NCBI GenBank assembly: GCA_029953615.1
Contig: CP124529.1
Coordinates: 2,632,998-2,696,997 of the forward strand
Origin: Pseudomonas putida
GTDB taxonomy: Bacteria; Pseudomonadota; Gammaproteobacteria; Pseudomonadales; Pseudomonadaceae
Direction of reading: 5' to 3'
DNA: 64,000 nt
The position numbers were made by a program, and so were the translations under genes. Each line of letters starts with the position of its first letter. Position 1 is the first letter of the stretch. The notes below the pieces were generated by a model. The model made no database searches and had not been told where the DNA came from. It worked only from the letters and a program-made list of their open reading frames with translations. This document shows, one piece after another, positions 1 through 64,000 of the stretch.

Positions 1-236
1 TCCCCCTGCACCACGCGCACCAGCTTGCCTTGGGTGTTTTCCACCTGGTAATGCAGGCCACGCAGCACACCCTTGATGGAGCGCGAGTGGTTGTCCTGGA
101 CGAACTCGACATTCACGCCGGTTTGCCGGGCGAACTCACGGGCGTTGAATGCCTCGAAGAAAAAACCACGGCTGTCACCGAAAACCTTCGGCTCGATGAT
201 CAGTACTTCAGGGATCGCGGTAGGGATGATGTTCAT
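1..236 (-). CDS. rfbC: dTDP-4-dehydrorhamnose 3,5-epimerase, N-terminal part (runs off the window)
   Basis: Only the first 78 codons are present. The enzyme epimerises C3 and C5 of dTDP-4-keto-6-deoxyglucose in dTDP-L-rhamnose synthesis for LPS and exopolysaccharide, in the cytoplasm. The translation begins MNIIPTAIPEVLIIEPKVFG and continues with the family signatures DSRGFFFEAFN, FVQDNHSRS and GVLRGLHYQ; the His of LRGLHYQ lies in the active-site cupin. I chose the ATG at 236 because it starts like known RfbC proteins. An in-frame ATG nine codons upstream (263) would add MSRKGQLTA and cannot be excluded. The rest of the gene lies before base 1. Confidence 0.9.
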   Translation of the reverse strand, partial: MNIIPTAIPEVLIIEPKVFGDSRGFFFEAFNAREFARQTGVNVEFVQDNHSRSIKGVLRGLHYQVENTQGKLVRVVQG

Positions 237-378
237 GGCGGTTAGCTGGCCCTTTCTGCTCATGTATTGACCCTAGCCGGTCTGGCCGTTTTTTCCGCTT
301 TGGGCTTCAACGGCATTCACAAGGGCTGGCCAGGGTAGATGTCGTGCCGTGTAGCTTCTCCTCCAAGGCTGGGGGTGT

Positions 379-464
379 ATCGATTGTTATCGATTTAATC
401 CCTGTGATAGCTCACGATTTTCCCGATTATCGGGCTTCAAATATCGATATATATCGGTTATAAA
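379..464 (+). promoter_or_regulatory. Probable aguA promoter with a repeated ATCGAT/CCGAT operator
   Basis: A sigma-70-like promoter reads TTCAAA (436-441), a 17-bp spacer, then TATAAA (459-464), giving a start near 471, about 45 bases before the aguA ATG. ATCGAT occurs at 379-384, 389-394 and 443-448, and a perfect interrupted palindrome CCCGAT-T-ATCGGG lies at 422-434, overlapping the upstream edge of the -35. The first two ATCGAT copies are 10 bp apart, one helical turn. The binding protein is not identifiable from this window. Confidence 0.45.
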
Positions 465-515
465 TTGACAAACGCCCCAGCACAGTCCGGCTCAGGGCCA
501 TCACAGAGGTCAATC

Positions 516-1622
516 ATGAAAACCCTCAACTCCACTCCCCGTGCCGATGGTTTCCACATGCCCGCCGAGTGGGCCCCGCAAACCCAGGTGTGGATGGTCT
601 GGCCGGAGCGCCCGGACAACTGGCGCCTGGGCGGCAAGCCGGCGCAAGCTGCCCATGTGACCTTGGCCAAGGCCATTGCCCGCTTCGAGCCGGTAACCGT
701 CGCGGTTTCCGCTGGCCAGTACGAGAATGCCCGCCGCCAGCTCGACCAGCCGAACATTCGCGTGGTCGAGATCAGCAATGACGATGCCTGGGTGCGTGAC
801 ACCGGCCCGACCTTCGTCATCAACGACCAGGGTGAAGTGCGTGGTGTGGACTGGGGCTTCAATGCCTGGGGCGGCTTCGATGGCGGCCTGTACGCACCGT
901 GGAACCGTGACGAGGAGCTGGCGGCCAAGGTCCTGGAAATGGAGCGCTGCCAGCGCTACCACACCGAAGGCTTCGTGCTGGAGGGCGGCTCGATCCACGT
1001 GGACGGCGAAGGCACCGTGATCACCACCGAAGAATGCCTGCTCAATCGCAACCGCAACCCGCACCTGAACCGCGAGCAGATTGAAGCGGTGCTGCGCGAC
1101 CACTTGGCAGTCGACACCGTGGTCTGGCTGCCGGATGGCCTGTACAACGACGAGACCGACGGCCACGTCGACAACTTCTGCTGTTACGTGCGCCCGGGCG
1201 AAGTGTTACTGGCCTGGACCGATGATTCCAACGACCCCAACTATGCGCGCTGTCATGCTGCCATGGAGGTGTTGAAGAACACCCGCGACGCCAAGGGCCG
1301 GGAGTTCATCGTGCACAAGATGCCGATCCCGGGGCCGCTGTTTGCCACCGCCGAAGAGTGTGCCGGTGTCGACCAGGTTGTCGGCAGCCAGGAGCGTGAC
1401 CCGTCGGTGCGCCTGGCCGGTTCGTACGTGAATTTCCTGATCGTCAACGGCGGCATCATCGCGCCAAGCTTCGACGACCCGGCAGATGCCGAGGCCAGGG
1501 CGATCCTGGCGAAGATCTTCCCCGACCACGAGGTGGTGATGGTCCCTGGCCGCGAGCTGTTGTTGGGCGGTGGCAACATCCACTGCCTGACCCAGCAGCA
1601 GCCGGCGCCGCTCAAGCGTTGA
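516..1622 (+). CDS. aguA: Agmatine deiminase
   Basis: 368-aa cytosolic enzyme that hydrolyses agmatine to N-carbamoylputrescine and ammonia, in the arginine-to-putrescine route. It belongs to the peptidyl-arginine deiminase-like (PAD_porph) pentein fold. The C-terminal [11 protein letters not shown] carries the nucleophile, which numbers as Cys357 from the chosen start, the number I recall for Pseudomonas AguA. Other visible family segments are [12 protein letters not shown] (about residue 88) and [12 protein letters not shown] (about 211). The ATG at 516 follows AGAGGT (505-510) and gives the usual length; an upstream in-frame start at 465 would lie inside the promoter. The partner aguB is not adjacent. 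A strong terminator follows. Confidence 0.95.
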
Positions 1623-1641
1623 ACGCACAGTGCGTGAAAGG

Positions 1642-1667
1642 GCCCGTCCCATGACGGGCTTTTTTTT
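1642..1667 (+). terminator. Rho-independent terminator of aguA
   Basis: A perfect 7-bp stem GCCCGTC (1642-1648) / GACGGGC (1653-1659) with a 4-base loop is followed by eight T residues (1660-1667). It starts 20 bases after the aguA stop codon. Confidence 0.9.
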
Positions 1668-1808
1668 GCCGCGGGGACGGTCGGAGGCTCGTGCTGGCAT
1701 ATGTTTTGTATTGTTTTTCAGTTAGATAGCTCGGCCATGCCGCGCTCTCGGATCTGTAACAATCCTTACGTAAATTAGCCGCTCACGGGCCAGGGAGTAC
1801 GTGTAGAA

Positions 1809-2007
1809 ATGAACGCAGCAAGTGAGTCGGCTTTGCGCCCATCGGCAGTGAATCACCAATCGCTCAAGCTTGTGGCGAAGTGGTTGAAACACCATGGAAG
1901 CATCAGGGTCAGGACGACCGACCCACGACGTCTGCTTGCCGGACGATACCCCCGAAGGGCTGATCAGCGAAGCAGAAATGCAGGCGCTGATGGCGGTTTG
2001 GCACTGA
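1809..2007 (+). pseudogene. Small hypothetical gene, probably split by a +1 frameshift
   Basis: The ATG at 1809 follows a good ribosome site (GGGAG at 1795-1799). The frame starts MNAASESALRPSAVNHQSLK and then runs out into the REP repeat, which is implausible for a real C-terminus. Near 1890-1910 the next frame becomes sensible: it encodes an acidic tail, PDDTPEGLISEAEMQALMAVWH, and stops at 2005-2007, just before the repeat. Joining the frames by removing one base gives a 65-aa protein. I do not recognise it. Five larger genes here show the same +1 defect, which is the main reason for this reading. The rest of 1668-2141 holds only this ORF and a REP pair. Confidence 0.35.
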
Positions 2008-2027
2008 TCGACTCGGTATTATCTGTA

Positions 2028-2131
2028 CCGGCCCCTTCGCGGGCTCGCCCGCTCCCACAGGGACATCACATGTCTCAAACCCTGTGAAATATCTGTGGGA
2101 GCGGGCGAGCCCGCGAAAAGGGCCGCTACAG
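2028..2131. repeat. Inverted pair of 35-bp P. putida REP elements
   Basis: A REP copy of the type CGGCCCCTTCGCGGGC...GCCCGCTCCCACAGGG lies at 2028-2062. Its inverted partner (CTGTGGGAGCGGGC...GCCCGCGAAAAGGGCC) lies at 2093-2125. The pair separates two convergent genes and could form a transcription-stopping cruciform. Confidence 0.85.
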
Positions 2132-2141
2132 GCAATAAAGA

Positions 2142-4224
2142 TCAGAAGCTGTAGCTGCCAGTCACCACCAGGCTGCGCGGGTCACCCACCTGGATCTGCG
2201 CCGCACTGGTCGCCGAGCTGTAGTAGGTCTTGTCGGCAATGTTGCTCAGCGCCGCCCGCACATCCCAGTCGTGCGTGCGGTACCCCGCCAATGCATCCCA
2301 GCGGCCATACCCCGGTAGCACCGTGGTGTTCTGGTTGTCTGCATAACGCTCACCCACCAGTGTCACGCCGGTTTCGGCGTACCAGCCCAGCTCCGGTTTC
2401 CAGGTCACGAACAGGCTGGCGTTGCGCTTGGCCACGTCATTGATGCGGTTGCCTTCCTGGCCGTTGTTGTCCTTGACGATGGTCGCATCCTGCAGGCCGA
2501 TGCCACCGCGTACATACCAGTTGCCAAAGACATTGCCGGTGGCGGTCAGCTCGATGCCGCGCGAACGCTGCAAGCCGCTGAGCAAGATGTTTGCCGGGTC
2601 ATGCGGGTCGCGGGTGCGGCGGTTGTAAAGCTCCAGCTCGTAGAGGGCCAGCGTGGTGGTCAGGCGCTGGTCGAACCAGTCGCTTTTCACGCCGATTTCC
2701 TTCTGCCGGGTTTCTTCCGGCTTGGTCTCGTTGGTGTTGCCCTTTGCGCCCGGGGTGATGCCGATCAGACCGCCCCCCACCGGTGAGAAGGTCTTGCTCC
2801 ACGAGGCATAGAACGAATGGTCGCGCCACGGTGTGTAGACCAGGCCCAGGCGTGGGCTGGTGCTATTGCTGTCCTGTGGTTCGCGGCGGCCATCCTTGTC
2901 GGTGGTCTGCACTTCGAACCGGTCGAAGCGTACGCCGGCAAGCACCTGCCACTGAATCGTTCAGGCGGATCTGGTCTTGCAGATAAAGGCCGCGGCTATC
3001 GACCACGGTGTGGTTGTCGCTCCACAGCGCCAGGTTGCCATTGAGTTGCTGGTCGCGGCCGGGCTTGCCCAGGCCTTGCAGCTTCTGGTCGACCGCTTTA
3101 TAGAGCACCGGGTCACGCTTCTGGTTGCCGAACTCCAGGCCCAGCAACAGCTTGTGCTCCAGGCCCAGGGTGTCGAAGTCGCCCTCGGCCTCCAGGTTGT
3201 TGAACAGGTTGCGGGTGTTCAGGTCCTGCTGCCAGCGCTGGCGGGTCAAGGTGTCGGTGTTGGCGTCGTAGCCCGTGACGTAGGTGTTGTCGAACTCGCT
3301 GTCGAGTTTGAACAGGCCCAGGCTGTGGCGCAGCTGCCAGGTTTCGTTCAGCTGGTAGTTCAGGCGTGAGCGCAGCGACTGGGCGCGGTCGTCGATGTAG
3401 TCGCGCTGGTCGCCATAGGTGGTGCTGCGGCTGACATCGGCCGGGCGCCCGTTGACTCCGGGGATGCCACGGTCCGGGGTGCGGTTGTAGCGGCTGTATT
3501 CGTATTGCACCAGCCAGTTCAGGTCGGGGGTGATTTGCCAGCTGATCGAGGGAGCGAACAGCTGGCGGCTGCCTTCGATGCCGTCGCGGAAGCTGTTGTT
3601 GTCCTGGTTGCCCATATTCAGGCGCAGGCTGACGGTGTCGCTGGGGTCGGCGCTGAGGTCGGCATACAGGCTGCGCAGGTCTTCGCTACCGGCCTGCGCC
3701 TCGATGCTCGAACGGCGGCCGGGCTCCGGCGCCTTGCTCACCCGGTTGACGATACCGCCCTGGCTACCACGGCCATACAGCACCGCTGCCGGCCCCTTGA
3801 GCACTTCGACCCGCTCGATGTTATGCAGGTCGCGAATGTACTGGCTGTCGTCGCGAATACCGTCGAGGTAGAAGTCGTTGCTGGCCTCGAAGCCGCGAAT
3901 GCGCACGCTGTCGAAGCGGGTGTCGGCACCGCTGCTGACGTTGGGGATGCCTTCCAGTGCCTTGCCCAGGGTATTGCTGCCGTAGTCCAGCACGTTGGCG
4001 GTCTTTACCGTGTCGATGGCCTGCGGCACATAGCGCACAGGCGTCGAGGTGCGGGTCGCAGTGCTTACCTCCTTGACCCGCGGGTTGTCCTTGTCGCGCT
4101 CGCTGTCGGCGGTCACCGACAGTTCCGGCAGGGTGGTGGAGGCGGCACTGGCCAGGCCGGCGCTGAACAGCAGCGACAGGCCAAGCGTCAGCGGTGAAAG
4201 ACGGCAGGGTACAAGCATGAGCAC
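2142..4224 (-). pseudogene. TonB-dependent siderophore receptor, disrupted by a single-base frameshift
   Basis: Outer-membrane beta-barrel receptor for a ferric siderophore; 693 aa once the frames are joined. The first frame (4224 down to about 2956) has a signal peptide ending near GLASA, a plug domain with VRIRGFEASNDFYLDGIRDD and VEVLKGPAAVLYGRGSQGG, and the start of the barrel. The second frame continues the barrel and ends in the expected SLVVTGSYSF with terminal Phe. The break is at base 2955: reading GAT-T-CAG-TGG, removal of the extra base gives LNDQWQVLAGVRF. The start may be GTG 4224 or ATG 4218. No FecA-type N-terminal signalling domain is seen. It is either a true pseudogene or a sequence error. 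Confidence 0.9.
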
Positions 4225-4722
4225 ATCCGGATCGAGCAGGTGAAAAAGAGTTGCGGATGTTAATGCTTGCTATTTGCTATTGCATAAGTATTTGTAAAGG
4301 GTTGTCATTACATCTGTGTCTGTTTGTTACAGCCCCTCTGCGCCGCCTTTCCCTCCAGGAACAGCCTTGCGCTGCGAACGCGCCCGGACAGGAAAATTGT
4401 CCGTTCGATCAAAAGGCTATTTCCCACACAAGATAAATTGTCCGCTGATAGCGCGAACCTGCATGGAAATGCACCAGACCCGCCGGTGATTTTGGTTATA
4501 TCAACCTGCATTTCACGACTTTTTGACATTTGTAATCGCACACGGCTAGGATTCGGCCAACGCCTGCTGGCCATGATTTTGGCCGTGCTGCTGCCAGAGG
4601 TCGCCGTGTGATTACCGGCAGGCCTTCCAGTCTGGATCCGCATAGCGTCGAACCTACGAAGGGGCGTTGGTTCCTGGCGTCATATTGCAGAGCGTTTTTG
4701 ATTAAGAAATAAGGAAAACAAC
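4225..4722. other. Divergent intergenic region without genes
   Basis: 498 bases between the two outer-membrane protein genes. It is AT-richer than its surroundings and holds the porin promoter described separately. Short open frames here have no ribosome sites. I could not identify a convincing Fur box for the receptor gene. Confidence 0.5.
4523..4552 (+). promoter_or_regulatory. Probable sigma-70 promoter of the OprD-family porin
   Basis: TTGACA (4523-4528), an 18-bp spacer and TAGGAT (4547-4552). The implied start is near 4559, leaving a leader of about 165 bases before the ATG at 4723, which is preceded by TAAGGAAAA. Confidence 0.5.
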
Positions 4723-6042
4723 ATGTTGAAAACCAGGATCAGCCTGGTCGCCCTGGCGATGATCGCCGCGACCCAGGCACAGGCCAATGACCAGGCCGAC
4801 AGCAAAGGCTTCATCGAGGACAGCCACGCCAACGTCCTGCTGCGCAACGCCTACATCAACCGCGACAAGAAACACGGCACCGACGACCAGATCGAATGGG
4901 GCCAGGGCGTCATCGCCAACTTCTCCTCCGGCTTCACCCAGGGCACCGTCGGTGTCGGCGTCGATGCATTTGGCCTGTACGCCGTGCGTCTGGACGGCGG
5001 CAAGGGCCACAACGGTGGCGCCGGTGTCGACTTCTTCAAGCCTTCGGACTTCAAGGACGAGAACGGCAACGCCAACTCGCCGCACAACCTGGCCCGTGGT
5101 GGCGCTGCAGTGAAGTTCCGCATCTCCAACACCGTGCTCAAGTACGGTGACCAGATGCCGGCACTGCCAGTGCTGCAGTACGACGACGCTCGCCTGCTGC
5201 CAGAAAGCTTCACCGGTACCCTGATCACCTCCAAAGAGATCCAGGGCCTGGAACTGAACGCCGGCCGCTTCACCCAGGAAGCGCGCAAGAGCGCCGAGCG
5301 CCGTGACGGTGGTGGCCTGAAGTCAATCAACGTGCTCGGTGGTAGCTACAAGTTCACCGACAACTTCACCGCTTCGCTGTACACCGCCGACAACGAAGAC
5401 GTGATGAAGAAGCACTATCTGGGCCTGAACTACGTCTTCCCGATTGCCAGCGACCAGTCCCTGACCCTGGACTTCAACGGCTACAAGTCGGACATCGACA
5501 ACAAGTTCGTCAAGAGCGCCGAACTCAACGGCGACTCCAACACCATCTGGAGCCTGGCAGCCACCTACGCGTACGGTGCGCACTCGTTCACCATCGCCCA
5601 CCAGCGCAGCACCGGCAGCACCGGCTACAACTACGGCTGGTACCAGAACGCGGGTGGCGTGGGTGACGGTGGTTCGACCATCTACCTGGCGAACTCGTAC
5701 TGGTCCGACTTCAACGCCGAAGACGAGCGTTCCTGGCAGCTGGGCTACGGCCTGGACTTCGGTGCCTATGGCATCCCGGGCCTGACCTACAAGCTGGCCT
5801 ACGTGGTGGGTGACAACATCAACACCCGCAACGTCGCCAACCCGCAGGGCTTCGGTGAAGGTAAAGAGCGCGAGATCTTCAACCAGATCCGTTACGTGGT
5901 GCAGGACGGCCCGGCCAAGGACCTGTCGATCAAGCTGCGTAGCTCGTTCGTGCGTACCAACAACGCCGTGCAGCAGAACGGTTACAACGACGACGGCAAC
6001 GAAGTCCGCGTATTCGTCGAGTACCCGATCAGCATCTTCTGA
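4723..6042 (+). CDS. OprD-family outer membrane porin (OprE/OprQ type)
   Basis: 439-aa porin of the Pseudomonas OprD superfamily, an 18-stranded outer-membrane barrel for small solutes such as amino acids. The signal peptide ends at TQAQA (about residue 22). The mature start, then SHANVLLRNAYINRD and VGVGVDAFGLYAVRLDGGKG, are diagnostic of the family. Aromatic and glycine-rich strands alternate to the end, and the protein closes with VFVEYPISIF, terminal Phe included. Length is normal. At this chromosomal position KT2440 carries, as I recall, a porin called OprE3/OprQ; the substrate is not readable from sequence. The ATG is preceded by AAGGAAAA. Confidence 0.9.
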   Translation: MLKTRISLVALAMIAATQAQANDQADSKGFIEDSHANVLLRNAYINRDKKHGTDDQIEWGQGVIANFSSGFTQGTVGVGVDAFGLYAVRLDGGKGHNGGAGVDFFKPSDFKDENGNANSPHNLARGGAAVKFRISNTVLKYGDQMPALPVLQYDDARLLPESFTGTLITSKEIQGLELNAGRFTQEARKSAERRDGGGLKSINVLGGSYKFTDNFTASLYTADNEDVMKKHYLGLNYVFPIASDQSLTLDFNGYKSDIDNKFVKSAELNGDSNTIWSLAATYAYGAHSFTIAHQRSTGSTGYNYGWYQNAGGVGDGGSTIYLANSYWSDFNAEDERSWQLGYGLDFGAYGIPGLTYKLAYVVGDNINTRNVANPQGFGEGKEREIFNQIRYVVQDGPAKDLSIKLRSSFVRTNNAVQQNGYNDDGNEVRVFVEYPISIF

Positions 6043-6060
6043 TCCTGATCTGATGGCCTA

Positions 6061-6164
6061 GGGGCTGCTTTGCAGCCCATCGCGACACAAGGCCGCTCCT
6101 ACAGGCGGACGCAATCCCCTGTAGAAGCGGCCTTGTGTCGCGAAATGGCCGCAACGCGGCCCCC
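6061..6164. repeat. Inverted REP pair, 'GCGACACAAGGCCGCTCC' type
   Basis: The left arm runs GGGGCTGCTTTGCAGCCC then ATCGCGACACAAGGCCGCTC; the right arm is its inverse (GCGGCCTTGTGTCGCG then GCCGCAACGCGGCC). This is the second REP class of the window, distinct from the 'TTCGCGGGC..GCCCGCTCCCACAGG' class. It separates convergent genes. Confidence 0.85.
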
Positions 6165-6169
6165 GGCTT

Positions 6170-7835
6170 TCACGCCGGCTCCACTTCCCTGCGCCGTACC
6201 CCGGCAACCTTCGCCTCTCCCTCCCCAGTCTCCGGCGCAAAGCTGTCACTACGCGCCATCCGCCACATCCGCGCATAAAACTCGCTTTCAATCGAGCCAC
6301 TGAGCAATTCGCCCGGCTTGAGGAATGTGTGCAAGTCCGAGAACAGCCCGATTTCGCTAGGGCTGATACGCCGCGCCAGGTGCTTGGGCTTGAGCTCCGA
6401 AGGATGCTCCAGGCCCGCGGCAGCCAACATTTCGGCCAGCGCATGCAGCGTGTTGGCGGTGGAAGCTGGCCACCCGTTCGGCCTTGTCCGGTACCACCAG
6501 GGCACGCTGGCGCAGCGGGTCTTGCGTGGCCACGCCGGTCGGGCATTTGTTGGTGTGGCAGCTTTGCGACTGAATGCAGCCGATGGCGAACATGAAGCCG
6601 CGCGCGGAGTTGACCCAGTCCGCCCCGATGGCCAGCACGCTGGCGATGTCGAAGGCACTGACGATCTTGCCTGCCGCGCCAATGCGGATGCTGGTGCGCA
6701 GGTTCAGGCCGACCAGGGTGTTGTGCACGAACATCAGGCCTTCGCGCATCGGCACGCCGATGTTGTCGCTGAATTCGCGTGGCGCCGCACCGGTACCACC
6801 TTCCTTGCCATCGACGACGATGAAGTCCGGCGTGATGCCAGTGGCCAGCATGGCCTTGGCAATGCCCATGAATTCCCAAGGGTGGCCCAGGCAGAACTTG
6901 AACCCCACCGGCTTGCCGCCCGACAGCTCGCGCAGGCTGGCAACGAACTGCAGCAACTCGACCGGGGTGCGGAAGGCACTGTGCGCTGCCGGCGAGATGC
7001 AATCCTCGCCCTCGCGCACGCCACGGGTGGCAGCAATCTCGGGGCTGACCTTGTGCCCCGGCAGGATGCCACCGTGGCCCGGCTTGGCGCCCTGGCTGAG
7101 CTTGATCTCGATCATCTTCACCTGCGGCGAGCGTGCCTGCTCGGCGAAGCGCTGCGGGTCGAAGCGGCCGTCCTCGGTGCGGCAGCCGAAGTAGCCGCTG
7201 CCGATTTCCCAGATCAGGTCACCGCCGTGTTCGCGGTGGTACGGGCTGATGCTGCCTTCGCCGGTGTCATGGGCGAATCGGCCCATGCGTGCACCACGGT
7301 TGAGGGCAGCGATGGCGTTGGCACTGAGGGCGCCGAAGCTCATGGCCGAGATGTTGAAGATCGACGCCGAATAGGGCAGGCGGCATTGCGGCCCGCCGAT
7401 GGCGATGCGGAACGATGCCGGGTCTGGCGTGGCCACCGGCAGCATGGAATGGCTGATGAATTCGAAGCCGGGCTTGTAGGCATCGTTGAGGGTGCCGAAG
7501 GCTTTCTCGGCACTTTCGTTCTTGGCCCGGGCGTAGACCAGCGAACGCTGCGAGCGGGAGAACGGCAGCTTGTCGTCGTCGCCCTCGATCAGGTACTGGC
7601 GGATTTCCGGGCGGATGGTTTCGATCAGGTAGCGGATGTTGCCCAGGATCGGATAGTTGCGGCGCACGGCGTGGTGGCTTTGGCGCAGGTCGTTGAGGCC
7701 GACCAGGCTGAGCAGCGCGGTGGTCAGTGTCAACGGCCACAGCCAGGCATGCTGGGGTAGCAGCGGCAGGCTGGCGACGGTGAACAGCAGGCAAAGGGTG
7801 AGGCAGGCATAGCGGCTGGGTAGAGAGTGTTTCAT
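6170..7835 (-). pseudogene. FMN-binding glutamate synthase-like protein (GltB domain 2), frameshifted
   Basis: 554 aa after correction. The N-terminus has two hydrophobic segments (residues 8-27 and 30-46), so the protein is probably membrane-anchored. The rest is the GOGAT central/FMN domain: FNISAMSFGALSANAI, GGDLIWEIGSGYFGCR, KLSQGAKPGHGGILPG, DGKEGGTGAAP and the Cys-rich IGCIQSQSCHTNKCPTGVATQ. It lacks the glutaminase and C-terminal domains of true GltB, so its reaction is uncertain. The frame breaks at 6455-6456, where one extra base turns VASFHRNTLHALAEM into a false frame; the correct C-terminus ends at 6170. It stands alone, convergent to the porin. Confidence 0.88.
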
Positions 7836-7939
7836 GGGTCCATCGCAGGCAGGATGACCGGGCCTAGGATAGGCAAAGGTGGGGAGGGGAAAACCTGGGT
7901 AATCGGTAAAAGACTGTTACCTGATTGTGATTGTGTTGC

Positions 7940-8232
7940 CTGTGCTGGCGTCATCGCCGGCAAGCCAGCTCCCACAGGTACTGCGCATGGCTTGAAATCG
8001 GTGCGGTCGAGGTAGGGGCAACTGTCTTGCCCAATTTCTCAAAGCGGCACCACCCTGTGGGAGCGGGCATGTCGAGGCGTCGAACCGCCGCGAACACCGG
8101 CGCAGCCGGTGCCAGCCATCGCGTCGCCTGCTTCGCGGGCTTGCCCGCTCCCACAGGGGATGGTGCAGTCCCGAGGTTCACGCTTTAACTGTGGGAGCTG
8201 GCTTGCCGGCGATGAGGCCAGCACAGGCGGTA
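7940..8232. repeat. REP cluster in a 418-base gene-free gap
   Basis: Four REP-like arms: CATCGCCGGCAAGCCAGCTC (about 7950), GTGGGAGCGGGC (about 8058), TTCGCGGGCTTGCCCGCTCC (about 8135) and GTGGGAGCTGGCTTGCCGG (about 8191), with GCGCAGCCGG-type palindromes between. No gene is supported in 7836-8253. Confidence 0.75.
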
Positions 8233-8253
8233 CAGTTCCTCCCCATAAAATTG

Positions 8254-9621
8254 TTAGTGAGGCAACAGCACACTGACCCGCAACCCACCTCCCTCGCGGT
8301 TCGCCAACCGCAACTCGCCCCCATGGCTGGTAGCAATCCGCTGGGCAATGCTCAACCCCAGCCCATACCCCCCGGACGCCTGGTTGCGCGACCCTTCACC
8401 GCGCACGAACGGGTCGATGATGGTCGCCAGCAGGCCCGGCGCAATCCCTAGCCCGCGGTCGTCGATATGAATGAACACCCCGGTGGTCGCCTGCTCCAGC
8501 GTGACCGAAACCTCCTTGGCATAACGCAACGCATTGACCAGCAGGTTCTGCAGGCAGCGCTGCAGCAGCAGGGCATCGGCCCGCAGGCTGCCCGCCTGGC
8601 CATGCACCGGCAGCGGCTCTTGGGCAGTGGCCAGCTCGGCGCACTGGCGCGCCACCAGCCGGTCCAGGTCCACCTGCTGCAAGTTCTGCTGCTCCCCCGC
8701 GCGCAGGTAATCGAGCACCTGACCGATCATGTCGTCCATCTGCGTGATGTTCTGCCGCAGGCGCTGCCGGTGTTCGTCGTCCGGCAGGCGCTCCAGGCGC
8801 AGGCGCATCCGCGTCAGCGGGGTGCGCAGATCGTGGGACACGGCGGCCAGGAAGTAGGCCTTGTCGTTGACCATCGCGATCAGCCGCTGCTGCATGGCGT
8901 TGAAGGCCTGGGCCGCCTGGCGCACTTCCTCCGGGCCATCCAGCGCCAAGGGCGGCTGCTCGAGGTTGCTACCCAGGCCGCGCGCGGCATCGGCCAGGCG
9001 CCGCAGCGGGCGCAGGCACAGGCGCACCGCGATCAGGCACACCAGCAATACCGCGACGATGCGCAGCGCGTACACCCGCAACAGGTAATCGCTGATCAGT
9101 ACCCAGGCTGACTCGCCGCTCCACCCTTGCAGTTCCTGGCCTTCGATAGTCAGCCAGTGCCCATCGGCCAATGGCACCGCGAACTGCAGATGCGCCTGGG
9201 CCGTACGCAGGCCGAACAGGCTGCGCCACACGATCGGCTGGCCCTGTTCGTCGGTCAACTGCACCTTCATCAGGCGCACGTTCTGGGCCTGCCCCAACTC
9301 GTACTCAAGGGCCTGGTGCAGCAACAGTTCGATACGCCTGCGCCCACGGCGCTCGTCCTGCACCGGCGTGGGCAGGGCTTCGCTGCAATGCAGTTGGTAA
9401 TGCGCTGGCGCCCGCAGTGCACCTGCGCGGCAATCTGCCTGGGCGATCAACGGCGCGCTGCGGGCGGCGATGAGCCGGACAGGGGCCTCGAGTACCTGGG
9501 CAAAACGCACATCGAACCAGATGCTGCTGGACATCAACTGGATCAGCACGGTGCCGCTGACCATGATCAGCAGCAACTGGCCGAACAACGTGCGTGGCCA
9601 CAGCCGGTGCAGCCTGCGCAT
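8254..9621 (-). CDS. Sensor histidine kinase (two-component system)
   Basis: 455-aa inner-membrane kinase. TM1 lies at residues 13-32, followed by a periplasmic sensor region of about 130 residues and TM2 near 183-203. Then come a HAMP region (LRPLRRLADAARGLGSNL), the HisKA box AVSHDLRTPLTRM with the phospho-acceptor His near residue 262, and the HATPase domain with NLLVNALRYA, DDRGLGIAP and GYGLGLSIAQRI. Its start lies one base after the stop of the response regulator upstream, so the two are cotranscribed. The pair diverges from a FhuE-like TonB receptor, an arrangement like PfeR/PfeS-PfeA, so a role in siderophore receptor control is plausible. The signal is unknown. Confidence 0.9.
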   Translation of the reverse strand: MRRLHRLWPRTLFGQLLLIMVSGTVLIQLMSSSIWFDVRFAQVLEAPVRLIAARSAPLIAQADCRAGALRAPAHYQLHCSEALPTPVQDERRGRRRIELLLHQALEYELGQAQNVRLMKVQLTDEQGQPIVWRSLFGLRTAQAHLQFAVPLADGHWLTIEGQELQGWSGESAWVLISDYLLRVYALRIVAVLLVCLIAVRLCLRPLRRLADAARGLGSNLEQPPLALDGPEEVRQAAQAFNAMQQRLIAMVNDKAYFLAAVSHDLRTPLTRMRLRLERLPDDEHRQRLRQNITQMDDMIGQVLDYLRAGEQQNLQQVDLDRLVARQCAELATAQEPLPVHGQAGSLRADALLLQRCLQNLLVNALRYAKEVSVTLEQATTGVFIHIDDRGLGIAPGLLATIIDPFVRGEGSRNQASGGYGLGLSIAQRIATSHGGELRLANREGGGLRVSVLLPH

Positions 9622-9622
9622 G

Positions 9623-10342
9623 TCAGGTATCGGCCCCGTCGGTGGCGATGCTCAGCAAATAGCCTTCGTTGCGGATGGTGAGAATTTGCGCGGCCCCTGC
9701 CGGCGCGTGGCGCAGGTGCTGGCGCAGGCGGCTGACGCACATGTCCACGGAACGGTCGTCGGGCAGGTGGTCGCGGCCGAACGCACTGCGCGTCAGTTGG
9801 TCACGGGACACCACGCGGCTGTTGGCTTCCAGTAATTCGCGCAATACGCGGTAGTCGGAGCGGGGCAGGGTCAGGGTCTCGCCGTCTGGGCGTGTGAGCA
9901 GGCGCTTCACGTGTTCCAGGCGGAAACCGGCGAACAGCTGGGTTTCCTCTACTGGCGCTTCGGCGGGGGCTTCCAGGCGTTGCGGACGGCGCAGCACGGC
10001 CTTGATCCGGGCGATCAGTTCGCGTGGCTCGAAGGGCTTGGCCAGGTAGTCATCGGCACCGACCTCCAGGCCGATGATGCGGTCCAGCGTGCTGCCCTTG
10101 GCCGACAGCATGATCACCGCCAACCCGGGTGTGGCTTGTAACTGGCGGCACAGGCTCAGGCCGTCTTCGCCCGGCAGCATCAGGTCGAGCACCACCAGCT
10201 CCACCTTGTGCCTGGCCAGTTGTTCGCGCATCTGCTCGCCGTCAGCCGCTGCCAGCACGCTATAGCCAGCGTCTGTCAGGTAATCACAAAGAAGTTCGCG
10301 GATCTCGTCGTCATCATCGACAACAAGCAGGGTTGTGCTCAT
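9623..10342 (-). CDS. OmpR/PhoB-family response regulator
   Basis: 239 aa. The receiver domain starts MSTTLLVVDDDDEIRELL, with the acidic triad near residues 9-11, phospho-acceptor Asp53 in VVLDLMLPGEDG and the Lys of GADDYLAKPFEPREL. The winged-helix domain follows (LTLPRSDYRVLRELL, VSRDQLTRSAFGRD, SVDMCVSRLRQHL, IRNEGYLLS). The ATG at 10342 is chosen because it gives the canonical receiver N-terminus and has AGGTG about eight bases upstream; the open frame extends to 10405 without reason. It is first in a bicistronic unit with the sensor kinase and diverges from the TonB receptor gene 139 bases away. Confidence 0.92.
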   Translation of the reverse strand: MSTTLLVVDDDDEIRELLCDYLTDAGYSVLAAADGEQMREQLARHKVELVVLDLMLPGEDGLSLCRQLQATPGLAVIMLSAKGSTLDRIIGLEVGADDYLAKPFEPRELIARIKAVLRRPQRLEAPAEAPVEETQLFAGFRLEHVKRLLTRPDGETLTLPRSDYRVLRELLEANSRVVSRDQLTRSAFGRDHLPDDRSVDMCVSRLRQHLRHAPAGAAQILTIRNEGYLLSIATDGADT

Positions 10343-10480
10343 GCGGAAAACACCTGTTCGGTGAGGCCGGTGGCGCTCGTTACGTTCGATTACATCCCCG
10401 TACAAGCCGGGTATGGAGCCTGGGGGGCCGATCTCTAGAATCCTAACAAAAAATCATCTGCAAATACGAAGCCTTCCCAA

Positions 10481-12778
10481 ATGAACACCGAGAGCACCCC
10501 GAACGCTTTTCCCTGCATCAGCCGAGGCGGCACTCGCCTGAACCCGCTGGCCCTGTTCATTGCCATGGCCCTCAGCGGTGGCGCGATGGCTGCCGACAGC
10601 AAGCCCCTGGAGCTGGATGCCACGCAAATCGAAGACAGCGCCCTGCTGCCTGCCGACGAAGCCGGCCAGCTGGGTTACACGGTCGAAAGCACCCGCAGCT
10701 CCACCGGCTTGGCCCTGACGCCGCGGCAGACGCCGCAGTCGGTCACCACCATTACCCGCCAGCAGATGGATGACCGCGACATCCACACCATCGAGCAAGC
10801 GCTGGAAACCACCCCGGGTGTGACCGCGAGCAAGTCCGAAGTGGGCGGGCGTACCGACTACCGTGCCCGTGGCTACTCGATCAGCAACTGGAAGGTCGAT
10901 GGCCTGCAGTTCCAGGGCGGCTCCGACTTCAGCGGCGGCGGCAACGCGCTGAACATGGACCTGTACGAGCGCATCGACATCGTGCGCGGCGCCAACGGCC
11001 TGCTGGGTGGTACCGGCGACCCGTCGGCCACCGTCAACCTGATCCGCAAGGCACCGACCAGGACGTTCGGCGGCAGCGCCTACGCCACCTACGGCAGCTG
11101 GGACAAGCGACGCCTGGGCGCAGACCTCAACCTGCCGCTGTCCGAAGACGGTCGCCTGCGTTCGCGCTTCGTGATGACCCAGCAGGACGCCAACTCATTC
11201 CGCGACAACCAGTCCGAACGCTCCCGCGCCGCGCTGGCCAACTTCGAGTTCGACCTGGACGACGCCACTACCCTCGGTGCCGGCTACCAGTACGAATACA
11301 ACAAGATTGTCGGCGGTGGCTGGGGCGCGAACATCCCGATCTGGTACCGCGATGGCAGCAAGACCGACCTGCCGCGCAGCACCAACGTGGTCCCCAGCTG
11401 GAGCTTTGGCGAGTACACCACCCGCACTGCGTTCGGCTCGCTGGAGCACCGCTTCGACAACGACTGGACCCTGGACCTGAAAGCCGCCCAGAGCACCGCC
11501 GAAACCCTCAACCATCGTGGCCTGGCCAAGGTCAACTCGGCGGGTCGTGGCAGCTATGGCGGCTACTGGGACCAGGATGGCAGCGGGGCCGTGCTCAACG
11601 GCCTGCACAGCTCCACCGACACCACCCAGCAATCGGCACAGATCGACCTGTCCGGCCCGTTCCAGCTGTTCGGCCGTACTCACCAGGCGATGGTCGGCTA
11701 CAACGACAGCCGCACCGTGGCCTGGTCGCCCGAATATACCTGCACCATGGTCGGCGACGGCGTGGCCAGTGCGCCTGCGCTGGGGTGCCAGTTCCGCGCC
11801 AACAACGGCTTCCCGCTGACCGACTGGCGCAATGGCGTGGATGACGACTACAACATCATCGCCTCGCGCACCGGCCGCCACAGCAAGACCACCACCCGCC
11901 TGCAAGGCATGTACGCGGCAACCCGCCTGAGCATCAGCGACCCGCTGTCGGTCATCCTCGGCGTGCGCACCAGCAACTACTCGGCTACCACCCGCAGCGT
12001 GGCTGGCGCACGTACCAGCCAGGAAGAGAACGGCATCGTTACCCCGTACGTGGGCGCCGTGTACGACCTCAACGACACCTACTCGCTGTACGCCAGCTAC
12101 ACCGACATCTTCACCCCGCAAACTGCTGAAACCAGCAGCGGCGGCAAGGTCGAGCCGATTCGCGGGCAAAGCTACGAGACAGGTATCAAGGGAGAGTGGT
12201 TCGACGGTCGCCTGAACGCTTCGGCGGCGTACTTCCGCACCAGGCAGGAAAACAAGGCAGTGCTCGACGGCGACCTGACCACCCCAACCGGTGGCGACGC
12301 CTACAAGGCCGGTTCCGGCCAGGAAACCGACGGTATCGACCTGGAAATCGCCGGCGCCCTGACCCCCAGCTGGAACGTGTATGCCGGCTACACCTACCTG
12401 CACTTCCGCCGCGTCGACAGCGACGGCCGCAGCGACCCGTCACACCTGTTCAAGGCCTCGACCACCTACCGCCTTTCCGGCCCGCTCGACCGCCTGACCC
12501 TGGGCGCCGGGGTGACTGCGCAGAGCAACATCCGCGCAATCTCCAGCCCGGCGGGCCAGCCGAGCAATGGCGTGAGCAGCGGGGCCACTGACGTGAACTG
12601 GTCCGGTTATGCCATCTGGAATGCCATGGCCAAGTACCAACTGACCGACGACACCAGCGTCAGCCTCAACGCCAACAACCTGTTCGACAAGCACTACTAC
12701 ACCCGCTACGGGTTCTATGCCGGGGCGATCTACGGTGACCCGCGCAACCTGTCGCTGACGGTTAGCACCGCGTTCTGA
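10481..12778 (+). CDS. TonB-dependent siderophore receptor, FhuE/FpvA-like
   Basis: 765-aa outer-membrane receptor. The signal peptide follows a long N-region and ends near SGGAMA (about residue 37). There is no FecA-type STN domain, so it should not signal to an anti-sigma factor. The plug starts at GYTVESTRSSTGLALTPRQT and contains TPQSVTTITRQQM and the RIDIVRGANGLLGG segment. The barrel follows and ends with NNLFDKHYYTR and SLTVSTAF with terminal Phe. TPRQTPQSVT and ENGIVTPYVGAVYDLN resemble hydroxamate or pyoverdine receptors. The frame is intact, unlike the receptor at 2142-4224. It diverges from a two-component system that may control it. No convincing Shine-Dalgarno precedes the ATG. 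Confidence 0.88.
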   Translation: MNTESTPNAFPCISRGGTRLNPLALFIAMALSGGAMAADSKPLELDATQIEDSALLPADEAGQLGYTVESTRSSTGLALTPRQTPQSVTTITRQQMDDRDIHTIEQALETTPGVTASKSEVGGRTDYRARGYSISNWKVDGLQFQGGSDFSGGGNALNMDLYERIDIVRGANGLLGGTGDPSATVNLIRKAPTRTFGGSAYATYGSWDKRRLGADLNLPLSEDGRLRSRFVMTQQDANSFRDNQSERSRAALANFEFDLDDATTLGAGYQYEYNKIVGGGWGANIPIWYRDGSKTDLPRSTNVVPSWSFGEYTTRTAFGSLEHRFDNDWTLDLKAAQSTAETLNHRGLAKVNSAGRGSYGGYWDQDGSGAVLNGLHSSTDTTQQSAQIDLSGPFQLFGRTHQAMVGYNDSRTVAWSPEYTCTMVGDGVASAPALGCQFRANNGFPLTDWRNGVDDDYNIIASRTGRHSKTTTRLQGMYAATRLSISDPLSVILGVRTSNYSATTRSVAGARTSQEENGIVTPYVGAVYDLNDTYSLYASYTDIFTPQTAETSSGGKVEPIRGQSYETGIKGEWFDGRLNASAAYFRTRQENKAVLDGDLTTPTGGDAYKAGSGQETDGIDLEIAGALTPSWNVYAGYTYLHFRRVDSDGRSDPSHLFKASTTYRLSGPLDRLTLGAGVTAQSNIRAISSPAGQPSNGVSSGATDVNWSGYAIWNAMAKYQLTDDTSVSLNANNLFDKHYYTRYGFYAGAIYGDPRNLSLTVSTAF

Positions 12779-12789
12779 TCAACCGCACC

Positions 12790-13150
12790 TGGGGCTGCTG
12801 CGCAGCCCATCGCCGGCAAGCCGGGCTCCCACAAGTATTTTGGTAGCAACTGCCTTGCTCAATTTCTAACAGGTGGCGCGATCCCTGTGGGAGCGGGCGC
12901 GCCCGCGAACACGGGCGAAGCCCGTGCCATCCACCGCGGCACCTGATTCGCTGGGGCGGCGCCAGGCTCAAACCATGCGCTGTGCTTGTGGTAGATGGCC
13001 CAGCCCTTTGGGCTGCGCTGTCGCGTAGATAACTGAAATGGCAAGCAATCCGCGTCCCGTGTGGGAGCGGCTTTAGCCGCGAAGAATCCAACGCGGTGCA
13101 TGGCACCGGCTGCGCCGGTGTTCGCGGCTAAAGCCGCTCCCACAGGGCCC
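12790..13150. repeat. REP and palindrome cluster filling a 447-base gene-free gap
   Basis: Contains GGGGCTGCTGCGCAGCCC with CGCCGGCAAGCC (about 12791-12825), GTGGGAGCGGGCGCGCCCGCG (about 12888), and an inverted pair GTGGGAGCGGCTTTAGCCGCG (about 13060) / CGCGGCTAAAGCCGCTCCCAC (about 13122) around GCACCGGCTGCGCCGGTG. No gene is supported in 12779-13225. Confidence 0.75.
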
Positions 13151-13225
13151 CTGCTAATTCAATGAGTTATGTGCAGTTCTATGAGAGCCTGGCTTGCCGG
13201 CTATGGGCCGTAAAGCTGCCCTATT

Positions 13226-13432
13226 TCACCTAGGGCCAGTCCCTTGCTCGCGATCAACCGGCTTCTCCAGCCGGTCTTCGAAACTGTCCCAGTCCTCACC
13301 AAACAGTTCCACCGGGTGCATAGTCCGACTCGCGCCATTGCCACAGGCCAATGCCTTGGCAGGGCAATACAGGTCGCAGCCCCAGCAGATGCGCTCCGGG
13401 TGGCTGGGGGTTTTGGGGAATTTCTTGGCCAT
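13226..13432 (-). CDS. DUF3079 domain protein
   Basis: 68-aa protein matching the DUF3079 family: MAKKFPKTPSHPERICWGCD, then YCPAKALACGNGASRTMHPVELFGEDW. Four cysteines (CWGCDLYC and ALACGNG) suggest a bound metal or cluster, but the function is unknown. The ATG follows GAGGGAGGGAAACC. The C-terminal extension after EDWDSFEDRLEKP is slightly longer than I remember for the family. It stands alone between a REP cluster and tRNA-Thr. Confidence 0.85.
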   Translation of the reverse strand: MAKKFPKTPSHPERICWGCDLYCPAKALACGNGASRTMHPVELFGEDWDSFEDRLEKPVDREQGTGPR

Positions 13433-13541
13433 GGTTTCCCTCCCTCAAGGGCTGACTGATCTCAGGCTAAGCTGCGTGCCGGCGCCAGGCTTGATTGAGA
13501 TCAATCTTGGGGGAAGGGATCATGCAGAGCGTGCTGAAAAC

Positions 13542-13574
13542 AAAAAAGGCCCACCTTTCGGTGAGCCTTTTTGA
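13542..13574 (-). terminator. Rho-independent terminator downstream of tRNA-Thr
   Basis: On the minus strand AAGGCTCACC-GAAA-GGTGGGCCTT is followed by a T-run. One C-T mismatch interrupts the 10-bp stem. It lies 10 bases after the tRNA 3' end. Confidence 0.85.
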
Positions 13575-13583
13575 TACTGCGTA

Positions 13584-13659
<76 letters not shown>

Positions 13660-13757
13660 AATGGGGCGTCATTATAACGATCGGTTGGCGCCTGTAAACC
13701 ACTTCCTTGCGAATGTTCGCAAATGACCTAAGTCACCGGCCTGAAAGAAGAATTTTC

Positions 13758-14006
13758 CTACCAGCCGCGATGGATGGTGGTGACGCTTGGCTCGGTTTTG
13801 CCCGGGTTGAAGAACAGCTTGTCGTTGTCGCAACCACGCTTGCGGCAGGGGCTTTCGGTGCGCAGGGGCAGGCCGTTGTCGCCGCCCAGCTGCATGCCGG
13901 GATGGTTCCAGCCCAGGCTGCTGGTAGGGTGGGGAGCGGTGCTGCTGGCGCAGCCGGTCAGGGCCAGGGTGAGGGTCAGCAGGGCGAGGGGCTTGGTCTG
14001 GGTCAC
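13758..14006 (-). CDS. Small putative lipoprotein
   Basis: 82 aa from a GTG start at 14006: (V/M)TQTKPLALLTLTLALTGCASS. The hydrophobic segment followed by LTGC is a good type II signal peptide with lipidation Cys at residue 18. The mature part has a Cys pair (SPCRKRGCDND) and ends SVTTIHRGW; I do not recognise a domain. The open frame extends upstream to 14087, but that extension would destroy the signal peptide. The ribosome site is weak (GGACC). It lies upstream of and in line with the tRNA-Thr gene. Confidence 0.6.
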   Translation of the reverse strand: MTQTKPLALLTLTLALTGCASSTAPHPTSSLGWNHPGMQLGGDNGLPLRTESPCRKRGCDNDKLFFNPGKTEPSVTTIHRGW

Positions 14007-14156
14007 GATGGTCGGGTCCGTTAGTCCATGTCGGTTCTGGCGCAACGCCAGAAGGTCGCGGGGCTGGCGGGCAGCGCGCGACGTCACTTTTTAATGATTT
14101 GGGGCCGGATGATACACCGTTGCGGTGGTGGGGCATTAGCTTTGTGTTGCCTGTGA

Positions 14157-14235
14157 TGGCCTATTCGCGGGCTTGCCCGCTCCCACAGGATCTTCACAAG
14201 CCTTGAAACTGTGTAGTACCTGTGGGAGCGGGCGT
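14157..14235. repeat. REP pair whose right arm is interrupted by the IS3 element
   Basis: The left arm TTCGCGGGCTTGCCCGCTCC starts near 14163. The right arm begins GTGGGAGCGGGCG at 14222-14234, is cut by the IS at 14240, and resumes beyond it as GCGCCCGCGAAGGGGCC (15489-15505). The insertion site is therefore inside the REP loop. Confidence 0.8.
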
Positions 14236-14300
14236 GAACTGGCCTAATGACCCCGGACACCTCTTAAGGGCGATATGATTCGCCCAATCCGGAGGTTTCC

Positions 14301-14609
14301 ATGCAAGAACGAAAGACCTACACCCGCGAGTTCAAGCAACGTGCTGCAAGCATGGTTCTTGATGACAACTGCTCGATTCCCGACGTCTGCGCCTCAATGG
14401 ACGTCGGCCCTACGGCTCTGCGCCGGTGGGTTGATCAGGTGCGCAAAGAGCGTCAAAAAGGCCAGCCAGTAGCCGGTACCAAGGCGATCAGCGACGAACA
14501 GCGAGAACTCCAACAACTGCGGGCCAAGATCAAGCGCCTGGAGGCCGAGGCTGAAATCTTAAAAAAGGCTACAGCTCTCTTGATGTCGGATCCCGATCGT
14601 TTTTCCTGA
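14301..14609 (+). CDS. IS3-family transposase OrfA
   Basis: 102-aa DNA-binding protein (transposase_8/HTH): QERKTYTREFKQRAASMVLD, then the helix-turn-helix CSIPDVCASMDVGPTALRRWVDQ. A leucine-zipper coiled coil follows (ELQQLRAKIKRLEAEAEIL, residues about 69-88). At 14561-14567 the slippery heptamer A-AAA-AAG sits in phase (TTA AAA AAG), the classic -1 frameshift signal that fuses OrfA to OrfB into the active transposase. Start ATG 14301 follows GGAGG at 14291-14295. Confidence 0.92.
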   Translation: MQERKTYTREFKQRAASMVLDDNCSIPDVCASMDVGPTALRRWVDQVRKERQKGQPVAGTKAISDEQRELQQLRAKIKRLEAEAEILKKATALLMSDPDRFS

Positions 14610-15448
14610 TCGAGGAGCTGAGAGAGTCTGGTGCGTATCCGACCAGCCTGCTTTGCCGTGTGCTGAATGTATCCCGTAGCGCATTTTATGACTGGCTTCA
14701 CCGCCGTTCAGCGCCTAATACCAAGCGTGACGCGCTCAGGGAAAAGGTCGTGCAATTGCACGCTGAAAGCCGTGGAAGCGCAGGCGCAAGGATGCTCTCT
14801 GAGCACTTGAAAGCCCAGCAACTGAAGGTAGGTCGGTATCTGGCCGGAAGACTCATGCAGGAAGCAAATCTGGCCAGCAGACAGCGCCGTCGGCATCAGT
14901 ATCGCTCCAGAGGAGTCGAGGCATTCGTGGCTAAGAACCTGCTCGAACGTAACTTCGAGCCTACTGCGATCAACCAAGTCTGGTGCGGTGATGTGACCAG
15001 TTTGATGGTCGGGAAACGTTGGTATCACCTGGCAGTAGTAATTGATTTGTTCGCCCGTCGGATCGTTGGTTGGGCGTTTTCCCTGATCAACGATGCCAAC
15101 CTGGTTAGTAAGGCATTGAGGATGGCGGTAGGGGTTCGGGGCAAGCAGCCAGGCTTGATGTTTCATTCGGATCAAGGCTGCCAATACACCAGCCAGCGCT
15201 TCCAATCCGAGCTGCTTGAGCATGGGATAACGCAGAGCATGAGCCGCAGGGGGCAATGCTGGGACAACGCGCCAACAGAGCGTTTCTTTGGGACGCTTAA
15301 GTCAGAGTGGGTTCCGCCCAAGGGCTACCAGGAAATTGAAGAAGCCAGGCAGGATATGACCAGCTTCTTCATGCGATACAACCGAATCCGGCTCCACAGC
15401 TACAACAACTATCTGTCGCCAATAGCCATGGAGCAGCAGGCGGCTTGA
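14567..15448 (+). CDS. IS3-family transposase OrfB (made as OrfAB by -1 frameshift)
   Basis: Given here from the slip site; the frame is open from 14567, and an internal ATG exists at 14660. It has an HTH_21-like segment (LLCRVLNVSRSAFYDWLHRR) and an rve integrase core with the DDE residues in VWCGDVTSL, MFHSDQGCQYTS and WDNAPTERFFGTLKSE. It ends SPIAMEQQAA. Fusion with OrfA gives a protein of about 380 aa, normal for IS3. It catalyses cut-out paste-in transposition through a circular intermediate, as known for the family. Confidence 0.92.
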   Translation, partial: GYSSLDVGSRSFFLIEELRESGAYPTSLLCRVLNVSRSAFYDWLHRRSAPNTKRDALREKVVQLHAESRGSAGARMLSEHLKAQQLKVGRYLAGRLMQEANLASRQRRRHQYRSRGVEAFVAKNLLERNFEPTAINQVWCGDVTSLMVGKRWYHLAVVIDLFARRIVGWAFSLINDANLVSKALRMAVGVRGKQPGLMFHSDQGCQYTSQRFQSELLEHGITQSMSRRGQCWDNAPTERFFGTLKSEWVPPKGYQEIEEARQDMTSFFMRYNRIRLHSYNNYLSPIAMEQQAA

Positions 15449-15600
15449 TCACCGGTAATCGGTGTCCGGAAAAACTTGACCAGAACAGCGCGCCCGCGAA
15501 GGGGCCTTAGCTGTACGAAGATTCTGAACTTGGGGGCTAATGGCTTCAGGGTTTGGTCGCTTCGGAACTATCCTACGCGCGCCGCCGAAGTATCGCTGTT

Positions 15601-15790
15601 GTCGGGGAAATGGCTCACGGATACCGTTTTCGGGTCGCTCTGGCGACCGGGTGTGAGAACCCGATTACGAATTTAGCGGCCCCGTATGGCGACCGTGCGC
15701 GGGCAGACTTCGGTCTGGCCGAGGCTTCCTATATTCACTCGGTTTCTCACCCCGTGCACGGTTGCCGCCCTTTATTCCGTGAGAAAGAAT
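15601..15790 (+). ncRNA. Structured leader resembling phage C4 antisense RNA, upstream of the DUF6124 gene
   Basis: The 340 bases before the DUF6124 start contain no credible ORF but much base-pairing: GGTCGC-TCTG-GCGACC (15633-15648), a GTATGG-CGA-CCGTGC stem enclosed by CCC/GGG (about 15681-15703), and CAGAC-TTCG-GTCTG (15704-15717). An outer closing helix pairs GTGAGAA (15653-15659) with TTCTCAC (15744-15750). The pattern GAACCCGATTACGAATTTAG followed by a CGTATGGCGACCGTGCG hairpin is what I remember of the C4 antisense RNA family (phage P1/P7 type; IsrK). That assignment is from memory and unverified. Confidence 0.5.
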
Positions 15791-15799
15791 GAAGGCGGT

Positions 15800-15823
15800 A
15801 ACTCCTTGAGGAATATAGGAGTT
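15800..15823 (+). promoter_or_regulatory. Hairpin sequestering the DUF6124 Shine-Dalgarno
   Basis: AACTCCT (15800-15806) and AGGAGTT (15817-15823) are a perfect 7-bp inverted repeat with a 10-base loop. The right arm is the ribosome site itself (AGGAG 15817-15821), eight bases before the TTG start. When folded, initiation should be blocked, so the upstream structured RNA may decide whether this hairpin forms. Confidence 0.7.
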
Positions 15824-15829
15824 TGAAAA

Positions 15830-16120
15830 TTGAAAACGATCGATACAGATCCCCGCAGCCCAAAGCCCATCACCACCGCAGGCGTTGAAACCTTCCTCGC
15901 AGCCGGTAACCCATCCCTCAATCTGCTACGCGTCGAGCCTGGCGTCCCGGTCGATGCTGCCTACGAGCATGTCTCGATCCTGATGGGCTACATCAAGCAT
16001 CTGGTGCGCGAGGGGGATATGGAGGATGACCATAAATTCCTGGGCGCTGCCGATTATCTGTGCGACATGGCCAAAGCGCTGATGAACGATATCGAGATTG
16101 CCAAGAACAAGGCGCATTGA
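15830..16120 (+). CDS. DUF6124 (formerly DUF3077) family protein
   Basis: 96 aa from a TTG start at 15830; no ATG fits, and AGGAG lies at the right distance. It reads MKTIDTDPRSPKPITTAGVE, then VDAAYEHVSILMGYIKHLVREGDMEDDHKFLGAADYLCDMAKALMND, a small mostly helical protein typical of a Pseudomonas family present in several copies per genome with long leaders. The function is unknown. The weak start codon plus the SD-masking hairpin suggest expression is normally low. Confidence 0.8.
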   Translation: MKTIDTDPRSPKPITTAGVETFLAAGNPSLNLLRVEPGVPVDAAYEHVSILMGYIKHLVREGDMEDDHKFLGAADYLCDMAKALMNDIEIAKNKAH

Positions 16121-16126
16121 AAGGTG

Positions 16127-16197
16127 TGGGAGTGGGCACCGCGTTGCATGGCACGGGCTTCGCCCGTGTTCGCGGGCACGCCCGCTCCCACAGGAAT
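16127..16197. repeat. REP element with internal GGGCTTCGCCC palindrome
   Basis: GTGTGGGAGTGGGCACCGCG at 16125-16144, then GCACGGGCTTCGCCCGTG, then TTCGCGGGCACGCCCGCTCCCACAGG ending near 16194. It separates convergent genes. Confidence 0.75.
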
Positions 16198-16471
16198 CGC
16201 GCAAACCTGCAGATTTTTGAGCAAGAAAAGGGACCCACAAAGGCCCCGCAAACAATGCTTGCGCCAACCACAAGAAATGTTTATGCACAAGTGGCATCGG
16301 TACCTTGCGCGAAAGGCATGCCGGACCGCTACGCCGCCGGTCTTTGCGCAAACGCCTGTTTTTACTGGCCTTGACGCACAAGCCGGAATAAGCCAAGCGC
16401 TTGAAATAGCGCTTGGATCCAACAGGTAATCACAAGCTTGTTCACAGAGTTATCCACAGGTTGTACTGCGG
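16198..16471. other. Gene-free gap with DnaA-box-like sites and a palindrome
   Basis: Holds TTATGCACA (16281-16289), an 8-bp inverted repeat CCAAGCGC (16393-16400) / GCGCTTGG (16409-16416), TTGTTCACA (16438-16446) and a perfect DnaA box TTATCCACA (16450-16458). The palindrome lacks a T-run, so it is not an obvious terminator. No ORF with a ribosome site is present. Confidence 0.5.
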
Positions 16472-17677
16472 CTAACGGTCGCGTTCGGCAAGGATTAGCA
16501 GGTTGCGCGGGGTGAGTGGGTAGTCGCAGAACAGGCCAAGGCGCACGTTGTAGCCTTGTTCTTCGAGGAACAGGGCGCGATCGAGTACCAGCCACAGCTC
16601 CAGCGGCCGGCGGAACAGGTTGCGCACGCGCTCCAGGTTGCGGACCTCGGCCAGGCGCTGCCAGCCGGCGGCTTCCAGGGCAGCCCAGTCCGGGTTGCCA
16701 GTCAGCTGCAATTGCTTGAGGTCGGCCAGGTCGCGGCAGTACTGCTCGAAGGGCTTCTCCAGCCAGGCCACAGGCAATGACGGAGTCGGCAGGTAGTCAT
16801 CGGTCTGGCGCTGCTGGCGCTGAAGCAGGTCGAAGCCCAGGCGCCGGGCCATCGAGGTGTCGCGCTGGCGTCGCACGCGGGCGCCGGCGGTAACGGTTTC
16901 GCTCAGGGACAGTCCCAGGTCGTCCAGTGACAGCCGCAGGCTGGAGGCTTGGGCGGCTGTGGATAACGCCTGGTACTGCTGCCCCGCGATGCGGTTGTAG
17001 CAGCAGGGCGCCACGGCGAGTTGCCGGCAACCTTGCTGGCTGGCCAGTTGCATCAGGCGCACATGCAGGTCGCCGCAGGCATGCAGGGCGACCACGCTTT
17101 TGTCGCCAGCCAGGTGACGGGCGCTGTCGTTGGCCATCACATCCTGGTGCACGTGCTGCGCCGGCAAGTGGTGGTGCGCGCTCAGGGCCTGGCCGGCGGT
17201 GACCAGTTCAGCGTCGTATTCCAGGCAGGTCAGCTGTTGGCCGGGTTGCAACAGGCGGCGGCCCAGGTGGCCTTTGCCGGAGCACCAGTCCAGCCAGTGA
17301 CGGGCCTGTTCGCGGAAGGCCAGGTGGCTGGCGAAGGCTTCGATCTGCTGCCACTTGCGGCCGGGGACGGCGACGTCGAGACGGTGCGCGGCAGGGGGCA
17401 GGTCGGTTGCCGGGAGGTTGCCGATGGCTGAAAGCTGTCGGGCTTGCTGGGCCAGTTGTGGGAACGGGGCAGGCAACGGGGTAGCGGTGGTGTCGGCTTC
17501 GGCGTCTGCCAGGGAGCATTGGCGCAGGTGGGCGGCAAGCTCGGGGTGGGCGGTTTCCCAGGCCAGCTGCAGGGTGATGAAGGGGCGGGGTTTCCACAGC
17601 TGCTGGTGCTCGATCAGGAACTGGTCGAGGGCCTGGAAGCGGGTGCTTAGCTGGGGGCTGTGGAGGTGGTTGGGCAT
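16472..17677 (-). CDS. SAM-dependent methyltransferase (Methyltransf_32-like)
   Basis: 401 aa from ATG 17677; the longer frame to 17731 runs into a REP element and is rejected. The Rossmann core has motif I at residues 131-139 (WCSGKGHLG), an acidic strand end CLEYDAELV, VVALHACGDLHVRLM and VAPCCYNRI. The LHACGDL and CCYN pair is typical of the PF13679-like RNA methyltransferase group (GSTCD relatives). The C-terminal third (YNVRLGLFCDYPLTPRNLLI) is less recognisable. The substrate is unknown; RNA is a guess from the family. It is monocistronic, convergent with the DUF6124 gene. Confidence 0.78.
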   Translation of the reverse strand: MPNHLHSPQLSTRFQALDQFLIEHQQLWKPRPFITLQLAWETAHPELAAHLRQCSLADAEADTTATPLPAPFPQLAQQARQLSAIGNLPATDLPPAAHRLDVAVPGRKWQQIEAFASHLAFREQARHWLDWCSGKGHLGRRLLQPGQQLTCLEYDAELVTAGQALSAHHHLPAQHVHQDVMANDSARHLAGDKSVVALHACGDLHVRLMQLASQQGCRQLAVAPCCYNRIAGQQYQALSTAAQASSLRLSLDDLGLSLSETVTAGARVRRQRDTSMARRLGFDLLQRQQRQTDDYLPTPSLPVAWLEKPFEQYCRDLADLKQLQLTGNPDWAALEAAGWQRLAEVRNLERVRNLFRRPLELWLVLDRALFLEEQGYNVRLGLFCDYPLTPRNLLILAERDR

Positions 17678-17700
17678 GGCAAGGATGTGTGGTGGGTTCG

Positions 17701-17800
17701 AGGGCCTCTTCGCGGGCACGCCCGCTCCCACAGGTATAGCGCCACATTCAAGGTTGGCGCTACACCTGTGGGAGCGGGCGTGCCCGCGAAGCAGTCAGTG
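17701..17800. repeat. Inverted REP pair between two minus-strand genes
   Basis: TTCGCGGGCACGCCCGCTCCCACAGG (17709-17734) and CCTGTGGGAGCGGGCGTGCCCGCG (about 17766-17789) surround a short palindrome TAGCGCCA..TGGCGCTA. The pair lies just after the ABC permease stop and can isolate it from the methyltransferase gene. Confidence 0.8.
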
Positions 17801-17805
17801 AGGTT

Positions 17806-18495
17806 TCAGCGGCCCTGGCAGGCATCAACGCGCAACCAGCGCTCCAGCAGCTTGAAGCCTTGCACCAGTACGAACGAGATCACCAGGTAGAACACCCCGG
17901 CGGCAAAGAAGATCTCTACCGGCAGGTAGGTGCGGGCGATGATGGTACGGGCCATGCCGGTCAGTTCCAGCAGGGTCACGGTACTGGCCAGGGCACTGGC
18001 CTTGAGCATCAGGATCACTTCGTTGCTGTACGCCGGCAGGCCGATGCGCGCAGCGCGTGGCAGCATGATGTAGAACAGCGTCTTGCCTCGCGACATGCCC
18101 AGCGCCCGTGCCGCCTCGATCTCACCCTTGGGGATCGACTGCAGCGCGCCGCGCAGGATCTCGGCGATGTAGGCAGCAGTGTGCAGGGTCATGGTCAGCA
18201 CGGTGCACCAGAACGGGTCGCGCAGGTACGGCCACAGCGAACTCGAACGCACCGCGTCAAACTGCGCCAGGCCGTAGTAGACCAGGAACAGCTGCACCAG
18301 CAGCGGCGTGCCACGGAAGAAGAAGATGTAGCTGAACGGCACCGCACGCACGTACCAGTGGCGCGAGGAGCGGGCGATGCCCAGCGGGATGGCCAGGATC
18401 AACCCGGCAACCACCGCGATGGCTACCAGCTCCAGGGTCAGGGTCGCACCTTGGGCCAGGCGTGGCAGCCATTTGATGATGACTTCCCAATTCAT
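17806..18495 (-). CDS. Polar amino acid ABC transporter permease (HisM type)
   Basis: 229-aa inner-membrane permease of the histidine/arginine/ornithine class. About five TM helices are visible, with the EAA loop EAARALGMSRGKTLFYIMLPRAARIGLP that contacts the ATPase. It starts ATG at 18495, whose A is the last base of the upstream permease stop (TAATG), so the two are translationally coupled. The order in transcription is ATPase, binding protein, HisQ-like, HisM-like. The exact substrate cannot be read. Confidence 0.9.
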   Translation of the reverse strand: MNWEVIIKWLPRLAQGATLTLELVAIAVVAGLILAIPLGIARSSRHWYVRAVPFSYIFFFRGTPLLVQLFLVYYGLAQFDAVRSSSLWPYLRDPFWCTVLTMTLHTAAYIAEILRGALQSIPKGEIEAARALGMSRGKTLFYIMLPRAARIGLPAYSNEVILMLKASALASTVTLLELTGMARTIIARTYLPVEIFFAAGVFYLVISFVLVQGFKLLERWLRVDACQGR

Positions 18496-19187
18496 TATTC
18501 GGCCCTCGCAAAGCCGCGAGCGGCGCGTTTTTCCATGAAGTGCATGCCGGTCATGGCAATGATGGTCAGGCTCAGGTAGATGCAGGCCGCGACCATGTAG
18601 AAGGTGAACGGCTCTTTGGTCACGGTCACGCCGATTTGTGCGTGGCGCATGATCTCTTCCAGGCCGATCACCGACACCAGGGCGGTGTCCTTCATCAGGA
18701 TCATGAACAGGTTGCCAAGGCCGGGCAGGGCAATGCGCCACATTTGCGGCAGGATGATCCGCGACAGGATGCGGCCCTTGGACAGGCCCAGCGCCAGGCC
18801 GGCTTCGCGGTGGCCTTTGGGAATTGCCAGAATGGCGCCACGGAACACTTCGGTGGCATAGGCGCCAAAGCACAGGCCCAGGGCAATCACGCCCGCAGCG
18901 AAGGCGCTGAGCTCCAGGCCCGGCATGTTCAGGGCTTCACCAAGGGCGTTCATCAACCCCACGGTGCCGAAATAGATAAGCAGTACCCACAGCAGTTCGG
19001 GCACGCCGCGAACCAGGGTCGAGTAGAAGCCGCCAAGCCATTGCAGCGGCTTGATGGTGGAAGTCTTGGCCAGGGCGCCGAGCAGGCCCAGGACCAGGCC
19101 CAGCAGCAAGGCGCAAAGCGCCAGTTTTACGGTCATCAGGGTGCCGGCCATCATGGCCGGACCGAATCCGTGCAGGTCGATATTCAT
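18495..19187 (-). CDS. Polar amino acid ABC transporter permease (HisQ type)
   Basis: 230 aa, MNIDLHGFGPAMMAGTLMTV, with membrane spans at about 15-40, 55-75, 90-110, 150-175 and 195-215. It has the EAA motif REAGLALGLSKGRILSRIILPQMWRIALPGLG. FYSTLVRGVPELLWVLLIYFG is the usual HisQ/ArtQ N-terminal signature. It overlaps the next permease by one base (TAATG) and follows the binding-protein gene by 54 bases. It works as a heterodimer with the HisM-type partner. Confidence 0.9.
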   Translation of the reverse strand: MNIDLHGFGPAMMAGTLMTVKLALCALLLGLVLGLLGALAKTSTIKPLQWLGGFYSTLVRGVPELLWVLLIYFGTVGLMNALGEALNMPGLELSAFAAGVIALGLCFGAYATEVFRGAILAIPKGHREAGLALGLSKGRILSRIILPQMWRIALPGLGNLFMILMKDTALVSVIGLEEIMRHAQIGVTVTKEPFTFYMVAACIYLSLTIIAMTGMHFMEKRAARGFARAE

Positions 19188-19241
19188 GGGCAGGTCATTC
19201 TAGGGACTGGCGCGCCGCAAGGGCGCGCCGGTCGGGGCGGA

Positions 19242-19997
19242 TCATTCGATGCTGAACGGGAAGTACTTGTCGTTGATCTTCTTGTACGTGCCGTCGGCCT
19301 TGATTTCTGCCAGGGCCTTGTTCAGGTTGTCGCGCAGCTTGGTGTCACCCTTGCGCACGGCAATGCCGATCTTGTCGCTGTCCATCACCGGCTCGCCCTT
19401 GAACTCGAAGTTCGAACCGTCTTTGCTCTTCAGCCACTCGTACTGCACGTACTTGTCGGCCAGGATGCCGTCGATGCGGCCGGAAACCAGGTCGAGGTAG
19501 GCGTTTTCCTGGGTGTCGTACAGCTTGATCTCTACGTCGTCACCGTAGTTGTCTTCCAGCCAGGTGCCAGCCAGGGTGGCGCGCTGGGTGCCGATCACCT
19601 TGCCCTTGAGCGAGGCCTTGTCGGTTTTGAAATCGACATTTTTAGGCGCGATGAACTGCAGCTTGTTGGAGTAGTACGGGTCGGTGAAGTCCACGGCCTG
19701 CTTGCGCTCGTCGGTGATCGACAGCGACGACACCAGGAAGTCGAACTTCTTGGCGTTCAGGGCCGGGATGATGCCGTCCCAGTCGGAGGTGACGACCGAG
19801 CACTCGACTTTCATCTTGGCGCACAGGGCGTCGCCGATGTCTTTGTCGAAGCCGACCACGTTACCGCTGGCATCCTTGTTGTTGAACGGTGGGTAGGCAG
19901 CTTCGATACCCATGCGCAGTTTTTCTGCGGCCAGGGCGTTGGCCGACATCACCAGCGTGGCAGCAGCTGCCAGGAGGAACTTCTTGTAAGTGTGCAT
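19242..19997 (-). CDS. Periplasmic amino-acid-binding protein of the ABC transporter
   Basis: 251 aa from ATG 19997 (GGAGCAATAC just upstream), with a signal peptide MHTYKKFLLAAAATLVMSANALA. The mature protein is SBP_bac_3: LRMGIEAAYPPFNNKDASG, GFDKDIGDALC, DWDGIIPALNAKKFDFLVSSLSIT, ERKQAVDFTDPYYSN, and the Arg of TQRATLAGTWL for substrate carboxylate. These are LAO/ArgT/HisJ-type signatures, so a basic amino acid is likely. The open frame to 20039 overlaps the ATPase gene and is not used. Confidence 0.92.
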   Translation of the reverse strand: MHTYKKFLLAAAATLVMSANALAAEKLRMGIEAAYPPFNNKDASGNVVGFDKDIGDALCAKMKVECSVVTSDWDGIIPALNAKKFDFLVSSLSITDERKQAVDFTDPYYSNKLQFIAPKNVDFKTDKASLKGKVIGTQRATLAGTWLEDNYGDDVEIKLYDTQENAYLDLVSGRIDGILADKYVQYEWLKSKDGSNFEFKGEPVMDSDKIGIAVRKGDTKLRDNLNKALAEIKADGTYKKINDKYFPFSIE

Positions 19998-20008
19998 GTA
20001 TTGCTCCG

Positions 20009-20782
20009 TTAGCGGTGGCTGGACATGAATTGCTTGCAACGCGCCGAGGTCGGGTTCTCGAAGACCTGCTGCGGCGATCCCTGCTCTTCTACCAGGCCCT
20101 GGTGCAGAAAGACGACTTCACTGGACACATGGCGGGCAAAGCTCATCTCGTGCGTCACCAGCAGCATGGTACGGCCTTCTTCGGCCAATGCGCGGATAAC
20201 GTTTAGCACTTCCTGGACCATTTCCGGGTCGAGTGCCGAAGTTGGCTCGTCGAACAGGATGACCTTGGGCTTCATGGCCAGGGTACGGGCAATGGCGGCG
20301 CGCTGTTGCTGGCCACCGGAAAGCTGGGCGGGGTAGCTGTGGCGCTTGTCGTAGATGCCGACCTTGTTCAGCAGGGCTTCGGCGGCTTCGATGGCCTCGG
20401 CCTTGCTCTGGCCGAGCACGCGGCGTGGCGCCTCGATGATGTTGTCGAGGATCGACATGTGCGGCCACAGGTTGAAGTTCTGGAAGACGAAGCCGATCTC
20501 GCTGCGCAGGCGGTTGATCTGGCGGTTGTCGGCGGCGATCAGGTCGCCGTTCTTGGCGGCCTTGAGCTTGAGGGCTTCACCGGCGACCAGGATTTCGCCC
20601 TGGTGCGGGTTCTCGAGCAGGTTGATGCAGCGCAGCAGGGTGGACTTGCCGGAGCCGGACGACCCCAGGATGGAGATCACGTCACCGTCGCGCGCGGTCA
20701 GCGAAATGCCCTTGAGAATTTCCTGCTCGCCGTAGCGTTTGTGCAGATTGCGGATTTCCAGCGCGGGCGTGGCCTGAGCCAT
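20009..20782 (-). CDS. Polar amino acid ABC transporter ATPase (HisP type)
   Basis: 257 aa. Walker [10 protein letters not shown] is near residue 40, Q-loop [12 protein letters not shown] near 99, signature [17 protein letters not shown] near 158, Walker [15 protein letters not shown] near 178 and H-switch [17 protein letters not shown] near 211. These match HisP/ArtP family proteins in length and in the inserted loop [17 protein letters not shown]. It is first gene of the four-gene operon, 11 bases ahead of the binding protein start. Confidence 0.93.
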
Positions 20783-21032
20783 GTGCGGTCCTCATGTGTA
20801 CGGGTGCGTTCCCAGCTGTTGGCGGCCTTCCTGGCGTGCGCCAAGCTAGCATAGCGGCATTATCACGGCCAACAGGGTCGCTGGGCACTCGGGGCGCTGA
20901 TGGGGCAGTTTGTCGCATCGCTGCAGCGCAACGTCGCGCGGATGTCCGCGAAGGTGTCGCCCAGCACCAGAGCCTTGATGAAAAAAGGCGCGATGGTGCC
21001 AGCTTTGGCCCGCTCATGGAAGCGGTTTTAGA

Positions 21033-21126
21033 CCTTTCGCGGGTACGCCCGCTCGCACAGGTTCTTTAAAAAGCCCAAATGGTTGCACCTGAACTGTGGG
21101 AGCGGGCTTGCCCGCGAACGGGGCGG
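21033..21126. repeat. Inverted REP pair
   Basis: CTTTCGCGGGTACGCCCGCTCGCACAGG (about 21034-21061) and its inverse CTGTGGGAGCGGGCTTGCCCGCGAACGGGG (21094-21123). Confidence 0.8.
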
Positions 21127-21333
21127 TCAGGTCTATAGGTTGTACCTCAGGGTTGCACTTTTTGGCATTGCAATGGTGCACGGGTGTTACCGTGGAGCAC
21201 CTTTGGTGCGTTTGTAAGTGAGTATTTCAGTAATCCGATGATTTGGCGGCCCTTCGGTCAGCTATTGGCCGAAAGCCCTCCAAACCGCGTGCTAAAAGGC
21301 CTGCCGACTTTTCTGACGAATCTATTCAGCATA

Positions 21334-21349
21334 TGGCGCACTTATTGCC
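21334..21349 (+). promoter_or_regulatory. Candidate sigma-54 promoter for the permease gene
   Basis: TGGCGCACTTATTGCC has GG and GC exactly 10 bases apart and keeps TGGC and TTGC of the -24/-12 consensus, with two departures. It lies 97 bases before the ATG. An enhancer-binding site was not identified. Confidence 0.4.
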
Positions 21350-21445
21350 AGCAGGAAACCGCCGATTGCAGCGACGCCCAGGTCAACCCCAGGCGCGCTC
21401 CGTACCCGCAGTCGGCGTGGTCCACTCCTTACAAAGGTAGTTTTA

Positions 21446-22831
21446 ATGAGCGGTAACAATTCCAATGACCTCGCTCAGGGGCTCAAACAACGGCATGTGA
21501 CCATGCTGTCCATCGCTGGCGTCATCGGTGCCGGCCTGTTCGTTGGCTCCGGCCACGCTATCGCTGCTGCCGGCCCTGCCGTGCTGCTGGCTTACGCTGC
21601 CGCCGGTACGCTGGTCGTACTGGTCATGCGCATGTTGGGTGAAATGGCGGTCGCCTCGCCTGACACCGGTTCGTTCTCTACTTATGCCGACCGCGCCATC
21701 GGGCGCTGGGCCGGTTTCACCATCGGCTGGCTGTACTGGTGGTTCTGGGTGTTGGTGATTCCGCTGGAAGCCAACGCCGCCGCTGCCATCCTGCATGCCT
21801 GGTTCCCTGCGGTTGACCTGTGGGCGTTCTCCCTGGTGATTACCTTGGCGCTGACCCTGACCAACCTGTGCAGCGTGAAAAACTATGGCGAGTTCGAGTT
21901 CTGGTTCGCCCTGCTCAAGGTACTGGCGATCATCGGCTTCATCGCTGTGGGCTGTGCTGCCTTGTTCGGCTTTGTGCCAAGCAGCCAGGTCAGCGGTGCC
22001 AGCCACCTGTTCGACACCCAGGGCTTCATGCCTAACGGCCTGGGCGCGGTGCTGGCAGCCATGTTGACCACCATGTTCTCGTTCATGGGTACCGAAATTG
22101 TCACCATCGCCGCTGCCGAGTCGAAAGACCCGGGCAAGCAGATCAGCCGCGCCACCAATTCGGTGATCTGGCGTATCTGCCTGTTCTACCTGGTGTCGAT
22201 CTTCCTGGTCGTGGCCTTGGTACCGTGGAACGACCCGGCGCTGGCCGAGACCGGTTCCTACCAGACCGTGCTGAGCCGCATCGGTGTGCCGAATGCCAAG
22301 CTGATCGTCGACATTGTCGTGCTGATCGCCGTGACCAGCTGCCTGAACTCGGCGCTGTACACCTCGTCGCGCATGCTGTTCTCGCTGAGCAAGCGTGGTG
22401 ACGCCCCGGCCATTGCCCAGCGCACTACCAAGTCGGCTACCCCGCATGTGGCGGTTCTGCTGTCCACTGCAGCGGCGTTCCTCTGCGTGTTCGCCAACTT
22501 CGTGGCCCCGGCCCAGGTGTTCGAATTCCTGCTGGCTAGCTCGGGTGCCATTGCGTTGCTGGTGTACCTTGTGATTGCCGTGTCGCAGCTACGCATGCGT
22601 GCCCAGCGTGAGGCCCGCGGCGAGAAGATCACCTTCAAGATGTGGCTGTTCCCGGGCCTGACCTGGGCGACAATTGCCTTCATCATTGCCATTCTGGTGG
22701 TGATGGCGCTGCGTGAGGACCACCGCGCCGAAATCATCGCGACCGCACTGCTGAGCATTGGTGTGGTGGCGGCTGGCTTGCTGGTGCATCGCAAGCGTGA
22801 AGCTGCCGGGCGGGTGGCGCTGGACAACTGA
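21446..22831 (+). CDS. gabP: Amino acid permease, GABA permease type (AAT/APC family)
   Basis: 461-aa inner-membrane transporter with about 12 TM helices. The N-terminus LAQGLKQRHVTMLSIAGVIGAGLFVGSGHAI is the AAT-family signature with the substrate-binding unwound TM1 (GVIGAGLFVGSG). GEMAVASPDTGSFSTYADRAIGRWAGFTIGW and FSFMGTEIVTIAAAESKDPGKQI are also typical. Family members import GABA, aromatic amino acids or others; the gabP label follows the annotation I recall at this place in KT2440 and overall similarity. It ends at a strong terminator. The ATG follows AAAGGTAGTTTTA. Confidence 0.8.
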   Translation: MSGNNSNDLAQGLKQRHVTMLSIAGVIGAGLFVGSGHAIAAAGPAVLLAYAAAGTLVVLVMRMLGEMAVASPDTGSFSTYADRAIGRWAGFTIGWLYWWFWVLVIPLEANAAAAILHAWFPAVDLWAFSLVITLALTLTNLCSVKNYGEFEFWFALLKVLAIIGFIAVGCAALFGFVPSSQVSGASHLFDTQGFMPNGLGAVLAAMLTTMFSFMGTEIVTIAAAESKDPGKQISRATNSVIWRICLFYLVSIFLVVALVPWNDPALAETGSYQTVLSRIGVPNAKLIVDIVVLIAVTSCLNSALYTSSRMLFSLSKRGDAPAIAQRTTKSATPHVAVLLSTAAAFLCVFANFVAPAQVFEFLLASSGAIALLVYLVIAVSQLRMRAQREARGEKITFKMWLFPGLTWATIAFIIAILVVMALREDHRAEIIATALLSIGVVAAGLLVHRKREAAGRVALDN

Positions 22832-22849
22832 TCCGCGCTGGCTGAAATG

Positions 22850-22885
22850 AAAAGGCCGCGTCCTGTGAAGGGCGCGGCCTTTTTT
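22850..22885 (+). terminator. Rho-independent terminator of the permease gene
   Basis: AAGGCCGCG (22852-22860) pairs with CGCGGCCTT (22873-22881) across a 12-base loop, followed by T residues to 22885. Confidence 0.88.
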
Positions 22886-22894
22886 GTTGCCTGT

Positions 22895-22999
22895 ACCGGC
22901 CCCTTCGCGGGCTTGCCCGCTCCCACTTGAGCGGCGTTGCCGTCAGGCTGGCGGTGAACCTGTGGGAGCGGGCGTGCCCGCGAAGAGGCCGGAACAGGC
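22895..22999. repeat. Inverted REP pair
   Basis: CGGCCCCTTCGCGGGCTTGC (22897-22916, ending CCCAC at 22926) and CCTGTGGGAGCGGGCGTGCC (about 22959) lie between convergent genes. The left arm lacks the usual terminal CAGG. Confidence 0.8.
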
Positions 23000-23011
23000 T
23001 ACATGGCGCTG

Positions 23012-23455
23012 TCAGCCAAACTGCTTCTGTTGTTGCTGCTGCTTGGCCACCGCCTCCGAGGCCGCGACATAGGCCGCCTGGAATTCATCACTCTCCAGCC
23101 AGGCCATGGTCGCCTCTTCGTCGGCGCCATCCAGCCACTTACGGTAGGCATTGAACACCAGCACGATGTAGTCGGTGGCGTGTTCTTCCTTGTGCCCCTT
23201 GAGCACCAGGGCCAGCAGCGGGTCTACCAGGAACACCGAGATCATCGGCACCAGGCCGCCTTCCTGGGCTTCCTTCATCTTCTTGAACAGCGGGTCGTAG
23301 CTGCCCGACTCCATGGCCTTGTTGTACACCTGCTCGATGCTGGCGCTGTCGCCGGCACTGGCCTTGACCGCCTGGCCGCTGCGTACCATGCGGTTCTGCT
23401 TGGCCTTGCTGGCGGCGCGCTTGGCGCGTTTCTGTTGCTTGGTAGGGGTGGCCAT
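23012..23455 (-). CDS. Conserved hypothetical protein
   Basis: 147 aa from ATG 23455. It has a very basic N-terminus (MATPTKQQKRAKRAASKAKQ), then an acidic helical part (SIEQVYNKAMESGSYDPLFK, VFLVDPLLALVLKGHKEEHATDY, WLDGADEEATMAWLESDEFQ) and a glutamine run before the end (KQQQQQKQFG). I do not recognise a domain. The basic N-terminus could bind nucleic acid, but that is only inference from charge. The longer frame up to 23566 has no better start. Confidence 0.7.
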   Translation of the reverse strand: MATPTKQQKRAKRAASKAKQNRMVRSGQAVKASAGDSASIEQVYNKAMESGSYDPLFKKMKEAQEGGLVPMISVFLVDPLLALVLKGHKEEHATDYIVLVFNAYRKWLDGADEEATMAWLESDEFQAAYVAASEAVAKQQQQQKQFG

Positions 23456-23691
23456 GGGGAATCCTGGGGGCTGCTTGAAGTTGCGCGTATTGAAGCGCAA
23501 TTGCTTGAGAAACCCAAGCTGTACGCCGTGACAATCCAGGCTGGCGGGGTTGATACGGACATGCATCCAGATTATGTCCGCCGTCTGAGCTACCTAACCT
23601 CTCCCTCACTGTCACTCATGTTCGGGCGGCAGTCGATCACCATGCCAGATCGGCGTTCACAGGCAGCGCACAGTGGCACTAAGGAGAGAAT

Positions 23692-23925
23692 GTGAAACAT
23701 TGCTATCTTGTTACCATGTATGGTTATGACGAAGACGAAGACGATAGGCTTTACTATGTGACCGGGTTCGCCAAGTGCAACCAGCAGGCGCTCACAAAGG
23801 CTGACATCCGCGCAATTATGGAAGACAGCAAGAAGCACGGTGACCTCTATTTGCACAGCGTCTCCTATCTGGGGCACATGACCGAGGACGCTTTCGAGCA
23901 TCTTCGTGCCATGTCGCGCGACTAG
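23692..23925 (+). CDS. Small acidic hypothetical protein
   Basis: 77 aa from a GTG at 23692 with AAGGAG at 23681-23686. The sequence MKHCYLVTMYGYDEDEDDRL, then YYVTGFAKCNQQALTKADIRAIMEDSKKHGDLYLHSVSYLG, looks like a compact alpha/beta fold with an acidic loop DEDEDD. No family is recognised. It lies alone between the hypothetical gene on the minus strand and ppk2; the local GC is lower than in its neighbours. The ribosome site makes translation likely. Confidence 0.65.
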   Translation: MKHCYLVTMYGYDEDEDDRLYYVTGFAKCNQQALTKADIRAIMEDSKKHGDLYLHSVSYLGHMTEDAFEHLRAMSRD

Positions 23926-23966
23926 GGGGCGTCCCGCAGGCGTTCCGGGCCTGCGGTGACTGTTCT

Positions 23967-24947
23967 TCAGCCCGTTGATCGAGGGGTGTCGTCGTCTTCA
24001 AAGCCGCGTGCAGCCCGGCCCACCAGTACGGGGTCGGGTGCATGCGCCACCTGAGGGTCCTTGCCTGGGTAGTCCAGCGCATGCAGGAAATGGCGAATAC
24101 AGTTGATCCGCGCCCGTTTCTTGTCGTCGGACTTGATCACCGTCCATGGCGCGTCGGCCGTGTCGGTATGAAAGAACATCGCTTCCTTGGCGGCGGTATA
24201 GTCCTCCCACTTGTCCAGCGACTTGATGTCGATCGGCGACAACTTCCAGTGCTTGAGCGGGTCGTCCCGGCGCGAGATGAAACGGCGCAGCTGCTCTTCG
24301 CGGTTCACCGAGAACCAGTACTTGAACAGCAGGATGCCGCTGTTGCACAGCATCCGCTCCAGGTCCGGGGCCTGGCGCATGAATTCCAGGTACTGCAGCG
24401 GCGTGCAGAAATCCATCACCTTCTCGACCCCGGCGCGGTTGTACCAGGAGCGGTCGAAGAACACCATTTCACCCGCCGTGGGCAGGTGCTGGATGTAGCG
24501 CTGGAAATACCACTGGCCCTGTTCCTGTTCGGAAGGCTTCTCCAGGGCCACGATGCGCGCACCGCGTGGGTTGAGGTGCTCCATGAAACGCTTGATGGTA
24601 CCGCCCTTGCCCGCTGCGTCACGCCCTTCGAACAGGATCACCACGCGCTGGCCGGTTTCCTTCACCCAGCTCTGCACCTTCAGCAACTCGATCTGCAACG
24701 CGTGTTTGGCCTTTTCGTAGTCCTGGCGACGCATGCGGGTGCGGTAGGGGTAGCTGGCCGGCAGGCGGGCCGAGGTACTGTCTTCGTTGCTTCCTTTGGG
24801 GGCGGTGGCGACTTCCAGTGCGGCAGGTTGCTGGCTGATGCTGGTGATCGTTGGTTCCGGCTTGCGCTGGCGTGGGCGACGCGTGCGGGCTGGGGTGATG
24901 GCGGGCTCGCTGGGGGCGGGGAGCAGGAGGGGGGATTCTTCGCTCAT
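23967..24947 (-). CDS. ppk2: Polyphosphate kinase 2
   Basis: 326-aa PPK2-family enzyme transferring phosphate between polyphosphate and nucleotides. After an unstructured 60-residue N-terminus rich in Pro, Arg and Thr comes the P-loop GRDAAGKGG (108-116), TIKRFMEHLNPRGARIVAL, and the Walker B/lid region VFFDRSWYNRAGVEKVMDFC near 165-185. KYWFSVNREEQLRRFISRRDDPLKHWKLSPID and SDDKKRARINCIRHFL follow. It is a one-domain member. Whether it prefers NDP or NMP cannot be settled by eye. It is monocistronic. Confidence 0.92.
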   Translation of the reverse strand: MSEESPLLLPAPSEPAITPARTRRPRQRKPEPTITSISQQPAALEVATAPKGSNEDSTSARLPASYPYRTRMRRQDYEKAKHALQIELLKVQSWVKETGQRVVILFEGRDAAGKGGTIKRFMEHLNPRGARIVALEKPSEQEQGQWYFQRYIQHLPTAGEMVFFDRSWYNRAGVEKVMDFCTPLQYLEFMRQAPDLERMLCNSGILLFKYWFSVNREEQLRRFISRRDDPLKHWKLSPIDIKSLDKWEDYTAAKEAMFFHTDTADAPWTVIKSDDKKRARINCIRHFLHALDYPGKDPQVAHAPDPVLVGRAARGFEDDDTPRSTG

Positions 24948-25058
24948 GGAGGTCCTTGCGGGTCGAGTCGGATTTCCGTCGTCGATTGTGAAGGTGAGCG
25001 AGTGATGGCTATTTGATGCTGGTCAATGAGGCAGGCGGGTTATGGAAAACAATAGGCA

Positions 25059-25090
25059 ACAAAAAACCCGCACTAGGCGGGTTTCTTGTT
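25059..25090 (-). terminator. Terminator downstream of tRNA-Phe
   Basis: AACCCGC (25065-25071) and GCGGGTT (25077-25083) form a 7-bp stem with a T-run on the minus strand (A-run 25061-25066 on plus). Confidence 0.85.
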
Positions 25091-25129
25091 GTCGCTTCGG
25101 GTAACTTTGCAACCACCAGAAGCTGAAGG

Positions 25130-25205
25130 TGGTGCCCAGAGACGGAGTCGAACCGCCGACACGAGGATTTTCAATCCTCTGCTCTACCGACTGAGCTATC
25201 TGGGC
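25130..25205 (-). tRNA. tRNA-Phe (anticodon GAA)
   Basis: 76 bases with encoded CCA. The acceptor stem is GCCCAGA/TCTGGGC with A73, the D-arm AGCTCAGTCGGTAGAGC. The anticodon arm AGGATT-GAA-AATCCT places GAA in the loop, and the T-arm is CGGCGGTTCGACTCCGTC. It lies at the end of the asmA-mutY-yggX unit. Confidence 0.97.
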
Positions 25206-25295
25206 GACGAGGTGAATTAAATAGACTTTCAGACCGCTCGTCAACGACTTTTTGAAAAAATTTTAAATTAATTCCGTCGCTTACGTTCCGTGGGG

Positions 25296-25568
25296 TCATT
25301 CCGAGGGTGGAACGTAGCCTTCTGCCTGGGCGTATTCTTCGCCGGCAAAAAACTTGTCCATCTCGCCCTGGAGGAATTTGCGGTCCTCGGCGTTCATCAT
25401 GTTCAGGCGCTTTTCGTTGATCAGCATGGTCTGGTGCTTCTGCCAGTCGGCCCAGGCTTTCTGCGAGATGTGTTCGAAGATGTCCTGGCCCTTGGCGCCG
25501 GGGTAGGGCGGGCGCTCCAGGCCTGGCAGTTCTTCTTTGTACTTGCGGCACATCACGGTGCGGGTCAT
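25296..25568 (-). CDS. yggX: Fe(2+)-trafficking / oxidative damage protection protein YggX
   Basis: 90-aa protein that protects Fe-S clusters and reduces free iron damage. [20 protein letters not shown] with the conserved Cys7, then [32 protein letters not shown] and [10 protein letters not shown], matches the family over its whole length. The start overlaps the mutY stop by four bases (ATGA), so it is translated with MutY, itself an Fe-S enzyme. The yggX-mutY pairing is conserved in gamma-proteobacteria. Confidence 0.95.
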
Positions 25569-26632
25569 CGGGCGTCTCCTGCATTCAGTTCGTCGGCCGC
25601 GCGTTTGAGCAGCTTTTTCACCGGGGCGGCGAGGCCCAGGCGCGGCGGGGTGGCGAGGTTATACCAGAGCCAGTCGGCCTCGGCCACGTGCTGGCCGACC
25701 GGGTCGACGCGCACCAGCCAGGGCTCTATCGCCAGCTGGAAGTGGCTGAAGGTATGGGTCAGGCCGTCCATGGCGCGGCTGCCAGCCAGGCGCAGGCCGT
25801 GCTGGTAGGCCAGGTCGTCGAGCTGGGCGATGTCGTCCAGCTCCGGCAGGCTCCACAAACCACCCCACAGGCCGCTGGACGGGCGGCGGTAAAGCAGGAT
25901 GGCGCCTTCGTGGTTGGCCAGCAATGGCATCAGGGTGCGGCGTTGCGGCAGTGCCTTGCGCGGCTTTGGCTCGGGGTAACGGGTTTCTTCACCGTGCAGG
26001 TGCGCTTCGCAGCCGCGCTGCAGTGGGCAGATCAGGCAACTGGGCTTGCTGCGGGTACACAGCGTGGCGCCCATGTCCATCATCGCCTGGGTGTAGTGGT
26101 TGGCCCGCTGCTGCGGGGTAAAGCGCTCGGCCGTGGCCCACAGCTGGTTGGCCACCTTGGGCTCGCCGGGGTAACCGGCCTGGGCGGTGTAGCGGGCCAG
26201 CACGCGCTTGACGTTGCCGTCGAGGATCGGTGCGCGGATGCCCATGCTGATGCTGGCGATAGCCCCGGCAGTCGAGCGGCCGATGCCGGGCAGCTCGGTG
26301 AGCTGCTCGACACTGCGCGGGAATTCGCCGCCATGCTTTTCGACCACGATCTTCGCGGCCTTTTGCAGGTTGCGTGCCCGGGTGTAGTAGCCCAGGCCGG
26401 TCCACAGGTGCAGCACCTCGTCCTCCGGCGCCTCGGCCAGGGCCTGCACCGTCGGCAGGGCCTGCATGAAGCGGTCGAAGTAGTTGAGCACGGTGCTGAC
26501 CTGGGTCTGCTGCAACATGATTTCCGACACCCATACCCGGTACGGATTGATGCCCTGTTGCCAGGGCAGGTCGTGCCGGCCATGTTCGTCATACCAATCC
26601 AGCACTGCGCTGGAGAACTGCTCGGGGCTCAT
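25565..26632 (-). CDS. mutY: A/G-specific adenine DNA glycosylase
   Basis: 355-aa base-excision enzyme removing adenine opposite 8-oxoG. Catalytic Glu37 lies in [11 protein letters not shown], the helix-hairpin-helix is [12 protein letters not shown] (114-125), and catalytic Asp138 is in [12 protein letters not shown]. The [4Fe-4S] loop is C192-X6-C199-X2-C202-X5-C208 in [20 protein letters not shown]-terminal NUDIX-like 8-oxoG recognition domain ([26 protein letters not shown]) completes it. It overlaps asmA upstream and yggX downstream by four bases each. Confidence 0.97.
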
Positions 26633-28875
26633 CGCTTGAACAGCCCCTTGAGCGCGTCTTTCAGTTCCGGGCTCACTTTGTCTCCGAGTTTTTCATCGAT
26701 CTTGTCTTGCAGGCGGTTGCCAGCCAGTTTGGCCGCTACCTTGCCCAGGCCGTCCTGGTCCAGGCGGCAGGCCTTGGCGCCCAGCTCCAGCGGGCCGCGG
26801 CAGCGCAGCGGTATTTCGACACCGACGTAGCGTTCGTTGACCTGACAGGCCGGGTCCGGCATGGCGCGCTGGTCGCCTTCGACAAGCACGCCAACGTTGT
26901 AGTCCATGCCCAGCACGCGCAGGTCGAGGTCACCATGGCCGTTGACGGTCAGGCCCGGAATGCGCGCCTTGAGGTCCGGGTTGCTGGCGACGCCATTGCG
27001 CACTACCAGGCTGCCACGCAGTTCCTGGAACGGGGTGTCCTTGCCGCGTGGCTCGCCGGTGAGCGATTTGCGGTTCAGCGTAGCGATGGCCTGGCACAGC
27101 TGCTGCTCCAGGTTGGCATTGACCAGCACGCCGTCGTTGATGACGAAATTGGCGTTGCCGTTGAGGGTATCGACCAGGGCCTTCTGGCTGTTGCCAGTGG
27201 CGGTCAGGTCGCTGGTCAGCGTCAGCAGGCCTTTGACCGGTGGCGTCTGTTCCTTGCCCTCGGTCTTGATGAAGTGCTCCACCGGTACCCGCTGGATGTT
27301 GGTGTTGACGCCCAGTTGCGGCACGGCAGGGCGCACATCGACGGTGCCCTTGGCCTCGAAGGTGCCGTTGTACAGCTCACCGCGCAGGGTTTGCAGGGTC
27401 AGCAGGCCGCCTTGGCCGGTGGCCTTGAGCTGGGCGTCTTCGATTGGCAGTTTGTCCAGGGTCAGCGCGCCGAAGGCCAGGTCGGCCTGCAGGTCGAGGG
27501 CGCGCAGGCGGTCGACCGGCAGCAGCTTGTCGTCGCTCCAGGCCACCTGGGTCGGGGCGTTGGGCAGCGGCGTGGTGCCGGCACCGGCGACCGCGCTGGC
27601 TTCCTGTTGCTTGACCTCGGCCTGACGGGCGGCGGTGGCGCCCTTGGCTTCTTCACTTTTGGCCGGCAGGTAGCGGTCGGCGTCGAAGGTGTCGCCTTTG
27701 AGCTGCAGGCGCAGGGCCTGTCTGGCGAAGTCTTCGACGGCCACGCGGCCACTGAAGGTGCTGTCGTCCAGCTTCACCGCCAGGTCTTCCAGGGCCAGGC
27801 TGTTCGGTGTGCCTTGCAGGCGGGTGACCAGCTCCAGCTTGGCGAAGGCCGCCGGGTCGTTGGTGGCCGGCAGCGGGCGGCCGATGCCGTCGAGGAAGGT
27901 GCGCAGGTCGAACTGGGCGATGGACAGGCCGCCGCTCAGCTGTGGCGCCTTGTCCAGGTCACGCAGGTTCAGCTCGCCCAGGGCGCGCAGCTGGTTGGCC
28001 GAGACTTTCAGGCCGTTCCACGAGGCGACATTGGCGGCCAGGTCGACCAGCAACTGGCCTTGGGCGGCGAAGGTCACGGCCTTGCCACCAGTGGGCTCAC
28101 CCGAGGTTTCGCCCGACAGGCGCATGTCTTCGAAGTTGTAGCGCCTGAGCTTGCGGTCGAAGCGCAGCTCGCCGGCCAGTTCGGTGCGGGCCTTGATGTT
28201 CGGCTGGCTGGCACTGAGGAAGGCGCTGGCCTTGAGGGGAATGTTCGCCCCTTCGTGGACCGGCCCGGTGCTCAGCTGGATGCTCTCGGCGCTGTAGCTC
28301 TGGCCGGTCTTGGCATCGGTGTACTGCACACGGGCGTTGTTCACGGTCAGGCTGTCGATGTCCAGCTTGACGGCACGCTCGTTGCTGGCGGCCGGCGCCG
28401 ACGCCTGTTCGGCCGGTGCCGGTGCCGCAGTACCGGCCTGCGCATCGGCGCTGGCACCGTTCTGCGCGGGCAGCGGCTTGCCGATGTCTTCCCAGTTGCC
28501 ATGGCCGTGCTCGTCACGGGCCAGGGTCAGGTTCAGGCCCTCGACGCGCACATCGCTCATCTGCACTTCGCGGCGCAGCAATGGCAGCACCCGTACCGAC
28601 AGGCCAAGCATCTGCAGGTCGGCGAATGGCTCCTTGGGTTTGTTCAAGGTGGCGATGCTCGCCTCGTGCAGCTCCAGGCCCAGCCACGGGAACAGGCTCC
28701 AGCCAATGTCACCGTTGAGGGTCAGCTCGACGTGAGCCTTGTCACGTGCCAGCTGGCGAATCTCGTCTTTGTAGTCGTTGGGATCGAAGAGGTGGGTCAG
28801 GGCGAAGCCCAGCGCCACGATGATCAGCAGCAACCCGAGAAGCCCAAGTCCCAGGATTTTGCCGAACGCTTTCAT
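26629..28875 (-). CDS. asmA: AsmA family protein
   Basis: 748-aa inner-membrane-anchored periplasmic protein of the AsmA family, bridge-like proteins now linked to phospholipid transfer toward the outer membrane. One N-terminal TM (ILGLGLLGLLLIIVALGFAL) precedes the AsmA domain signature (DPNDYKDEIRQLARDKAHVELTLNGDIGWSLFPWLGLELHE). A long repetitive beta-groove region follows, and the C-terminal AsmA_2 part contains GLLTLTSDLTATGNS and GDLDLRVLGMDYNVGVLVEG. A Gln/Ala/Pro-rich spacer is near residues 140-165. It is first in the asmA-mutY-yggX operon. Confidence 0.92.
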   Translation of the reverse strand: MKAFGKILGLGLLGLLLIIVALGFALTHLFDPNDYKDEIRQLARDKAHVELTLNGDIGWSLFPWLGLELHEASIATLNKPKEPFADLQMLGLSVRVLPLLRREVQMSDVRVEGLNLTLARDEHGHGNWEDIGKPLPAQNGASADAQAGTAAPAPAEQASAPAASNERAVKLDIDSLTVNNARVQYTDAKTGQSYSAESIQLSTGPVHEGANIPLKASAFLSASQPNIKARTELAGELRFDRKLRRYNFEDMRLSGETSGEPTGGKAVTFAAQGQLLVDLAANVASWNGLKVSANQLRALGELNLRDLDKAPQLSGGLSIAQFDLRTFLDGIGRPLPATNDPAAFAKLELVTRLQGTPNSLALEDLAVKLDDSTFSGRVAVEDFARQALRLQLKGDTFDADRYLPAKSEEAKGATAARQAEVKQQEASAVAGAGTTPLPNAPTQVAWSDDKLLPVDRLRALDLQADLAFGALTLDKLPIEDAQLKATGQGGLLTLQTLRGELYNGTFEAKGTVDVRPAVPQLGVNTNIQRVPVEHFIKTEGKEQTPPVKGLLTLTSDLTATGNSQKALVDTLNGNANFVINDGVLVNANLEQQLCQAIATLNRKSLTGEPRGKDTPFQELRGSLVVRNGVASNPDLKARIPGLTVNGHGDLDLRVLGMDYNVGVLVEGDQRAMPDPACQVNERYVGVEIPLRCRGPLELGAKACRLDQDGLGKVAAKLAGNRLQDKIDEKLGDKVSPELKDALKGLFKR

Positions 28876-29262
28876 GGGCGAGTCCTTGTAGTCCGTTATT
28901 GAAATTCAGGCGGCAGAGTATAGCGCCGCAGTGGTTGCCCCTGCGTATTCGACTAGAGATACGGGGTATTTCCTACGCTTGCAGCAGATGGTACGGCTTT
29001 CGACAGCCATGATTTTGTCAGTTCCGAATGTGTGGCCTGTACTGGCCCTATCGCCGGCAAGCCAGCTCCCACAGGGATCCCGCTGTCCCCCAGGCCGGTG
29101 GTGTACCTGTGGGAGCTGGCTTGCCGGCGATTGGGCCGGTACAGGCAACATGACCGTTTCAGCCAAGCAAAAATTAACGATATCAGATTGCTTTCACGCC
29201 ACTTGATGCTGCTACCCTTGCGCCGCTTTGCCTGCACCCTCCCTATAAGAAGGATCTGATCC
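28876..29262. other. Divergent gap with a REP pair
   Basis: 387 bases between asmA and the MFS gene. An inverted REP pair of the ATCGCCGGCAAGCCAGCTCC type occupies 29034-29150. The MFS ATG at 29263 is preceded by AGAAGGATCTGATCC. No other gene is supported. Confidence 0.6.
29034..29150. repeat. Inverted REP pair (CGCCGGCAAGCCAGC variant)
   Basis: ATCGCCGGCAAGCCAGCTCC starts near 29050 and its inverse GGGAGCTGGCTTGCCGGCGA near 29111. Both arms are flanked by GGCCTGTACTGGCC / GGGCCGGTACAGGC. Confidence 0.8.
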
Positions 29263-30925
29263 ATGAGCAGTACCGTCGCGGCGGGGACCTTGGCCAGTGC
29301 GCCAGGCTTCCTGTCGAAGGAGCGCATCATCGCCCGCCCGGGCTTCAACCGCTGGCTGGTCCCGCCCGCCGCCCTGGCCATTCACCTGTGCATCGGCATG
29401 GCCTATGGCTTTTCGGTGTTCTGGCTGCCGCTGTCGCAGGCCCTCGGCATCACCGCCCCGGTCGCCTGCGCGGCAGACATGGGCTTCATGGCCCGCATGT
29501 TCAGCGCGGAATGCGACTGGCCAATCTCCATGCTGAGCTGGATCTACACCCTGTTCTTCGTCTTCCTCGGTTGCTCGGCAGCTGTGCTGGGTGGCTGGCT
29601 GGAACACGCCGGCCCGCGCAAGGCCGGCCTGGTGTCGGCACTGTGCTGGTGCGGCGGCATGCTGATTTCGGCCATTGGCGTGAAAACCCACCAGCTGTGG
29701 CTGATGTGGCTGGGCTCCGGTGTAATCGGCGGTATCGGCCTGGGCCTGGGCTACATCTCGCCGGTGTCGACCCTGATCAAGTGGTTCCCGGACAAGCGCG
29801 GCATGGCCACCGGTATGGCGATCATGGGCTTCGGCGGCGGGGCCATGGTCGGTGCACCGTTGGCCACCGCGCTCATGGGCCACTTCGGCAATGCGCAGGA
29901 AGTGGGCGTGTGGCAGAGCTTCGTGGCCATGGCGGCGATCTACTTCGTGTTCAATGACTGCCGGTGCCTTGGCGTATCGCGTGCCGCCGACCGGCTGGAA
30001 ACCCGAAGGCTGGAGCGCCCCGGCTAAGAAAGCCGGCAACACCATGGTCACCGACCGCCACGTGCACGTCAGCGTGGCCTGGAAAACCCCGCAGTTCGCC
30101 TTGATCTGGCTGGTACTGTGCCTGAACGTGTCGGCCGGTATCGGTATTCTCGGCATGGCTTCGCCGCTGCTGCAGGAAGTGTTCGCCGGCAAGTTGCTGG
30201 GCAACGAACTGGCCTTTAGTGAACTGAGCGCTGCACAGCTGGCGCAGATTGCCGCGATTGCCGCCGGCTTTACCGGCCTGCTCAGCCTGTTCAACATCGG
30301 CGGGCGGTTCTTCTGGGCGTCGTTCTCGGACTACATTGGCCGCAAGAACACCTATTTCGCTTTCTTCGCCCTGGGTGTGGGCTTGTACAGCCTGGTGCCG
30401 AACATGGGGCACCTGGGTAACGTGGCGCTGTTCGTGGCGGCGTTCTGCATCATCCTGTCGGTGTACGGTGGTGGTTTTGCCACGGTACCTGCCTACCTGG
30501 CTGACCTGTTCGGCACGCAGATGGTCGGTGCCATTCATGGCCGCCTGTTGACTGCCTGGGCAGCAGCGGGGGTGCTGGGGCCAGTGCTCATTACCTACCT
30601 GCGCGAGTATCAGTTGGCGGCCGGGGTGGAGCGTGCGGCCGCTTATGACATGACCCTGTACATCCTCGCCGGCCTGTTGGTGCTGGGCTTTTTCTGCAAC
30701 ATGCTGGTGCGACCGGTGGCCGACAGGCATTTCATGAGTGATGCCGAACTGGCTGCAGAGCGGGCGTTGAGCCATGACAAAGGCGCCGATGGGGCGCGCT
30801 CGCTGGAGTGGAAGGCGGCGCCGGGTAGCCTGCCGCTGGTGCTGCTGGCCTGGGCAGTGGTGGTCGTGCCGTTGGCCTGGGGGGTTTGGGTCACTCTGCA
30901 GAAGACGGCGGTGCTGTTCCATTGA
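29263..30925 (+). pseudogene. MFS transporter, oxalate/formate antiporter (OFA) type, frameshifted
   Basis: 553 aa after correction, about 12 TM helices. The first frame gives LAIHLCIGMAYGFSVFWLPLSQ, WIYTLFFVFLGCSAAVLGG, ISPVSTLIKWFPDKRGMATGMAIMGFGGGAMVGAPLA. At 29953-29954 one extra A changes IYFVFMTAGALAYRVPPTGWKPEGW into a false frame. The second frame supplies the C-terminal half (SLFNIGGRFFWASFSDYIGRKNTYFAFF, LYILAGLLVLGFFCNML). The NIGGRFFWASFSDYIGRK loop is characteristic of OxlT-like carriers. The substrate is unknown, and the gene stands alone. Either decayed or mis-sequenced. Confidence 0.88.
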
Positions 30926-30927
30926 TT

Positions 30928-30967
30928 GGGGGCGCTTTGCGCCCCATCGCGACACAAGGCCGCTCCT
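30928..30967. repeat. REP arm used as target by IS110 copy 1
   Basis: GGGGGCGCTTTGCGCCCC then ATCGCGACACAAGGCCGCTC, cut by the element at the CT core (30966-30967). The opposite arm of the pair (TGTAGGAGCGGCCTTGTGTC, then GGGCTGCAAAGCAGCCCC) survives at 32272-32316 on the other side. Confidence 0.85.
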
Positions 30968-31223
30968 TGTATGTTGTGTCTGGCCTAGCGGGAGAGGTTA
31001 TTCTCGTCGGGCTGAAGAAGCACTTCCGGGGAGGCCGATCGCTCCTGAAGGCAGGTATTGCCCCTGACCTTGTATGTAGAGAGGCCCCCGCCTCATTGCC
31101 CACTGCGAAGAGTATCGAGAAGCCGACAAGTCGGACTTCGCATTACAAGGTTGCAGCAGCATGAAGTTCGAGGTCGGGGAACCGGAGGCCATTGTTACCT
31201 AACTCGCTTGGGAGAGGGAAGGA
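30968..31223 (+). ncRNA. Putative bridge RNA region of IS110 copy 1
   Basis: The non-coding left end contains CGCTCCT (31040-31046) close after AGGCCG (31032-31037), repeating the REP target AGGCCGCTCCT. It also contains CCTTGTATGT (31068-31077), identical to the left IS/REP junction (30965-30974), and AGAGTATC (31109-31116), identical to the right end (32228-32235). IS110 elements are known to encode a bridge RNA whose loops pair with target and donor ends; these matches are the sequence evidence here. Exact RNA ends are not determinable. Confidence 0.65.
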
Positions 31224-32219
31224 ATGAGTGTCTGGGTTGGCGTCGATATCGGCTCACGTACTTCGGTCGTTGGGGTGCGTAAAGATGGGCGTCCGGCCGG
31301 ACAGTGGGATATCGCTCAAACCCCTGCAGGCCGTAAGGCTGCGGTGAAAAAGCTGCTGGCACTCAAACCCAAGTCGATCGTGATGGAGGCGACCGGAATC
31401 TATTACCTGGACTTGGCCCTTGAGCTACATGCGGCTGACCTCCCTGTATCCGTGATCAACCCCAAGAGCTTCCACAATTTCGCCAAACTGATGCTGGTGA
31501 ACAGCAAGACCGATGCAATAGATGCTCAACTGCTGTCCGAGTACGGCGAGCGTATGACACCGCGCTTGTGGACACCTCCAAGCCTTGTGCAGCTTGAACT
31601 GAGGGCTCTGGGGCGACACATCAATCGTTTGGTGGGGCATCGTACAAGGGCGAAGAACGAACTGCATGCATTGCAGGCGACCGCTACAACCGTGTCGATG
31701 CTGATCGAGGATCAGGAGGAAGCGATTGCTTCACTGGATAATCGAATTGAGCGCTTTCGTAAGGCGGGCCGCGAGCTGGTCGCCCAGTGTCCGACGCTTA
31801 CTCGGCAGTACAAGCAGCTGCTCGCAGGGCCTGGGATGGGAGAAGTCTCTGCACTTGCGGCATTGGCTGAACTGACCATCCTTCCTCAAATGCTCAAGTC
31901 CTCGCAGGTAGCTCGCCACGCGGGTCTCGATGTTCGACAGACCCAATCGGGAACGAGCATTGATAAGCCCGGCAGACTCGGCAAAAGTGGGAATGCTTAT
32001 CTACGGGCAGCCATGTACATGCCTGCCTTGACCGCAGTGCGCTGCGACCCTTATGCGAAGGCTTTTTACGAGTCGTTGGTCAACAGGGGCAAGAAGAAAA
32101 TGCAGGCTATCGCTGCTGTCATGCGCAAGTACCTGACAGGCATCTGGGCATGTATGCGCGGGGATGAGCCATTTGATACGGCCAAGCTTTTCAGCTCTGA
32201 ACACCTCAGAAAAGCTTGA
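31224..32219 (+). CDS. IS110-family transposase, copy 1
   Basis: 331-aa DEDD recombinase. The N-terminal RuvC-like domain begins [15 protein letters not shown] (Asp8), with Glu in [19 protein letters not shown] and the Asp pair in [16 protein letters not shown] coiled-coil linker (about 125-190) leads to the Tnp/transposase_20 domain [16 protein letters not shown], with FGK-like [12 protein letters not shown] and the catalytic Ser region [19 protein letters not shown]. It cuts and joins donor and target under bridge-RNA guidance. ATG follows GGGAAGGA. The frame is intact and the protein identical to copy 2. Confidence 0.95.
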
Positions 32220-32267
32220 CCGCCAACAGAGTATCTACATTGGTCCCGTTCCCTCTGCGAGCGCCGT

Positions 32268-32316
32268 CCCCTGTAGGAGCGGCCTTGTGTCGCGATGGGC
32301 TGCAAAGCAGCCCCAA
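32268..32316. repeat. REP arm, inverse partner of the interrupted one
   Basis: CCCTGTAGGAGCGGCCTTGTGTCGCGAT then GGGCTGCAAAGCAGCCCC. It originally formed a pair with 30928-30967. Confidence 0.85.
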
Positions 32317-32387
32317 ACTACGCGGTTGTATAGACCTGTAACGGTATCCAGCCCCGTAATTGCTTGCTTTGCCATATGTCATCCGCG

Positions 32388-32417
32388 TTTCAAGCCGGCG
32401 CGTTCTAGGCCTATAAT
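32388..32417 (+). promoter_or_regulatory. Probable promoter of the his operon
   Basis: A perfect -10 TATAAT at 32412-32417 with a weak -35 (TTTCAA, 32388-32393, 18-bp spacer). The start near 32424 leaves about 30 bases before the hisB ATG. IS110 copy 1 ends 150 bp upstream and does not break it. Confidence 0.55.
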
Positions 32418-32454
32418 GAAGCCCTTTTCGCCTAATGATTTTGCGGAGCTGGTG

Positions 32455-33048
32455 ATGGTCGAACGTAAGGCTTCCGTCGAGCGCAATACCCTGGAAACCC
32501 AGGTCAAGTGCTCGATCAACCTCGATGGCAGTGGCAAGGCCCGATTCGATATCGGTGTGCCTTTCCTTGAACACATGCTGGACCAGATTGCCCGCCATGG
32601 GCTGATCGATCTGGATATCGAGTGCAAGGGTGACACGCATATCGATGATCACCATACCGTCGAAGACGTCGGCATCACCCTGGGCATGGCATTCGCCCAG
32701 GCCATCGGTGACAAGAAGGGCATCTTCCGCTACGGCCACGCCTACGTGCCGCTGGACGAAGCGCTGTCGCGCGTGGTCATCGACTTCTCCGGTCGCCCAG
32801 GCCTGCAGATGCACGTGCCGTACACCCGCGCCAGCGTAGGTGGCTTCGATGTCGACCTGTTCCAGGAGTTCTTCCAGGGCTTCGTCAACCACGCCCTGGT
32901 GACCCTGCACATCGACAACCTGCGTGGCCACAACACCCACCACCAGATCGAGACCGTGTTCAAGGCTTTCGGTCGCGCCTTGCGCATGGCCATCACCCTC
33001 GACGAGCGCATGGCCGGGCAAATGCCTTCCACCAAAGGGTGCCTGTAA
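32455..33048 (+). CDS. hisB: Imidazoleglycerol-phosphate dehydratase
   Basis: 197-aa monofunctional HisB, sixth step of histidine synthesis. [20 protein letters not shown], then [27 protein letters not shown], the Mn-binding [15 protein letters not shown] and the second half repeat [22 protein letters not shown]. There is no phosphatase domain, as usual in Pseudomonas. Start ATG 32455 follows GGAGCTGGTG; the longer frame to 32164 crosses a REP and IS sequence. hisH starts directly after the stop. Confidence 0.97.
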
Positions 33049-33687
33049 ATGCAGACGGTAGCCGTAATCGACTATGGCATGGGCAATCTGCACTCGGTAG
33101 CCAAGGCGCTCGAGCATGTAGGGGCCGGTAAGGTGCTGGTCACCAGCGATGCCACGGTCATCCGCGAAGCCGACCGCGTTGTATTCCCGGGCGTTGGCGC
33201 GATTCGCGACTGCATGGCCGAAATCCGCCGCCTGGGCTTCGACAGCCTGGTGCGCGAAGTCAGCCAGGACCGCCCGTTCCTCGGCATTTGCGTGGGCATG
33301 CAGGCACTGCTCGACCACAGCGAAGAAAACGACGGTGTCGACTGCATCGGCCTGTTCCCCGGCCAGGTGCGCTTCTTCGGCAAAGACCTGCAGGAAGACG
33401 GCGAGCACCTGAAGGTGCCGCACATGGGCTGGAACGAAGTCGGCCAGACCAACGACCACCCGCTGTGGCACGACATCCCCGACCGTGCACGGTTCTACTT
33501 CGTGCACAGCTACTACATCAATGCCGGCAAGCCGGCCCAGGTGGTCGGCCGCGGCCATTACGGTGTCGATTTCGCCGCTGCGCTGGCCGATGGCTCGCGC
33601 TTTGCCGTGCAGTTCCACCCGGAGAAGAGCCATACCCATGGCCTGCAGCTGCTGCAGAACTTCGTTGCCTGGGACGGGCGCTGGTAA
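33049..33687 (+). CDS. hisH: Imidazole glycerol phosphate synthase, glutamine amidotransferase subunit
   Basis: 212-aa class I glutaminase supplying ammonia to His[17 protein letters not shown], the oxyanion strand PGVGAI, the nucleophile Cys81 in [12 protein letters not shown], and His/Glu in [14 protein letters not shown] near the C-terminus. It starts on the base after the hisB stop. In this operon the hisH and hisF partners are separated by a DUF2164 gene and hisA. Confidence 0.97.
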
Positions 33688-33948
33688 ATGAGCAGGTCGA
33701 AGACCAAGGCCCCGGTCATCACCCTGGCCCCCGAGCAGGAGCGCGAAGCGCTGCATACGCTCAAGCGCTTTCTCGAAGACCGTTTCGAGCTGGAGCTGGG
33801 GTCGTTCGAAGTGGCCGAGGTCCTCGAACTGTTCAGCAAAGAAATTGCACCCCATTACTACAACAGGGCGATTGCCGATGTTCAGCTGCACCTCAAGGAG
33901 CGGTTCGAGAGCATCGAAAGCGATCTGTGGGCGCTCGAGAAGCCCTGA
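33688..33948 (+). CDS. DUF2164 family protein
   Basis: 86 aa, MSRSKTKAPVITLAPEQERE, then ALHTLKRFLEDRFELELGSFEVAEVLELFSKEIAPHYYNRAIADVQLHLKERFESIESDLWALEKP. DUF2164 members are small helical proteins of unknown function, and NRAIADVQ is the conserved block. The ATG is the next base after the hisH stop, and hisA follows after 27 bases, so it is transcribed and probably translated with the his genes. This position is common in pseudomonads. Confidence 0.9.
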   Translation: MSRSKTKAPVITLAPEQEREALHTLKRFLEDRFELELGSFEVAEVLELFSKEIAPHYYNRAIADVQLHLKERFESIESDLWALEKP

Positions 33949-33975
33949 AACCCCAAGAACAGACAGGTTCCCAAG

Positions 33976-34713
33976 ATGCTGATTATCCCCGCTATCGATC
34001 TGAAGGACGGTGCCTGCGTGCGCCTGCGCCAAGGCCGCATGGAAGACTCCACGGTATTTTCCGACGACCCGGTGAGCATGGCCGCCAAGTGGGTCGAGGG
34101 TGGCTGCCGCCGCCTGCACCTGGTCGACCTCAACGGCGCCTTCGAAGGCCAGCCGGTCAACGGTGAAGTGGTCACCGCCATTGCCAAGCGCTACCCGACC
34201 CTGCCGATCCAGATCGGCGGTGGCATCCGCTCGCTGGAAACCATCGAGCACTACGTCAAGGCTGGCGTCAGCTATGTGATCATCGGCACCAAGGCGGTCA
34301 AGCAGCCGGAATTCGTCGCCGAAGCGTGCAAGGCCTTCCCGGGCAAGGTCATCGTTGGCCTGGACGCCAAGGACGGCTTCGTCGCCACCGACGGCTGGGC
34401 TGAAGTGAGCTCGGTGCAGGTCATCGACCTGGCCAGGCGCTTCGAGGCCGATGGCGTCTCGGCGATCGTCTACACCGACATCGCCAAGGACGGCATGATG
34501 CAGGGCTGCAACGTGCCGTTCACCAAGGCGCTGGCAGAAGCCACCTCGATCCCGGTGATCGCCTCGGGCGGCATCCACAACCTGGGTGACATCAAAGCCC
34601 TGCTGGACGCCAAGGCCCCGGGCATCATCGGTGCCATCACCGGCCGTGCCATCTACGAAGGCACCCTCGATGTCGCCGAGGCCCAGGCCTTCTGCGACAA
34701 CTACCAAGGCTGA
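33976..34713 (+). CDS. hisA: ProFAR isomerase (1-(5-phosphoribosyl)-5-[(5-phosphoribosylamino)methylideneamino]imidazole-4-carboxamide isomerase)
   Basis: 245-aa TIM-barrel enzyme. [20 protein letters not shown] with catalytic Asp8, [13 protein letters not shown] and VIIGTKAV for phosphate binding. [17 protein letters not shown] carries the second catalytic Asp near 130. [14 protein letters not shown] and [12 protein letters not shown] belong to the second half-barrel. It follows the DUF2164 gene and precedes hisF by 10 bases. Confidence 0.97.
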
Positions 34714-34723
34714 GGACTGAACC

Positions 34724-35494
34724 ATGGCACTGGCCAAGCGCATCATCCCTTGCCTGGACGTGGATAACGGCCGGGTGGTCAAGGGCGTCAAGTTCGAGAA
34801 CATCCGTGATGCCGGCGACCCGGTGGAAATCGCCCGTCGCTACGACGAGCAAGGTGCCGACGAAATCACCTTCCTCGACATCACCGCCAGCGTCGATGGC
34901 CGCGACACCACCCTGCATACCGTCGAGCGCATGGCCAGCCAGGTGTTCATCCCGCTGACCGTGGGCGGTGGCGTGCGCACCGTGCAGGACATCCGCAACC
35001 TGCTCAATGCCGGTGCCGACAAGGTATCGATCAACACGGCCGCGGTGTTCAACCCGGAGTTTGTCGGCGAGGCCGCGGACCGTTTCGGTTCGCAGTGCAT
35101 CGTTGTCGCCATCGACGCCAAGAAGGTGTCCGGGCCGGGCGAGGCTCCACGTTGGGAGATTTTCACCCACGGCGGGCGCAAGCCGACCGGGCTGGATGCC
35201 GTTGAATGGGCGAAGAAGATGGAAGGCCTTGGGGCTGGCGAGATCCTGCTGACCAGCATGGACCAGGACGGCATGAAGAATGGCTTCGACCTGGGTGTTA
35301 CCCGTGCGATCAGTGATGCGCTGGGTATTCCGGTGATTGCCTCGGGTGGTGTGGGCAACCTGCAGCACCTGGCCGACGGCATTCTGGAAGGGCACGCCAG
35401 TGCGGTGCTGGCGGCCAGTATCTTCCACTTTGGTGAGTACACGGTGCCGGAGGCCAAGGCCTACATGGCTTCGCGCGGGATCGTCGTTCGCTGA
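34724..35494 (+). CDS. hisF: Imidazole glycerol phosphate synthase, cyclase subunit
   Basis: 256-aa TIM-barrel cyclase that, with HisH, forms IGP and [25 protein letters not shown] with Asp11/12 region, [23 protein letters not shown] with the second catalytic Asp near 130, [15 protein letters not shown] and [12 protein letters not shown]. Length is normal. It is the last gene of the local his unit; a REP pair follows at once. Confidence 0.97.
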
Positions 35495-35507
35495 CAGAAT
35501 GCCGGGA

Positions 35508-35606
35508 GGGCTTCGCCCTCCTGTCGCGACACAAGGCCGCTCCTACAGGGGAATGCGTATCCCTGTAGGAGCGGCCTTGTGTCGCGATGGGCCGCAGCGC
35601 GGCCCC
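35508..35606. repeat. Inverted REP pair, GCGACACAAGGCCGC class
   Basis: GGGCTTCGCCC..GTCGCGACACAAGGCCGCTCCTACAGGG and its inverse CCTGTAGGAGCGGCCTTGTGTCGCG..GCCGCAGCGCGGCC between convergent hisF and cbcV. It is an unoccupied example of the IS110 target. Confidence 0.85.
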
Positions 35607-35613
35607 AAGGGCA

Positions 35614-36792
35614 TCAGCCGTGATTCTTGCCGAGCAAGGCGTGATACAGCTCGGTATCCCCAAGAATCCCCACCACCTTGTCGTTGTCCTGCAACACCAG
35701 CTTGTTGCCGGTCTGATAACGAATCTGTAGCGCCTCGCGCATTCCGATATCGGCATTGACCAACGTTGGGCGGCGGCCCAGCAGCTCCACATCCTGCCCC
35801 GGTGCCCAGTTCTGCAGGTCCAGCCCGTTCTGCCCCTGGCGTGCACGCTTGATCGAGCCACCTTCGCCCAGGTCCAGCCACGAATCGATACCCGGGTCCA
35901 GGCATACCGAACCATTCACTCGCTTGCAGTTGTCCAGGCTGCGCATCAGGCTGCGCCCGCACAGCACGTTCAGCGGGTTGGTATGGGCGACGAAGGTGCG
36001 CACATACTCGTCGGCCGGATTGAGCACGATCTCTTCCGGTTTGCTGTACTGGATGATCCGCCCGTCCTTCATGATCGCGATGCGGCTACCCAGTTTCAGT
36101 GCCTCGTCCAGGTCGTGGCTGACGAACACGATAGTCTTGCTGAGCTTGGCCTGCAGGCCCAGCAACTCGTCTTGCAGGCCCTGGCGGATCAGCGGGTCCA
36201 GTGCCGAGAACGGTTCGTCCATCAGCAGGATGTCGGCATCCATCGCCAGCGCCCGGGCCAGGCCCACGCGCTGTTGCATGCCGCCAGACAGTTCGTCCGG
36301 CTTCTTGTTGCGCCACTGGGTCAGGCCCACCAGCTCGAGCTTCTCGTCGACCAGCTTGCGCCGTTCCTTCTCGGGGCGGCCCTGCATTTCCAGGCCAAAG
36401 CTGATGTTCTCGCGTACCGTCAGCCAGGGCATAAGGGCGAACTTCTGGAACACCATGGCAATGCGCTTGGTGCGCATCATCTTCAGCTCGGCCGGGGTGC
36501 AGTGGGCGATGTCGATGTGCTTGCCTTCGTGCTCGACGAACAACTTGCCGCGGCTGACGGTGTTAAGGCCGTTGATGCAGCGCAGCAAACTCGACTTGCC
36601 CGAACCGGACAGGCCCATCAGCACGCAAATCTCGCCCTTCTGGATATCCAGGTTGGCCTTCTCGACGCCCACCACCAGGCCGGTCTGCTTGAGGATCTGC
36701 TCGCGGGTCTGGCCCTTGTCGAGCAGGGCCAGCGCTTCGCGCGGCTTGTTGGAGAAGATGACGTCGACGTCTTCGAAACGAATGATGCTCAT
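35614..36792 (-). CDS. cbcV: Choline/betaine ABC transporter ATPase
   Basis: 392-aa ATPase of the OpuA/ProV class in the CbcXWV choline-betaine-carnitine importer. Walker A GLSGSGKSS near residue 62, LMPWLTVRENISFGLEMQ, signature ELSGGMQQRVGLARALAM, Walker B ILLMDEPFSALDP, FVSHDLDEALKLGSRI. After the ATPase core a regulatory tail of about 120 residues with a CBS-like half (REALQIRYQTGNKLVLQDNDKVVGILGDTELYHALLG) fits osmo/ligand control seen in OpuA relatives. It overlaps cbcW by four bases. Confidence 0.92.
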   Translation of the reverse strand: MSIIRFEDVDVIFSNKPREALALLDKGQTREQILKQTGLVVGVEKANLDIQKGEICVLMGLSGSGKSSLLRCINGLNTVSRGKLFVEHEGKHIDIAHCTPAELKMMRTKRIAMVFQKFALMPWLTVRENISFGLEMQGRPEKERRKLVDEKLELVGLTQWRNKKPDELSGGMQQRVGLARALAMDADILLMDEPFSALDPLIRQGLQDELLGLQAKLSKTIVFVSHDLDEALKLGSRIAIMKDGRIIQYSKPEEIVLNPADEYVRTFVAHTNPLNVLCGRSLMRSLDNCKRVNGSVCLDPGIDSWLDLGEGGSIKRARQGQNGLDLQNWAPGQDVELLGRRPTLVNADIGMREALQIRYQTGNKLVLQDNDKVVGILGDTELYHALLGKNHG

Positions 36793-37634
36793 GCTTCACC
36801 CCTTACCGGCAGGTCCGGTTGCTTGCAGATACGGTCGAGCATGATCGCCAGCAGCACGATCGCCAGGCCCGCTTCGAAGCCCAGGGAAATATCGGCGGTG
36901 TTCAGTGCGTTGACCACAGGTTTGCCCAAGCCGTCAGCACCGACCAGGGCGGCAATCACCACCATCGACAGCGACAGCATGATGCACTGGGTAACGCCGG
37001 CGGCGATGCTGGGCATCGCGTGCGGCAGTTCGATACGGGTGAGCAGCTGGCGCCGCGAGCAGCCAAAGGCCTTGCCGGCGTCCATCAGCTCCTGCGGGAC
37101 GTCGCAGATGCCCAGGTAGGTGAGACGGATCGGCGCGGCGATGGCGAACACCACCGTCGAGATCAGCCCCGGTACCACACCCAGGCCGAACAGGGTCAGG
37201 GTGGGGATCAGGTAGACGAATGTAGGTACCGTCTGCATCAGGTCGAGTACCGGGCGCATGGCGGTATAGAACATCGGTTTGTGCGCGGCGACGATGCCCA
37301 GTGGCACGCCGATGGCCACGCACACCACCGTGGCGAAGGTGACCTGCGCCAGGGTTTCCATGGTTTCCTGCCAGTAACCCAGGTTGAGGATCAGCAGGAA
37401 CGACAGGGCGACGAATGCGGTCAGCGCCCACTTGCGCTGGATGAAATGCGCCAGGGCGGCGAACAGCGCGATGAGCACGAATGGATTGAAGAAAGTCAGG
37501 GCACTGGTGACACCATGGATCATGAATTCCAGGCCTTGCGCGATGGCGTCGAAGTAACTCGCGCCGTTCTGGGTCAGCCACTCGACGAACGACGCGATGT
37601 ACTGGCCCAGGGGTATTTTCTGATCGATAAGCAT
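36789..37634 (-). CDS. cbcW: Choline/betaine ABC transporter permease
   Basis: 281-aa inner-membrane permease, ProW/OpuAB class. Hydrophobic segments lie at about 45-65, 68-88, 92-120, 140-165, 210-235 and 250-270, with the EAA-like loop DVPQELMDAGKAFGCSRRQLLTRIELPHAMPSIAAGV. The long N-terminal amphipathic segment (QYIASFVEWLTQNGASYFDAI) is typical. It starts 77 bases after cbcX and overlaps cbcV. By analogy with P. aeruginosa it also serves the solitary binding protein CaiX. Confidence 0.92.
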   Translation of the reverse strand: MLIDQKIPLGQYIASFVEWLTQNGASYFDAIAQGLEFMIHGVTSALTFFNPFVLIALFAALAHFIQRKWALTAFVALSFLLILNLGYWQETMETLAQVTFATVVCVAIGVPLGIVAAHKPMFYTAMRPVLDLMQTVPTFVYLIPTLTLFGLGVVPGLISTVVFAIAAPIRLTYLGICDVPQELMDAGKAFGCSRRQLLTRIELPHAMPSIAAGVTQCIMLSLSMVVIAALVGADGLGKPVVNALNTADISLGFEAGLAIVLLAIMLDRICKQPDLPVRGEA

Positions 37635-37711
37635 GATAGCGAGCTTCCACCTGCATAGATTGAAATCAACCCGGGGCGGGCACGGGCCTGCCCCGAGGTA
37701 GCGCTATTTCG

Positions 37712-38659
37712 TTATTGCGTCAGCTTGGCCTTGGCCGCCTCAAGGCCGGGTTTGCCATCCACGGTGGTTACGCCGGCCAGCCAGGCATCCAGTTTGCCAG
37801 GGTTGTCCTTGAGCCACTTCTTGGCCGCCGCCTCGGGTTTCATCTTGTCGTCCAGGACATAGCCCATCATGGTGCTTTCATCCTTGAGCTCGAACGACAG
37901 GTTCTTCAACAGCTGGCCAACGTTGCTGCATTCCTGCACATAGCCCTTGCGGGTGTTGGTCAATACGGTCGCCTTGCCGAAGTCGGGGCCGAAGAACTCG
38001 TCCCCGCCGGTCAGGTACTGCATCTTGAAGCGGGTGTTCATCGGGTGCGGTTCCCAGCCGAGGAACACCACTGCCTCGCCGCGTTTCTGCGCGCGGTCGA
38101 CCTGCGACAGCATGCCGGCCTCGCTGGACTGGACGATCTTGAAGCCGGCGTCCTTCAGGCCGAAGGCGTTCTTGTCGATCATGCTCTGGATGGTGCGGTT
38201 GCCATCGTTGCCGGGTTCGATGCCGTAGATCTTGCCGTCCAGTTCCTGCTTGAACTTGGGAATGTCGCTGAAATCCTTCAGGCCCTTGTCATACAGCGCC
38301 TGGGGCACGGCCAGGGTGTACTTGGCGTTTTCCAGGTTGGCGCGCACGGTTTCTACCGTACCGGCGTCGCGGTACTGCTTGATGTCGTTCTCCATGGTCG
38401 GCATCCAGTTGCCGAGAAACACGTCCAGGTCCTTGCCGGTGGCCAGCGACTTGTAGGTCACCGGTACCGAGATCATGGTGGTGTGGGTCTTGTAACCCAG
38501 TGCTTCGAGCACAACGCTGGTGGTCGCGGTGGTGACCGTGATGTCGGTCCAGCCGACATCAGAGAAGCGTACCGTCTGGCATTGCTCGGGTTCGGCGGCC
38601 TGGGCCAGCAAAGGCGCGGACAGCAACGCAACCAGCAACAGCGAGGGTGAACCTTTCAT
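37712..38659 (-). CDS. cbcX: Choline-binding periplasmic protein
   Basis: 315 aa with signal peptide MKGSPSLLLVALLSAPLLAQ ending AA. OpuAC-type binding protein: [103 protein letters not shown]. The Trp residues in VGW, GNW and GWEPH should form the aromatic cage for the trimethylammonium group. It is first gene of cbcXWV, divergent from sdaB across an intergenic region with a direct-repeat operator candidate. It is paralogous to CaiX at 47973-48917. Confidence 0.92.
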   Translation of the reverse strand: MKGSPSLLLVALLSAPLLAQAAEPEQCQTVRFSDVGWTDITVTTATTSVVLEALGYKTHTTMISVPVTYKSLATGKDLDVFLGNWMPTMENDIKQYRDAGTVETVRANLENAKYTLAVPQALYDKGLKDFSDIPKFKQELDGKIYGIEPGNDGNRTIQSMIDKNAFGLKDAGFKIVQSSEAGMLSQVDRAQKRGEAVVFLGWEPHPMNTRFKMQYLTGGDEFFGPDFGKATVLTNTRKGYVQECSNVGQLLKNLSFELKDESTMMGYVLDDKMKPEAAAKKWLKDNPGKLDAWLAGVTTVDGKPGLEAAKAKLTQ

Positions 38660-39112
38660 GGATGGACTCCTGTGGATTTTGTCTTCGGGTTCGCGTGGTC
38701 GCCGGGCTTTCTGAGTGTCCGGTCGACAAGGCCTGCAGAGGGCAGGATGCGTGGCCGTGCTTTACGAGTCGCTTTCGATAATCCTCCAGCGCCGGGCAAT
38801 CGCCTACTGGTAGGGTCGTAACCAGTACGGAACGGGTCGTATCCAGTATGGGCGATGTCGCTTATGGATTTTTCCACCCCCTCCGCCGCATTTTTACGTC
38901 ACCAGGCCACCGGAAAGCGGCGTGGCAAAGGCCACTCCCCGGTAGAAAACAGCGCGGCGCTGCTGGACAAAAGTACGTCGGTTGCAGACGGCGAGGGGGG
39001 CGGCAAAAGCCCGATGATGCGTGCATTCAAGGCGGCCTGCTGCTTCAGCCTAGCAGCTGCCCCGCCCTGCGCATGGCGCGCAGAGACAAGCCCAGCAAGA
39101 GGTGATTCGACA
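38660..39112. other. Divergent cbcX-sdaB regulatory region
   Basis: 453 bases. Open frames in it (e.g. the upstream extension of sdaB from 38855) are not supported. It contains the repeats described at 38813-38851. Confidence 0.6.
38813..38851. promoter_or_regulatory. 18-bp direct repeat, candidate GbdR operator
   Basis: GGGTCGTAACCAGTACGG (38813-38830) and GGGTCGTATCCAGTATGG (38834-38851) agree at 16 of 18 positions and start 21 bp apart, two helical turns, the geometry used by AraC-family proteins. GCGATGTCGCTTATGG follows at once. GbdR controls cbcXWV and sdaB in P. aeruginosa, which makes it the natural candidate. Confidence 0.55.
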
Positions 39113-40489
39113 ATGGCCATCAGCGTGTTCGACCTGTTCAAGATCGGTGTCGGGCCCTCCAGCTCCCACACCGTCGGCCCCATGCGTGCTGGCGCCCTGT
39201 TCGTCCAGGGCCTGCGCGAACGCGGCGAGCTGGAACGTGTGAAGCGGATCGAAGTGCGCCTGTATGGCTCGCTATCGGCCACCGGTGTCGGTCATGGCAC
39301 CGACAATGCCACCATCATGGGCTTGATGGGCGAGTGGCCTGACGCCATCGACCCGACCCAGATCGTGCCGCGTATTGCCGACCTGCGTGAAACCAACACC
39401 CTGCAGCTGGACAACCGCCTGCCCATCGAATTCGTCTGGGCCCGCGACATGCTGCTGCTGGACGAGAACCTGCCGTACCACCCCAACGCCATGACCCTGA
39501 TTGCCGAAGGCGAGCAGGGCGAGCTGCACCGCGACACTTATTACTCGGTGGGTGGCGGCTTCGTGGTCGACGCCGCCCAGGCCGCCAGCGGCGTGCTGGA
39601 TGCCGACCAGACGGTGCTGCCGTACGATTTCAACAGCGCCGCTGAACTGCTGCGCCTGTGCAAGCAAAACGACCTCAGCGTGTCGCAATTGATGATGGCC
39701 AACGAGAAGGTCTGGCGCAGCGAGGAAGAGATCCGGGCCGGCCTGCACAAGCTCTGGGAAGCCATGCAGGAATGCGTCAACAATGGCCTCAAGTACGAGG
39801 GCACGTTGCCCGGCGGGTTGAACGTGCGCCGCCGCGCCGCCAAGCTGCACCGCAGCCTGCAGGAAATCGGCAAGCCCAACGTCATCGGCTCGACCATGAG
39901 CGCCATGGAGTGGGTCAACCTGTTCGCCCTGGCGGTCAACGAAGAAAATGCCGCCGGCGGGCGCATGGTCACCGCGCCGACCAATGGCGCAGCGGGCATC
40001 ATCCCGGCGGTGTTGCACTACTACATGCGCTTCAGCGATGCGGTGAACGAGTCCAGCGTGGTCGACTTCTTCCTCGCTGCTGCCGCGGTGGGCATCCTGT
40101 GCAAGAAGAATGCATCGATCTCGGGTGCCGAAGTGGGCTGTCAGGGTGAAGTCGGTTCGGCTTGCGCCATGGCTGCGGCGGGCCTTGCCGAAGTGCTGGG
40201 TGCCACCCCGCCCCAGGTGGAGAACGCTGCCGAGATCGCCCTGGAACACAACCTGGGCCTGACCTGCGACCCGGTCGGCGGGTTGGTGCAGGTGCCGTGC
40301 ATCGAGCGCAACGCAATTGCTGCGGTAAAGGCCATCAACGCGGTACAGATGGCCCTGCGTGGTGACGGCGAGCACTTCATTTCCCTCGACCAGGTGATCC
40401 GCACCATGCGCGATACCGGGGCCGACATGCACGACAAGTACAAAGAGACCTCGCGTGGTGGTCTGGCGGTCAGTGCTATCGAATGCTGA
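39113..40489 (+). CDS. sdaB: L-serine ammonia-lyase (L-serine dehydratase)
   Basis: 458-aa single-chain [4Fe-4S] enzyme converting L-serine to pyruvate and ammonia, the outlet for serine made from glycine during betaine catabolism. The beta-domain starts [20 protein letters not shown] and has [16 protein letters not shown]. The alpha-domain has [16 protein letters not shown], the cluster cysteines in [27 protein letters not shown] and [19 protein letters not shown]. The ATG at 39113 follows AGAGGTG and gives the family start. It is divergent from cbcX. Confidence 0.95.
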
Positions 40490-40988
40490 TAGTCTGATTT
40501 GACCTAAAGGTCCTCTTCGCGGGCACGCCCGCTCCCACAGGAACTGCGCAATCCCTGTGGGAGCGGGCGTGCCCGCGAAGGGGCCCTCGAGATTGAAACA
40601 GGTGCAGCACAGCCACAAATGTCTCTTTATGGTGCAGTGCGACGCATACCGATCGTCGGGTGTCGTTATCAATGTGGGCATTGTCGGTGACACTAAAGAG
40701 TGTCGTTTCTGGGCATCCTAGACTGCGCCTGTCACCAAATTGCTCAGCCGTTACACGCGCAACGCCTAGCACGCCCGTTCTACAGAGATTGGCCGGCTCG
40801 ACCAAAGCACCTGATTTGCCTGATATAGGCGTCGTTTTCAGGTTTTTTTGGATAGGCGTTCAATTTCCGGCACGGCGTTTGCGTTGAGATTGGCACCAAG
40901 GCCCCTGCACATGAAACCGGGGCCATACATAACAAGAAATCAGTGCCCGCCTGAGGCACACCCTGCATTTGTGTGAGGAGAAATCGCG
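40490..40988. other. Gene-free gap before gbdR
   Basis: 499 bases holding a REP pair (40509-40586) and an otherwise unstructured leader. GAGGAGAAATCGCG lies just before the gbdR start. Nothing else is recognised. Confidence 0.5.
40509..40586. repeat. Inverted REP pair
   Basis: GGTCCTCTTCGCGGGCACGC..CCACAGG (40509-40541) and CCCTGTGGGAGCGGGCGTGC..AAGGGGCC (40552-40584). Confidence 0.85.
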
Positions 40989-42095
40989 ATGACGTCGTAC
41001 ACCTCCGGGAACCCAACCCAGAACCGCACAGCCCCCCAGTCCATCGGGTTTCTCCTATTGGACAATTTCACCCTGATTTCCCTGGCATCGGCCGTCGAGC
41101 CGCTGCGCATGGCCAACCAGCTATCCGGCCGCGAGCTGTACCGCTGGCACACCCTCACCGTCGATGGCGGCCAGGTGTGGGCCAGCGATGGTTTGCAGAT
41201 CACTCCGGACGCGGCGATGCACAGCGCCCCACCTATCGACACCGTGATCGTCTGCGGTGGCGTCGGCATCCAGCGCACCGTTACCCGTGAGCATGTCACC
41301 TGGTTGCAAGCCCAGGCCCGGCAGTCGCGCCGCCTTGGTGCAGTGTGTACCGGCAGCTGGGCACTGGCCTGCGCTGGTCTGCTCGATGGCTTTGATTGCA
41401 GTGTGCATTGGGAATGCCTGGCGGCCATGCAGGAGGCCTATCCACGGGTCAACATGAGCACCCGCCTGTTCACCCTCGACCGCAACCGCTTCACCAGCTC
41501 CGGCGGCACCGCGCCGCTGGACATGATGCTGCACCTGATCAGTCGCGACCACGGCCGTGAACTGTCGGCGGCAATCTCCGAAATGTTCGTCTACGAGCGT
41601 ATTCGCAACGAGCAGGACCACCAGCGCGTTCCGCTCAAGCACATGCTGGGTACCAACCAGCCGAAGCTGCAGGAAATCGTCGCGCTGATGGAGGCCAACC
41701 TCGAAGAGCCGATCGACCTGGACGAACTGGCGGTTTATGTATCGGTGTCGCGTCGTCAGCTGGAGCGCCTGTTCCAGAAGTACCTGCACTGTTCGCCGTC
41801 GCGTTACTACCTGAAGCTGCGCCTGATCCGCGCCCGGCAGTTGCTGAAGCAGACGCCGATGTCGATCATCGAAGTGGCGTCGGTATGCGGCTTCGTGTCT
41901 ACCCCGCACTTCTCCAAGTGCTACCGCGAGTACTTCGGCATTCCACCGCGTGACGAGCGCGTGGGTTCCAACACCGCGCAGCAGGTGGCGATGATGCCGA
42001 TTCCGCAGGCCATGACCCTGTCGCCGCATAGCGGGCCAATGGCGGCCCTGAGCCAGGCGCGCAACGAGTCGACCTTTGCCAGCGTAAGGCTCTGA
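40989..42095 (+). CDS. gbdR: AraC-family transcriptional activator GbdR
   Basis: 368-aa regulator of choline, betaine and dimethylglycine catabolism. Residues about 15-190 form a DJ-1/PfpI (GATase1-like) sensor domain: IGFLLLDNFTLISLASAVEPLRMANQL, IVCGGVGIQ, LGAVCTGSWALACAGLLDG. The C-terminal AraC domain has two HTH motifs (IDLDELAVYVSVSRRQLERLFQ and MSIIEVASVCGFVSTPHFSKCYREYFGIPP). Location next to cbcXWV, sdaB and the betaine genes supports the name. The same architecture is found in CdhR (49063-50007). Confidence 0.93.
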   Translation: MTSYTSGNPTQNRTAPQSIGFLLLDNFTLISLASAVEPLRMANQLSGRELYRWHTLTVDGGQVWASDGLQITPDAAMHSAPPIDTVIVCGGVGIQRTVTREHVTWLQAQARQSRRLGAVCTGSWALACAGLLDGFDCSVHWECLAAMQEAYPRVNMSTRLFTLDRNRFTSSGGTAPLDMMLHLISRDHGRELSAAISEMFVYERIRNEQDHQRVPLKHMLGTNQPKLQEIVALMEANLEEPIDLDELAVYVSVSRRQLERLFQKYLHCSPSRYYLKLRLIRARQLLKQTPMSIIEVASVCGFVSTPHFSKCYREYFGIPPRDERVGSNTAQQVAMMPIPQAMTLSPHSGPMAALSQARNESTFASVRL

Positions 42096-42103
42096 ACGGC
42101 GCT

Positions 42104-42140
42104 CGCCTCTTCGCGGGTAAACCCGCTCCTACAGGGACTG
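42104..42140. repeat. Single REP element
   Basis: CGCCTCTTCGCGGGTAAACCCGCTCCTACAGGG, close to the published P. putida 35-bp consensus as I remember it. No inverse partner is nearby, and it marks the border to the AT-rich gene that follows. Confidence 0.8.
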
Positions 42141-42296
42141 CACGGATTTTTAACCTGTGCGTCCCTCAATTTCTCCTGAATGGCGTGAGGCAAATTTAGC
42201 CCATCAGCCTAACTGCCGAAACTGACATTTTTGCTAGTTGTTGCCTATCCAGCCAGCGCGCTAAATGGGCCACCAACATCACTGAGTGAAGCAATC

Positions 42297-44741
42297 ATGA
42301 CCAGTTCGACAACCTTGGAAGTTGTGGAAATCAGCTTTATCAGCCCGGACGGCGATATCCTTCTGCTCACCACTGAGCCGTATAATATAAATCCGCAGGT
42401 GTGGGGCGAGTATGAAGAGATTGACCGACCACAATCAATTGCATTGGGTATTTTCGATCTCGACGTAGTGGTGAGCACTAACCCTGACGGTATTTGGCGT
42501 AAACGCGTTGCTGTACCTCAACAGAATACAGCGCCCGCCGCTGACGGGAATCATGAAAGCTTGTCCCCTGTCAGTGAAAATAAATTAGCCGAAGAATTGT
42601 TGAATTCAAATGGCGGTATTTTTTATGAAATCAGTGCTAAAGCCGAAATCGAAGGTGTATTCAGGACGATAGTTAAACTGTACCCGCAAGGGTATACAGG
42701 TAATCCGGCTGATTATTATTGGGCGTCTCCCTATCCGCTGACAGACTATCTGGATAGAATACATCCTGAATCGTTAAAGCCAGAAGTGCTGAAAAATGTT
42801 AATGCGCGTTGGTATATAACTTTTATGGTGCCGTACAATGGGCAACAGACACGCAGCGTAGATGAGTGCTCACAGCCAGGCGTAGATCAGACCTATAGAG
42901 ACAACGAAGTCTATTTCCAATCCAAATATGGGCAAACCTTCGGTACGGCCAACGAAGTCATCAGAGGGTCATACACGGTCGAAGAGTCAATGGTCAGTGA
43001 GGGAGAAGACCCGAAGGGGCGTGTCAAGCCTGTATTCACCAAGGACTTTGGTTCCGCAGGAAAACTGAACTTCAGCGTCGGGCGTCATGGCACGGATGAG
43101 GTAGCAAATTGGTTCAAAGCCCGAGTCAAGGACGCTGAAAACACGTTTGGTCATTCACCCGATAAACTCAACTTCGCTTTCAAAGGGACATTGAAGTTGA
43201 CTGTGACTGGTGGGAATTTCGAAGGGGGCGCACAAGACCTGGAGTTCAGGAATGTCTACCTCGCCCAGGGCCACACCGGGGTAGCGAACAACTGGTGGTT
43301 CGGCGCTGAAGGCGCCCATAACCCGGATGACGGTCGTCGTTGGGTACGGGCCAACGGCAGGGCCAAGACCCCTTACGGTCATTTCCCTGCCTCTATGTAT
43401 TTCCAGCGCGGCGGAGAGCCCAATACTGACGAGAAGATCTTTATTTACAATGGTTCGCTCGATGCGCTGCCAGGTAACGCGTGGATGAAATCGCTGCATG
43501 GTAGCTGGCGCCTGCAGCAGCTGGTACTTCCGGGTACCCATCACTCCGGCATGGGGCAGTACATCGACCATTGCACCGGTGGCGCAGTTGGACAATCAAT
43601 GTCGCAAACACAATCTGTAGGCATCGATGATCAGCTTAACATGGGGGTTCGATACCTGGATATTCGCGTATTCACATACGAAAATGAATTGGTATGCTAT
43701 CACCGAACTGGAACAGGCTCTGGTATGGGTTGCAATGGCACGCCCCTCGCTCTGGTGCTATATAGTGTTACTTCATTCTTGAGCAAGCACCCCGGTGAGT
43801 TTGTAGTTTTATCATTTTCGCACATAGCCGCGGAGGATCGCTCCTTGGTGGAGACGATGCTTAGAGATACGGCTTATAACAGTTTTTTATTTAAATATGA
43901 AATGCCAAGCGAAGCCGAGAAGCGGCGAGCCGTTAATGAGTTCACAGTCGCTGAATTGCGTGGAAAGATATTGGTTGTTAGCGACTCGTTAACAGCTGAG
44001 CCCGCGTCAGGGTTTTTCAGGAAGAGCAATGTTTCGGGCAATGGAAAATATGCTATTTTTGATGAGTATGCTGACGATAACGATCCGGAAAGAGTGATTT
44101 CTGATCAACTGATAAAGTGGGACAGACATTACAATTCCAGCCGGTATGGTTTCATGTTGAACTGGATCTGCACGCCGCGAGGCATTGAGGATTCAATCGA
44201 GCAGATGGCAAAAAAAATAAATGCGGAATTGGCGAGCAACCTTAACAACTATATGGGGAGTTGGGCAGCACCGCAGGTGGTCTTGCTGGACTTCGCTACA
44301 CCAGAACTGATCAACGTTATCATCAATCAAAATCTACAAAATGTAAGTGCCCCAGAAGAGCCCGGCGGCGGTGATGAGACAGGGCGTCCGTTGGTGACTT
44401 TTGATTTGTATCCAGAGCCCGACTTCCAGGGCAGCGTCGCTAGAGTACGTGTACCGTATTGGTGGTTTATTCCGGTTTTCCGGAACATAAGAAATCATGG
44501 GGGTAGCATGCGCGTATCGCTGCAGCCATGGAGCAAAAGAGGGCGGGCGGTTGTCGTGGGAGGGTGGGGGTTGGTGACCTTAAGGCGATTCTTGATTTCC
44601 AAGGATTATACCGGAACGGGTTTTGACATCCCTCTGCTGGGTGATACTGGAGGCGGAACGCCCGAAGGCGTGACCCATAACGTGTTTGTGAAGATACCTG
44701 CTCATATCAGGTGGTTCGTCATGTTCCCCTACGACGGGTAA
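42297..44741 (+). CDS. PI-PLC X-like phosphodiesterase, large multidomain protein
   Basis: 814 aa. No signal peptide. Residues about 400-690 resemble the PLC-like phosphodiesterase barrel: WMKSLHGSWRLQQLVLPGTH with the first catalytic His-type motif (PGTHHSGMG), QLNMGVRYLDIRVFTYENEL, LSKHPGEFVVLSFSH, and a closing strand SWAAPQVVLLDFATPE. The N-terminal 400 residues are unassigned. The last 110 residues (VTFDLYPEPDFQGSVARVRV) might be a beta/gamma-crystallin-like module, a weak guess. The gene is clearly AT-richer than its neighbours and lies alone behind gbdR, so acquisition by transfer is likely. ATG 42297 has a poor ribosome site. Confidence 0.72.
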   Translation: MTSSTTLEVVEISFISPDGDILLLTTEPYNINPQVWGEYEEIDRPQSIALGIFDLDVVVSTNPDGIWRKRVAVPQQNTAPAADGNHESLSPVSENKLAEELLNSNGGIFYEISAKAEIEGVFRTIVKLYPQGYTGNPADYYWASPYPLTDYLDRIHPESLKPEVLKNVNARWYITFMVPYNGQQTRSVDECSQPGVDQTYRDNEVYFQSKYGQTFGTANEVIRGSYTVEESMVSEGEDPKGRVKPVFTKDFGSAGKLNFSVGRHGTDEVANWFKARVKDAENTFGHSPDKLNFAFKGTLKLTVTGGNFEGGAQDLEFRNVYLAQGHTGVANNWWFGAEGAHNPDDGRRWVRANGRAKTPYGHFPASMYFQRGGEPNTDEKIFIYNGSLDALPGNAWMKSLHGSWRLQQLVLPGTHHSGMGQYIDHCTGGAVGQSMSQTQSVGIDDQLNMGVRYLDIRVFTYENELVCYHRTGTGSGMGCNGTPLALVLYSVTSFLSKHPGEFVVLSFSHIAAEDRSLVETMLRDTAYNSFLFKYEMPSEAEKRRAVNEFTVAELRGKILVVSDSLTAEPASGFFRKSNVSGNGKYAIFDEYADDNDPERVISDQLIKWDRHYNSSRYGFMLNWICTPRGIEDSIEQMAKKINAELASNLNNYMGSWAAPQVVLLDFATPELINVIINQNLQNVSAPEEPGGGDETGRPLVTFDLYPEPDFQGSVARVRVPYWWFIPVFRNIRNHGGSMRVSLQPWSKRGRAVVVGGWGLVTLRRFLISKDYTGTGFDIPLLGDTGGGTPEGVTHNVFVKIPAHIRWFVMFPYDG

Positions 44742-44777
44742 GCAAGCCAAGCGTGAAGGGGTCTATTCGGTGAAATA

Positions 44778-44804
44778 AGGGCTATGCGAATCGCGCAAAG
44801 CCCT
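44778..44804 (-). terminator. Possible terminator hairpin between convergent genes
   Basis: AGGGCT (44778-44783) pairs with AGCCCT (44799-44804), with an inner GCG/CGC. On the minus strand it is followed by TTATTT only, so activity is doubtful. Confidence 0.35.
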
Positions 44805-44862
44805 CAATGCCAATTACGGAGTGCGTTTAAGCTCTGCCACGCCCCTGTAATCGCTGCGCCCC

Positions 44863-45121
44863 TCAGGCGCGCTTGTTGAACTGCGCCAACGCCGGCAACA
44901 GCTGTTTGTCGATGGCCTGACGCACCGCCGGCAGGATCGTCGCGCTCCCGGTTATACATCTGCTCCACCATCCCCTTCAGCGCCCGCGCATTGGGCTCGG
45001 TCAGCCCACGCACCACCGCTTCGCAGGCCTGCTCGGCAGTCGCCCCGGCCGGAATATCGAACCCGCGCGCGCGCAGGTGGCCTGCCAGGTCGTCCTGGTC
45101 TATCAAATCCGCATGCATCAT
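44863..45121 (-). pseudogene. Small hypothetical protein gene, +1 frameshift
   Basis: MMHADLIDQDDLAGHLRARG, FDIPAGATAEQACEAVVRGL, then ALKGMVEQMYNR in one frame. Removing one base from the CCC run at 44947-44949 continues as SATILPAVRQAIDKQLLPAL and ends AQFNKRA at a TGA (44863-44865), giving 85 aa. Without correction the frame runs through the 3' end into nonsense (RERDDPAGGASGHRQ). AAAGGGAC precedes the ATG at 45121. Function unknown. Confidence 0.65.
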
Positions 45122-45490
45122 GGCTGTTGTCCCTTTTATCGCTAAGAGAGTGCTGCTGTGATTTACGACCGATTCTGTGACGCCGGCGACATGCCCGCAA
45201 CAACAGAATGGCGCCGTGGCTGCATTGGCTAAGAACAGGTCGTTTCCGGCTAAATCGAGCACCTTGGAAGGCCGCACACTGAAGCCATTCACGGTACCTG
45301 AGGGTTTGGTCACCCTCGTTCATGCACAGTGGATGTTGCTCGCTCTTGGCCCCGGATGCTCACGGCTTTCCGGGGTTATTTTTTTGCCCGGATACATAAC
45401 CTGTGGGAGCGGGCGTGCCCGCGAATGCGGCGGTGGATCCACCATCGCATTCCGCGGGCATGCCCGCTCCCACAGGTTATGGGTTGCTGC
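45122..45490. other. Gene-free gap
   Basis: 369 bases upstream of the small hypothetical gene and downstream of the thioesterase. It holds one REP pair (45401-45480). The extension of the small gene's frame into this gap is not supported. Confidence 0.5.
45401..45480. repeat. Inverted REP pair
   Basis: CCTGTGGGAGCGGGCGTGCCCGCGAATGCGG and its inverse CCGCATTCGCGGGC-type arm ending CCCGCTCCCACAGGTT. The arms are linked by CGGTGGATCCACC, itself a palindrome. Confidence 0.8.
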
Positions 45491-45967
45491 TCAGTTTGGC
45501 GTAGGCAGGCCTATTACCCTGCCCACGAATTCAGCCGACGGCAGGCCCTGCTGCTCATCCACCAACCCTTGCAGCAACCCGACACTTCGCTCACTGAAAG
45601 GTGCCGACTTCGGCCCCGCCAGGTCCACATGCAGCAGCATCTGCTCGCTGGCCGCCAGCGCCTCGTCGAACCCCGCCCGGTGCAGGCTGTGGTAGATATG
45701 CAGGCGCTTGCGGTCGAAACCGATAACCTGCGTCTGCACCCACACCTCGGTGCCCAGCTTCACTTCGTGCAGGTAGTTGATGTGTGCCTCCAGGGTGAAC
45801 AACGAATTGCCGCTCTGCCCACGGCTGTCGGCATCGAGGCCGATGCGCTCCATCAGCGCATCGGTGGCGTAGCTGAAGATCAGCAGGTAGAAGGCATCGC
45901 GCAGATGCCCGTTGTAGTCGACCCAGTCTTCCAGGACCGGGGTACGGTAGGTGATCAGTGCGGGCAT
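45491..45967 (-). CDS. cdhB: Betainyl-CoA thioesterase (hotdog fold) of carnitine catabolism
   Basis: 158-aa 4HBT-type thioesterase: LEDWVDYNGHLRDAFYLLIFSYATDALMERIGLD with the catalytic Asp of DYNGHL, then FTLEAHINYLHEVKLGTEVWVQTQV. In P. aeruginosa the equivalent protein hydrolyses betainyl-CoA to glycine betaine. ATG 45967 follows GAGGAGCAG; the frame start at 46000 lies within the previous gene. Last gene of caiX-cdhC-cdhA-cdhB on the minus strand, 10 bases after cdhA. Confidence 0.85.
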   Translation of the reverse strand: MPALITYRTPVLEDWVDYNGHLRDAFYLLIFSYATDALMERIGLDADSRGQSGNSLFTLEAHINYLHEVKLGTEVWVQTQVIGFDRKRLHIYHSLHRAGFDEALAASEQMLLHVDLAGPKSAPFSERSVGLLQGLVDEQQGLPSAEFVGRVIGLPTPN

Positions 45968-45977
45968 CGTCTGCTCC

Positions 45978-46943
45978 TCAGTCGCCAAAGGCCATGCCAT
46001 GGCTGGCCTTGCTGGTTCTCACTGCTTCCAGCACGGCCAGCAGGGTGTCATCACGATAGCGCTCAAGCGCCGCAATGCTGCGGTCACCCAACTGCTCCGA
46101 CGTGCCTTCGACCACATCGTCGATCAGCTTGTCGGTCAACTCTGGCGCTGGCAGGTAGGTCCAGGGCAGTTTCAGCGCAGGGCCGAACTGGGCCATGAAG
46201 TGGCGCATGCCGGCGTCGCCACCGGCCAGGGTGTAGGTGAGGAACGTGCCCATGAACGACCAGCGCAGGCCGGCACCGAAGCGGATCGCGTCGTCGATTT
46301 CACCAGTGCTGGCCACGCCGTCGTTGACCAGATGCAGGGCCTCGCGCCACAGCGCTTCGAGCAGGCGGTCGGCGATGAAGCCAGGGACTTCCTTGCGCAC
46401 ATGCAGCGGGCGCATGCCCAGTGCGGTGTAGATGGTTTTTGCGGCTTCGATGGCTTCGGGAGCAGTGCGATTGCCGCCGACGATCTCGACCAGCGGCAGC
46501 AGGTAAACCGGGTTGAACGGATGACCTACCACGCAACGTTCAGGGTGCGTGGATGACTCGTAGAACTCGCTGGGCAGCAGGCCCGAGGTGCTGGAACCGA
46601 TGATCGCGTCGGGCTTGGCGGCAGCGCTGATCTTGGCGTGCAGGTCAAGCTTCAGGTCCAGGCGCTCGGGTGCGCTTTCCTGGATGAAATCAGCGTCGCG
46701 TACGCATTCCTCGATGGTGGCCACGAATTTCAGCCGGTCCTGGGACGCACCGGGTGCCAGGCCTTGTTTTTCCAGGGCTGGCCAGGCGTTGGCGATGCGC
46801 TTGCGCAGGGCCTGCTCGGCGCCGGGCGCCGGGTCCCAGGCGACCACGTCCAGGCCATGGGCGAGGGCGCGGGCGACCCAGCCGCTGCCGATCACGCCAC
46901 TACCCAGGGCGGCGAAGGTCTTGATCTCGGTGATGAAGGGCAT
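45978..46943 (-). CDS. cdhA: L-carnitine 3-dehydrogenase
   Basis: 321-aa NAD-dependent enzyme of the 3-hydroxyacyl-CoA dehydrogenase family that oxidises carnitine to 3-dehydrocarnitine. The Rossmann motif is [12 protein letters not shown] (residues 11-22). [41 protein letters not shown] carries the catalytic His and the Asn of the dyad, and [26 protein letters not shown] starts the C-terminal domain. Position between the BKACE enzyme and the thioesterase fits the carnitine operon. Confidence 0.92.
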
Positions 46944-46962
46944 ATCGGTCTCCTGAAGGGGA

Positions 46963-47847
46963 TCAGCGGCGCTTGAGGTTCATTTTTTCCCGGCCTTCTG
47001 CCGGGCTGAGTACGCGTCCACCCATGCGGGTGATGATTTCGGCAGCGCGCTCCACCAGCTGACCGTTGCTGGCCAGCACCCCACGGTCGAGGTACAGGTT
47101 GTCTTCCAGGCCAACCCGCACGTTGCCGCCGAGCAGCACCGCTTGCGCAGCCATTGGCATCTGCATGCGGCCGATGCCGAACCCGGCCCAGGTGACGTTG
47201 GCTGGCAGGTTGTCGACCATGGCCTTCATGGTGGTGGTATCAGCCGGTGCGCCCCACGGGATGCCCAGGCACAGCTGGAACAGCGGGTCTTCGAGCAGGC
47301 CTTCTTTCATCATCTGCTTGGCGAACCACAGGTGGCCGGTATCGAAGATTTCCAGCTCGGCTTTTACACCCAGTTCGGTGATGCGCCTGGCACCGGCGCG
47401 CAGCTGCGCCGGGGTGGAAACGTAGATCGAGTTGCCGTCGCCGAAGTTGAGGGTGCCGCAGTCGAGGGTGCAGATTTCCGGTAGCAGCGCTTCGACGTGG
47501 GCCAGGCGCTCCAGGGGGCCGATCAGGTCGGTACCCGGGCCGAACTCCAGGGGTGTTTCCCCCGGGCCGATTTCCAGGTCGCCACCCATGCCGGCGGTAA
47601 GGTTGACGATGATGTCCACATCGGCTTCACGAATGCGCTCCATGACTTCGCGATACAACGCCACATCGCGGCTGAAGCGGCCGGTTTGCGGGTCGCGGAC
47701 GTGGCAGTGGACCACGGTGGCGCCGGCTTTGGCGGCCTCTACTGCAGACTCGGCGATCTGCTTGGGGGTGACGGGAACGAGGTGGCTTTTCGAGGCGGTG
47801 TCGCCGGCGCCGGTGAGGGCGCAGGTGATGATGACATCGTGGTTCAT
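46963..47847 (-). CDS. cdhC: Dehydrocarnitine cleavage enzyme (BKACE family)
   Basis: 294-aa beta-keto acid cleavage enzyme that exchanges 3-dehydrocarnitine and acetyl-CoA for betainyl-CoA and acetoacetate. TIM-barrel signatures: [22 protein letters not shown], the metal-binding His pair in [79 protein letters not shown]. The set matches the family. It follows caiX after a REP pair, and cdhA starts 19 bases downstream. Confidence 0.92.
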
Positions 47848-47872
47848 GACGGGGTTCCTTGTGGTATCTGTG

Positions 47873-47963
47873 GTGGCCTTTTCGCGGGCACGCCCGCTCC
47901 CACAGGGTCTGCGCAGACCTTGAGCATTGCGCTGTACCTGTAGGAGCAGCCTTGTGCTGCGAA
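47873..47963. repeat. Inverted REP pair inside the carnitine operon
   Basis: CCTTTTCGCGGGCACGCCCGCTCCCACAGGG (47877-47907) and a divergent inverse arm CCTGTAGGAGCAGCCTTGTGCTGCGAAAGGGCC (47937-47969). It lies between caiX and cdhC and could cause differential expression or mRNA end protection of caiX. Confidence 0.75.
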
Positions 47964-47972
47964 AGGGCCTTG

Positions 47973-48917
47973 TCAGTTGGCGGTGAGCTTGAGGTTGTCC
48001 GCAGCCGGCTTGCCATCAAAGGTGGTCACACCTTCCAGCCAGCGGGCCTTGTCCTCGGGGTGGTCCTTGAGCCACTGGCGGGCCGACTCCAGCGCGTCCT
48101 TGTGGTCGAGCAGCGGCTGCATCATGCGGCTCTCGTCCTCGGCACTGAACTTCAGGTTGGCCAGCAGGCGGTGGGCGTTGGGGCAGCGTTCGGCGTAGTC
48201 TGGCGCAGTCACCGTCCACACCGTGGCGCGGCCTTCGTCCGGGCCCAGGGCGTCCTGGCTGTCACCCAGGTAGGCCATGTCGATGTTCACGTTCATCGGG
48301 TGCGGCGCCCAGCCGAAGAACACCACCGCTTCCTTGCGCCGTACGGCGCGGTCGACGGCGGCGAGCATGCCGGCCTCGCTGGACTCGACCAGCTGGAACT
48401 TGCCCAGGCCGAACTGGTTCTTGGTGATCATCGCCTTGATCTGAGTATTGGCACCGGAGCCTGGCTCGATGCCGTAGATCTTGCCGCCCAGCTCCTTCTC
48501 GAACTTGTGGATGTCGGCGAAGGTCTTCAAACCCTTGTCGTACAGGTATTTGGGCACGGCGAGGGTGGCGCGGGCGTCTTCCAGGCTGGGTTTTTCGAGG
48601 ACTTTGACCTGGTTGGCGTCGACGAACGGGGTGATGGTCTGGGTCATGATCGGGTTCCAGTAACCCAGGAACATGTCCAGGCGTTTGTCGCGGATGCCAG
48701 CGAAGATGATCTGCTGCGAAGCGCTGGTCTGTCTGGTCTGGTAGCCAAGGCCATCGAGCAGCACCTGGGCCATGGCGCTGGTGGCGATGACATCGGTCCA
48801 GTTGACCACGCCCAGACGGACGTTCTTGCAGGCCGCTGGTTCTGCGGCATACAGCGGGGAAGCGACGATAGTGGTCAGAGCTATGGATAACAGGCTGCGG
48901 CGGATCAAGCGTTGCAT
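47973..48917 (-). CDS. caiX: Carnitine-binding periplasmic protein
   Basis: 314 aa, OpuAC fold, signal peptide [20 protein letters not shown] ending about [98 protein letters not shown] are parallel to CbcX, with Trp at NW, GYW and GWAPH. No permease or ATPase gene is adjacent, consistent with use of CbcWV. It is divergent from cdhR. Confidence 0.9.
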
Positions 48918-48991
48918 GGTGGCTCTCCATCGGCAGGGCGTTTTTTATAGGGGCCGGCCTCTCTGGGCCGTGTGAACACGCTACGCTGCTG

Positions 48992-49015
48992 CCAGGGTGG
49001 AAAATCGCACCCTGG
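48992..49015. promoter_or_regulatory. Perfect inverted repeat in the caiX-cdhR intergenic region
   Basis: CCAGGGTG (48992-48999), an 8-base spacer GAAAATCG, then CACCCTGG (49008-49015). It is centred about 60 bases before the cdhR ATG and about 85 before caiX. A GGCGACCA element occurs just after it and again (GGCGACCACC) at 49035-49044. Likely a CdhR or other regulator site; not a terminator, as no T-run follows. Confidence 0.45.
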
Positions 49016-49062
49016 CGACCAACAATTGCACGGAGGCGACCACCTTTGCCGTGGAGCATGCA

Positions 49063-50007
49063 ATGCCGCAAATCATTCATTTCCTGTTGTTGCCCGGCTT
49101 CTCGGCCATGGGCTTCATCAGCGCCCTGGAGCCACTGCGGGTGGCCAACCGCTTCAAAGGCCCGTCGTATCGCTGGCAGGTGTTGAGCCTGGACGGCGGT
49201 GCGGTGCTGGCCAGCAATGGCATGTCGGTGAACGCCGATGCGGCGCTGGCGGCGGGCGAGCCTGGCGGCATCCTGCTGATCGTCGCCGGTTTCGAGCCAC
49301 TGGCCTGTTACGGGCCGGCGCTGCAGCAGGCGCTACGCCGTCTGGACCATGAGGGGGTGATTCTGGGTGGCATCGATACCGGCGCGGTGGTGCTGGCCGA
49401 GGCCGGTCTGCTCGACGGCCATCGCGCCACCGTGCACTGGGAGGCACTGGAGGCGTTCAAGGAGAATTACCCGAGTCTGCAGGCGACCCAGGAGCTGTTC
49501 GAGATCGACCGTCGGCGCATCACCTGTGCCGGTGGCACCGCTTCGATCGACCTGATGCTCGACCTGATAGCGCAAGCCCACGGTAGTGAACTGGCGGTGC
49601 AGGTGTCGGAGCAATTCGTGCTCGGACGTATCCGCCAGCGACAGGACCACCAGCGCATGCAGATCGCCAGCCGCTATGGCATCAGCAACAAGAAGCTGGT
49701 GAAGGTGATTGGCGAAATGGAGCGCAACACCGAGCAGCCGCTCAATACCCAGGTGCTGGCCGAAGCGGTGCAGGTGACCCGGCGCCAGCTGGAGCGGCTG
49801 TTCCGCGTGCACCTGGATGACACGCCCAGTGGGTTCTATTTGCGACTGCGGCTGGATAAAGCCAGGCAGTTGTTGCGCCAGACCGACATGACTGTGCTGG
49901 AGGTGGGGGTGGCGTGCGGGTTCGAGTCGGCTTCGTACTTTACCCGCTGTTATCGGGCGCGGTACCAGCGTTGCCCGCGGGAGGACCGCCTGGCCCGGGT
50001 GGTTTGA
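49063..50007 (+). CDS. cdhR: AraC-family regulator of carnitine catabolism
   Basis: 314 aa from ATG 49063, with GGAG at 49053-49056. The GATase1-like N-terminal domain reads IIHFLLLPGFSAMGFISALEPLRVANRF, ILLIVAGFEPLACYG, LGGIDTGAVVLAEAGLLDGH; note GIDTG where GbdR has AVCTG, so the nucleophile-elbow Cys is absent. AraC HTH pair: LNTQVLAEAVQVTRRQLERLFR and MTVLEVGVACGFESASYFTRCYRARYQRCP. It is divergent from caiX. By homology it activates caiX-cdhCBA in response to carnitine. Confidence 0.9.
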   Translation: MPQIIHFLLLPGFSAMGFISALEPLRVANRFKGPSYRWQVLSLDGGAVLASNGMSVNADAALAAGEPGGILLIVAGFEPLACYGPALQQALRRLDHEGVILGGIDTGAVVLAEAGLLDGHRATVHWEALEAFKENYPSLQATQELFEIDRRRITCAGGTASIDLMLDLIAQAHGSELAVQVSEQFVLGRIRQRQDHQRMQIASRYGISNKKLVKVIGEMERNTEQPLNTQVLAEAVQVTRRQLERLFRVHLDDTPSGFYLRLRLDKARQLLRQTDMTVLEVGVACGFESASYFTRCYRARYQRCPREDRLARVV

Positions 50008-50013
50008 TTTGCG

Positions 50014-50107
50014 CCTGTACCGGCCTCTTCGCGGGCATGCCCGCTCCCACATGGGCGGCGGGGTTCCTGTGGGAGCGGGGGTGCCCGCGAAGAGGCCGGT
50101 ACAGGCT
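50014..50107. repeat. Inverted REP pair between convergent genes
   Basis: CTGTACCGGCCTCTTCGCGGGCATGC..CCCAC (50015-50050) and CCTGTGGGAGCGGGGGTGCC..AGAGGCCGGTACAGGC (50067-50105); the outer CCTGTACCGG arms also pair. Confidence 0.85.
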
Positions 50108-50508
50108 TACTGCTGGCCGATGGACTGCAGGTACTCCGAGCGGTCATCACTGCGCTGCGCCACACAGGTATCCCAGGCCGCCTGGAACGCTTTGCTGCCG
50201 GGTTTCTCGGCAAAGGTCTCGACGTTGCAATCGGCATCGCGCAGCTGCACCCACAGCTTCTCGGCCGCCTCCATGCGCCCGACCAGCGCGGTAGCCTTGT
50301 CGCCTTCATCGGCATACTGGTCGCGAATGCGCTGGAGCAGGTCGTCATACGCCGCTTTCAGCTCGCGCTCGGCAGTCTGCTTGTTGAAAGCCGCGCAGGC
50401 GTAGGTCTGCTGATCGGTGTCGACATTGTCGCACGGGGTGCTTTCTTCCTCGCCGGCCTGGGCGCCCGATACGACAGCCAGCAGTACCAGCCATGCCATT
50501 GATTTCAT
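50107..50508 (-). CDS. DUF1311 / LprI-like secreted protein
   Basis: 133 aa, signal peptide MKSMAWLVLLAVVSGAQAGE. The mature part has the DUF1311 pattern: CDNVDTDQQTYACAAFNKQTAERELKAAYDDLLQRI, EAAEKLWVQLRDADCNVE, AWDTCVAQRSDDRSEYL, with four conserved cysteines for two disulfides. The family includes LprI lysozyme inhibitors, but most members have no known role. ATG 50508 follows AGGAGAAAACGG exactly. It lies between cdhR and the betaine-associated dipeptidase-like gene and reads the opposite way. Confidence 0.8.
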   Translation of the reverse strand: MKSMAWLVLLAVVSGAQAGEEESTPCDNVDTDQQTYACAAFNKQTAERELKAAYDDLLQRIRDQYADEGDKATALVGRMEAAEKLWVQLRDADCNVETFAEKPGSKAFQAAWDTCVAQRSDDRSEYLQSIGQQ

Positions 50509-50793
50509 CCGTTTTCTCCTCAACAGGCTGACGAATCGCAGGGATTCTCGCTCAGCGGAAGGCAAGGCGGTAGCTCCCTGACGAAATGTTCATAAAGCCG
50601 CCGGAAACGTCGTTATCGAGACTGTGTCTCATCGCCAGACACCGTGCCAGAAGGCCTGTTGTCGCGCATTGACGCTTTCGGCAAACCCCCTGTCGTTTTT
50701 GCATCGGGGCGCCTTTGGGCACAGGCATATGCTGGCCCCAAAGCGCCGGCACAAGGTTTGGCGCAAACCCATTCAATAAAAGGGGACAGCCTG

Positions 50794-51771
50794 ATGAGCC
50801 CAGCCGAACTTCACGCCGACAGCATCGTCATCGACGGCCTGATCATTGCCAAATGGAACCGCGAGCTGTTCGAGGACATGCGCAAAGGCGGGCTGACTGC
50901 GGCCAACTGCACGGTGTCGGTCTGGGAAGGCTTCAAGGCTACCGTCGACAACATCGCTGCCAGCCAGAAGCTGATCCGCGACAACAGCGACCTGGTGATG
51001 CCGGTGCGCACCACCGCCGATATCCGCAAGGCCAAGGAGCTGGGCAAGACCGGCATCCTGTTCGGCTTCCAGAACGCCCACGCCTTCGAAGACCAGATCG
51101 CCTACGTCGACGTGTTCAAGCAGCTGGGCGTGGGCATCGTGCAAATGTGCTACAACACCCAGAACCTGGTCGGCACCGGTTGCTACGAGCGTGACGGCGG
51201 CCTGTCGGGCTTTGGCCGCGAGATCGTGGCGGAAATGAACCGCGTCGGCATCATGTGCGACCTGTCCCATGTCGGCTCCAAGACTTCCGAAGAAGTTATC
51301 CTCGAGTCGAAAAAGCCGGTCTGCTACTCGCACTGCCTGCCATCGGGCCTGAAGGAGCACCCGCGCAACAAGTCGGACGAAGAGCTGAAGTTCATCGCCG
51401 ACCACGGCGGCTTCGTCGGCGTGACCATGTTCGCGCCGTTCCTGGCCAAGGGCATCGACTCGACCATCGACGACTACGCCGAGGCCATCGAGTACACCAT
51501 GAACATCGTCGGTGAAGACGCTATCGGTATCGGTACCGACTTCACCCAAGGTCACGGCCAGGAATTCTTCGAGTACCTGACCCACGACAAGGGCTACGCC
51601 CGTCGCCTGACCAACTTCGGCAAGATCATCAACCCGCTGGGCATCCGTACCGTGGGCGAATTCCCCAACCTCACCGAAACCTTGCTCAAGCGCGGCCACT
51701 CCGAGCGCGTGGTGCGCAAGATCATGGGCGAGAACTGGGTCAACGTCCTCAAGGACGTGTGGGGCGAATAA
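50794..51771 (+). CDS. Membrane-dipeptidase (M19) family protein of the dimethylglycine cluster
   Basis: 325 aa from ATG 50794 (AGGGGACAGCCTG upstream). Peptidase M19-like amidohydrolase: VIDGLIIAKWNRELFEDMRKGGL, GILFGFQNAHAFED, GIVQMCYNTQNLVGTGCYE, DGGLSGFGREIVAEMNRVGIMCDLSHVG, VCYSHCLPSGLKEHPRNKSDEEL, IGIGTDFTQGHG. The usual His-x-Asp of strand 1 is replaced by LIIAKW and the bridging Glu by Gln in FGFQNAH, so classical dipeptidase activity is doubtful. The conserved place just before dgcA points to a role in methylated-glycine metabolism, function unknown. Confidence 0.85.
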   Translation: MSPAELHADSIVIDGLIIAKWNRELFEDMRKGGLTAANCTVSVWEGFKATVDNIAASQKLIRDNSDLVMPVRTTADIRKAKELGKTGILFGFQNAHAFEDQIAYVDVFKQLGVGIVQMCYNTQNLVGTGCYERDGGLSGFGREIVAEMNRVGIMCDLSHVGSKTSEEVILESKKPVCYSHCLPSGLKEHPRNKSDEELKFIADHGGFVGVTMFAPFLAKGIDSTIDDYAEAIEYTMNIVGEDAIGIGTDFTQGHGQEFFEYLTHDKGYARRLTNFGKIINPLGIRTVGEFPNLTETLLKRGHSERVVRKIMGENWVNVLKDVWGE

Positions 51772-51849
51772 GCCGCTCTCCAAGCCTGAAAGCCCCTGCC
51801 AGCAACGCCGGGGCATCCTAAACAAAAAATTTTATGGAGTTGAGTTTCC

Positions 51850-52380
51850 ATGGCCAAGATCGCCCCGCAATTGCCAATCGAAGTCGACAGCGAGACCGGT
51901 GTCTGGACCAGCGACGCCTTGCCGATGCTGTATGTGCCGCGCCATTTCTTCGTCAACAACCACATGGGCATCGAAGAAGTCCTGGGCGCTGACAAGTACG
52001 CCGAGATCCTCTACAAGGCCGGCTACAAGTCCGCCTGGCACTGGTGTGAAAAAGAAGCCGAGTGCCACGGCCTGGAAGGCGTGGCGGTGTTCGAGCACTA
52101 CATGAAGCGCCTGAGCCAGCGCGGCTGGGGCCTGTTCGAGATCCAGGACATCGACCTGGACAAAGGCACCTGCAGCGTCAAGCTCAAGCACTCCGCATTC
52201 GTGTACGTCTATGGCAAGTGCGGCCGCAAGGTCGACTACATGTTCACCGGTTGGTTCGCCGGCGCCATGGACCAGATTCTCGCTGCCCGCGGCAGCTCGA
52301 TTCGCACCGTGGCCGAACAGGTCTATGGCGGGTCGGAAGAAGGCCACGAAGATGGCCTGTTCGTCGTCAAGCCGTTGTAA
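51850..52380 (+). CDS. DUF5943 domain protein
   Basis: 176 aa, MAKIAPQLPIEVDSETGVWT, then LPMLYVPRHFFVNNHMGIEEVLGADKYAEILYKAGYKSAWHWCEKEAECHGLEG, KRLSQRGWGLFEIQDIDLDKGTCSVKLKHSAFVY, VDYMFTGWFAGAMDQILAARGS. The pattern resembles 4-vinyl-reductase (V4R)-type sensor domains, with Cys/His near HWCEKEAECHG. The function is unknown. It lies 78 bases after the dipeptidase-like gene and 15 bases before dgcA, so probably in one operon. Confidence 0.82.
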   Translation: MAKIAPQLPIEVDSETGVWTSDALPMLYVPRHFFVNNHMGIEEVLGADKYAEILYKAGYKSAWHWCEKEAECHGLEGVAVFEHYMKRLSQRGWGLFEIQDIDLDKGTCSVKLKHSAFVYVYGKCGRKVDYMFTGWFAGAMDQILAARGSSIRTVAEQVYGGSEEGHEDGLFVVKPL

Positions 52381-52395
52381 GCCGGAGATAGCGTC

Positions 52396-54456
52396 ATGGC
52401 ATTCGAAGCAATGTTCCAGCCGATCCAGATCGGCAAACTGACCATCCGTAACCGTGTGCTCAGCACCGCGCACGCCGAGGTCTACGCCACTGACGGCGGC
52501 ATGACGACCGACCGCTACGTGAAGTACTACGAAGAAAAGGCCAAGGGCGGTATCGGCCTGGCGATCTGCGGCGGCTCGTCGGTGGTGGCCATCGACAGCC
52601 CGCAGGAGTGGTGGGCATCGGTCAACCTGTCGACCGACCGCATCATCCCGCACTTCCAGAACCTGGCCGACGCCATGCACAAGCATGGCGCCAAGATCAT
52701 GATCCAGATTACCCACATGGGTCGTCGCTCGCGCTGGGACGGCTTCAACTGGCCAACCCTGATGTCGCCGTCGGGTATCCGTGAACCCGTGCACCGCGCC
52801 ACCTGCAAGACCATCGAGGTGGAAGAGATCTGGCGCGTGATCGGCAACTACGCACAAGCTGCCCGCCGCGCCAAGGAAGGCGGCCTGGACGGCGTGGAAC
52901 TGTCGGCCGTGCACCAGCACATGATCGACCAGTTCTGGAGCCCGCGGGTCAACAAGCGTACCGACGAATGGGGCGGCACCTTCGAAGGCCGCATGAAGTT
53001 CGGCCTGGAAGTGCTCAAGGCCGTGCGCGCCGAAGTCGGTGACGACTTCTGCGTGGGCATGCGCATTTGCGGTGACGAATTCCATCCGGACGGCCTCAGC
53101 CACGAGGACATGAAGCAGATCGCCGCGTACTACGACGCCACTGGCATGCTCGACTTCATCGGCGTGGTCGGCTCGGGTTGTGACACCCACAACACCCTGG
53201 CCAACGTCATCCCGAACATGAGCTACCCGCCGGAGCCGTTCCTGCACCTGGCGGCCGGCATCAAGGAAGTGGTCAAGGTACCAGTGCTGCACGCGCAGAA
53301 CATCAAGGACCCGAACCAGGCCACGCGCATTCTGGAAGGCGGCTACGTGGACATGGTCGGCATGACCCGTGCGCACATGGCCGACCCGCACCTGATCGCC
53401 AAGATCAAGATGGGCCAGATCGACCAGATCAAGCAGTGTGTCGGTGCCAACTACTGCATCGACCGCCAGTACCAGGGCCTGGATGTGCTGTGCATCCAGA
53501 ACGCCGCGACTTCCCGTGAATACATGGGCGTGCCGCACATCATCGAGAAGACCACCGGTGCCAAGCGCAAGGTGGTGGTGGTTGGTGCCGGCCCGGCCGG
53601 CATGGAAGCGGCTCGTGTGGCTGCCGAACGTGGCCATGACGTGACCCTGTTCGAGAAGAAGGAGCAGATCGGCGGGCAGATCACCATCGCCGCCAAGGCG
53701 CCGCAGCGTGACCAGATCGCCGGTATCACCCGCTGGTACCAGCTGGAGCTGGCGCGCCTGAAGGTCGACCTGCGCCTGGGCACTGCCGCCGACGTGGCCG
53801 CCATCCAGGACCTGCGCCCGGACATCATCGTGTTGGCCGTGGGTGGGCATTCCTTCCTGGAGCAGAACGAGCACTGGGGCGCCGCCGAAGGGCTGGTGGT
53901 CAGCAGCTGGGACGTGCTCGACGGCAAGGTGGCACCGGGCAAGAACGTGCTGGTGTACGACACCATTTGCGAGTTCACCGGTATGTCGGTGGCGGACTTC
54001 ATTGCCGACAAGGGCAGCCAGGTCGAGATCGTCACCGACGATATCAAGCCGGGCGTGGCCATGGGTGGTACGACGTTCCCGACCTACTACCGCAGCATGT
54101 ACCCGAAAGAAGTGATCATGACCGGCGACATGATGCTGGAAAAGGTCTACCGCGAAGGCGACAAGCTGGTGGCGGTGCTGGAGAACGAATACACCGGCGC
54201 CAAGGAAGAGCGCGTGGTCGACCAGGTGGTGGTGGAGAACGGCGTGCGTCCTGACGAGCAGCTGTACTACGCACTGAAGGAAGGTTCGCGCAACAAAGGC
54301 CAGATCGATGTGGAGGCGCTGTTCGCCATCAAGCCACAGCCGATCCTCAGCCAGCCGGGCGAAGGCTACCTGCTGTACCGCATCGGCGACTGCGTGGCCC
54401 AGCGCAACGTGCATGCGGCGATCTACGACGCCTTGCGCCTGTGCAAGGACTTCTGA
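52396..54456 (+). CDS. dgcA: Dimethylglycine demethylase subunit DgcA
   Basis: 686-aa flavoprotein of the trimethylamine/dimethylamine dehydrogenase class. N-terminal old-yellow-enzyme barrel (about 1-345): MFQPIQIGKLTIRNRVLSTA, QITHMGRRSRWDGFNWPT, DGVELSAVHQHMIDQFWSPRVNKRTDEWGG, MVGMTRAHMADPHLI. An Fe-S loop follows, QCVGANYCIDRQYQGLDVLC. Then an FAD/NAD-type domain starts VVVVGAGPAGMEAARVAAERGH and VTLFEKKEQIGGQI. With DgcB it oxidises dimethylglycine to sarcosine and formaldehyde. One of the four usual cluster cysteines is Ala (see findings). Confidence 0.93.
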   Translation: MAFEAMFQPIQIGKLTIRNRVLSTAHAEVYATDGGMTTDRYVKYYEEKAKGGIGLAICGGSSVVAIDSPQEWWASVNLSTDRIIPHFQNLADAMHKHGAKIMIQITHMGRRSRWDGFNWPTLMSPSGIREPVHRATCKTIEVEEIWRVIGNYAQAARRAKEGGLDGVELSAVHQHMIDQFWSPRVNKRTDEWGGTFEGRMKFGLEVLKAVRAEVGDDFCVGMRICGDEFHPDGLSHEDMKQIAAYYDATGMLDFIGVVGSGCDTHNTLANVIPNMSYPPEPFLHLAAGIKEVVKVPVLHAQNIKDPNQATRILEGGYVDMVGMTRAHMADPHLIAKIKMGQIDQIKQCVGANYCIDRQYQGLDVLCIQNAATSREYMGVPHIIEKTTGAKRKVVVVGAGPAGMEAARVAAERGHDVTLFEKKEQIGGQITIAAKAPQRDQIAGITRWYQLELARLKVDLRLGTAADVAAIQDLRPDIIVLAVGGHSFLEQNEHWGAAEGLVVSSWDVLDGKVAPGKNVLVYDTICEFTGMSVADFIADKGSQVEIVTDDIKPGVAMGGTTFPTYYRSMYPKEVIMTGDMMLEKVYREGDKLVAVLENEYTGAKEERVVDQVVVENGVRPDEQLYYALKEGSRNKGQIDVEALFAIKPQPILSQPGEGYLLYRIGDCVAQRNVHAAIYDALRLCKDF

Positions 54457-54469
54457 TCGCACTGTCGGC

Positions 54470-54572
54470 ACACACCGGCCCCTGTGGGAGCGGGCGCGCC
54501 CGCGAAGGCGTCAGCATGAACAACAGAGTTGTCTGATCTGACGCATTCGCGGGCACGCCCGCTCCCACAGGG
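54470..54572. repeat. Inverted REP pair between dgcA and dgcB
   Basis: CCCTGTGGGAGCGGGCGCGC..CCGCGAAGGCGTCAG (54480-54510) and CTGACGCATTCGCGGGCACG..CACAGGG (54538-54571). It splits two genes of one pathway. Confidence 0.85.
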
Positions 54573-54629
54573 CCGGTGCAGGATTCCAGGGGCCTGAACC
54601 CCTTGCAACCGCTGTTGTGGGAGCCTCCC

Positions 54630-56582
54630 ATGTTGAACACCCTTCTACCCATCCTGCTGTTCGCTGCCCTTGGCCTGGCGGTGCTCGGCGCGCTGCGCCG
54701 TGTGCGCATGTGGCGCCGTGGCCGGCCGTCCAAGGTCAACCTGATCGGCGGCCTGTTGGCCATGCCGCGCCGCTACCTGGTGGACCTGCACCATGTGGTC
54801 GAGCGCGACAAGTACATGTCCAAGACCCACGTGGCCACTGCGGGCGGCTTCGTGCTGTCGGCGGCCCTGGCGATCCTGGTGCATGGTTTTGGTCTGCAGA
54901 GCAAGATCCTCGGCTATGCGCTGCTGGTGGCCACGGTGATCATGTTCACGGGCGCCATCTTCGTCTTCAAACGCCGCCTCAACCCGCCTTCGCGCCTGTC
55001 CAAGGGCCCATGGATGCGCCTGCCGAAGAGCCTGCTGGCGTTTGCCGCGAGCTTCTTCATCGCCACCTTGCCGGTCGCCGGCATTTTGCCGGCCAACACC
55101 GGTGGCTGGGTGATGGTCGGCATTCTCGGCCTGGGCGTGCTGTGGGGCGTGTCGGAGCTGTTCTTCGGCATGACCTGGGGCGGCCCGATGAAACACGCCT
55201 TTGCCGGTGCCTTGCACCTGGCCTGGCATCGCCGCGCCGAACGCTTCGGCGGCGGCCGCTCCACCGGCCTCAAGCCGCTGGACCTGGAGGACCCGAATGC
55301 GCCGCTGGGCGTGGAAAAGCCGGCGGACTTCACCTGGAACCAGCTGCTGGGCTTCGATGCCTGCGTGCAGTGCGGTAAATGTGAAGCCATGTGCCCGGCC
55401 TTTGCCGCCGGCCAGCCGCTGAACCCGAAAAAGCTCATCCAGGACATGGTCATCGGCCTGGCCGGCGGCACCGACGCGCAGTTCGCCGGCAGCCCGTACC
55501 CGGGCAAACCGATCGGTGAGCACGGTGGCCACCCGCACCAGCCGATCGTCAACGGCCTGGTCGACGCCGAAACGCTGTGGTCGTGCACTACTTGCCGGGC
55601 CTGCGTCGAGGAATGCCCGATGATGATCGAGCACGTCGATGCCATCGTCGACATGCGCCGCCACCTCACCCTGGAAAAGGGCGCCACCCCGAACAAGGGC
55701 GCCGAGGTGCTGGACAACCTGATCGCCACCGACAACCCGGGCGGTTTCGCCCCCGGCGGGCGCATGAACTGGGCCGCCGACCTCAACCTGCAACTGCTGT
55801 CGGAGGTGAAAACCACCGAGGTGCTGTTCTGGGTCGGTGACGGTGCCTTCGACATGCGTAACCAGCGCACCCTGCGTTCGTTCGTCAAAGTGCTCAAGGC
55901 CTCGGGCGTGGACTTTGCCGTGCTCGGCCTGGAAGAACGCGACAGCGGCGACGTGGCACGCCGCCTGGGTGACGAAGCGACCTTCCAGCAATTGGCCAAA
56001 CGCAATATCCAGACCCTGGCCAAGTACAAGTTCCAGCGCATCGTTACCTGCGACCCGCACAGCTTCCATGTGCTGAAGAACGAGTACGGCGCCCTGGGCG
56101 GCGACTATCAGGTACAGCATCACAGTACCTACATCGCCGAACTGATCGCGGCCAACAAGCTCAACCTTGGCCAGCACAAGGGCGGCAGCGTCACCTACCA
56201 CGACCCGTGCTACCTGGGCCGTTACAACGGCGAGTACGAAGCTCCGCGTGCAGTGCTCAAAGCGCTGGGCATCGAGGTGCGCGAGATGGAGCGCTCGGGC
56301 TTCCGCTCCCGCTGCTGCGGCGGTGGCGGCGGTGCGCCGATCACCGACATCCCGGGCAAGCAGCGTATTCCGGACATGCGCATGGACGACATCCGCCAGA
56401 CCGAAGCCGAGCTGGTGGCCGTGGGTTGCCCACAGTGCACCGCCATGCTCGAAGGCGTGGTCGAACCGCGCCCACAGATCAAGGACCTGGCCGAGCTGGT
56501 GGCTGACGTGCTGATCGAAGAGGACGCGCCTTCGGCCCCAAAGCCGCAAACGGCCAAACGTGAACCTGCGGAGGTGCATTGA
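54630..56582 (+). CDS. dgcB: Dimethylglycine demethylase subunit DgcB (Fe-S membrane electron carrier)
   Basis: 650 aa from ATG 54630; the longer frame starts inside the REP. TM helices are at about 5-20, 72-92, 97-115, 138-160 and 165-185. Two ferredoxin [4Fe-4S] motifs CVQCGKCEAMCP (near 247) and CTTCRACVEECP (near 320) follow, then CCG-type heterodisulfide-reductase modules ending VTYHDPCYLGRYNG and SRCCGGGGGAPI. It should pass electrons from DgcA and the Etf pair to quinone. The stop overlaps the etfA start (TGATG). Confidence 0.92.
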   Translation: MLNTLLPILLFAALGLAVLGALRRVRMWRRGRPSKVNLIGGLLAMPRRYLVDLHHVVERDKYMSKTHVATAGGFVLSAALAILVHGFGLQSKILGYALLVATVIMFTGAIFVFKRRLNPPSRLSKGPWMRLPKSLLAFAASFFIATLPVAGILPANTGGWVMVGILGLGVLWGVSELFFGMTWGGPMKHAFAGALHLAWHRRAERFGGGRSTGLKPLDLEDPNAPLGVEKPADFTWNQLLGFDACVQCGKCEAMCPAFAAGQPLNPKKLIQDMVIGLAGGTDAQFAGSPYPGKPIGEHGGHPHQPIVNGLVDAETLWSCTTCRACVEECPMMIEHVDAIVDMRRHLTLEKGATPNKGAEVLDNLIATDNPGGFAPGGRMNWAADLNLQLLSEVKTTEVLFWVGDGAFDMRNQRTLRSFVKVLKASGVDFAVLGLEERDSGDVARRLGDEATFQQLAKRNIQTLAKYKFQRIVTCDPHSFHVLKNEYGALGGDYQVQHHSTYIAELIAANKLNLGQHKGGSVTYHDPCYLGRYNGEYEAPRAVLKALGIEVREMERSGFRSRCCGGGGGAPITDIPGKQRIPDMRMDDIRQTEAELVAVGCPQCTAMLEGVVEPRPQIKDLAELVADVLIEEDAPSAPKPQTAKREPAEVH

Positions 56583-57814
56583 TGAGCGACATTATCCGCC
56601 GCGACCCACGCGCCGAGTGGATCGCCCGTAACCGTTTGCACCCGCTGCATGCAGCGATGCAGACGCAGCAGACCAGCTGGATGGGGCCCAACGGCCTCAT
56701 CCGCAAGAACCCTCATGCGATCGCCGCAGGCTTCATCGGCCCGGCCGGCATCAAGCGCATCGACCGCAGCGGCGCCCAGCAGGGCACCGCGGTGGGCGGG
56801 CGGCGCACGGCGGCGGCCGAGGTCAAGCTGCCGCTGCACCAGGTACCGGCGCCGGCGTTCTACATTGCCGTGGTGCCGGACATGGTCGGCGGCCGCCTGA
56901 GCAGCCACGACCGCGACCTGCTCGGCCTGGCCCACAGCCTGGCCGGCAGCGACGGTGCGGTGCTGGCGGTGGTGTTTGGCGAACACAAGGAAAGCAACTT
57001 TTCCACTGCCGGGGTCGACCGCCTGCTGGTCATCGAAGGCGAGGCTTTCGAAGGTTATGCACCGGAGCAACTCGTTCAAGGCCTGCGGGCTGTGGATAAC
57101 CAGTTCTCCCCGCGCCACTGGCTGCTGCCCGACAGCCGCACCGGTGGCGGCGAACTGGGCCGGCGCCTGGGCGCGGCACTGGGCGAGCGCCCGGCGACGC
57201 GGGTATGGCAGGTCAAGGACGGCCAGTGCATCGGCCGCGCCGGTGCCGGCCAGCAAGACCTGCAGCGCGCCGTACCACGCCTGATCCTGGCGGCGGCCGA
57301 GTGCGCCGAGCCGGTCAGCGAAACCCGTCACGAAGCGCTGCCGGTGGAGTTGTCCACAAGCGTGGCGCGTAGCCTGTCGCGCATTGAAGACCTTGGCTCG
57401 GTGGCCGTCGACCCGGCCACCATTGCCATGGCCGAGGCCGAGTTCATCGTTTCGGGCGGCAACGGCGTCAAGGACTGGGACCTTTACCACAAGGCCACCG
57501 CGGCCCTCGGCGCCACCGAAGGCGCCTCGCGGGTGGCGGTGGACGACGGCTTCATGCCGCGTAACCGCCAGGTGGGTGCCACCGGTACCTGGGTTACCGC
57601 GCGGGTTTACGTGGCTGTGGGTATCTCGGGCGCTATCCAGCACCTGCAAGGCATCGGCGCCTGCGACAAGGTGGTGGCGATCAACATGGACCCGGGCTGC
57701 GACATGATAAAACGGGCCGACCTGTCGGTGATTGGCGACAGTTCGGCGATTCTGAAGGCACTGATCGAGGCTGTGGACAACTACCGCAGCGGCGGCCAGC
57801 GCGACGCGGCATAA
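56582..57814 (+). CDS. etfA: Electron transfer flavoprotein alpha subunit of the dimethylglycine cluster
   Basis: 410 aa, longer than housekeeping EtfA (about 310) because of a 70-residue N-terminal extension (DIIRRDPRAEWIARNRLHPL and more). The C-terminal FAD domain is clear: FIVSGGNGVKDWDLYHKATAALGATEGASRVAVDDGFMPRNRQVGATGTWVTARVYVAVGISGAIQHLQGI, then VVAINMDPGCDMIKRADLSVIGD. ATG 56582 shares a base with the dgcB stop. It is a pathway-specific Etf. The pair carries electrons to the DgcB/quinone branch (inference). Confidence 0.92.
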   Translation: MSDIIRRDPRAEWIARNRLHPLHAAMQTQQTSWMGPNGLIRKNPHAIAAGFIGPAGIKRIDRSGAQQGTAVGGRRTAAAEVKLPLHQVPAPAFYIAVVPDMVGGRLSSHDRDLLGLAHSLAGSDGAVLAVVFGEHKESNFSTAGVDRLLVIEGEAFEGYAPEQLVQGLRAVDNQFSPRHWLLPDSRTGGGELGRRLGAALGERPATRVWQVKDGQCIGRAGAGQQDLQRAVPRLILAAAECAEPVSETRHEALPVELSTSVARSLSRIEDLGSVAVDPATIAMAEAEFIVSGGNGVKDWDLYHKATAALGATEGASRVAVDDGFMPRNRQVGATGTWVTARVYVAVGISGAIQHLQGIGACDKVVAINMDPGCDMIKRADLSVIGDSSAILKALIEAVDNYRSGGQRDAA

Positions 57815-57824
57815 GGGCACGAGC

Positions 57825-58595
57825 ATGAGTACGAAAGTGATCAGCCTGGTTTCCATCGGTGCCCACCCAAGCTCTGGCCGCGCCCGCCGCGCCGAGCAGG
57901 ATGCCCGCGCGGTGGAGCTGGGTTTGCAGCTGGCTGGGGATAACTTGCAGGTGGTGCATGCAGGCGACCCACGGGAAGAGGCCTTGCGCGCCTACCTGGG
58001 CATGGGCCTGGACCATCTGGACGTGCTGGAGCAGCCGGCCGGTGCCGATGTGCTGGGCGTGCTTGGGGATTACCTTCGCGATGCTGGCGCCCAGCTGGTG
58101 CTGACCGGCAGCCAGGCCGAGACTGGCGAAGGGTCGGGCATGTTGCCGTTCCTGCTGGCCGAAAAGCTCGGCTGGCCGCTGATTGTGGGGCTGGCTGAAG
58201 TGGAGTCGATCGACAACGGCACCGCCCAGGTGTTGCAGGCGTTGCCGCGCGGTCAGCGGCGTCGGCTGAAGGTGCGCCTGCCGTTGCTGGCGACTGTGGA
58301 CAACGCCGCGCCCAAGCCACGCCAGAGTGCTTTCGGGCCGGCGCGTCGGGGTGTGCTGGCGGCGCGCAACGTGGCCATCGTCGAAGACGAGCTGCTGGCT
58401 GAAGCCGAGCTGCAACCGGCCCGCCCACGGCCCAAGCGCTTGAAGGTGATCAAGGCCAAGAGCGGCGCCGACCGGATGAAGGCTGCAACGGCCAAGGCCA
58501 GTGGCGGCGGTGGCAAGGTGCTGAAGGACGTTTCGCCGCAGGAAGGCGCCGAGGCCATCCTCAAGCTGCTGGTGGAAGAGGGCGTGCTGCGCTGA
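57825..58595 (+). CDS. etfB: Electron transfer flavoprotein beta subunit of the dimethylglycine cluster
   Basis: 256 aa. STKVISLVSIGAHPSSGRAR, ARAVELGLQLAGDNLQVVHAGD, LGVLGDYLRDAGAQLVLTGSQAETGEGSGMLPFLLAEKLGWPLIVGLAEVE and RRRLKVRLPLLATVDNAAPKPR match EtfB. The C-terminus has a Lys/Ala/Gly-rich linker (KAKSGADRMKAATAKASGGG) before a final helix, unlike the housekeeping subunit. It lies 10 bases after etfA and is the last gene before IS110 copy 2. Confidence 0.9.
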   Translation: MSTKVISLVSIGAHPSSGRARRAEQDARAVELGLQLAGDNLQVVHAGDPREEALRAYLGMGLDHLDVLEQPAGADVLGVLGDYLRDAGAQLVLTGSQAETGEGSGMLPFLLAEKLGWPLIVGLAEVESIDNGTAQVLQALPRGQRRRLKVRLPLLATVDNAAPKPRQSAFGPARRGVLAARNVAIVEDELLAEAELQPARPRPKRLKVIKAKSGADRMKAATAKASGGGGKVLKDVSPQEGAEAILKLLVEEGVLR

Positions 58596-58610
58596 AGCCT
58601 TACGCGGTCC

Positions 58611-58725
58611 CCGTGTAGGAGCGGCCTTGTGTCGCGATGGGCTGCGCAGCAGCCCCGGCAATCTTGAGTCGTAGTGGAGATGCTGGGGGCCGCGTTGCGG
58701 CCCATCGCGACACAAGGCCGCTCCT
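58611..58725. repeat. REP pair interrupted by IS110 copy 2
   Basis: GTGTAGGAGCGGCCTTGTGT..GGGCTGCGCAGCAGCCCC (58613-58656) and the inverse arm GGGGCCGCGTTGCGGCCC, ATCGCGACACAAGGCCGCTC (58686-58723), cut at CT 58724-58725. Confidence 0.85.
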
Positions 58726-58982
58726 TGTATGTTGTGTCTGGCCTAGCGGGAGAGGTTATTCTCGTCGGGCTGAAGAAGCACTTCCGGGGAGGCCGATCGC
58801 TCCTGAAGGCAGGTATTGCCCCTGACCTTGTATGTAGAGAGGCCCCCCGCCTCATTGCCCACTGCGAAGAGTATCGAGAAGCCGACAAGTCGGACTTCGC
58901 ATTACAAGGTTGCAGCAGCATGAAGTTCGAGGTCGGGGAACCGGAGGCCATTGTTACCTAACTCGCTTGGGAGAGGGAAGGA
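58726..58982 (+). ncRNA. Putative bridge RNA region of IS110 copy 2
   Basis: Identical to the copy 1 leader except for one extra C. CCTTGTATGT recurs at 58826-58835. See copy 1 for the target and donor matches. Confidence 0.6.
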
Positions 58983-59978
58983 ATGAGTGTCTGGGTTGGC
59001 GTCGATATCGGCTCACGTACTTCGGTCGTTGGGGTGCGTAAAGATGGGCGTCCGGCCGGACAGTGGGATATCGCTCAAACCCCTGCAGGCCGTAAGGCTG
59101 CGGTGAAAAAGCTGCTGGCACTCAAACCCAAGTCGATCGTGATGGAGGCGACCGGAATCTATTACCTGGACTTGGCCCTTGAGCTACATGCGGCTGACCT
59201 CCCTGTATCCGTGATCAACCCCAAGAGCTTCCACAATTTCGCCAAACTGATGCTGGTGAACAGCAAGACCGATGCAATAGATGCTCAACTGCTGTCCGAG
59301 TACGGCGAGCGTATGACACCGCGCTTGTGGACACCTCCAAGCCTTGTGCAGCTTGAACTGAGGGCTCTGGGGCGACACATCAATCGTTTGGTGGGGCATC
59401 GTACAAGGGCGAAGAACGAACTGCATGCATTGCAGGCGACCGCTACAACCGTGTCGATGCTGATCGAGGATCAGGAGGAAGCGATTGCTTCACTGGATAA
59501 TCGAATTGAGCGCTTTCGTAAGGCGGGCCGCGAGCTGGTCGCCCAGTGTCCGACGCTTACTCGGCAGTACAAGCAGCTGCTCGCAGGGCCTGGGATGGGA
59601 GAAGTCTCTGCACTTGCGGCATTGGCTGAACTGACCATCCTTCCTCAAATGCTCAAGTCCTCGCAGGTAGCTCGCCACGCGGGTCTCGATGTTCGACAGA
59701 CCCAATCGGGAACGAGCATTGATAAGCCCGGCAGACTCGGCAAAAGTGGGAATGCTTATCTACGGGCAGCCATGTACATGCCTGCCTTGACCGCAGTGCG
59801 CTGCGACCCTTATGCGAAGGCTTTTTACGAGTCGTTGGTCAACAGGGGCAAGAAGAAAATGCAGGCTATCGCTGCTGTCATGCGCAAGTACCTGACAGGC
59901 ATCTGGGCATGTATGCGCGGGGATGAGCCATTTGATACGGCCAAGCTTTTCAGCTCTGAACACCTCAGAAAAGCTTGA
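58983..59978 (+). CDS. IS110-family transposase, copy 2
   Basis: 331 aa, identical in translation to the transposase at 31224-32219: DEDD domain ([25 protein letters not shown]), C-terminal transposase_20 domain ([30 protein letters not shown]). The intact frame and identity suggest recent movement. The TGA stop lies within the TTGACC that would be a -35 box after circularisation. Confidence 0.95.
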   Translation: MSVWVGVDIGSRTSVVGVRKDGRPAGQWDIAQTPAGRKAAVKKLLALKPKSIVMEATGIYYLDLALELHAADLPVSVINPKSFHNFAKLMLVNSKTDAIDAQLLSEYGERMTPRLWTPPSLVQLELRALGRHINRLVGHRTRAKNELHALQATATTVSMLIEDQEEAIASLDNRIERFRKAGRELVAQCPTLTRQYKQLLAGPGMGEVSALAALAELTILPQMLKSSQVARHAGLDVRQTQSGTSIDKPGRLGKSGNAYLRAAMYMPALTAVRCDPYAKAFYESLVNRGKKKMQAIAAVMRKYLTGIWACMRGDEPFDTAKLFSSEHLRKA

Positions 59979-60000
59979 CCGCCAACAGAGTATCTACATT

Positions 60001-60545
60001 CAATGCTCAGCATCGCCCTGATGTTTTTGCCCACCAAATCTGTTCGCCAAGGTGTGGATAAAGTGTTGGCGCATGGCTGCAGGCCTTGTATGACGGTGGC
60101 TTCAAGGTTTTGATCAAAAAACGACCAGTCATTATCCCTACCCGCGCATGCGCGCGCCCAAGCCTCTTCCTGATTTTGCCCACAATCACTGTTAGCCGGT
60201 CTGTGGATAATCTGTTTGGCACCTTCTGGGAGCCGCGCAGTCAAAGGCTATGACAGGTTTGTTCAAAAAATGATCAATCGCGCCTTGATCCTGCTCTGTC
60301 CTTGATAATCAGGGCTTTGAGGCGCTTATCCACAACCCGATTGCAAAAGATTCGACGGTTGCTCACAAACTCTGTTGGTGTCTCTGTGGACAACGTGTAC
60401 GAACTTCGCTGTAGCCCAGCAATGACGCCGCTTTGGCCGTTATGATCAAATAAATGATCAATGTACGGCCTGGTATTTTTGCCAGTATCAAAACTTGCAG
60501 GCTCTCGATAGCGTATCCACGAAAGCGCCTTATTGTGGATAAATC
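60001..60545. other. Gene-free region with a DnaA-box cluster
   Basis: Perfect DnaA boxes (TTATCCACA or its complement) lie at 60053-60061, 60202-60210, 60326-60334 and 60534-60542, with a near-match TGTGGACAA at 60385-60393. Several TGATCAA/GATCAAAA motifs occur between (60106, 60268, 60444, 60457), and the stretch is AT-richer than its surroundings. No ORF is supported. No dnaA, dnaN, rpmH or rep gene is nearby. Confidence 0.75.
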
Positions 60546-61370
60546 ATGGCTAGACGTTTGTTGGGGACTTATCGGCAGCATTCGGTTTTGAGCAGCATTC
60601 CTTTTCAAGTGAATGCTTATTCACCCTATGGCGTCATGGCAGCTGCTGCTGTGCCTGGGCTGGCGTTCTGTGGTCAGTATCGTGATCCACTGACGGGTGG
60701 CTACCCGTTGGGAAATGGCCGACGCTTTTACAGCCCAACCCTGATGCGATTCATGGCATTTGACTTCCTGAGTCCGTTCTCGAAGGGAGGTATCAACGGG
60801 TACGTCTACTGTGGCGCTGACCCGGTGAACCGCCATGATCCAAGTGGTGCCGCTTGGCTGAATGTTCTGCTCAGAGTCGTCGGCCTGGCGTCCAGTAGCG
60901 CCACCTTGTTTGGTGCAATTGTTCGCACCATGAGGAATATCGTGGGGCGTAGGGTTGCTATCCGGGAAAGTACCCATAACAACACGCCTTTTGTGCATCA
61001 AGACCTGGCCCCTGAGTTGAGGGTAGCCAATCAGCAGTTCGCCATGACGGGCGCTTTCGGTGTAGCCGGGCAAGTAACTGCTGCTGCATACGGCGTTAAC
61101 CCGACCATGCAAACACTCACGGATGTGTTTGCGGCAGGTAATACGGTCGCCAACCTGAGCGGTGGTTTGATAGGGAGTTCTGCAGCAGGGCGAGAAGCGT
61201 TCGGATACTTGCGAGATCAGCCGCGTGAAATTGTGTCAGTGGCCTCGGAAACAATTGTGGACCTTACAATGGTGGACGAAATGTTGTCCGCAGTAGGCAG
61301 GGGGTTCCAGGGTGCAGCACGGCGGATAAGGTCGACCCGCCCTGCTGCACCTCACGTTGTGCAGGTATAG
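60546..61370 (+). CDS. Orphan RHS-core domain protein with variable C-terminus
   Basis: 274 aa. Residues about 27-105 are an RHS-repeat-associated core: AYSPYGVMAAAAVPGLAFCG, GQYRDPLTGGYPLGNGRRFYSPTLMRFMAFDFLSPFSKGGINGYVYCGADPVNRHDPSG. In large Rhs proteins this precedes a toxic tip. Here the huge N-terminal shell is missing, and the C-terminus (WLNVLLRVVGLASSSATLFGAIVR, then AFGVAGQVTAAAYGVNPT) is hydrophobic and unassigned. A perfect DnaA box ends four bases before the ATG, and no Shine-Dalgarno is visible. No immunity gene is obvious. Confidence 0.8.
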   Translation: MARRLLGTYRQHSVLSSIPFQVNAYSPYGVMAAAAVPGLAFCGQYRDPLTGGYPLGNGRRFYSPTLMRFMAFDFLSPFSKGGINGYVYCGADPVNRHDPSGAAWLNVLLRVVGLASSSATLFGAIVRTMRNIVGRRVAIRESTHNNTPFVHQDLAPELRVANQQFAMTGAFGVAGQVTAAAYGVNPTMQTLTDVFAAGNTVANLSGGLIGSSAAGREAFGYLRDQPREIVSVASETIVDLTMVDEMLSAVGRGFQGAARRIRSTRPAAPHVVQV

Positions 61371-61383
61371 CCCCGCAGTACGC

Positions 61384-62677
61384 TTACTGCGCCTGCACTT
61401 CTTTCAGGTAAGGCGCCGGCTCCGCCCCCAGGTTGTTCAGCAGACGCTGGCTGTTACCAGTCAATGAAGTTGACCACGCCAAACTCGTAGGTCTTCGAGT
61501 ACGGCCCTGGCTGGTAAGCAGTGGAGTTGATACCACGCTGGTTCTCTTCGGCCAGGCGACGGTCCTGGTCGTTGGTCGCGTCCCATACCTTGCGCATGTT
61601 CTCAGGGTTATAGTCCACGCCTTCCACGGCATCCTTGTGCACCAGCCACTTGGTGGTGACCATGGTTTCCTGGGCGCTGATCGGCCATACGGTGAACACG
61701 ATCATGTGGTCGCCCATGCAGTGGTTCCACGAGTGCGGCAGGTGCAGGATGCGCATCGAGCCCAGGTCCGGGTTCTTGATGCGGCCCATCAGCTTCTGGC
61801 AGGCCTGCTTGCCGTCCATGGTCATCGATACGGTGCCCTTGAGCAGCGGCATGCGCACGATGCGGTTACGCAGGCCATGGCTCTTGTGCAGGTACGGGAT
61901 TTTCTCGGCTTCCCAGGCGGCAGCGGAGGCGGCCACGTGGTCCTTGAATTCCTGGCTGGCGCGTGGGTCGTTGGTGTCGTCCCACTCCAGCAGGGTTTGC
62001 AGCAGCTCCGGGTGCGAACCGTTGCAGTGGTAGCACTCGCGGTTGTTTTCCAGCACCAGCTTCCAGTTGGCCTTTTCCATCAAGGTGGTCTGTACCGCCA
62101 CCTTGGTGTTTTCCATGTCGTACGGTTCCATGTAATGGTCCAGGGTGGCCAGGAACTCGTCGATGGCGGGCGGGTTTTCCGCCAGGCTGATGAAGATGTA
62201 GCCACCGGCGACCTTCACGTTCACCGGCTTCAGGCCGTACTGGTTCATGTCGAAGTCGGCACCCATTTCGGTGCCGGCGAACAGCAGGCGGCCGTCCAGC
62301 TCGTAGGTCCACTGGTGGTAAGGGCAGACCAGCTTGGCCACCTTGCCTTTCTCACTGACGCACAGGCGCGAGCCACGGTGGCGGCAGACGTTATGGAAGG
62401 CATGCACCTTACCTTCGGCGCCACGCACCACGATGATCGGGTTCTTGCCGATTTGCAGGGTGATGTAGTTGCCCTTGGCCGGGATCTCGCAAGTCATGCC
62501 GGCGATCAGCCACTCCTTGTGGAAGATCTCCTGCATGTCGATCTGGAACAGACGCTCGTCGTTGTAGAAAGGCTGGGGCAGCGAGTAGGTTCGCTCGCGG
62601 GTCTGCAGCATCTCGGCGGTGGCCTTGCGTGCTGGTTCCAGTGGATCGCCCAGGCTCAGGGTTGCGGTGACGTCCAT
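61384..62677 (-). pseudogene. gbcA: Glycine betaine demethylase, Rieske oxygenase subunit GbcA, with a +1 frameshift at its 3' end
   Basis: 430 aa after correction. Oxygenase that demethylates glycine betaine to dimethylglycine with GbcB. Rieske motif CRHRGSRLC...LVCPYHQWTYELDG (near residues 97-125), mononuclear iron site in NRECYHCNGSHPELL. One extra base in the AA at 61454-61455 (minus-strand TGGTAACAGC) makes a premature TAA after VVNFIDW; without it the protein continues YSQRLLNNLGAEPAPYLKEV to 61384. As read, 23 C-terminal residues are lost. ATG 62677 follows GAGGAAT. It is divergent from gbcB. Confidence 0.93.
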
Positions 62678-62805
62678 CGTGTATTCCTCGGGGCCGTGTG
62701 CGGCCGGCAAAAGGTGGCTAATCGTTGTTGTGGTGCCGCAAGGCTGCTCATCAAGAAACAGCTGGTTGTTTTGCCGTGGAGTGTGCGTCCGAAGGCGCCA
62801 TGAAC

Positions 62806-62895
62806 CGTATCCATGGGCGACATGGCCGATTTGAATTACGACGCGCCAGCCCTTGCAGCGCGGGGCTGGTCGCGATAAGCACGCCGATGTCGCTG
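62806..62895. promoter_or_regulatory. gbcA-gbcB divergent control region with motifs shared with cbcX-sdaB
   Basis: CGTATCCA directly followed by TGGGCGA (62806-62820) recalls CGTATCCA-GTA-TGGGCGA at 38838-38855, and CGATGTCGCTGGCAGG (62886-62901) recalls CGATGTCGCTTATGG after it. Both regions serve GbdR-regulated genes by homology. Evidence is visual only. Confidence 0.4.
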
Positions 62896-62971
62896 GCAGG
62901 AATGTACGTCGTCTTCAGCTTGCGCATTATCCAAGCCATAAAAGGCCAATAGTCGGCTGCTGGAGATGAAC

Positions 62972-64000
62972 ATGTCCGATACCTTCCTCAATCCGGTCAC
63001 CACCCAGACCTGGGCCAACGGCCGCCACATCGTGCGCTGCGTCAAGGTCATCCAGGAGACCTGGGACGTGCGCACGTTCTGCTTCATGGCCGACCAGCCG
63101 ATCATGTTCTTCTTCAAGCCAGGGCAGTTCGTCACCCTGGAGCTGGAGATCGAAGGCAAGCCGGTAATGCGTTCCTACACCATCTCCAGCTCACCGTCGG
63201 TGCCCTACAGCTTTTCGATCACCGTCAAGCGTGTACCGGGTGGCCTGGTGTCCAACTTCCTTCACGACACCATGCACGAAGGCGCCGAGCTGCCGGTGCA
63301 CGGCCCGGTGGGGTTGTTCAACGCCATCGACTTCCCTGCGCAGAAGGTGCTGTACCTCTCGGGCGGTGTCGGTATCACCCCGGTCATGTCGATGGCACGC
63401 TGGTTCTACGACACCAACGGCAATGTCGACATGGTCTTCGTGCACAGCGCCCGTTCGCCGAAGGACATCATCTACCACCGCGAGCTGGAGCAGATGGCCT
63501 CGCGCATCCCCAATTTCAGCCTGCACATCATTTGTGAAAAGCATGGCCTGGGTGAGCCGTGGGCGGGTTATCGCGGTTATCTCAACCAGCGCCTGATGGA
63601 GCTGATCGCGCCGGACTACATGGAGCGCGTAGTGTTCTGCTGTGGCCCGACGCCGTACATGAGTGCGGTCAAGCGCATGCTCGAAGCGGTCGGCTTCGAC
63701 ATGAAGAACTACCACGAGGAATCGTTTGGTGCGACGCCGCCTGAGGCCAAGGCCGATGCGGTGGAGCACGCAGAGCAGGCTGCCGACGCGCCGGAACTGG
63801 ACGCGGCCGACCTCAACCTGGTGGAGTTCATCGGCAGCGAGAAGAGTATTCGCATTGCCCCGGGCGAGACCGTGCATGCGGCGGCGGCGAAGGTTGGCCT
63901 GATGATCCCGAAAGCCTGCGGCATGGGTATTTGCGGTACCTGCAAGGTACTCAAACTGGGCGGTGAAGTAGAGATGGAGCACAACGGCGGCATTACCGAA
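62972..64000 (+). CDS. gbcB: Glycine betaine demethylase reductase subunit GbcB (truncated by the window end)
   Basis: 343 codons are present without a stop. FNR-type flavin domain: MFFFKPGQFVTLELEI, MRSYTISSSPSVP (FAD), NAD domain LYLSGGVGITPVMSMARW and VVFCCGPTPYMSAVKRML. The C-terminal plant-type 2Fe-2S ferredoxin has C-x4-C-x2-C in KACGMGICGTCKVL; the fourth Cys lies beyond the window. It transfers electrons from NADH to GbcA. ATG 62972 is chosen with GGAG at 62962-62965; an in-frame ATG at 62966 overlaps that site. Confidence 0.93.
   Translation, partial: MSDTFLNPVTTQTWANGRHIVRCVKVIQETWDVRTFCFMADQPIMFFFKPGQFVTLELEIEGKPVMRSYTISSSPSVPYSFSITVKRVPGGLVSNFLHDTMHEGAELPVHGPVGLFNAIDFPAQKVLYLSGGVGITPVMSMARWFYDTNGNVDMVFVHSARSPKDIIYHRELEQMASRIPNFSLHIICEKHGLGEPWAGYRGYLNQRLMELIAPDYMERVVFCCGPTPYMSAVKRMLEAVGFDMKNYHEESFGATPPEAKADAVEHAEQAADAPELDAADLNLVEFIGSEKSIRIAPGETVHAAAAKVGLMIPKACGMGICGTCKVLKLGGEVEMEHNGGITE

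Follow-up and report, generated by a model that had tools for sequence, protein, structure and literature searches.

The 256-base leader of an IS110-group insertion sequence (IS) in Pseudomonas putida (30968–31223, plus strand) is, judging from its sequence, almost certainly the gene of a bridge RNA whose programme is a REP. Positions refer to the window, the whole 64,000-nucleotide stretch of DNA that was analysed, which belongs to a genome of 5.76 Mb in one contig. The case is built from a two-loop fold, four guides, covariation of the left target guide (LTG), right target guide (RTG) and left donor guide (LDG) with the DNA that they would contact, a promoter motif at the circle junction, and the insertion sites themselves. 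Transcription, RNA binding, cleavage and strand exchange would proceed as they do for IS621 of E. coli. A preliminary description of this DNA had proposed a bridge RNA with a REP programme, target loop ahead of donor loop, and the comparisons presented here support that proposal.

The insertion sequence and its predicted bridge RNA

The IS lies at 30968–32236 and is flanked on both sides by the core dinucleotide CT (30966–30967 and 32235–32236). Its layout is that of the IS110 group rather than IS1111, with 256 non-coding bases upstream of tnp and 17 downstream, core included. The transposase matches DEDD_Tnp_IS110 (PF01548, 1e-21) and Transposase_20 (PF02371, 1.6e-17), both over the Pfam cut-offs. 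Residues D8, E55, D97, D100 and S242 are invariant among 15 sequences and align with the DEDD motif and S241 of IS621, and also with ISCro4; the roles of the DEDD and serine residues in IS110 recombinases have been described (PMC11208158). The genome contains 11 full-length copies, and the earlier observation that the two insertions in the window share a single base extends to every one of them: 11 of 11 lie at the same REP base, CGCTC-CT|ACA, with the 2-bp CT at both junctions. The wider insertion context is ...ACAAGGCCGCTC-CT|ACA, with L011 reading ACGAGG. The left end CCTTGTATG is kept in all aligned elements, the ends having been located via this same motif. The features of the element are as follows.

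30949–30967, plus strand: left half of the interrupted REP, GCGACACAAGGCCGCTC, with core CT (30966–30967); from the sequence and copy comparison
30968–31223, plus strand: 256-base non-coding left end (LE) with the predicted bridge RNA gene
30970–30975, plus strand: −10-like box TATGTT of a putative promoter that would arise only in the circular IS (−35-like TTGACC at 32216–32221, 17-base spacer)
31025–31189, plus strand: predicted bridge RNA core by covariance model R1 (170 bits; the model was built with this sequence among its rows)
31028–31036, plus strand: 5′ arm of the target-binding-loop outer stem, GGGGAGGCC (helix 1; double changes in 4 of 8 pairs)
31040–31046, plus strand: LTG, CGCTCCT, in the same sense as REP CGCTC plus core CT
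31048–31071, plus strand: inner hairpin of the target loop, AAGGCAG...CTGACCTT (helix 2; double changes in 5 of 7 pairs)
31075–31079, plus strand: RTG, TGTAG, the reverse complement of core CT plus ACA; holds the REP head GTAG
31083–31089, plus strand: 3′ arm of the target-loop outer stem, GGCCCCC
31090–31174, plus strand: donor-binding loop, its closing stem GCCTC (31090–31094) with GAGGT (31170–31174) (helix 3)
31109–31116, plus strand: LDG, AGAGTATC, in the same sense as right end AGAGTAT plus the first core base
31119–31139, plus strand: inner hairpin of the donor loop, GAAGCCGAC...GTCGGACTTC (helix 6; double changes in 5 of 9 pairs)
31141–31149, plus strand: right donor guide (RDG), CATTACAAG, of which ACAAG reverse-complements core CT plus TGT
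31224–32219, plus strand: tnp, IS110 DEDD transposase/recombinase, 331 aa (Pfam; IS621 and ISCro4 sequence matches)
32220–32236, plus strand: right end, CCGCCAACAGAGTAT, with core CT (32235–32236)
32237–32239, plus strand: right target ACA, the remainder of the REP head CTACA
58709–60000, plus strand: the window's other copy of the IS (L005), with a bridge RNA core at 58783–58948 (179 bits)

Guides were assigned by the rule published for IS621, in which the LTG has the same sense as the left target plus core, the RTG is the reverse complement of the core plus right target, and the donor guides follow likewise (PMC11208160, PMC11208158). The resulting order, LTG–RTG–LDG–RDG, is that of IS621. 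The CAT of the RDG could pair discontiguously with ATG, and discontiguous RDGs have been reported for IS110 bridge RNAs (PMC11208160). Of 20,000 first-order Markov copies of the leader, none shows the ordered four-guide pattern that the real one has; the comparison is only illustrative, the pattern having been composed with the leader already in view.

Four strings had been picked out earlier as matches to the target or the IS ends, and all four are present where they were reported, although only two of them are guides. CGCTCCT, read as matching the target, and AGAGTATC, read as matching the right end, correspond to the LTG and LDG, and both covary with the pairing DNA in relatives; the chance of at least one occurrence in a first-order Markov leader of 256 bases is 0.017 for the former and 0.0056 for the latter. 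For AGGCCG, also proposed to match the REP target, the same chance is 0.13, and the string lies mostly within the 5′ arm of the target-loop outer stem. All 30 aligned leaders retain the stem form RRCYG, while only three of the 30 elements (that of the window, L036 and L073) have GCCG in the left target, in a check of at most 11 bases per element, two of them shortened by a contig end. The fourth string, CCTTGTATGT, had been read as a donor match to the left junction. Chance alone would rarely produce it (0.0001), but only 3 of 30 leaders have it exactly, those of the window element and its near relatives L061 and L062, although all elements keep the left end; it is the 3′ arm of a hairpin (CCTT) running into the right target guide. 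Two short guides, the RTG TGTAG and the RDG CATTACAAG, had been overlooked.

Conservation of the fold and covariation of the guides

An alignment of 15 transposases was searched against named genomes, and 78 loci of 134 relatives were kept. Leaders were taken from those loci, from further genomes and from one plasmid, giving alignments of 28 (A2) and 30 (A3) leaders; L034 is in A2 and not in A3. The clade is uncommon: 5 of the 369 Gammaproteobacteria-class genomes drawn match at 1e-80, the genome of the window included. A search of a viral collection for relatives returned one distant match only, and a plasmid nucleotide search one Vibrio match. One clade member, L140 (1007–1168), with a transposase identity of 43%, is carried by an IncC plasmid of Vibrio alginolyticus, which indicates that the clade can ride on plasmids; its site is without a REP-like hairpin, yet has ACTCCTACA / CACTCCTACA.

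The preliminary description had named the loss of a two-loop structure among relatives as an outcome that would count against a bridge RNA. In A3 the two internal loops flanked by stems are conserved. RNAalifold on A2 gave 41 pairs, 21 of them with a double change. For the A3 fold, 97.1% of 1,018 cells are paired, against 37.7–47.4% when partners are slid by 1–3 columns; double changes occur in 17 of 34 pairs (shuffled mean 7.3), and the covariation score of 0.231 (shuffled 0.109) was reached by 0 of 500 shuffles. Deriving the structure from the alignment on which it was then scored favours these A3 statistics. Folding the single sequence 31005–31205 gave no improvement on shuffled sequences (z −0.74; 40 of 200 shuffles did as well), and an Rfam search gave no match. 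Model R1 found 35 matches in 41 sources. Of these, 21 at 159–179 bits are clade leaders, a good many being rows of the model itself or close to identical with them; 13 at 12–29 bits fall within the leaders or loci of different IS110 elements, and the remaining match (18 bits) lies elsewhere in L066.

The guides follow the DNA beside each element. In a set of 31 elements, the LTG and the element's left flank agree at a mean of 5.26 of 6 bases, compared with 3.55 when flanks are exchanged among elements, and 0 of 20,000 such shuffles attain the observed value; below 80% transposase identity (n=23) the figures are 5.39 and 3.59, again with 0 of 20,000. These and the other guide–flank shuffles ignore the relatedness of the elements. 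The match is 6/6 in 15 elements, 5/6 in nine (the window element among them) and 4/6 in seven (L032, L061, L063, L070, L071, L090 and L140). The RTG matches the right target at 2.81 of 3 bases against 2.51 shuffled (n=27; 6 of 20,000 shuffles reach this), with weaker tracking among the 19 elements below 80% identity (58 of 20,000). It misses one of three bases in five of the 27 (L076, L077, L085, L093 and L142), and the mismatches of L076 and L077 could wobble. With wobble allowed, the LDG matches the right end at 3.00 of 3 bases against 2.80 (n=28; 7 of 20,000), also more weakly below 80% identity (n=20; 23 of 20,000). The RDG reads ACAAG or GCAAG in 28 of 28 A2 rows, and the left end hardly varies. 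In L036 and L083 the guide has CCC where the target reads CCT at the core.

The counts of 31 leave out further copies (L064–L066, L072, L086, L147, L149, L151, L153 and L002–L011), second fetches of one contig (L033, L037, L038, L141, L143 and L146), and L035, which is also outside A2 and whose LTG would match at 5/6. L079 is without a left end, and other truncated or distant loci are likewise excluded from the guide counts.

LTG and flank agree in several distinct forms: TCGGCCC in Parahaliea (L078), CCCACCC in Alcanivorax (L080) and Stutzerimonas (L093), CCCAACC (L082), CATGACC (L085) and CCCGACC (L142, in a genome with at least five copies). Read from their sequences, these matched variants represent natural reprogramming. 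On the donor side, the right-end variant AGGGTATC is matched by the LDG in Neomelitea (LDG from L114, right end from L079), and the variant TAAGTATC of L087 is likewise matched by its LDG. L034 and L067 have transposases 93–97% identical to that of L063 and differ from it by one LTG base (CACTCC/CGCTCC), matching a CACTCC flank, a possible case of recent reprogramming by point mutation; L035 provides a counter-example, retaining the LTG CGCTCC next to a CACTCC flank. In L034 (G213) a 3′ fragment of tnp (residues 195–331) follows directly after the element, whose first right end is GAGTATCG. This fragment adjoins three of the four copies of that genome among the matches listed, so the longer unit may move whole. 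L091 and L046 each have two tandem right ends, 103 and 149 bases apart respectively, which recall the internal end copies of ISPpu9 with ssr9 (PMC8450116).

The REP target, a second lineage and alternative explanations

REPs have the head GT(A/G)G and, after it, a palindrome (PMC2817692), and the P. putida W619 REP TGTAGGAGCGGCCTTGtGTCGCGAA given in that paper is the present target read on the other strand. The junction is CTAC, the reverse complement of GTAG, at 44 of 46 lineage-1 sites, 11 of them the own-genome copies; the exceptions are L077 (CTGC) and L083 (CTAT), the latter with an RTG that reads ATAG. GTAG is held by the RTG in 29 of 30 leaders (A3). The genome has 253 occurrences of the GTAG-type sequence CGCTCCTACA (34 for a reversed-pattern control), 231 of the intact REP form GGCCGCTCCTACA (control 6) and 1,384 of the GTGG-type sequence CGCTCCCACA (control 22). 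All 11 insertions are in the GTAG type and none in the GTGG type; if heads were ignored, the chance of 11 out of 11 would be about 2e-9 by our own arithmetic. The preliminary description had also named copies with the same leader in unrelated targets as an outcome that would count against its proposal, and the 11 own copies are all in the same REP target. Among the repeat families of the window, most of D1 (16 copies) belongs to the GTGG REP type (GCTCCCACAGG), and D7, D9 and D10 belong to the GTAG type, which is also where the window's two IS copies lie.

The target of the element is over-represented in seven of seven hosts tested. With control counts in brackets, CCCACCCTAC occurs 310 (13) times in the genome of L080, 176 (3) in that of L076 and 23 (3) in that of L093. 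GCCCGACCTACA occurs 246 (20) times in G544 and 2 (5) in the genome of the window; TCGGCCCTACA 116 (4) times in the genome of L078, 1 (3) in that of the window and 2 (7) in G020; and GCCGGTCCTAC 179 (10) times in G020, 0 (31) in the genome of the window and 4 (16) in that of L078.

A second REP-targeting IS110 lineage is found in Pseudomonas, with transposases 28–35% identical to those of lineage 1. Of 22 loci considered (L039–L060), the 13 with recognisable ends were used (L039, L042–L047, L049, L051, L053–L055 and L060); L041, L048, L050, L052, L056–L059 and L040, a 77% fragment of lineage 1, were dropped. The ends differ (CCTTGTAT...GACGGTATCT, right end GGTATCT), but the core, the point in the REP and the guide order are the same as in lineage 1. 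The junction is CTAC at 12 of 13 sites, and L044 and L049 are in the same ACAAGGCCGCTCCT REP as the element of the window. Agreement between the LTG and the element's own left flank stands at 6.77 of 8 bases, against 4.08 shuffled (n=13; 0 of 20,000), in a count that keeps near-identical rows and the L039 row, whose anchor is off by three bases. This signal is present at the guide register only, with none at five other offsets. Of the 12 loci among these 13 that were searched with R1, 11 matched at only 12–29 bits, and L039 gave no match. The lineage resembles a remark made in 2006 that ISPpu9 and ISPpu10, which are not highly similar, share one insertion point (PMC1525189).

Other explanations for the leader can be weighed against these data. 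It might be a structured 5′-UTR, or a regulatory or antisense RNA locus for tnp, with incidental guide matches. ISPpu9 offers a precedent in its structured 244-nt 5′-UTR, with the antisense RNA Asr9 across it (PMC8450116), and such a role would be compatible with a bridge RNA role in the same leader. A regulatory UTR does not, however, predict that loop bases should track the host flank and the IS right end across relatives, and we consider this reading very improbable. It is less probable again that the site is chosen by the transposase itself, or by the shape of the REP hairpin, and that the RNA adds little. The folding energy of left flanks was insensitive here (median quantile 0.21, 7 of 28 below 0.1), and a strict hairpin test was used instead. 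A perfect stem of at least 5, ending 0–3 bases before C plus the core, precedes 15 of 33 sites, where 1.34 are expected from windows of the same loci, but it is missing from the other 18, including the imperfect palindrome of the window's own site. Sites that are not REP-like include those of L071, L072, L085 and the plasmid copy L140, and in the last of these CACTCCTACA is still there. Nor would shape alone account for the absence of all 11 copies from the GTGG-type sites, despite the greater number of the latter.

Least probable of all, in our view, is that the likeness of LTG and flank reflects common ancestry of elements and hosts, or a captured piece of flank. Related elements do live in related hosts with similar REPs, a relatedness to which the shuffles are blind. 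The LTG signal nevertheless persists below 80% transposase identity and recurs in the second lineage at the guide register only, and the tracking reaches the donor loop and the IS right end too. A guide RNA with target guides matching both REP halves would explain why copies are found at one base.

Relation to known elements and a model for REP recognition

One of the nearest described systems is IS621. The recombinases share the DEDD/serine arrangement (phmmer 8.7e-33). The predicted LE-encoded two-loop RNA of the present element resembles that of IS621, as do the guide order, the CT core, the short RTG, the putatively discontiguous RDG and the junction promoter motif. The E. coli REP target of IS621, ATCAGGCCTAC, has the same geometry of palindrome arm, C, core CT and AC (PMC11208160), whereas the REP palindrome and left guides differ and the transposase is only distantly similar. 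The four-base RTG of IS621 pairs with CTAC (PMC11208158) and must therefore, we infer, read GUAG. Among solved structures the closest by protein sequence is the ISCro4 recombinase (PDB 9t56, 7.1e-40). As with the seekRNAs of ISEc21 and ISMch6, the RNA lies upstream in IS110 fashion with its bottom-strand match before the top-strand match; natural redirection has been reported for those elements, and the relevant passages of PMC11187229 do not describe their target as a REP, unlike that of the present element.

ISPpu10 of P. putida KT2440 belongs to the IS110 group; its insertions share one fixed base within P. putida REPs and carry a 2-bp repeat (PMC1525189). The present element is like it in both respects, in 11 of 11 copies, ISPpu10 being compared by description only. 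ISPpu10 is also among six elements with a predicted bridge RNA complete with LTG, RTG, LDG and RDG (PMC11208160, Extended Data Fig. 10c), and the earlier hint of a possibly undescribed target loop in ISPpu9/10-like elements therefore does not hold for ISPpu10. The name does not appear among the 120 listed of 1,071 homologues, nor among those listed of 273. ISPpu9, an IS110-family element of the same strain that shares the REP insertion point of ISPpu10 (PMC1525189), differs from the present element in having 328 non-coding bases upstream of tnp (84 + 244, PMC8450116) rather than 256.

When the right end of the window element is joined to its left end, a sigma-70-like TTGACC-N17-TATGTT is formed. 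A TTGA-N18..20-TATGTT motif (a match to the motif only) is present at the circle junction of 27 of the 28 elements with a right end found, the exception being L085; the right end was not found in 3 of 31 elements. The motif resembles the RE–LE junction promoter of IS621 (PMC11208160). In the mechanism that we propose, the IS would be excised as a circle in which the right end, with its TTGACC box, joins the left end, with its TATGTT box, and the joined ends would act as a promoter driving the leader RNA. In the second loop, LDG AGAGTATC and RDG CATTACAAG would pair with the joined right and left IS ends. The DEDD/serine recombinase would then swap target and donor at their common CT core, each new copy being placed in the GTAG head of a REP.

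Bridge and seek RNAs of IS110/IS1111 elements, their reprogramming and some natural redirections have been published (PMC11208160, PMC11208158, PMC11187229), and REPs were in print as IS110 targets by 2006 at the latest (PMC1525189). Among the open-access journal papers searched, we found none joining IS110 guides with the GTAG head. The text of PMC3733652, on GTAG repeats, makes no mention of IS110, and a paper on HuH/RAYT enzymes calls IS110 entirely unrelated. We think it fairly probable, with real room for doubt, that the REP is read in two parts: a constant RTG (GTAG) on the head, which serves RAYT transposases too, and a variable LTG re-evolved for each host palindrome. Such a reading would be common to two lineages about 30% identical and, by extension, to IS621; the coincidence of dissimilar IS110 elements at the same base would be due to the guide RNA and not the protein, and bridge RNAs would co-evolve with REP/REPIN families.

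The general pattern of a constant GTAG guide with a host-tuned LTG is worth testing. With it, the published puzzle of ISPpu9 and ISPpu10 at one REP base (PMC1525189) becomes a testable guide-RNA model. The elements described here provide a set of putative naturally reprogrammed bridge RNAs with readable targets in Pseudomonas, Alcanivorax, Parahaliea, Stutzerimonas, Halomonas and others, and two mobile systems, the IS110 elements and RAYT/REPINs, would be linked through a common GTAG head.
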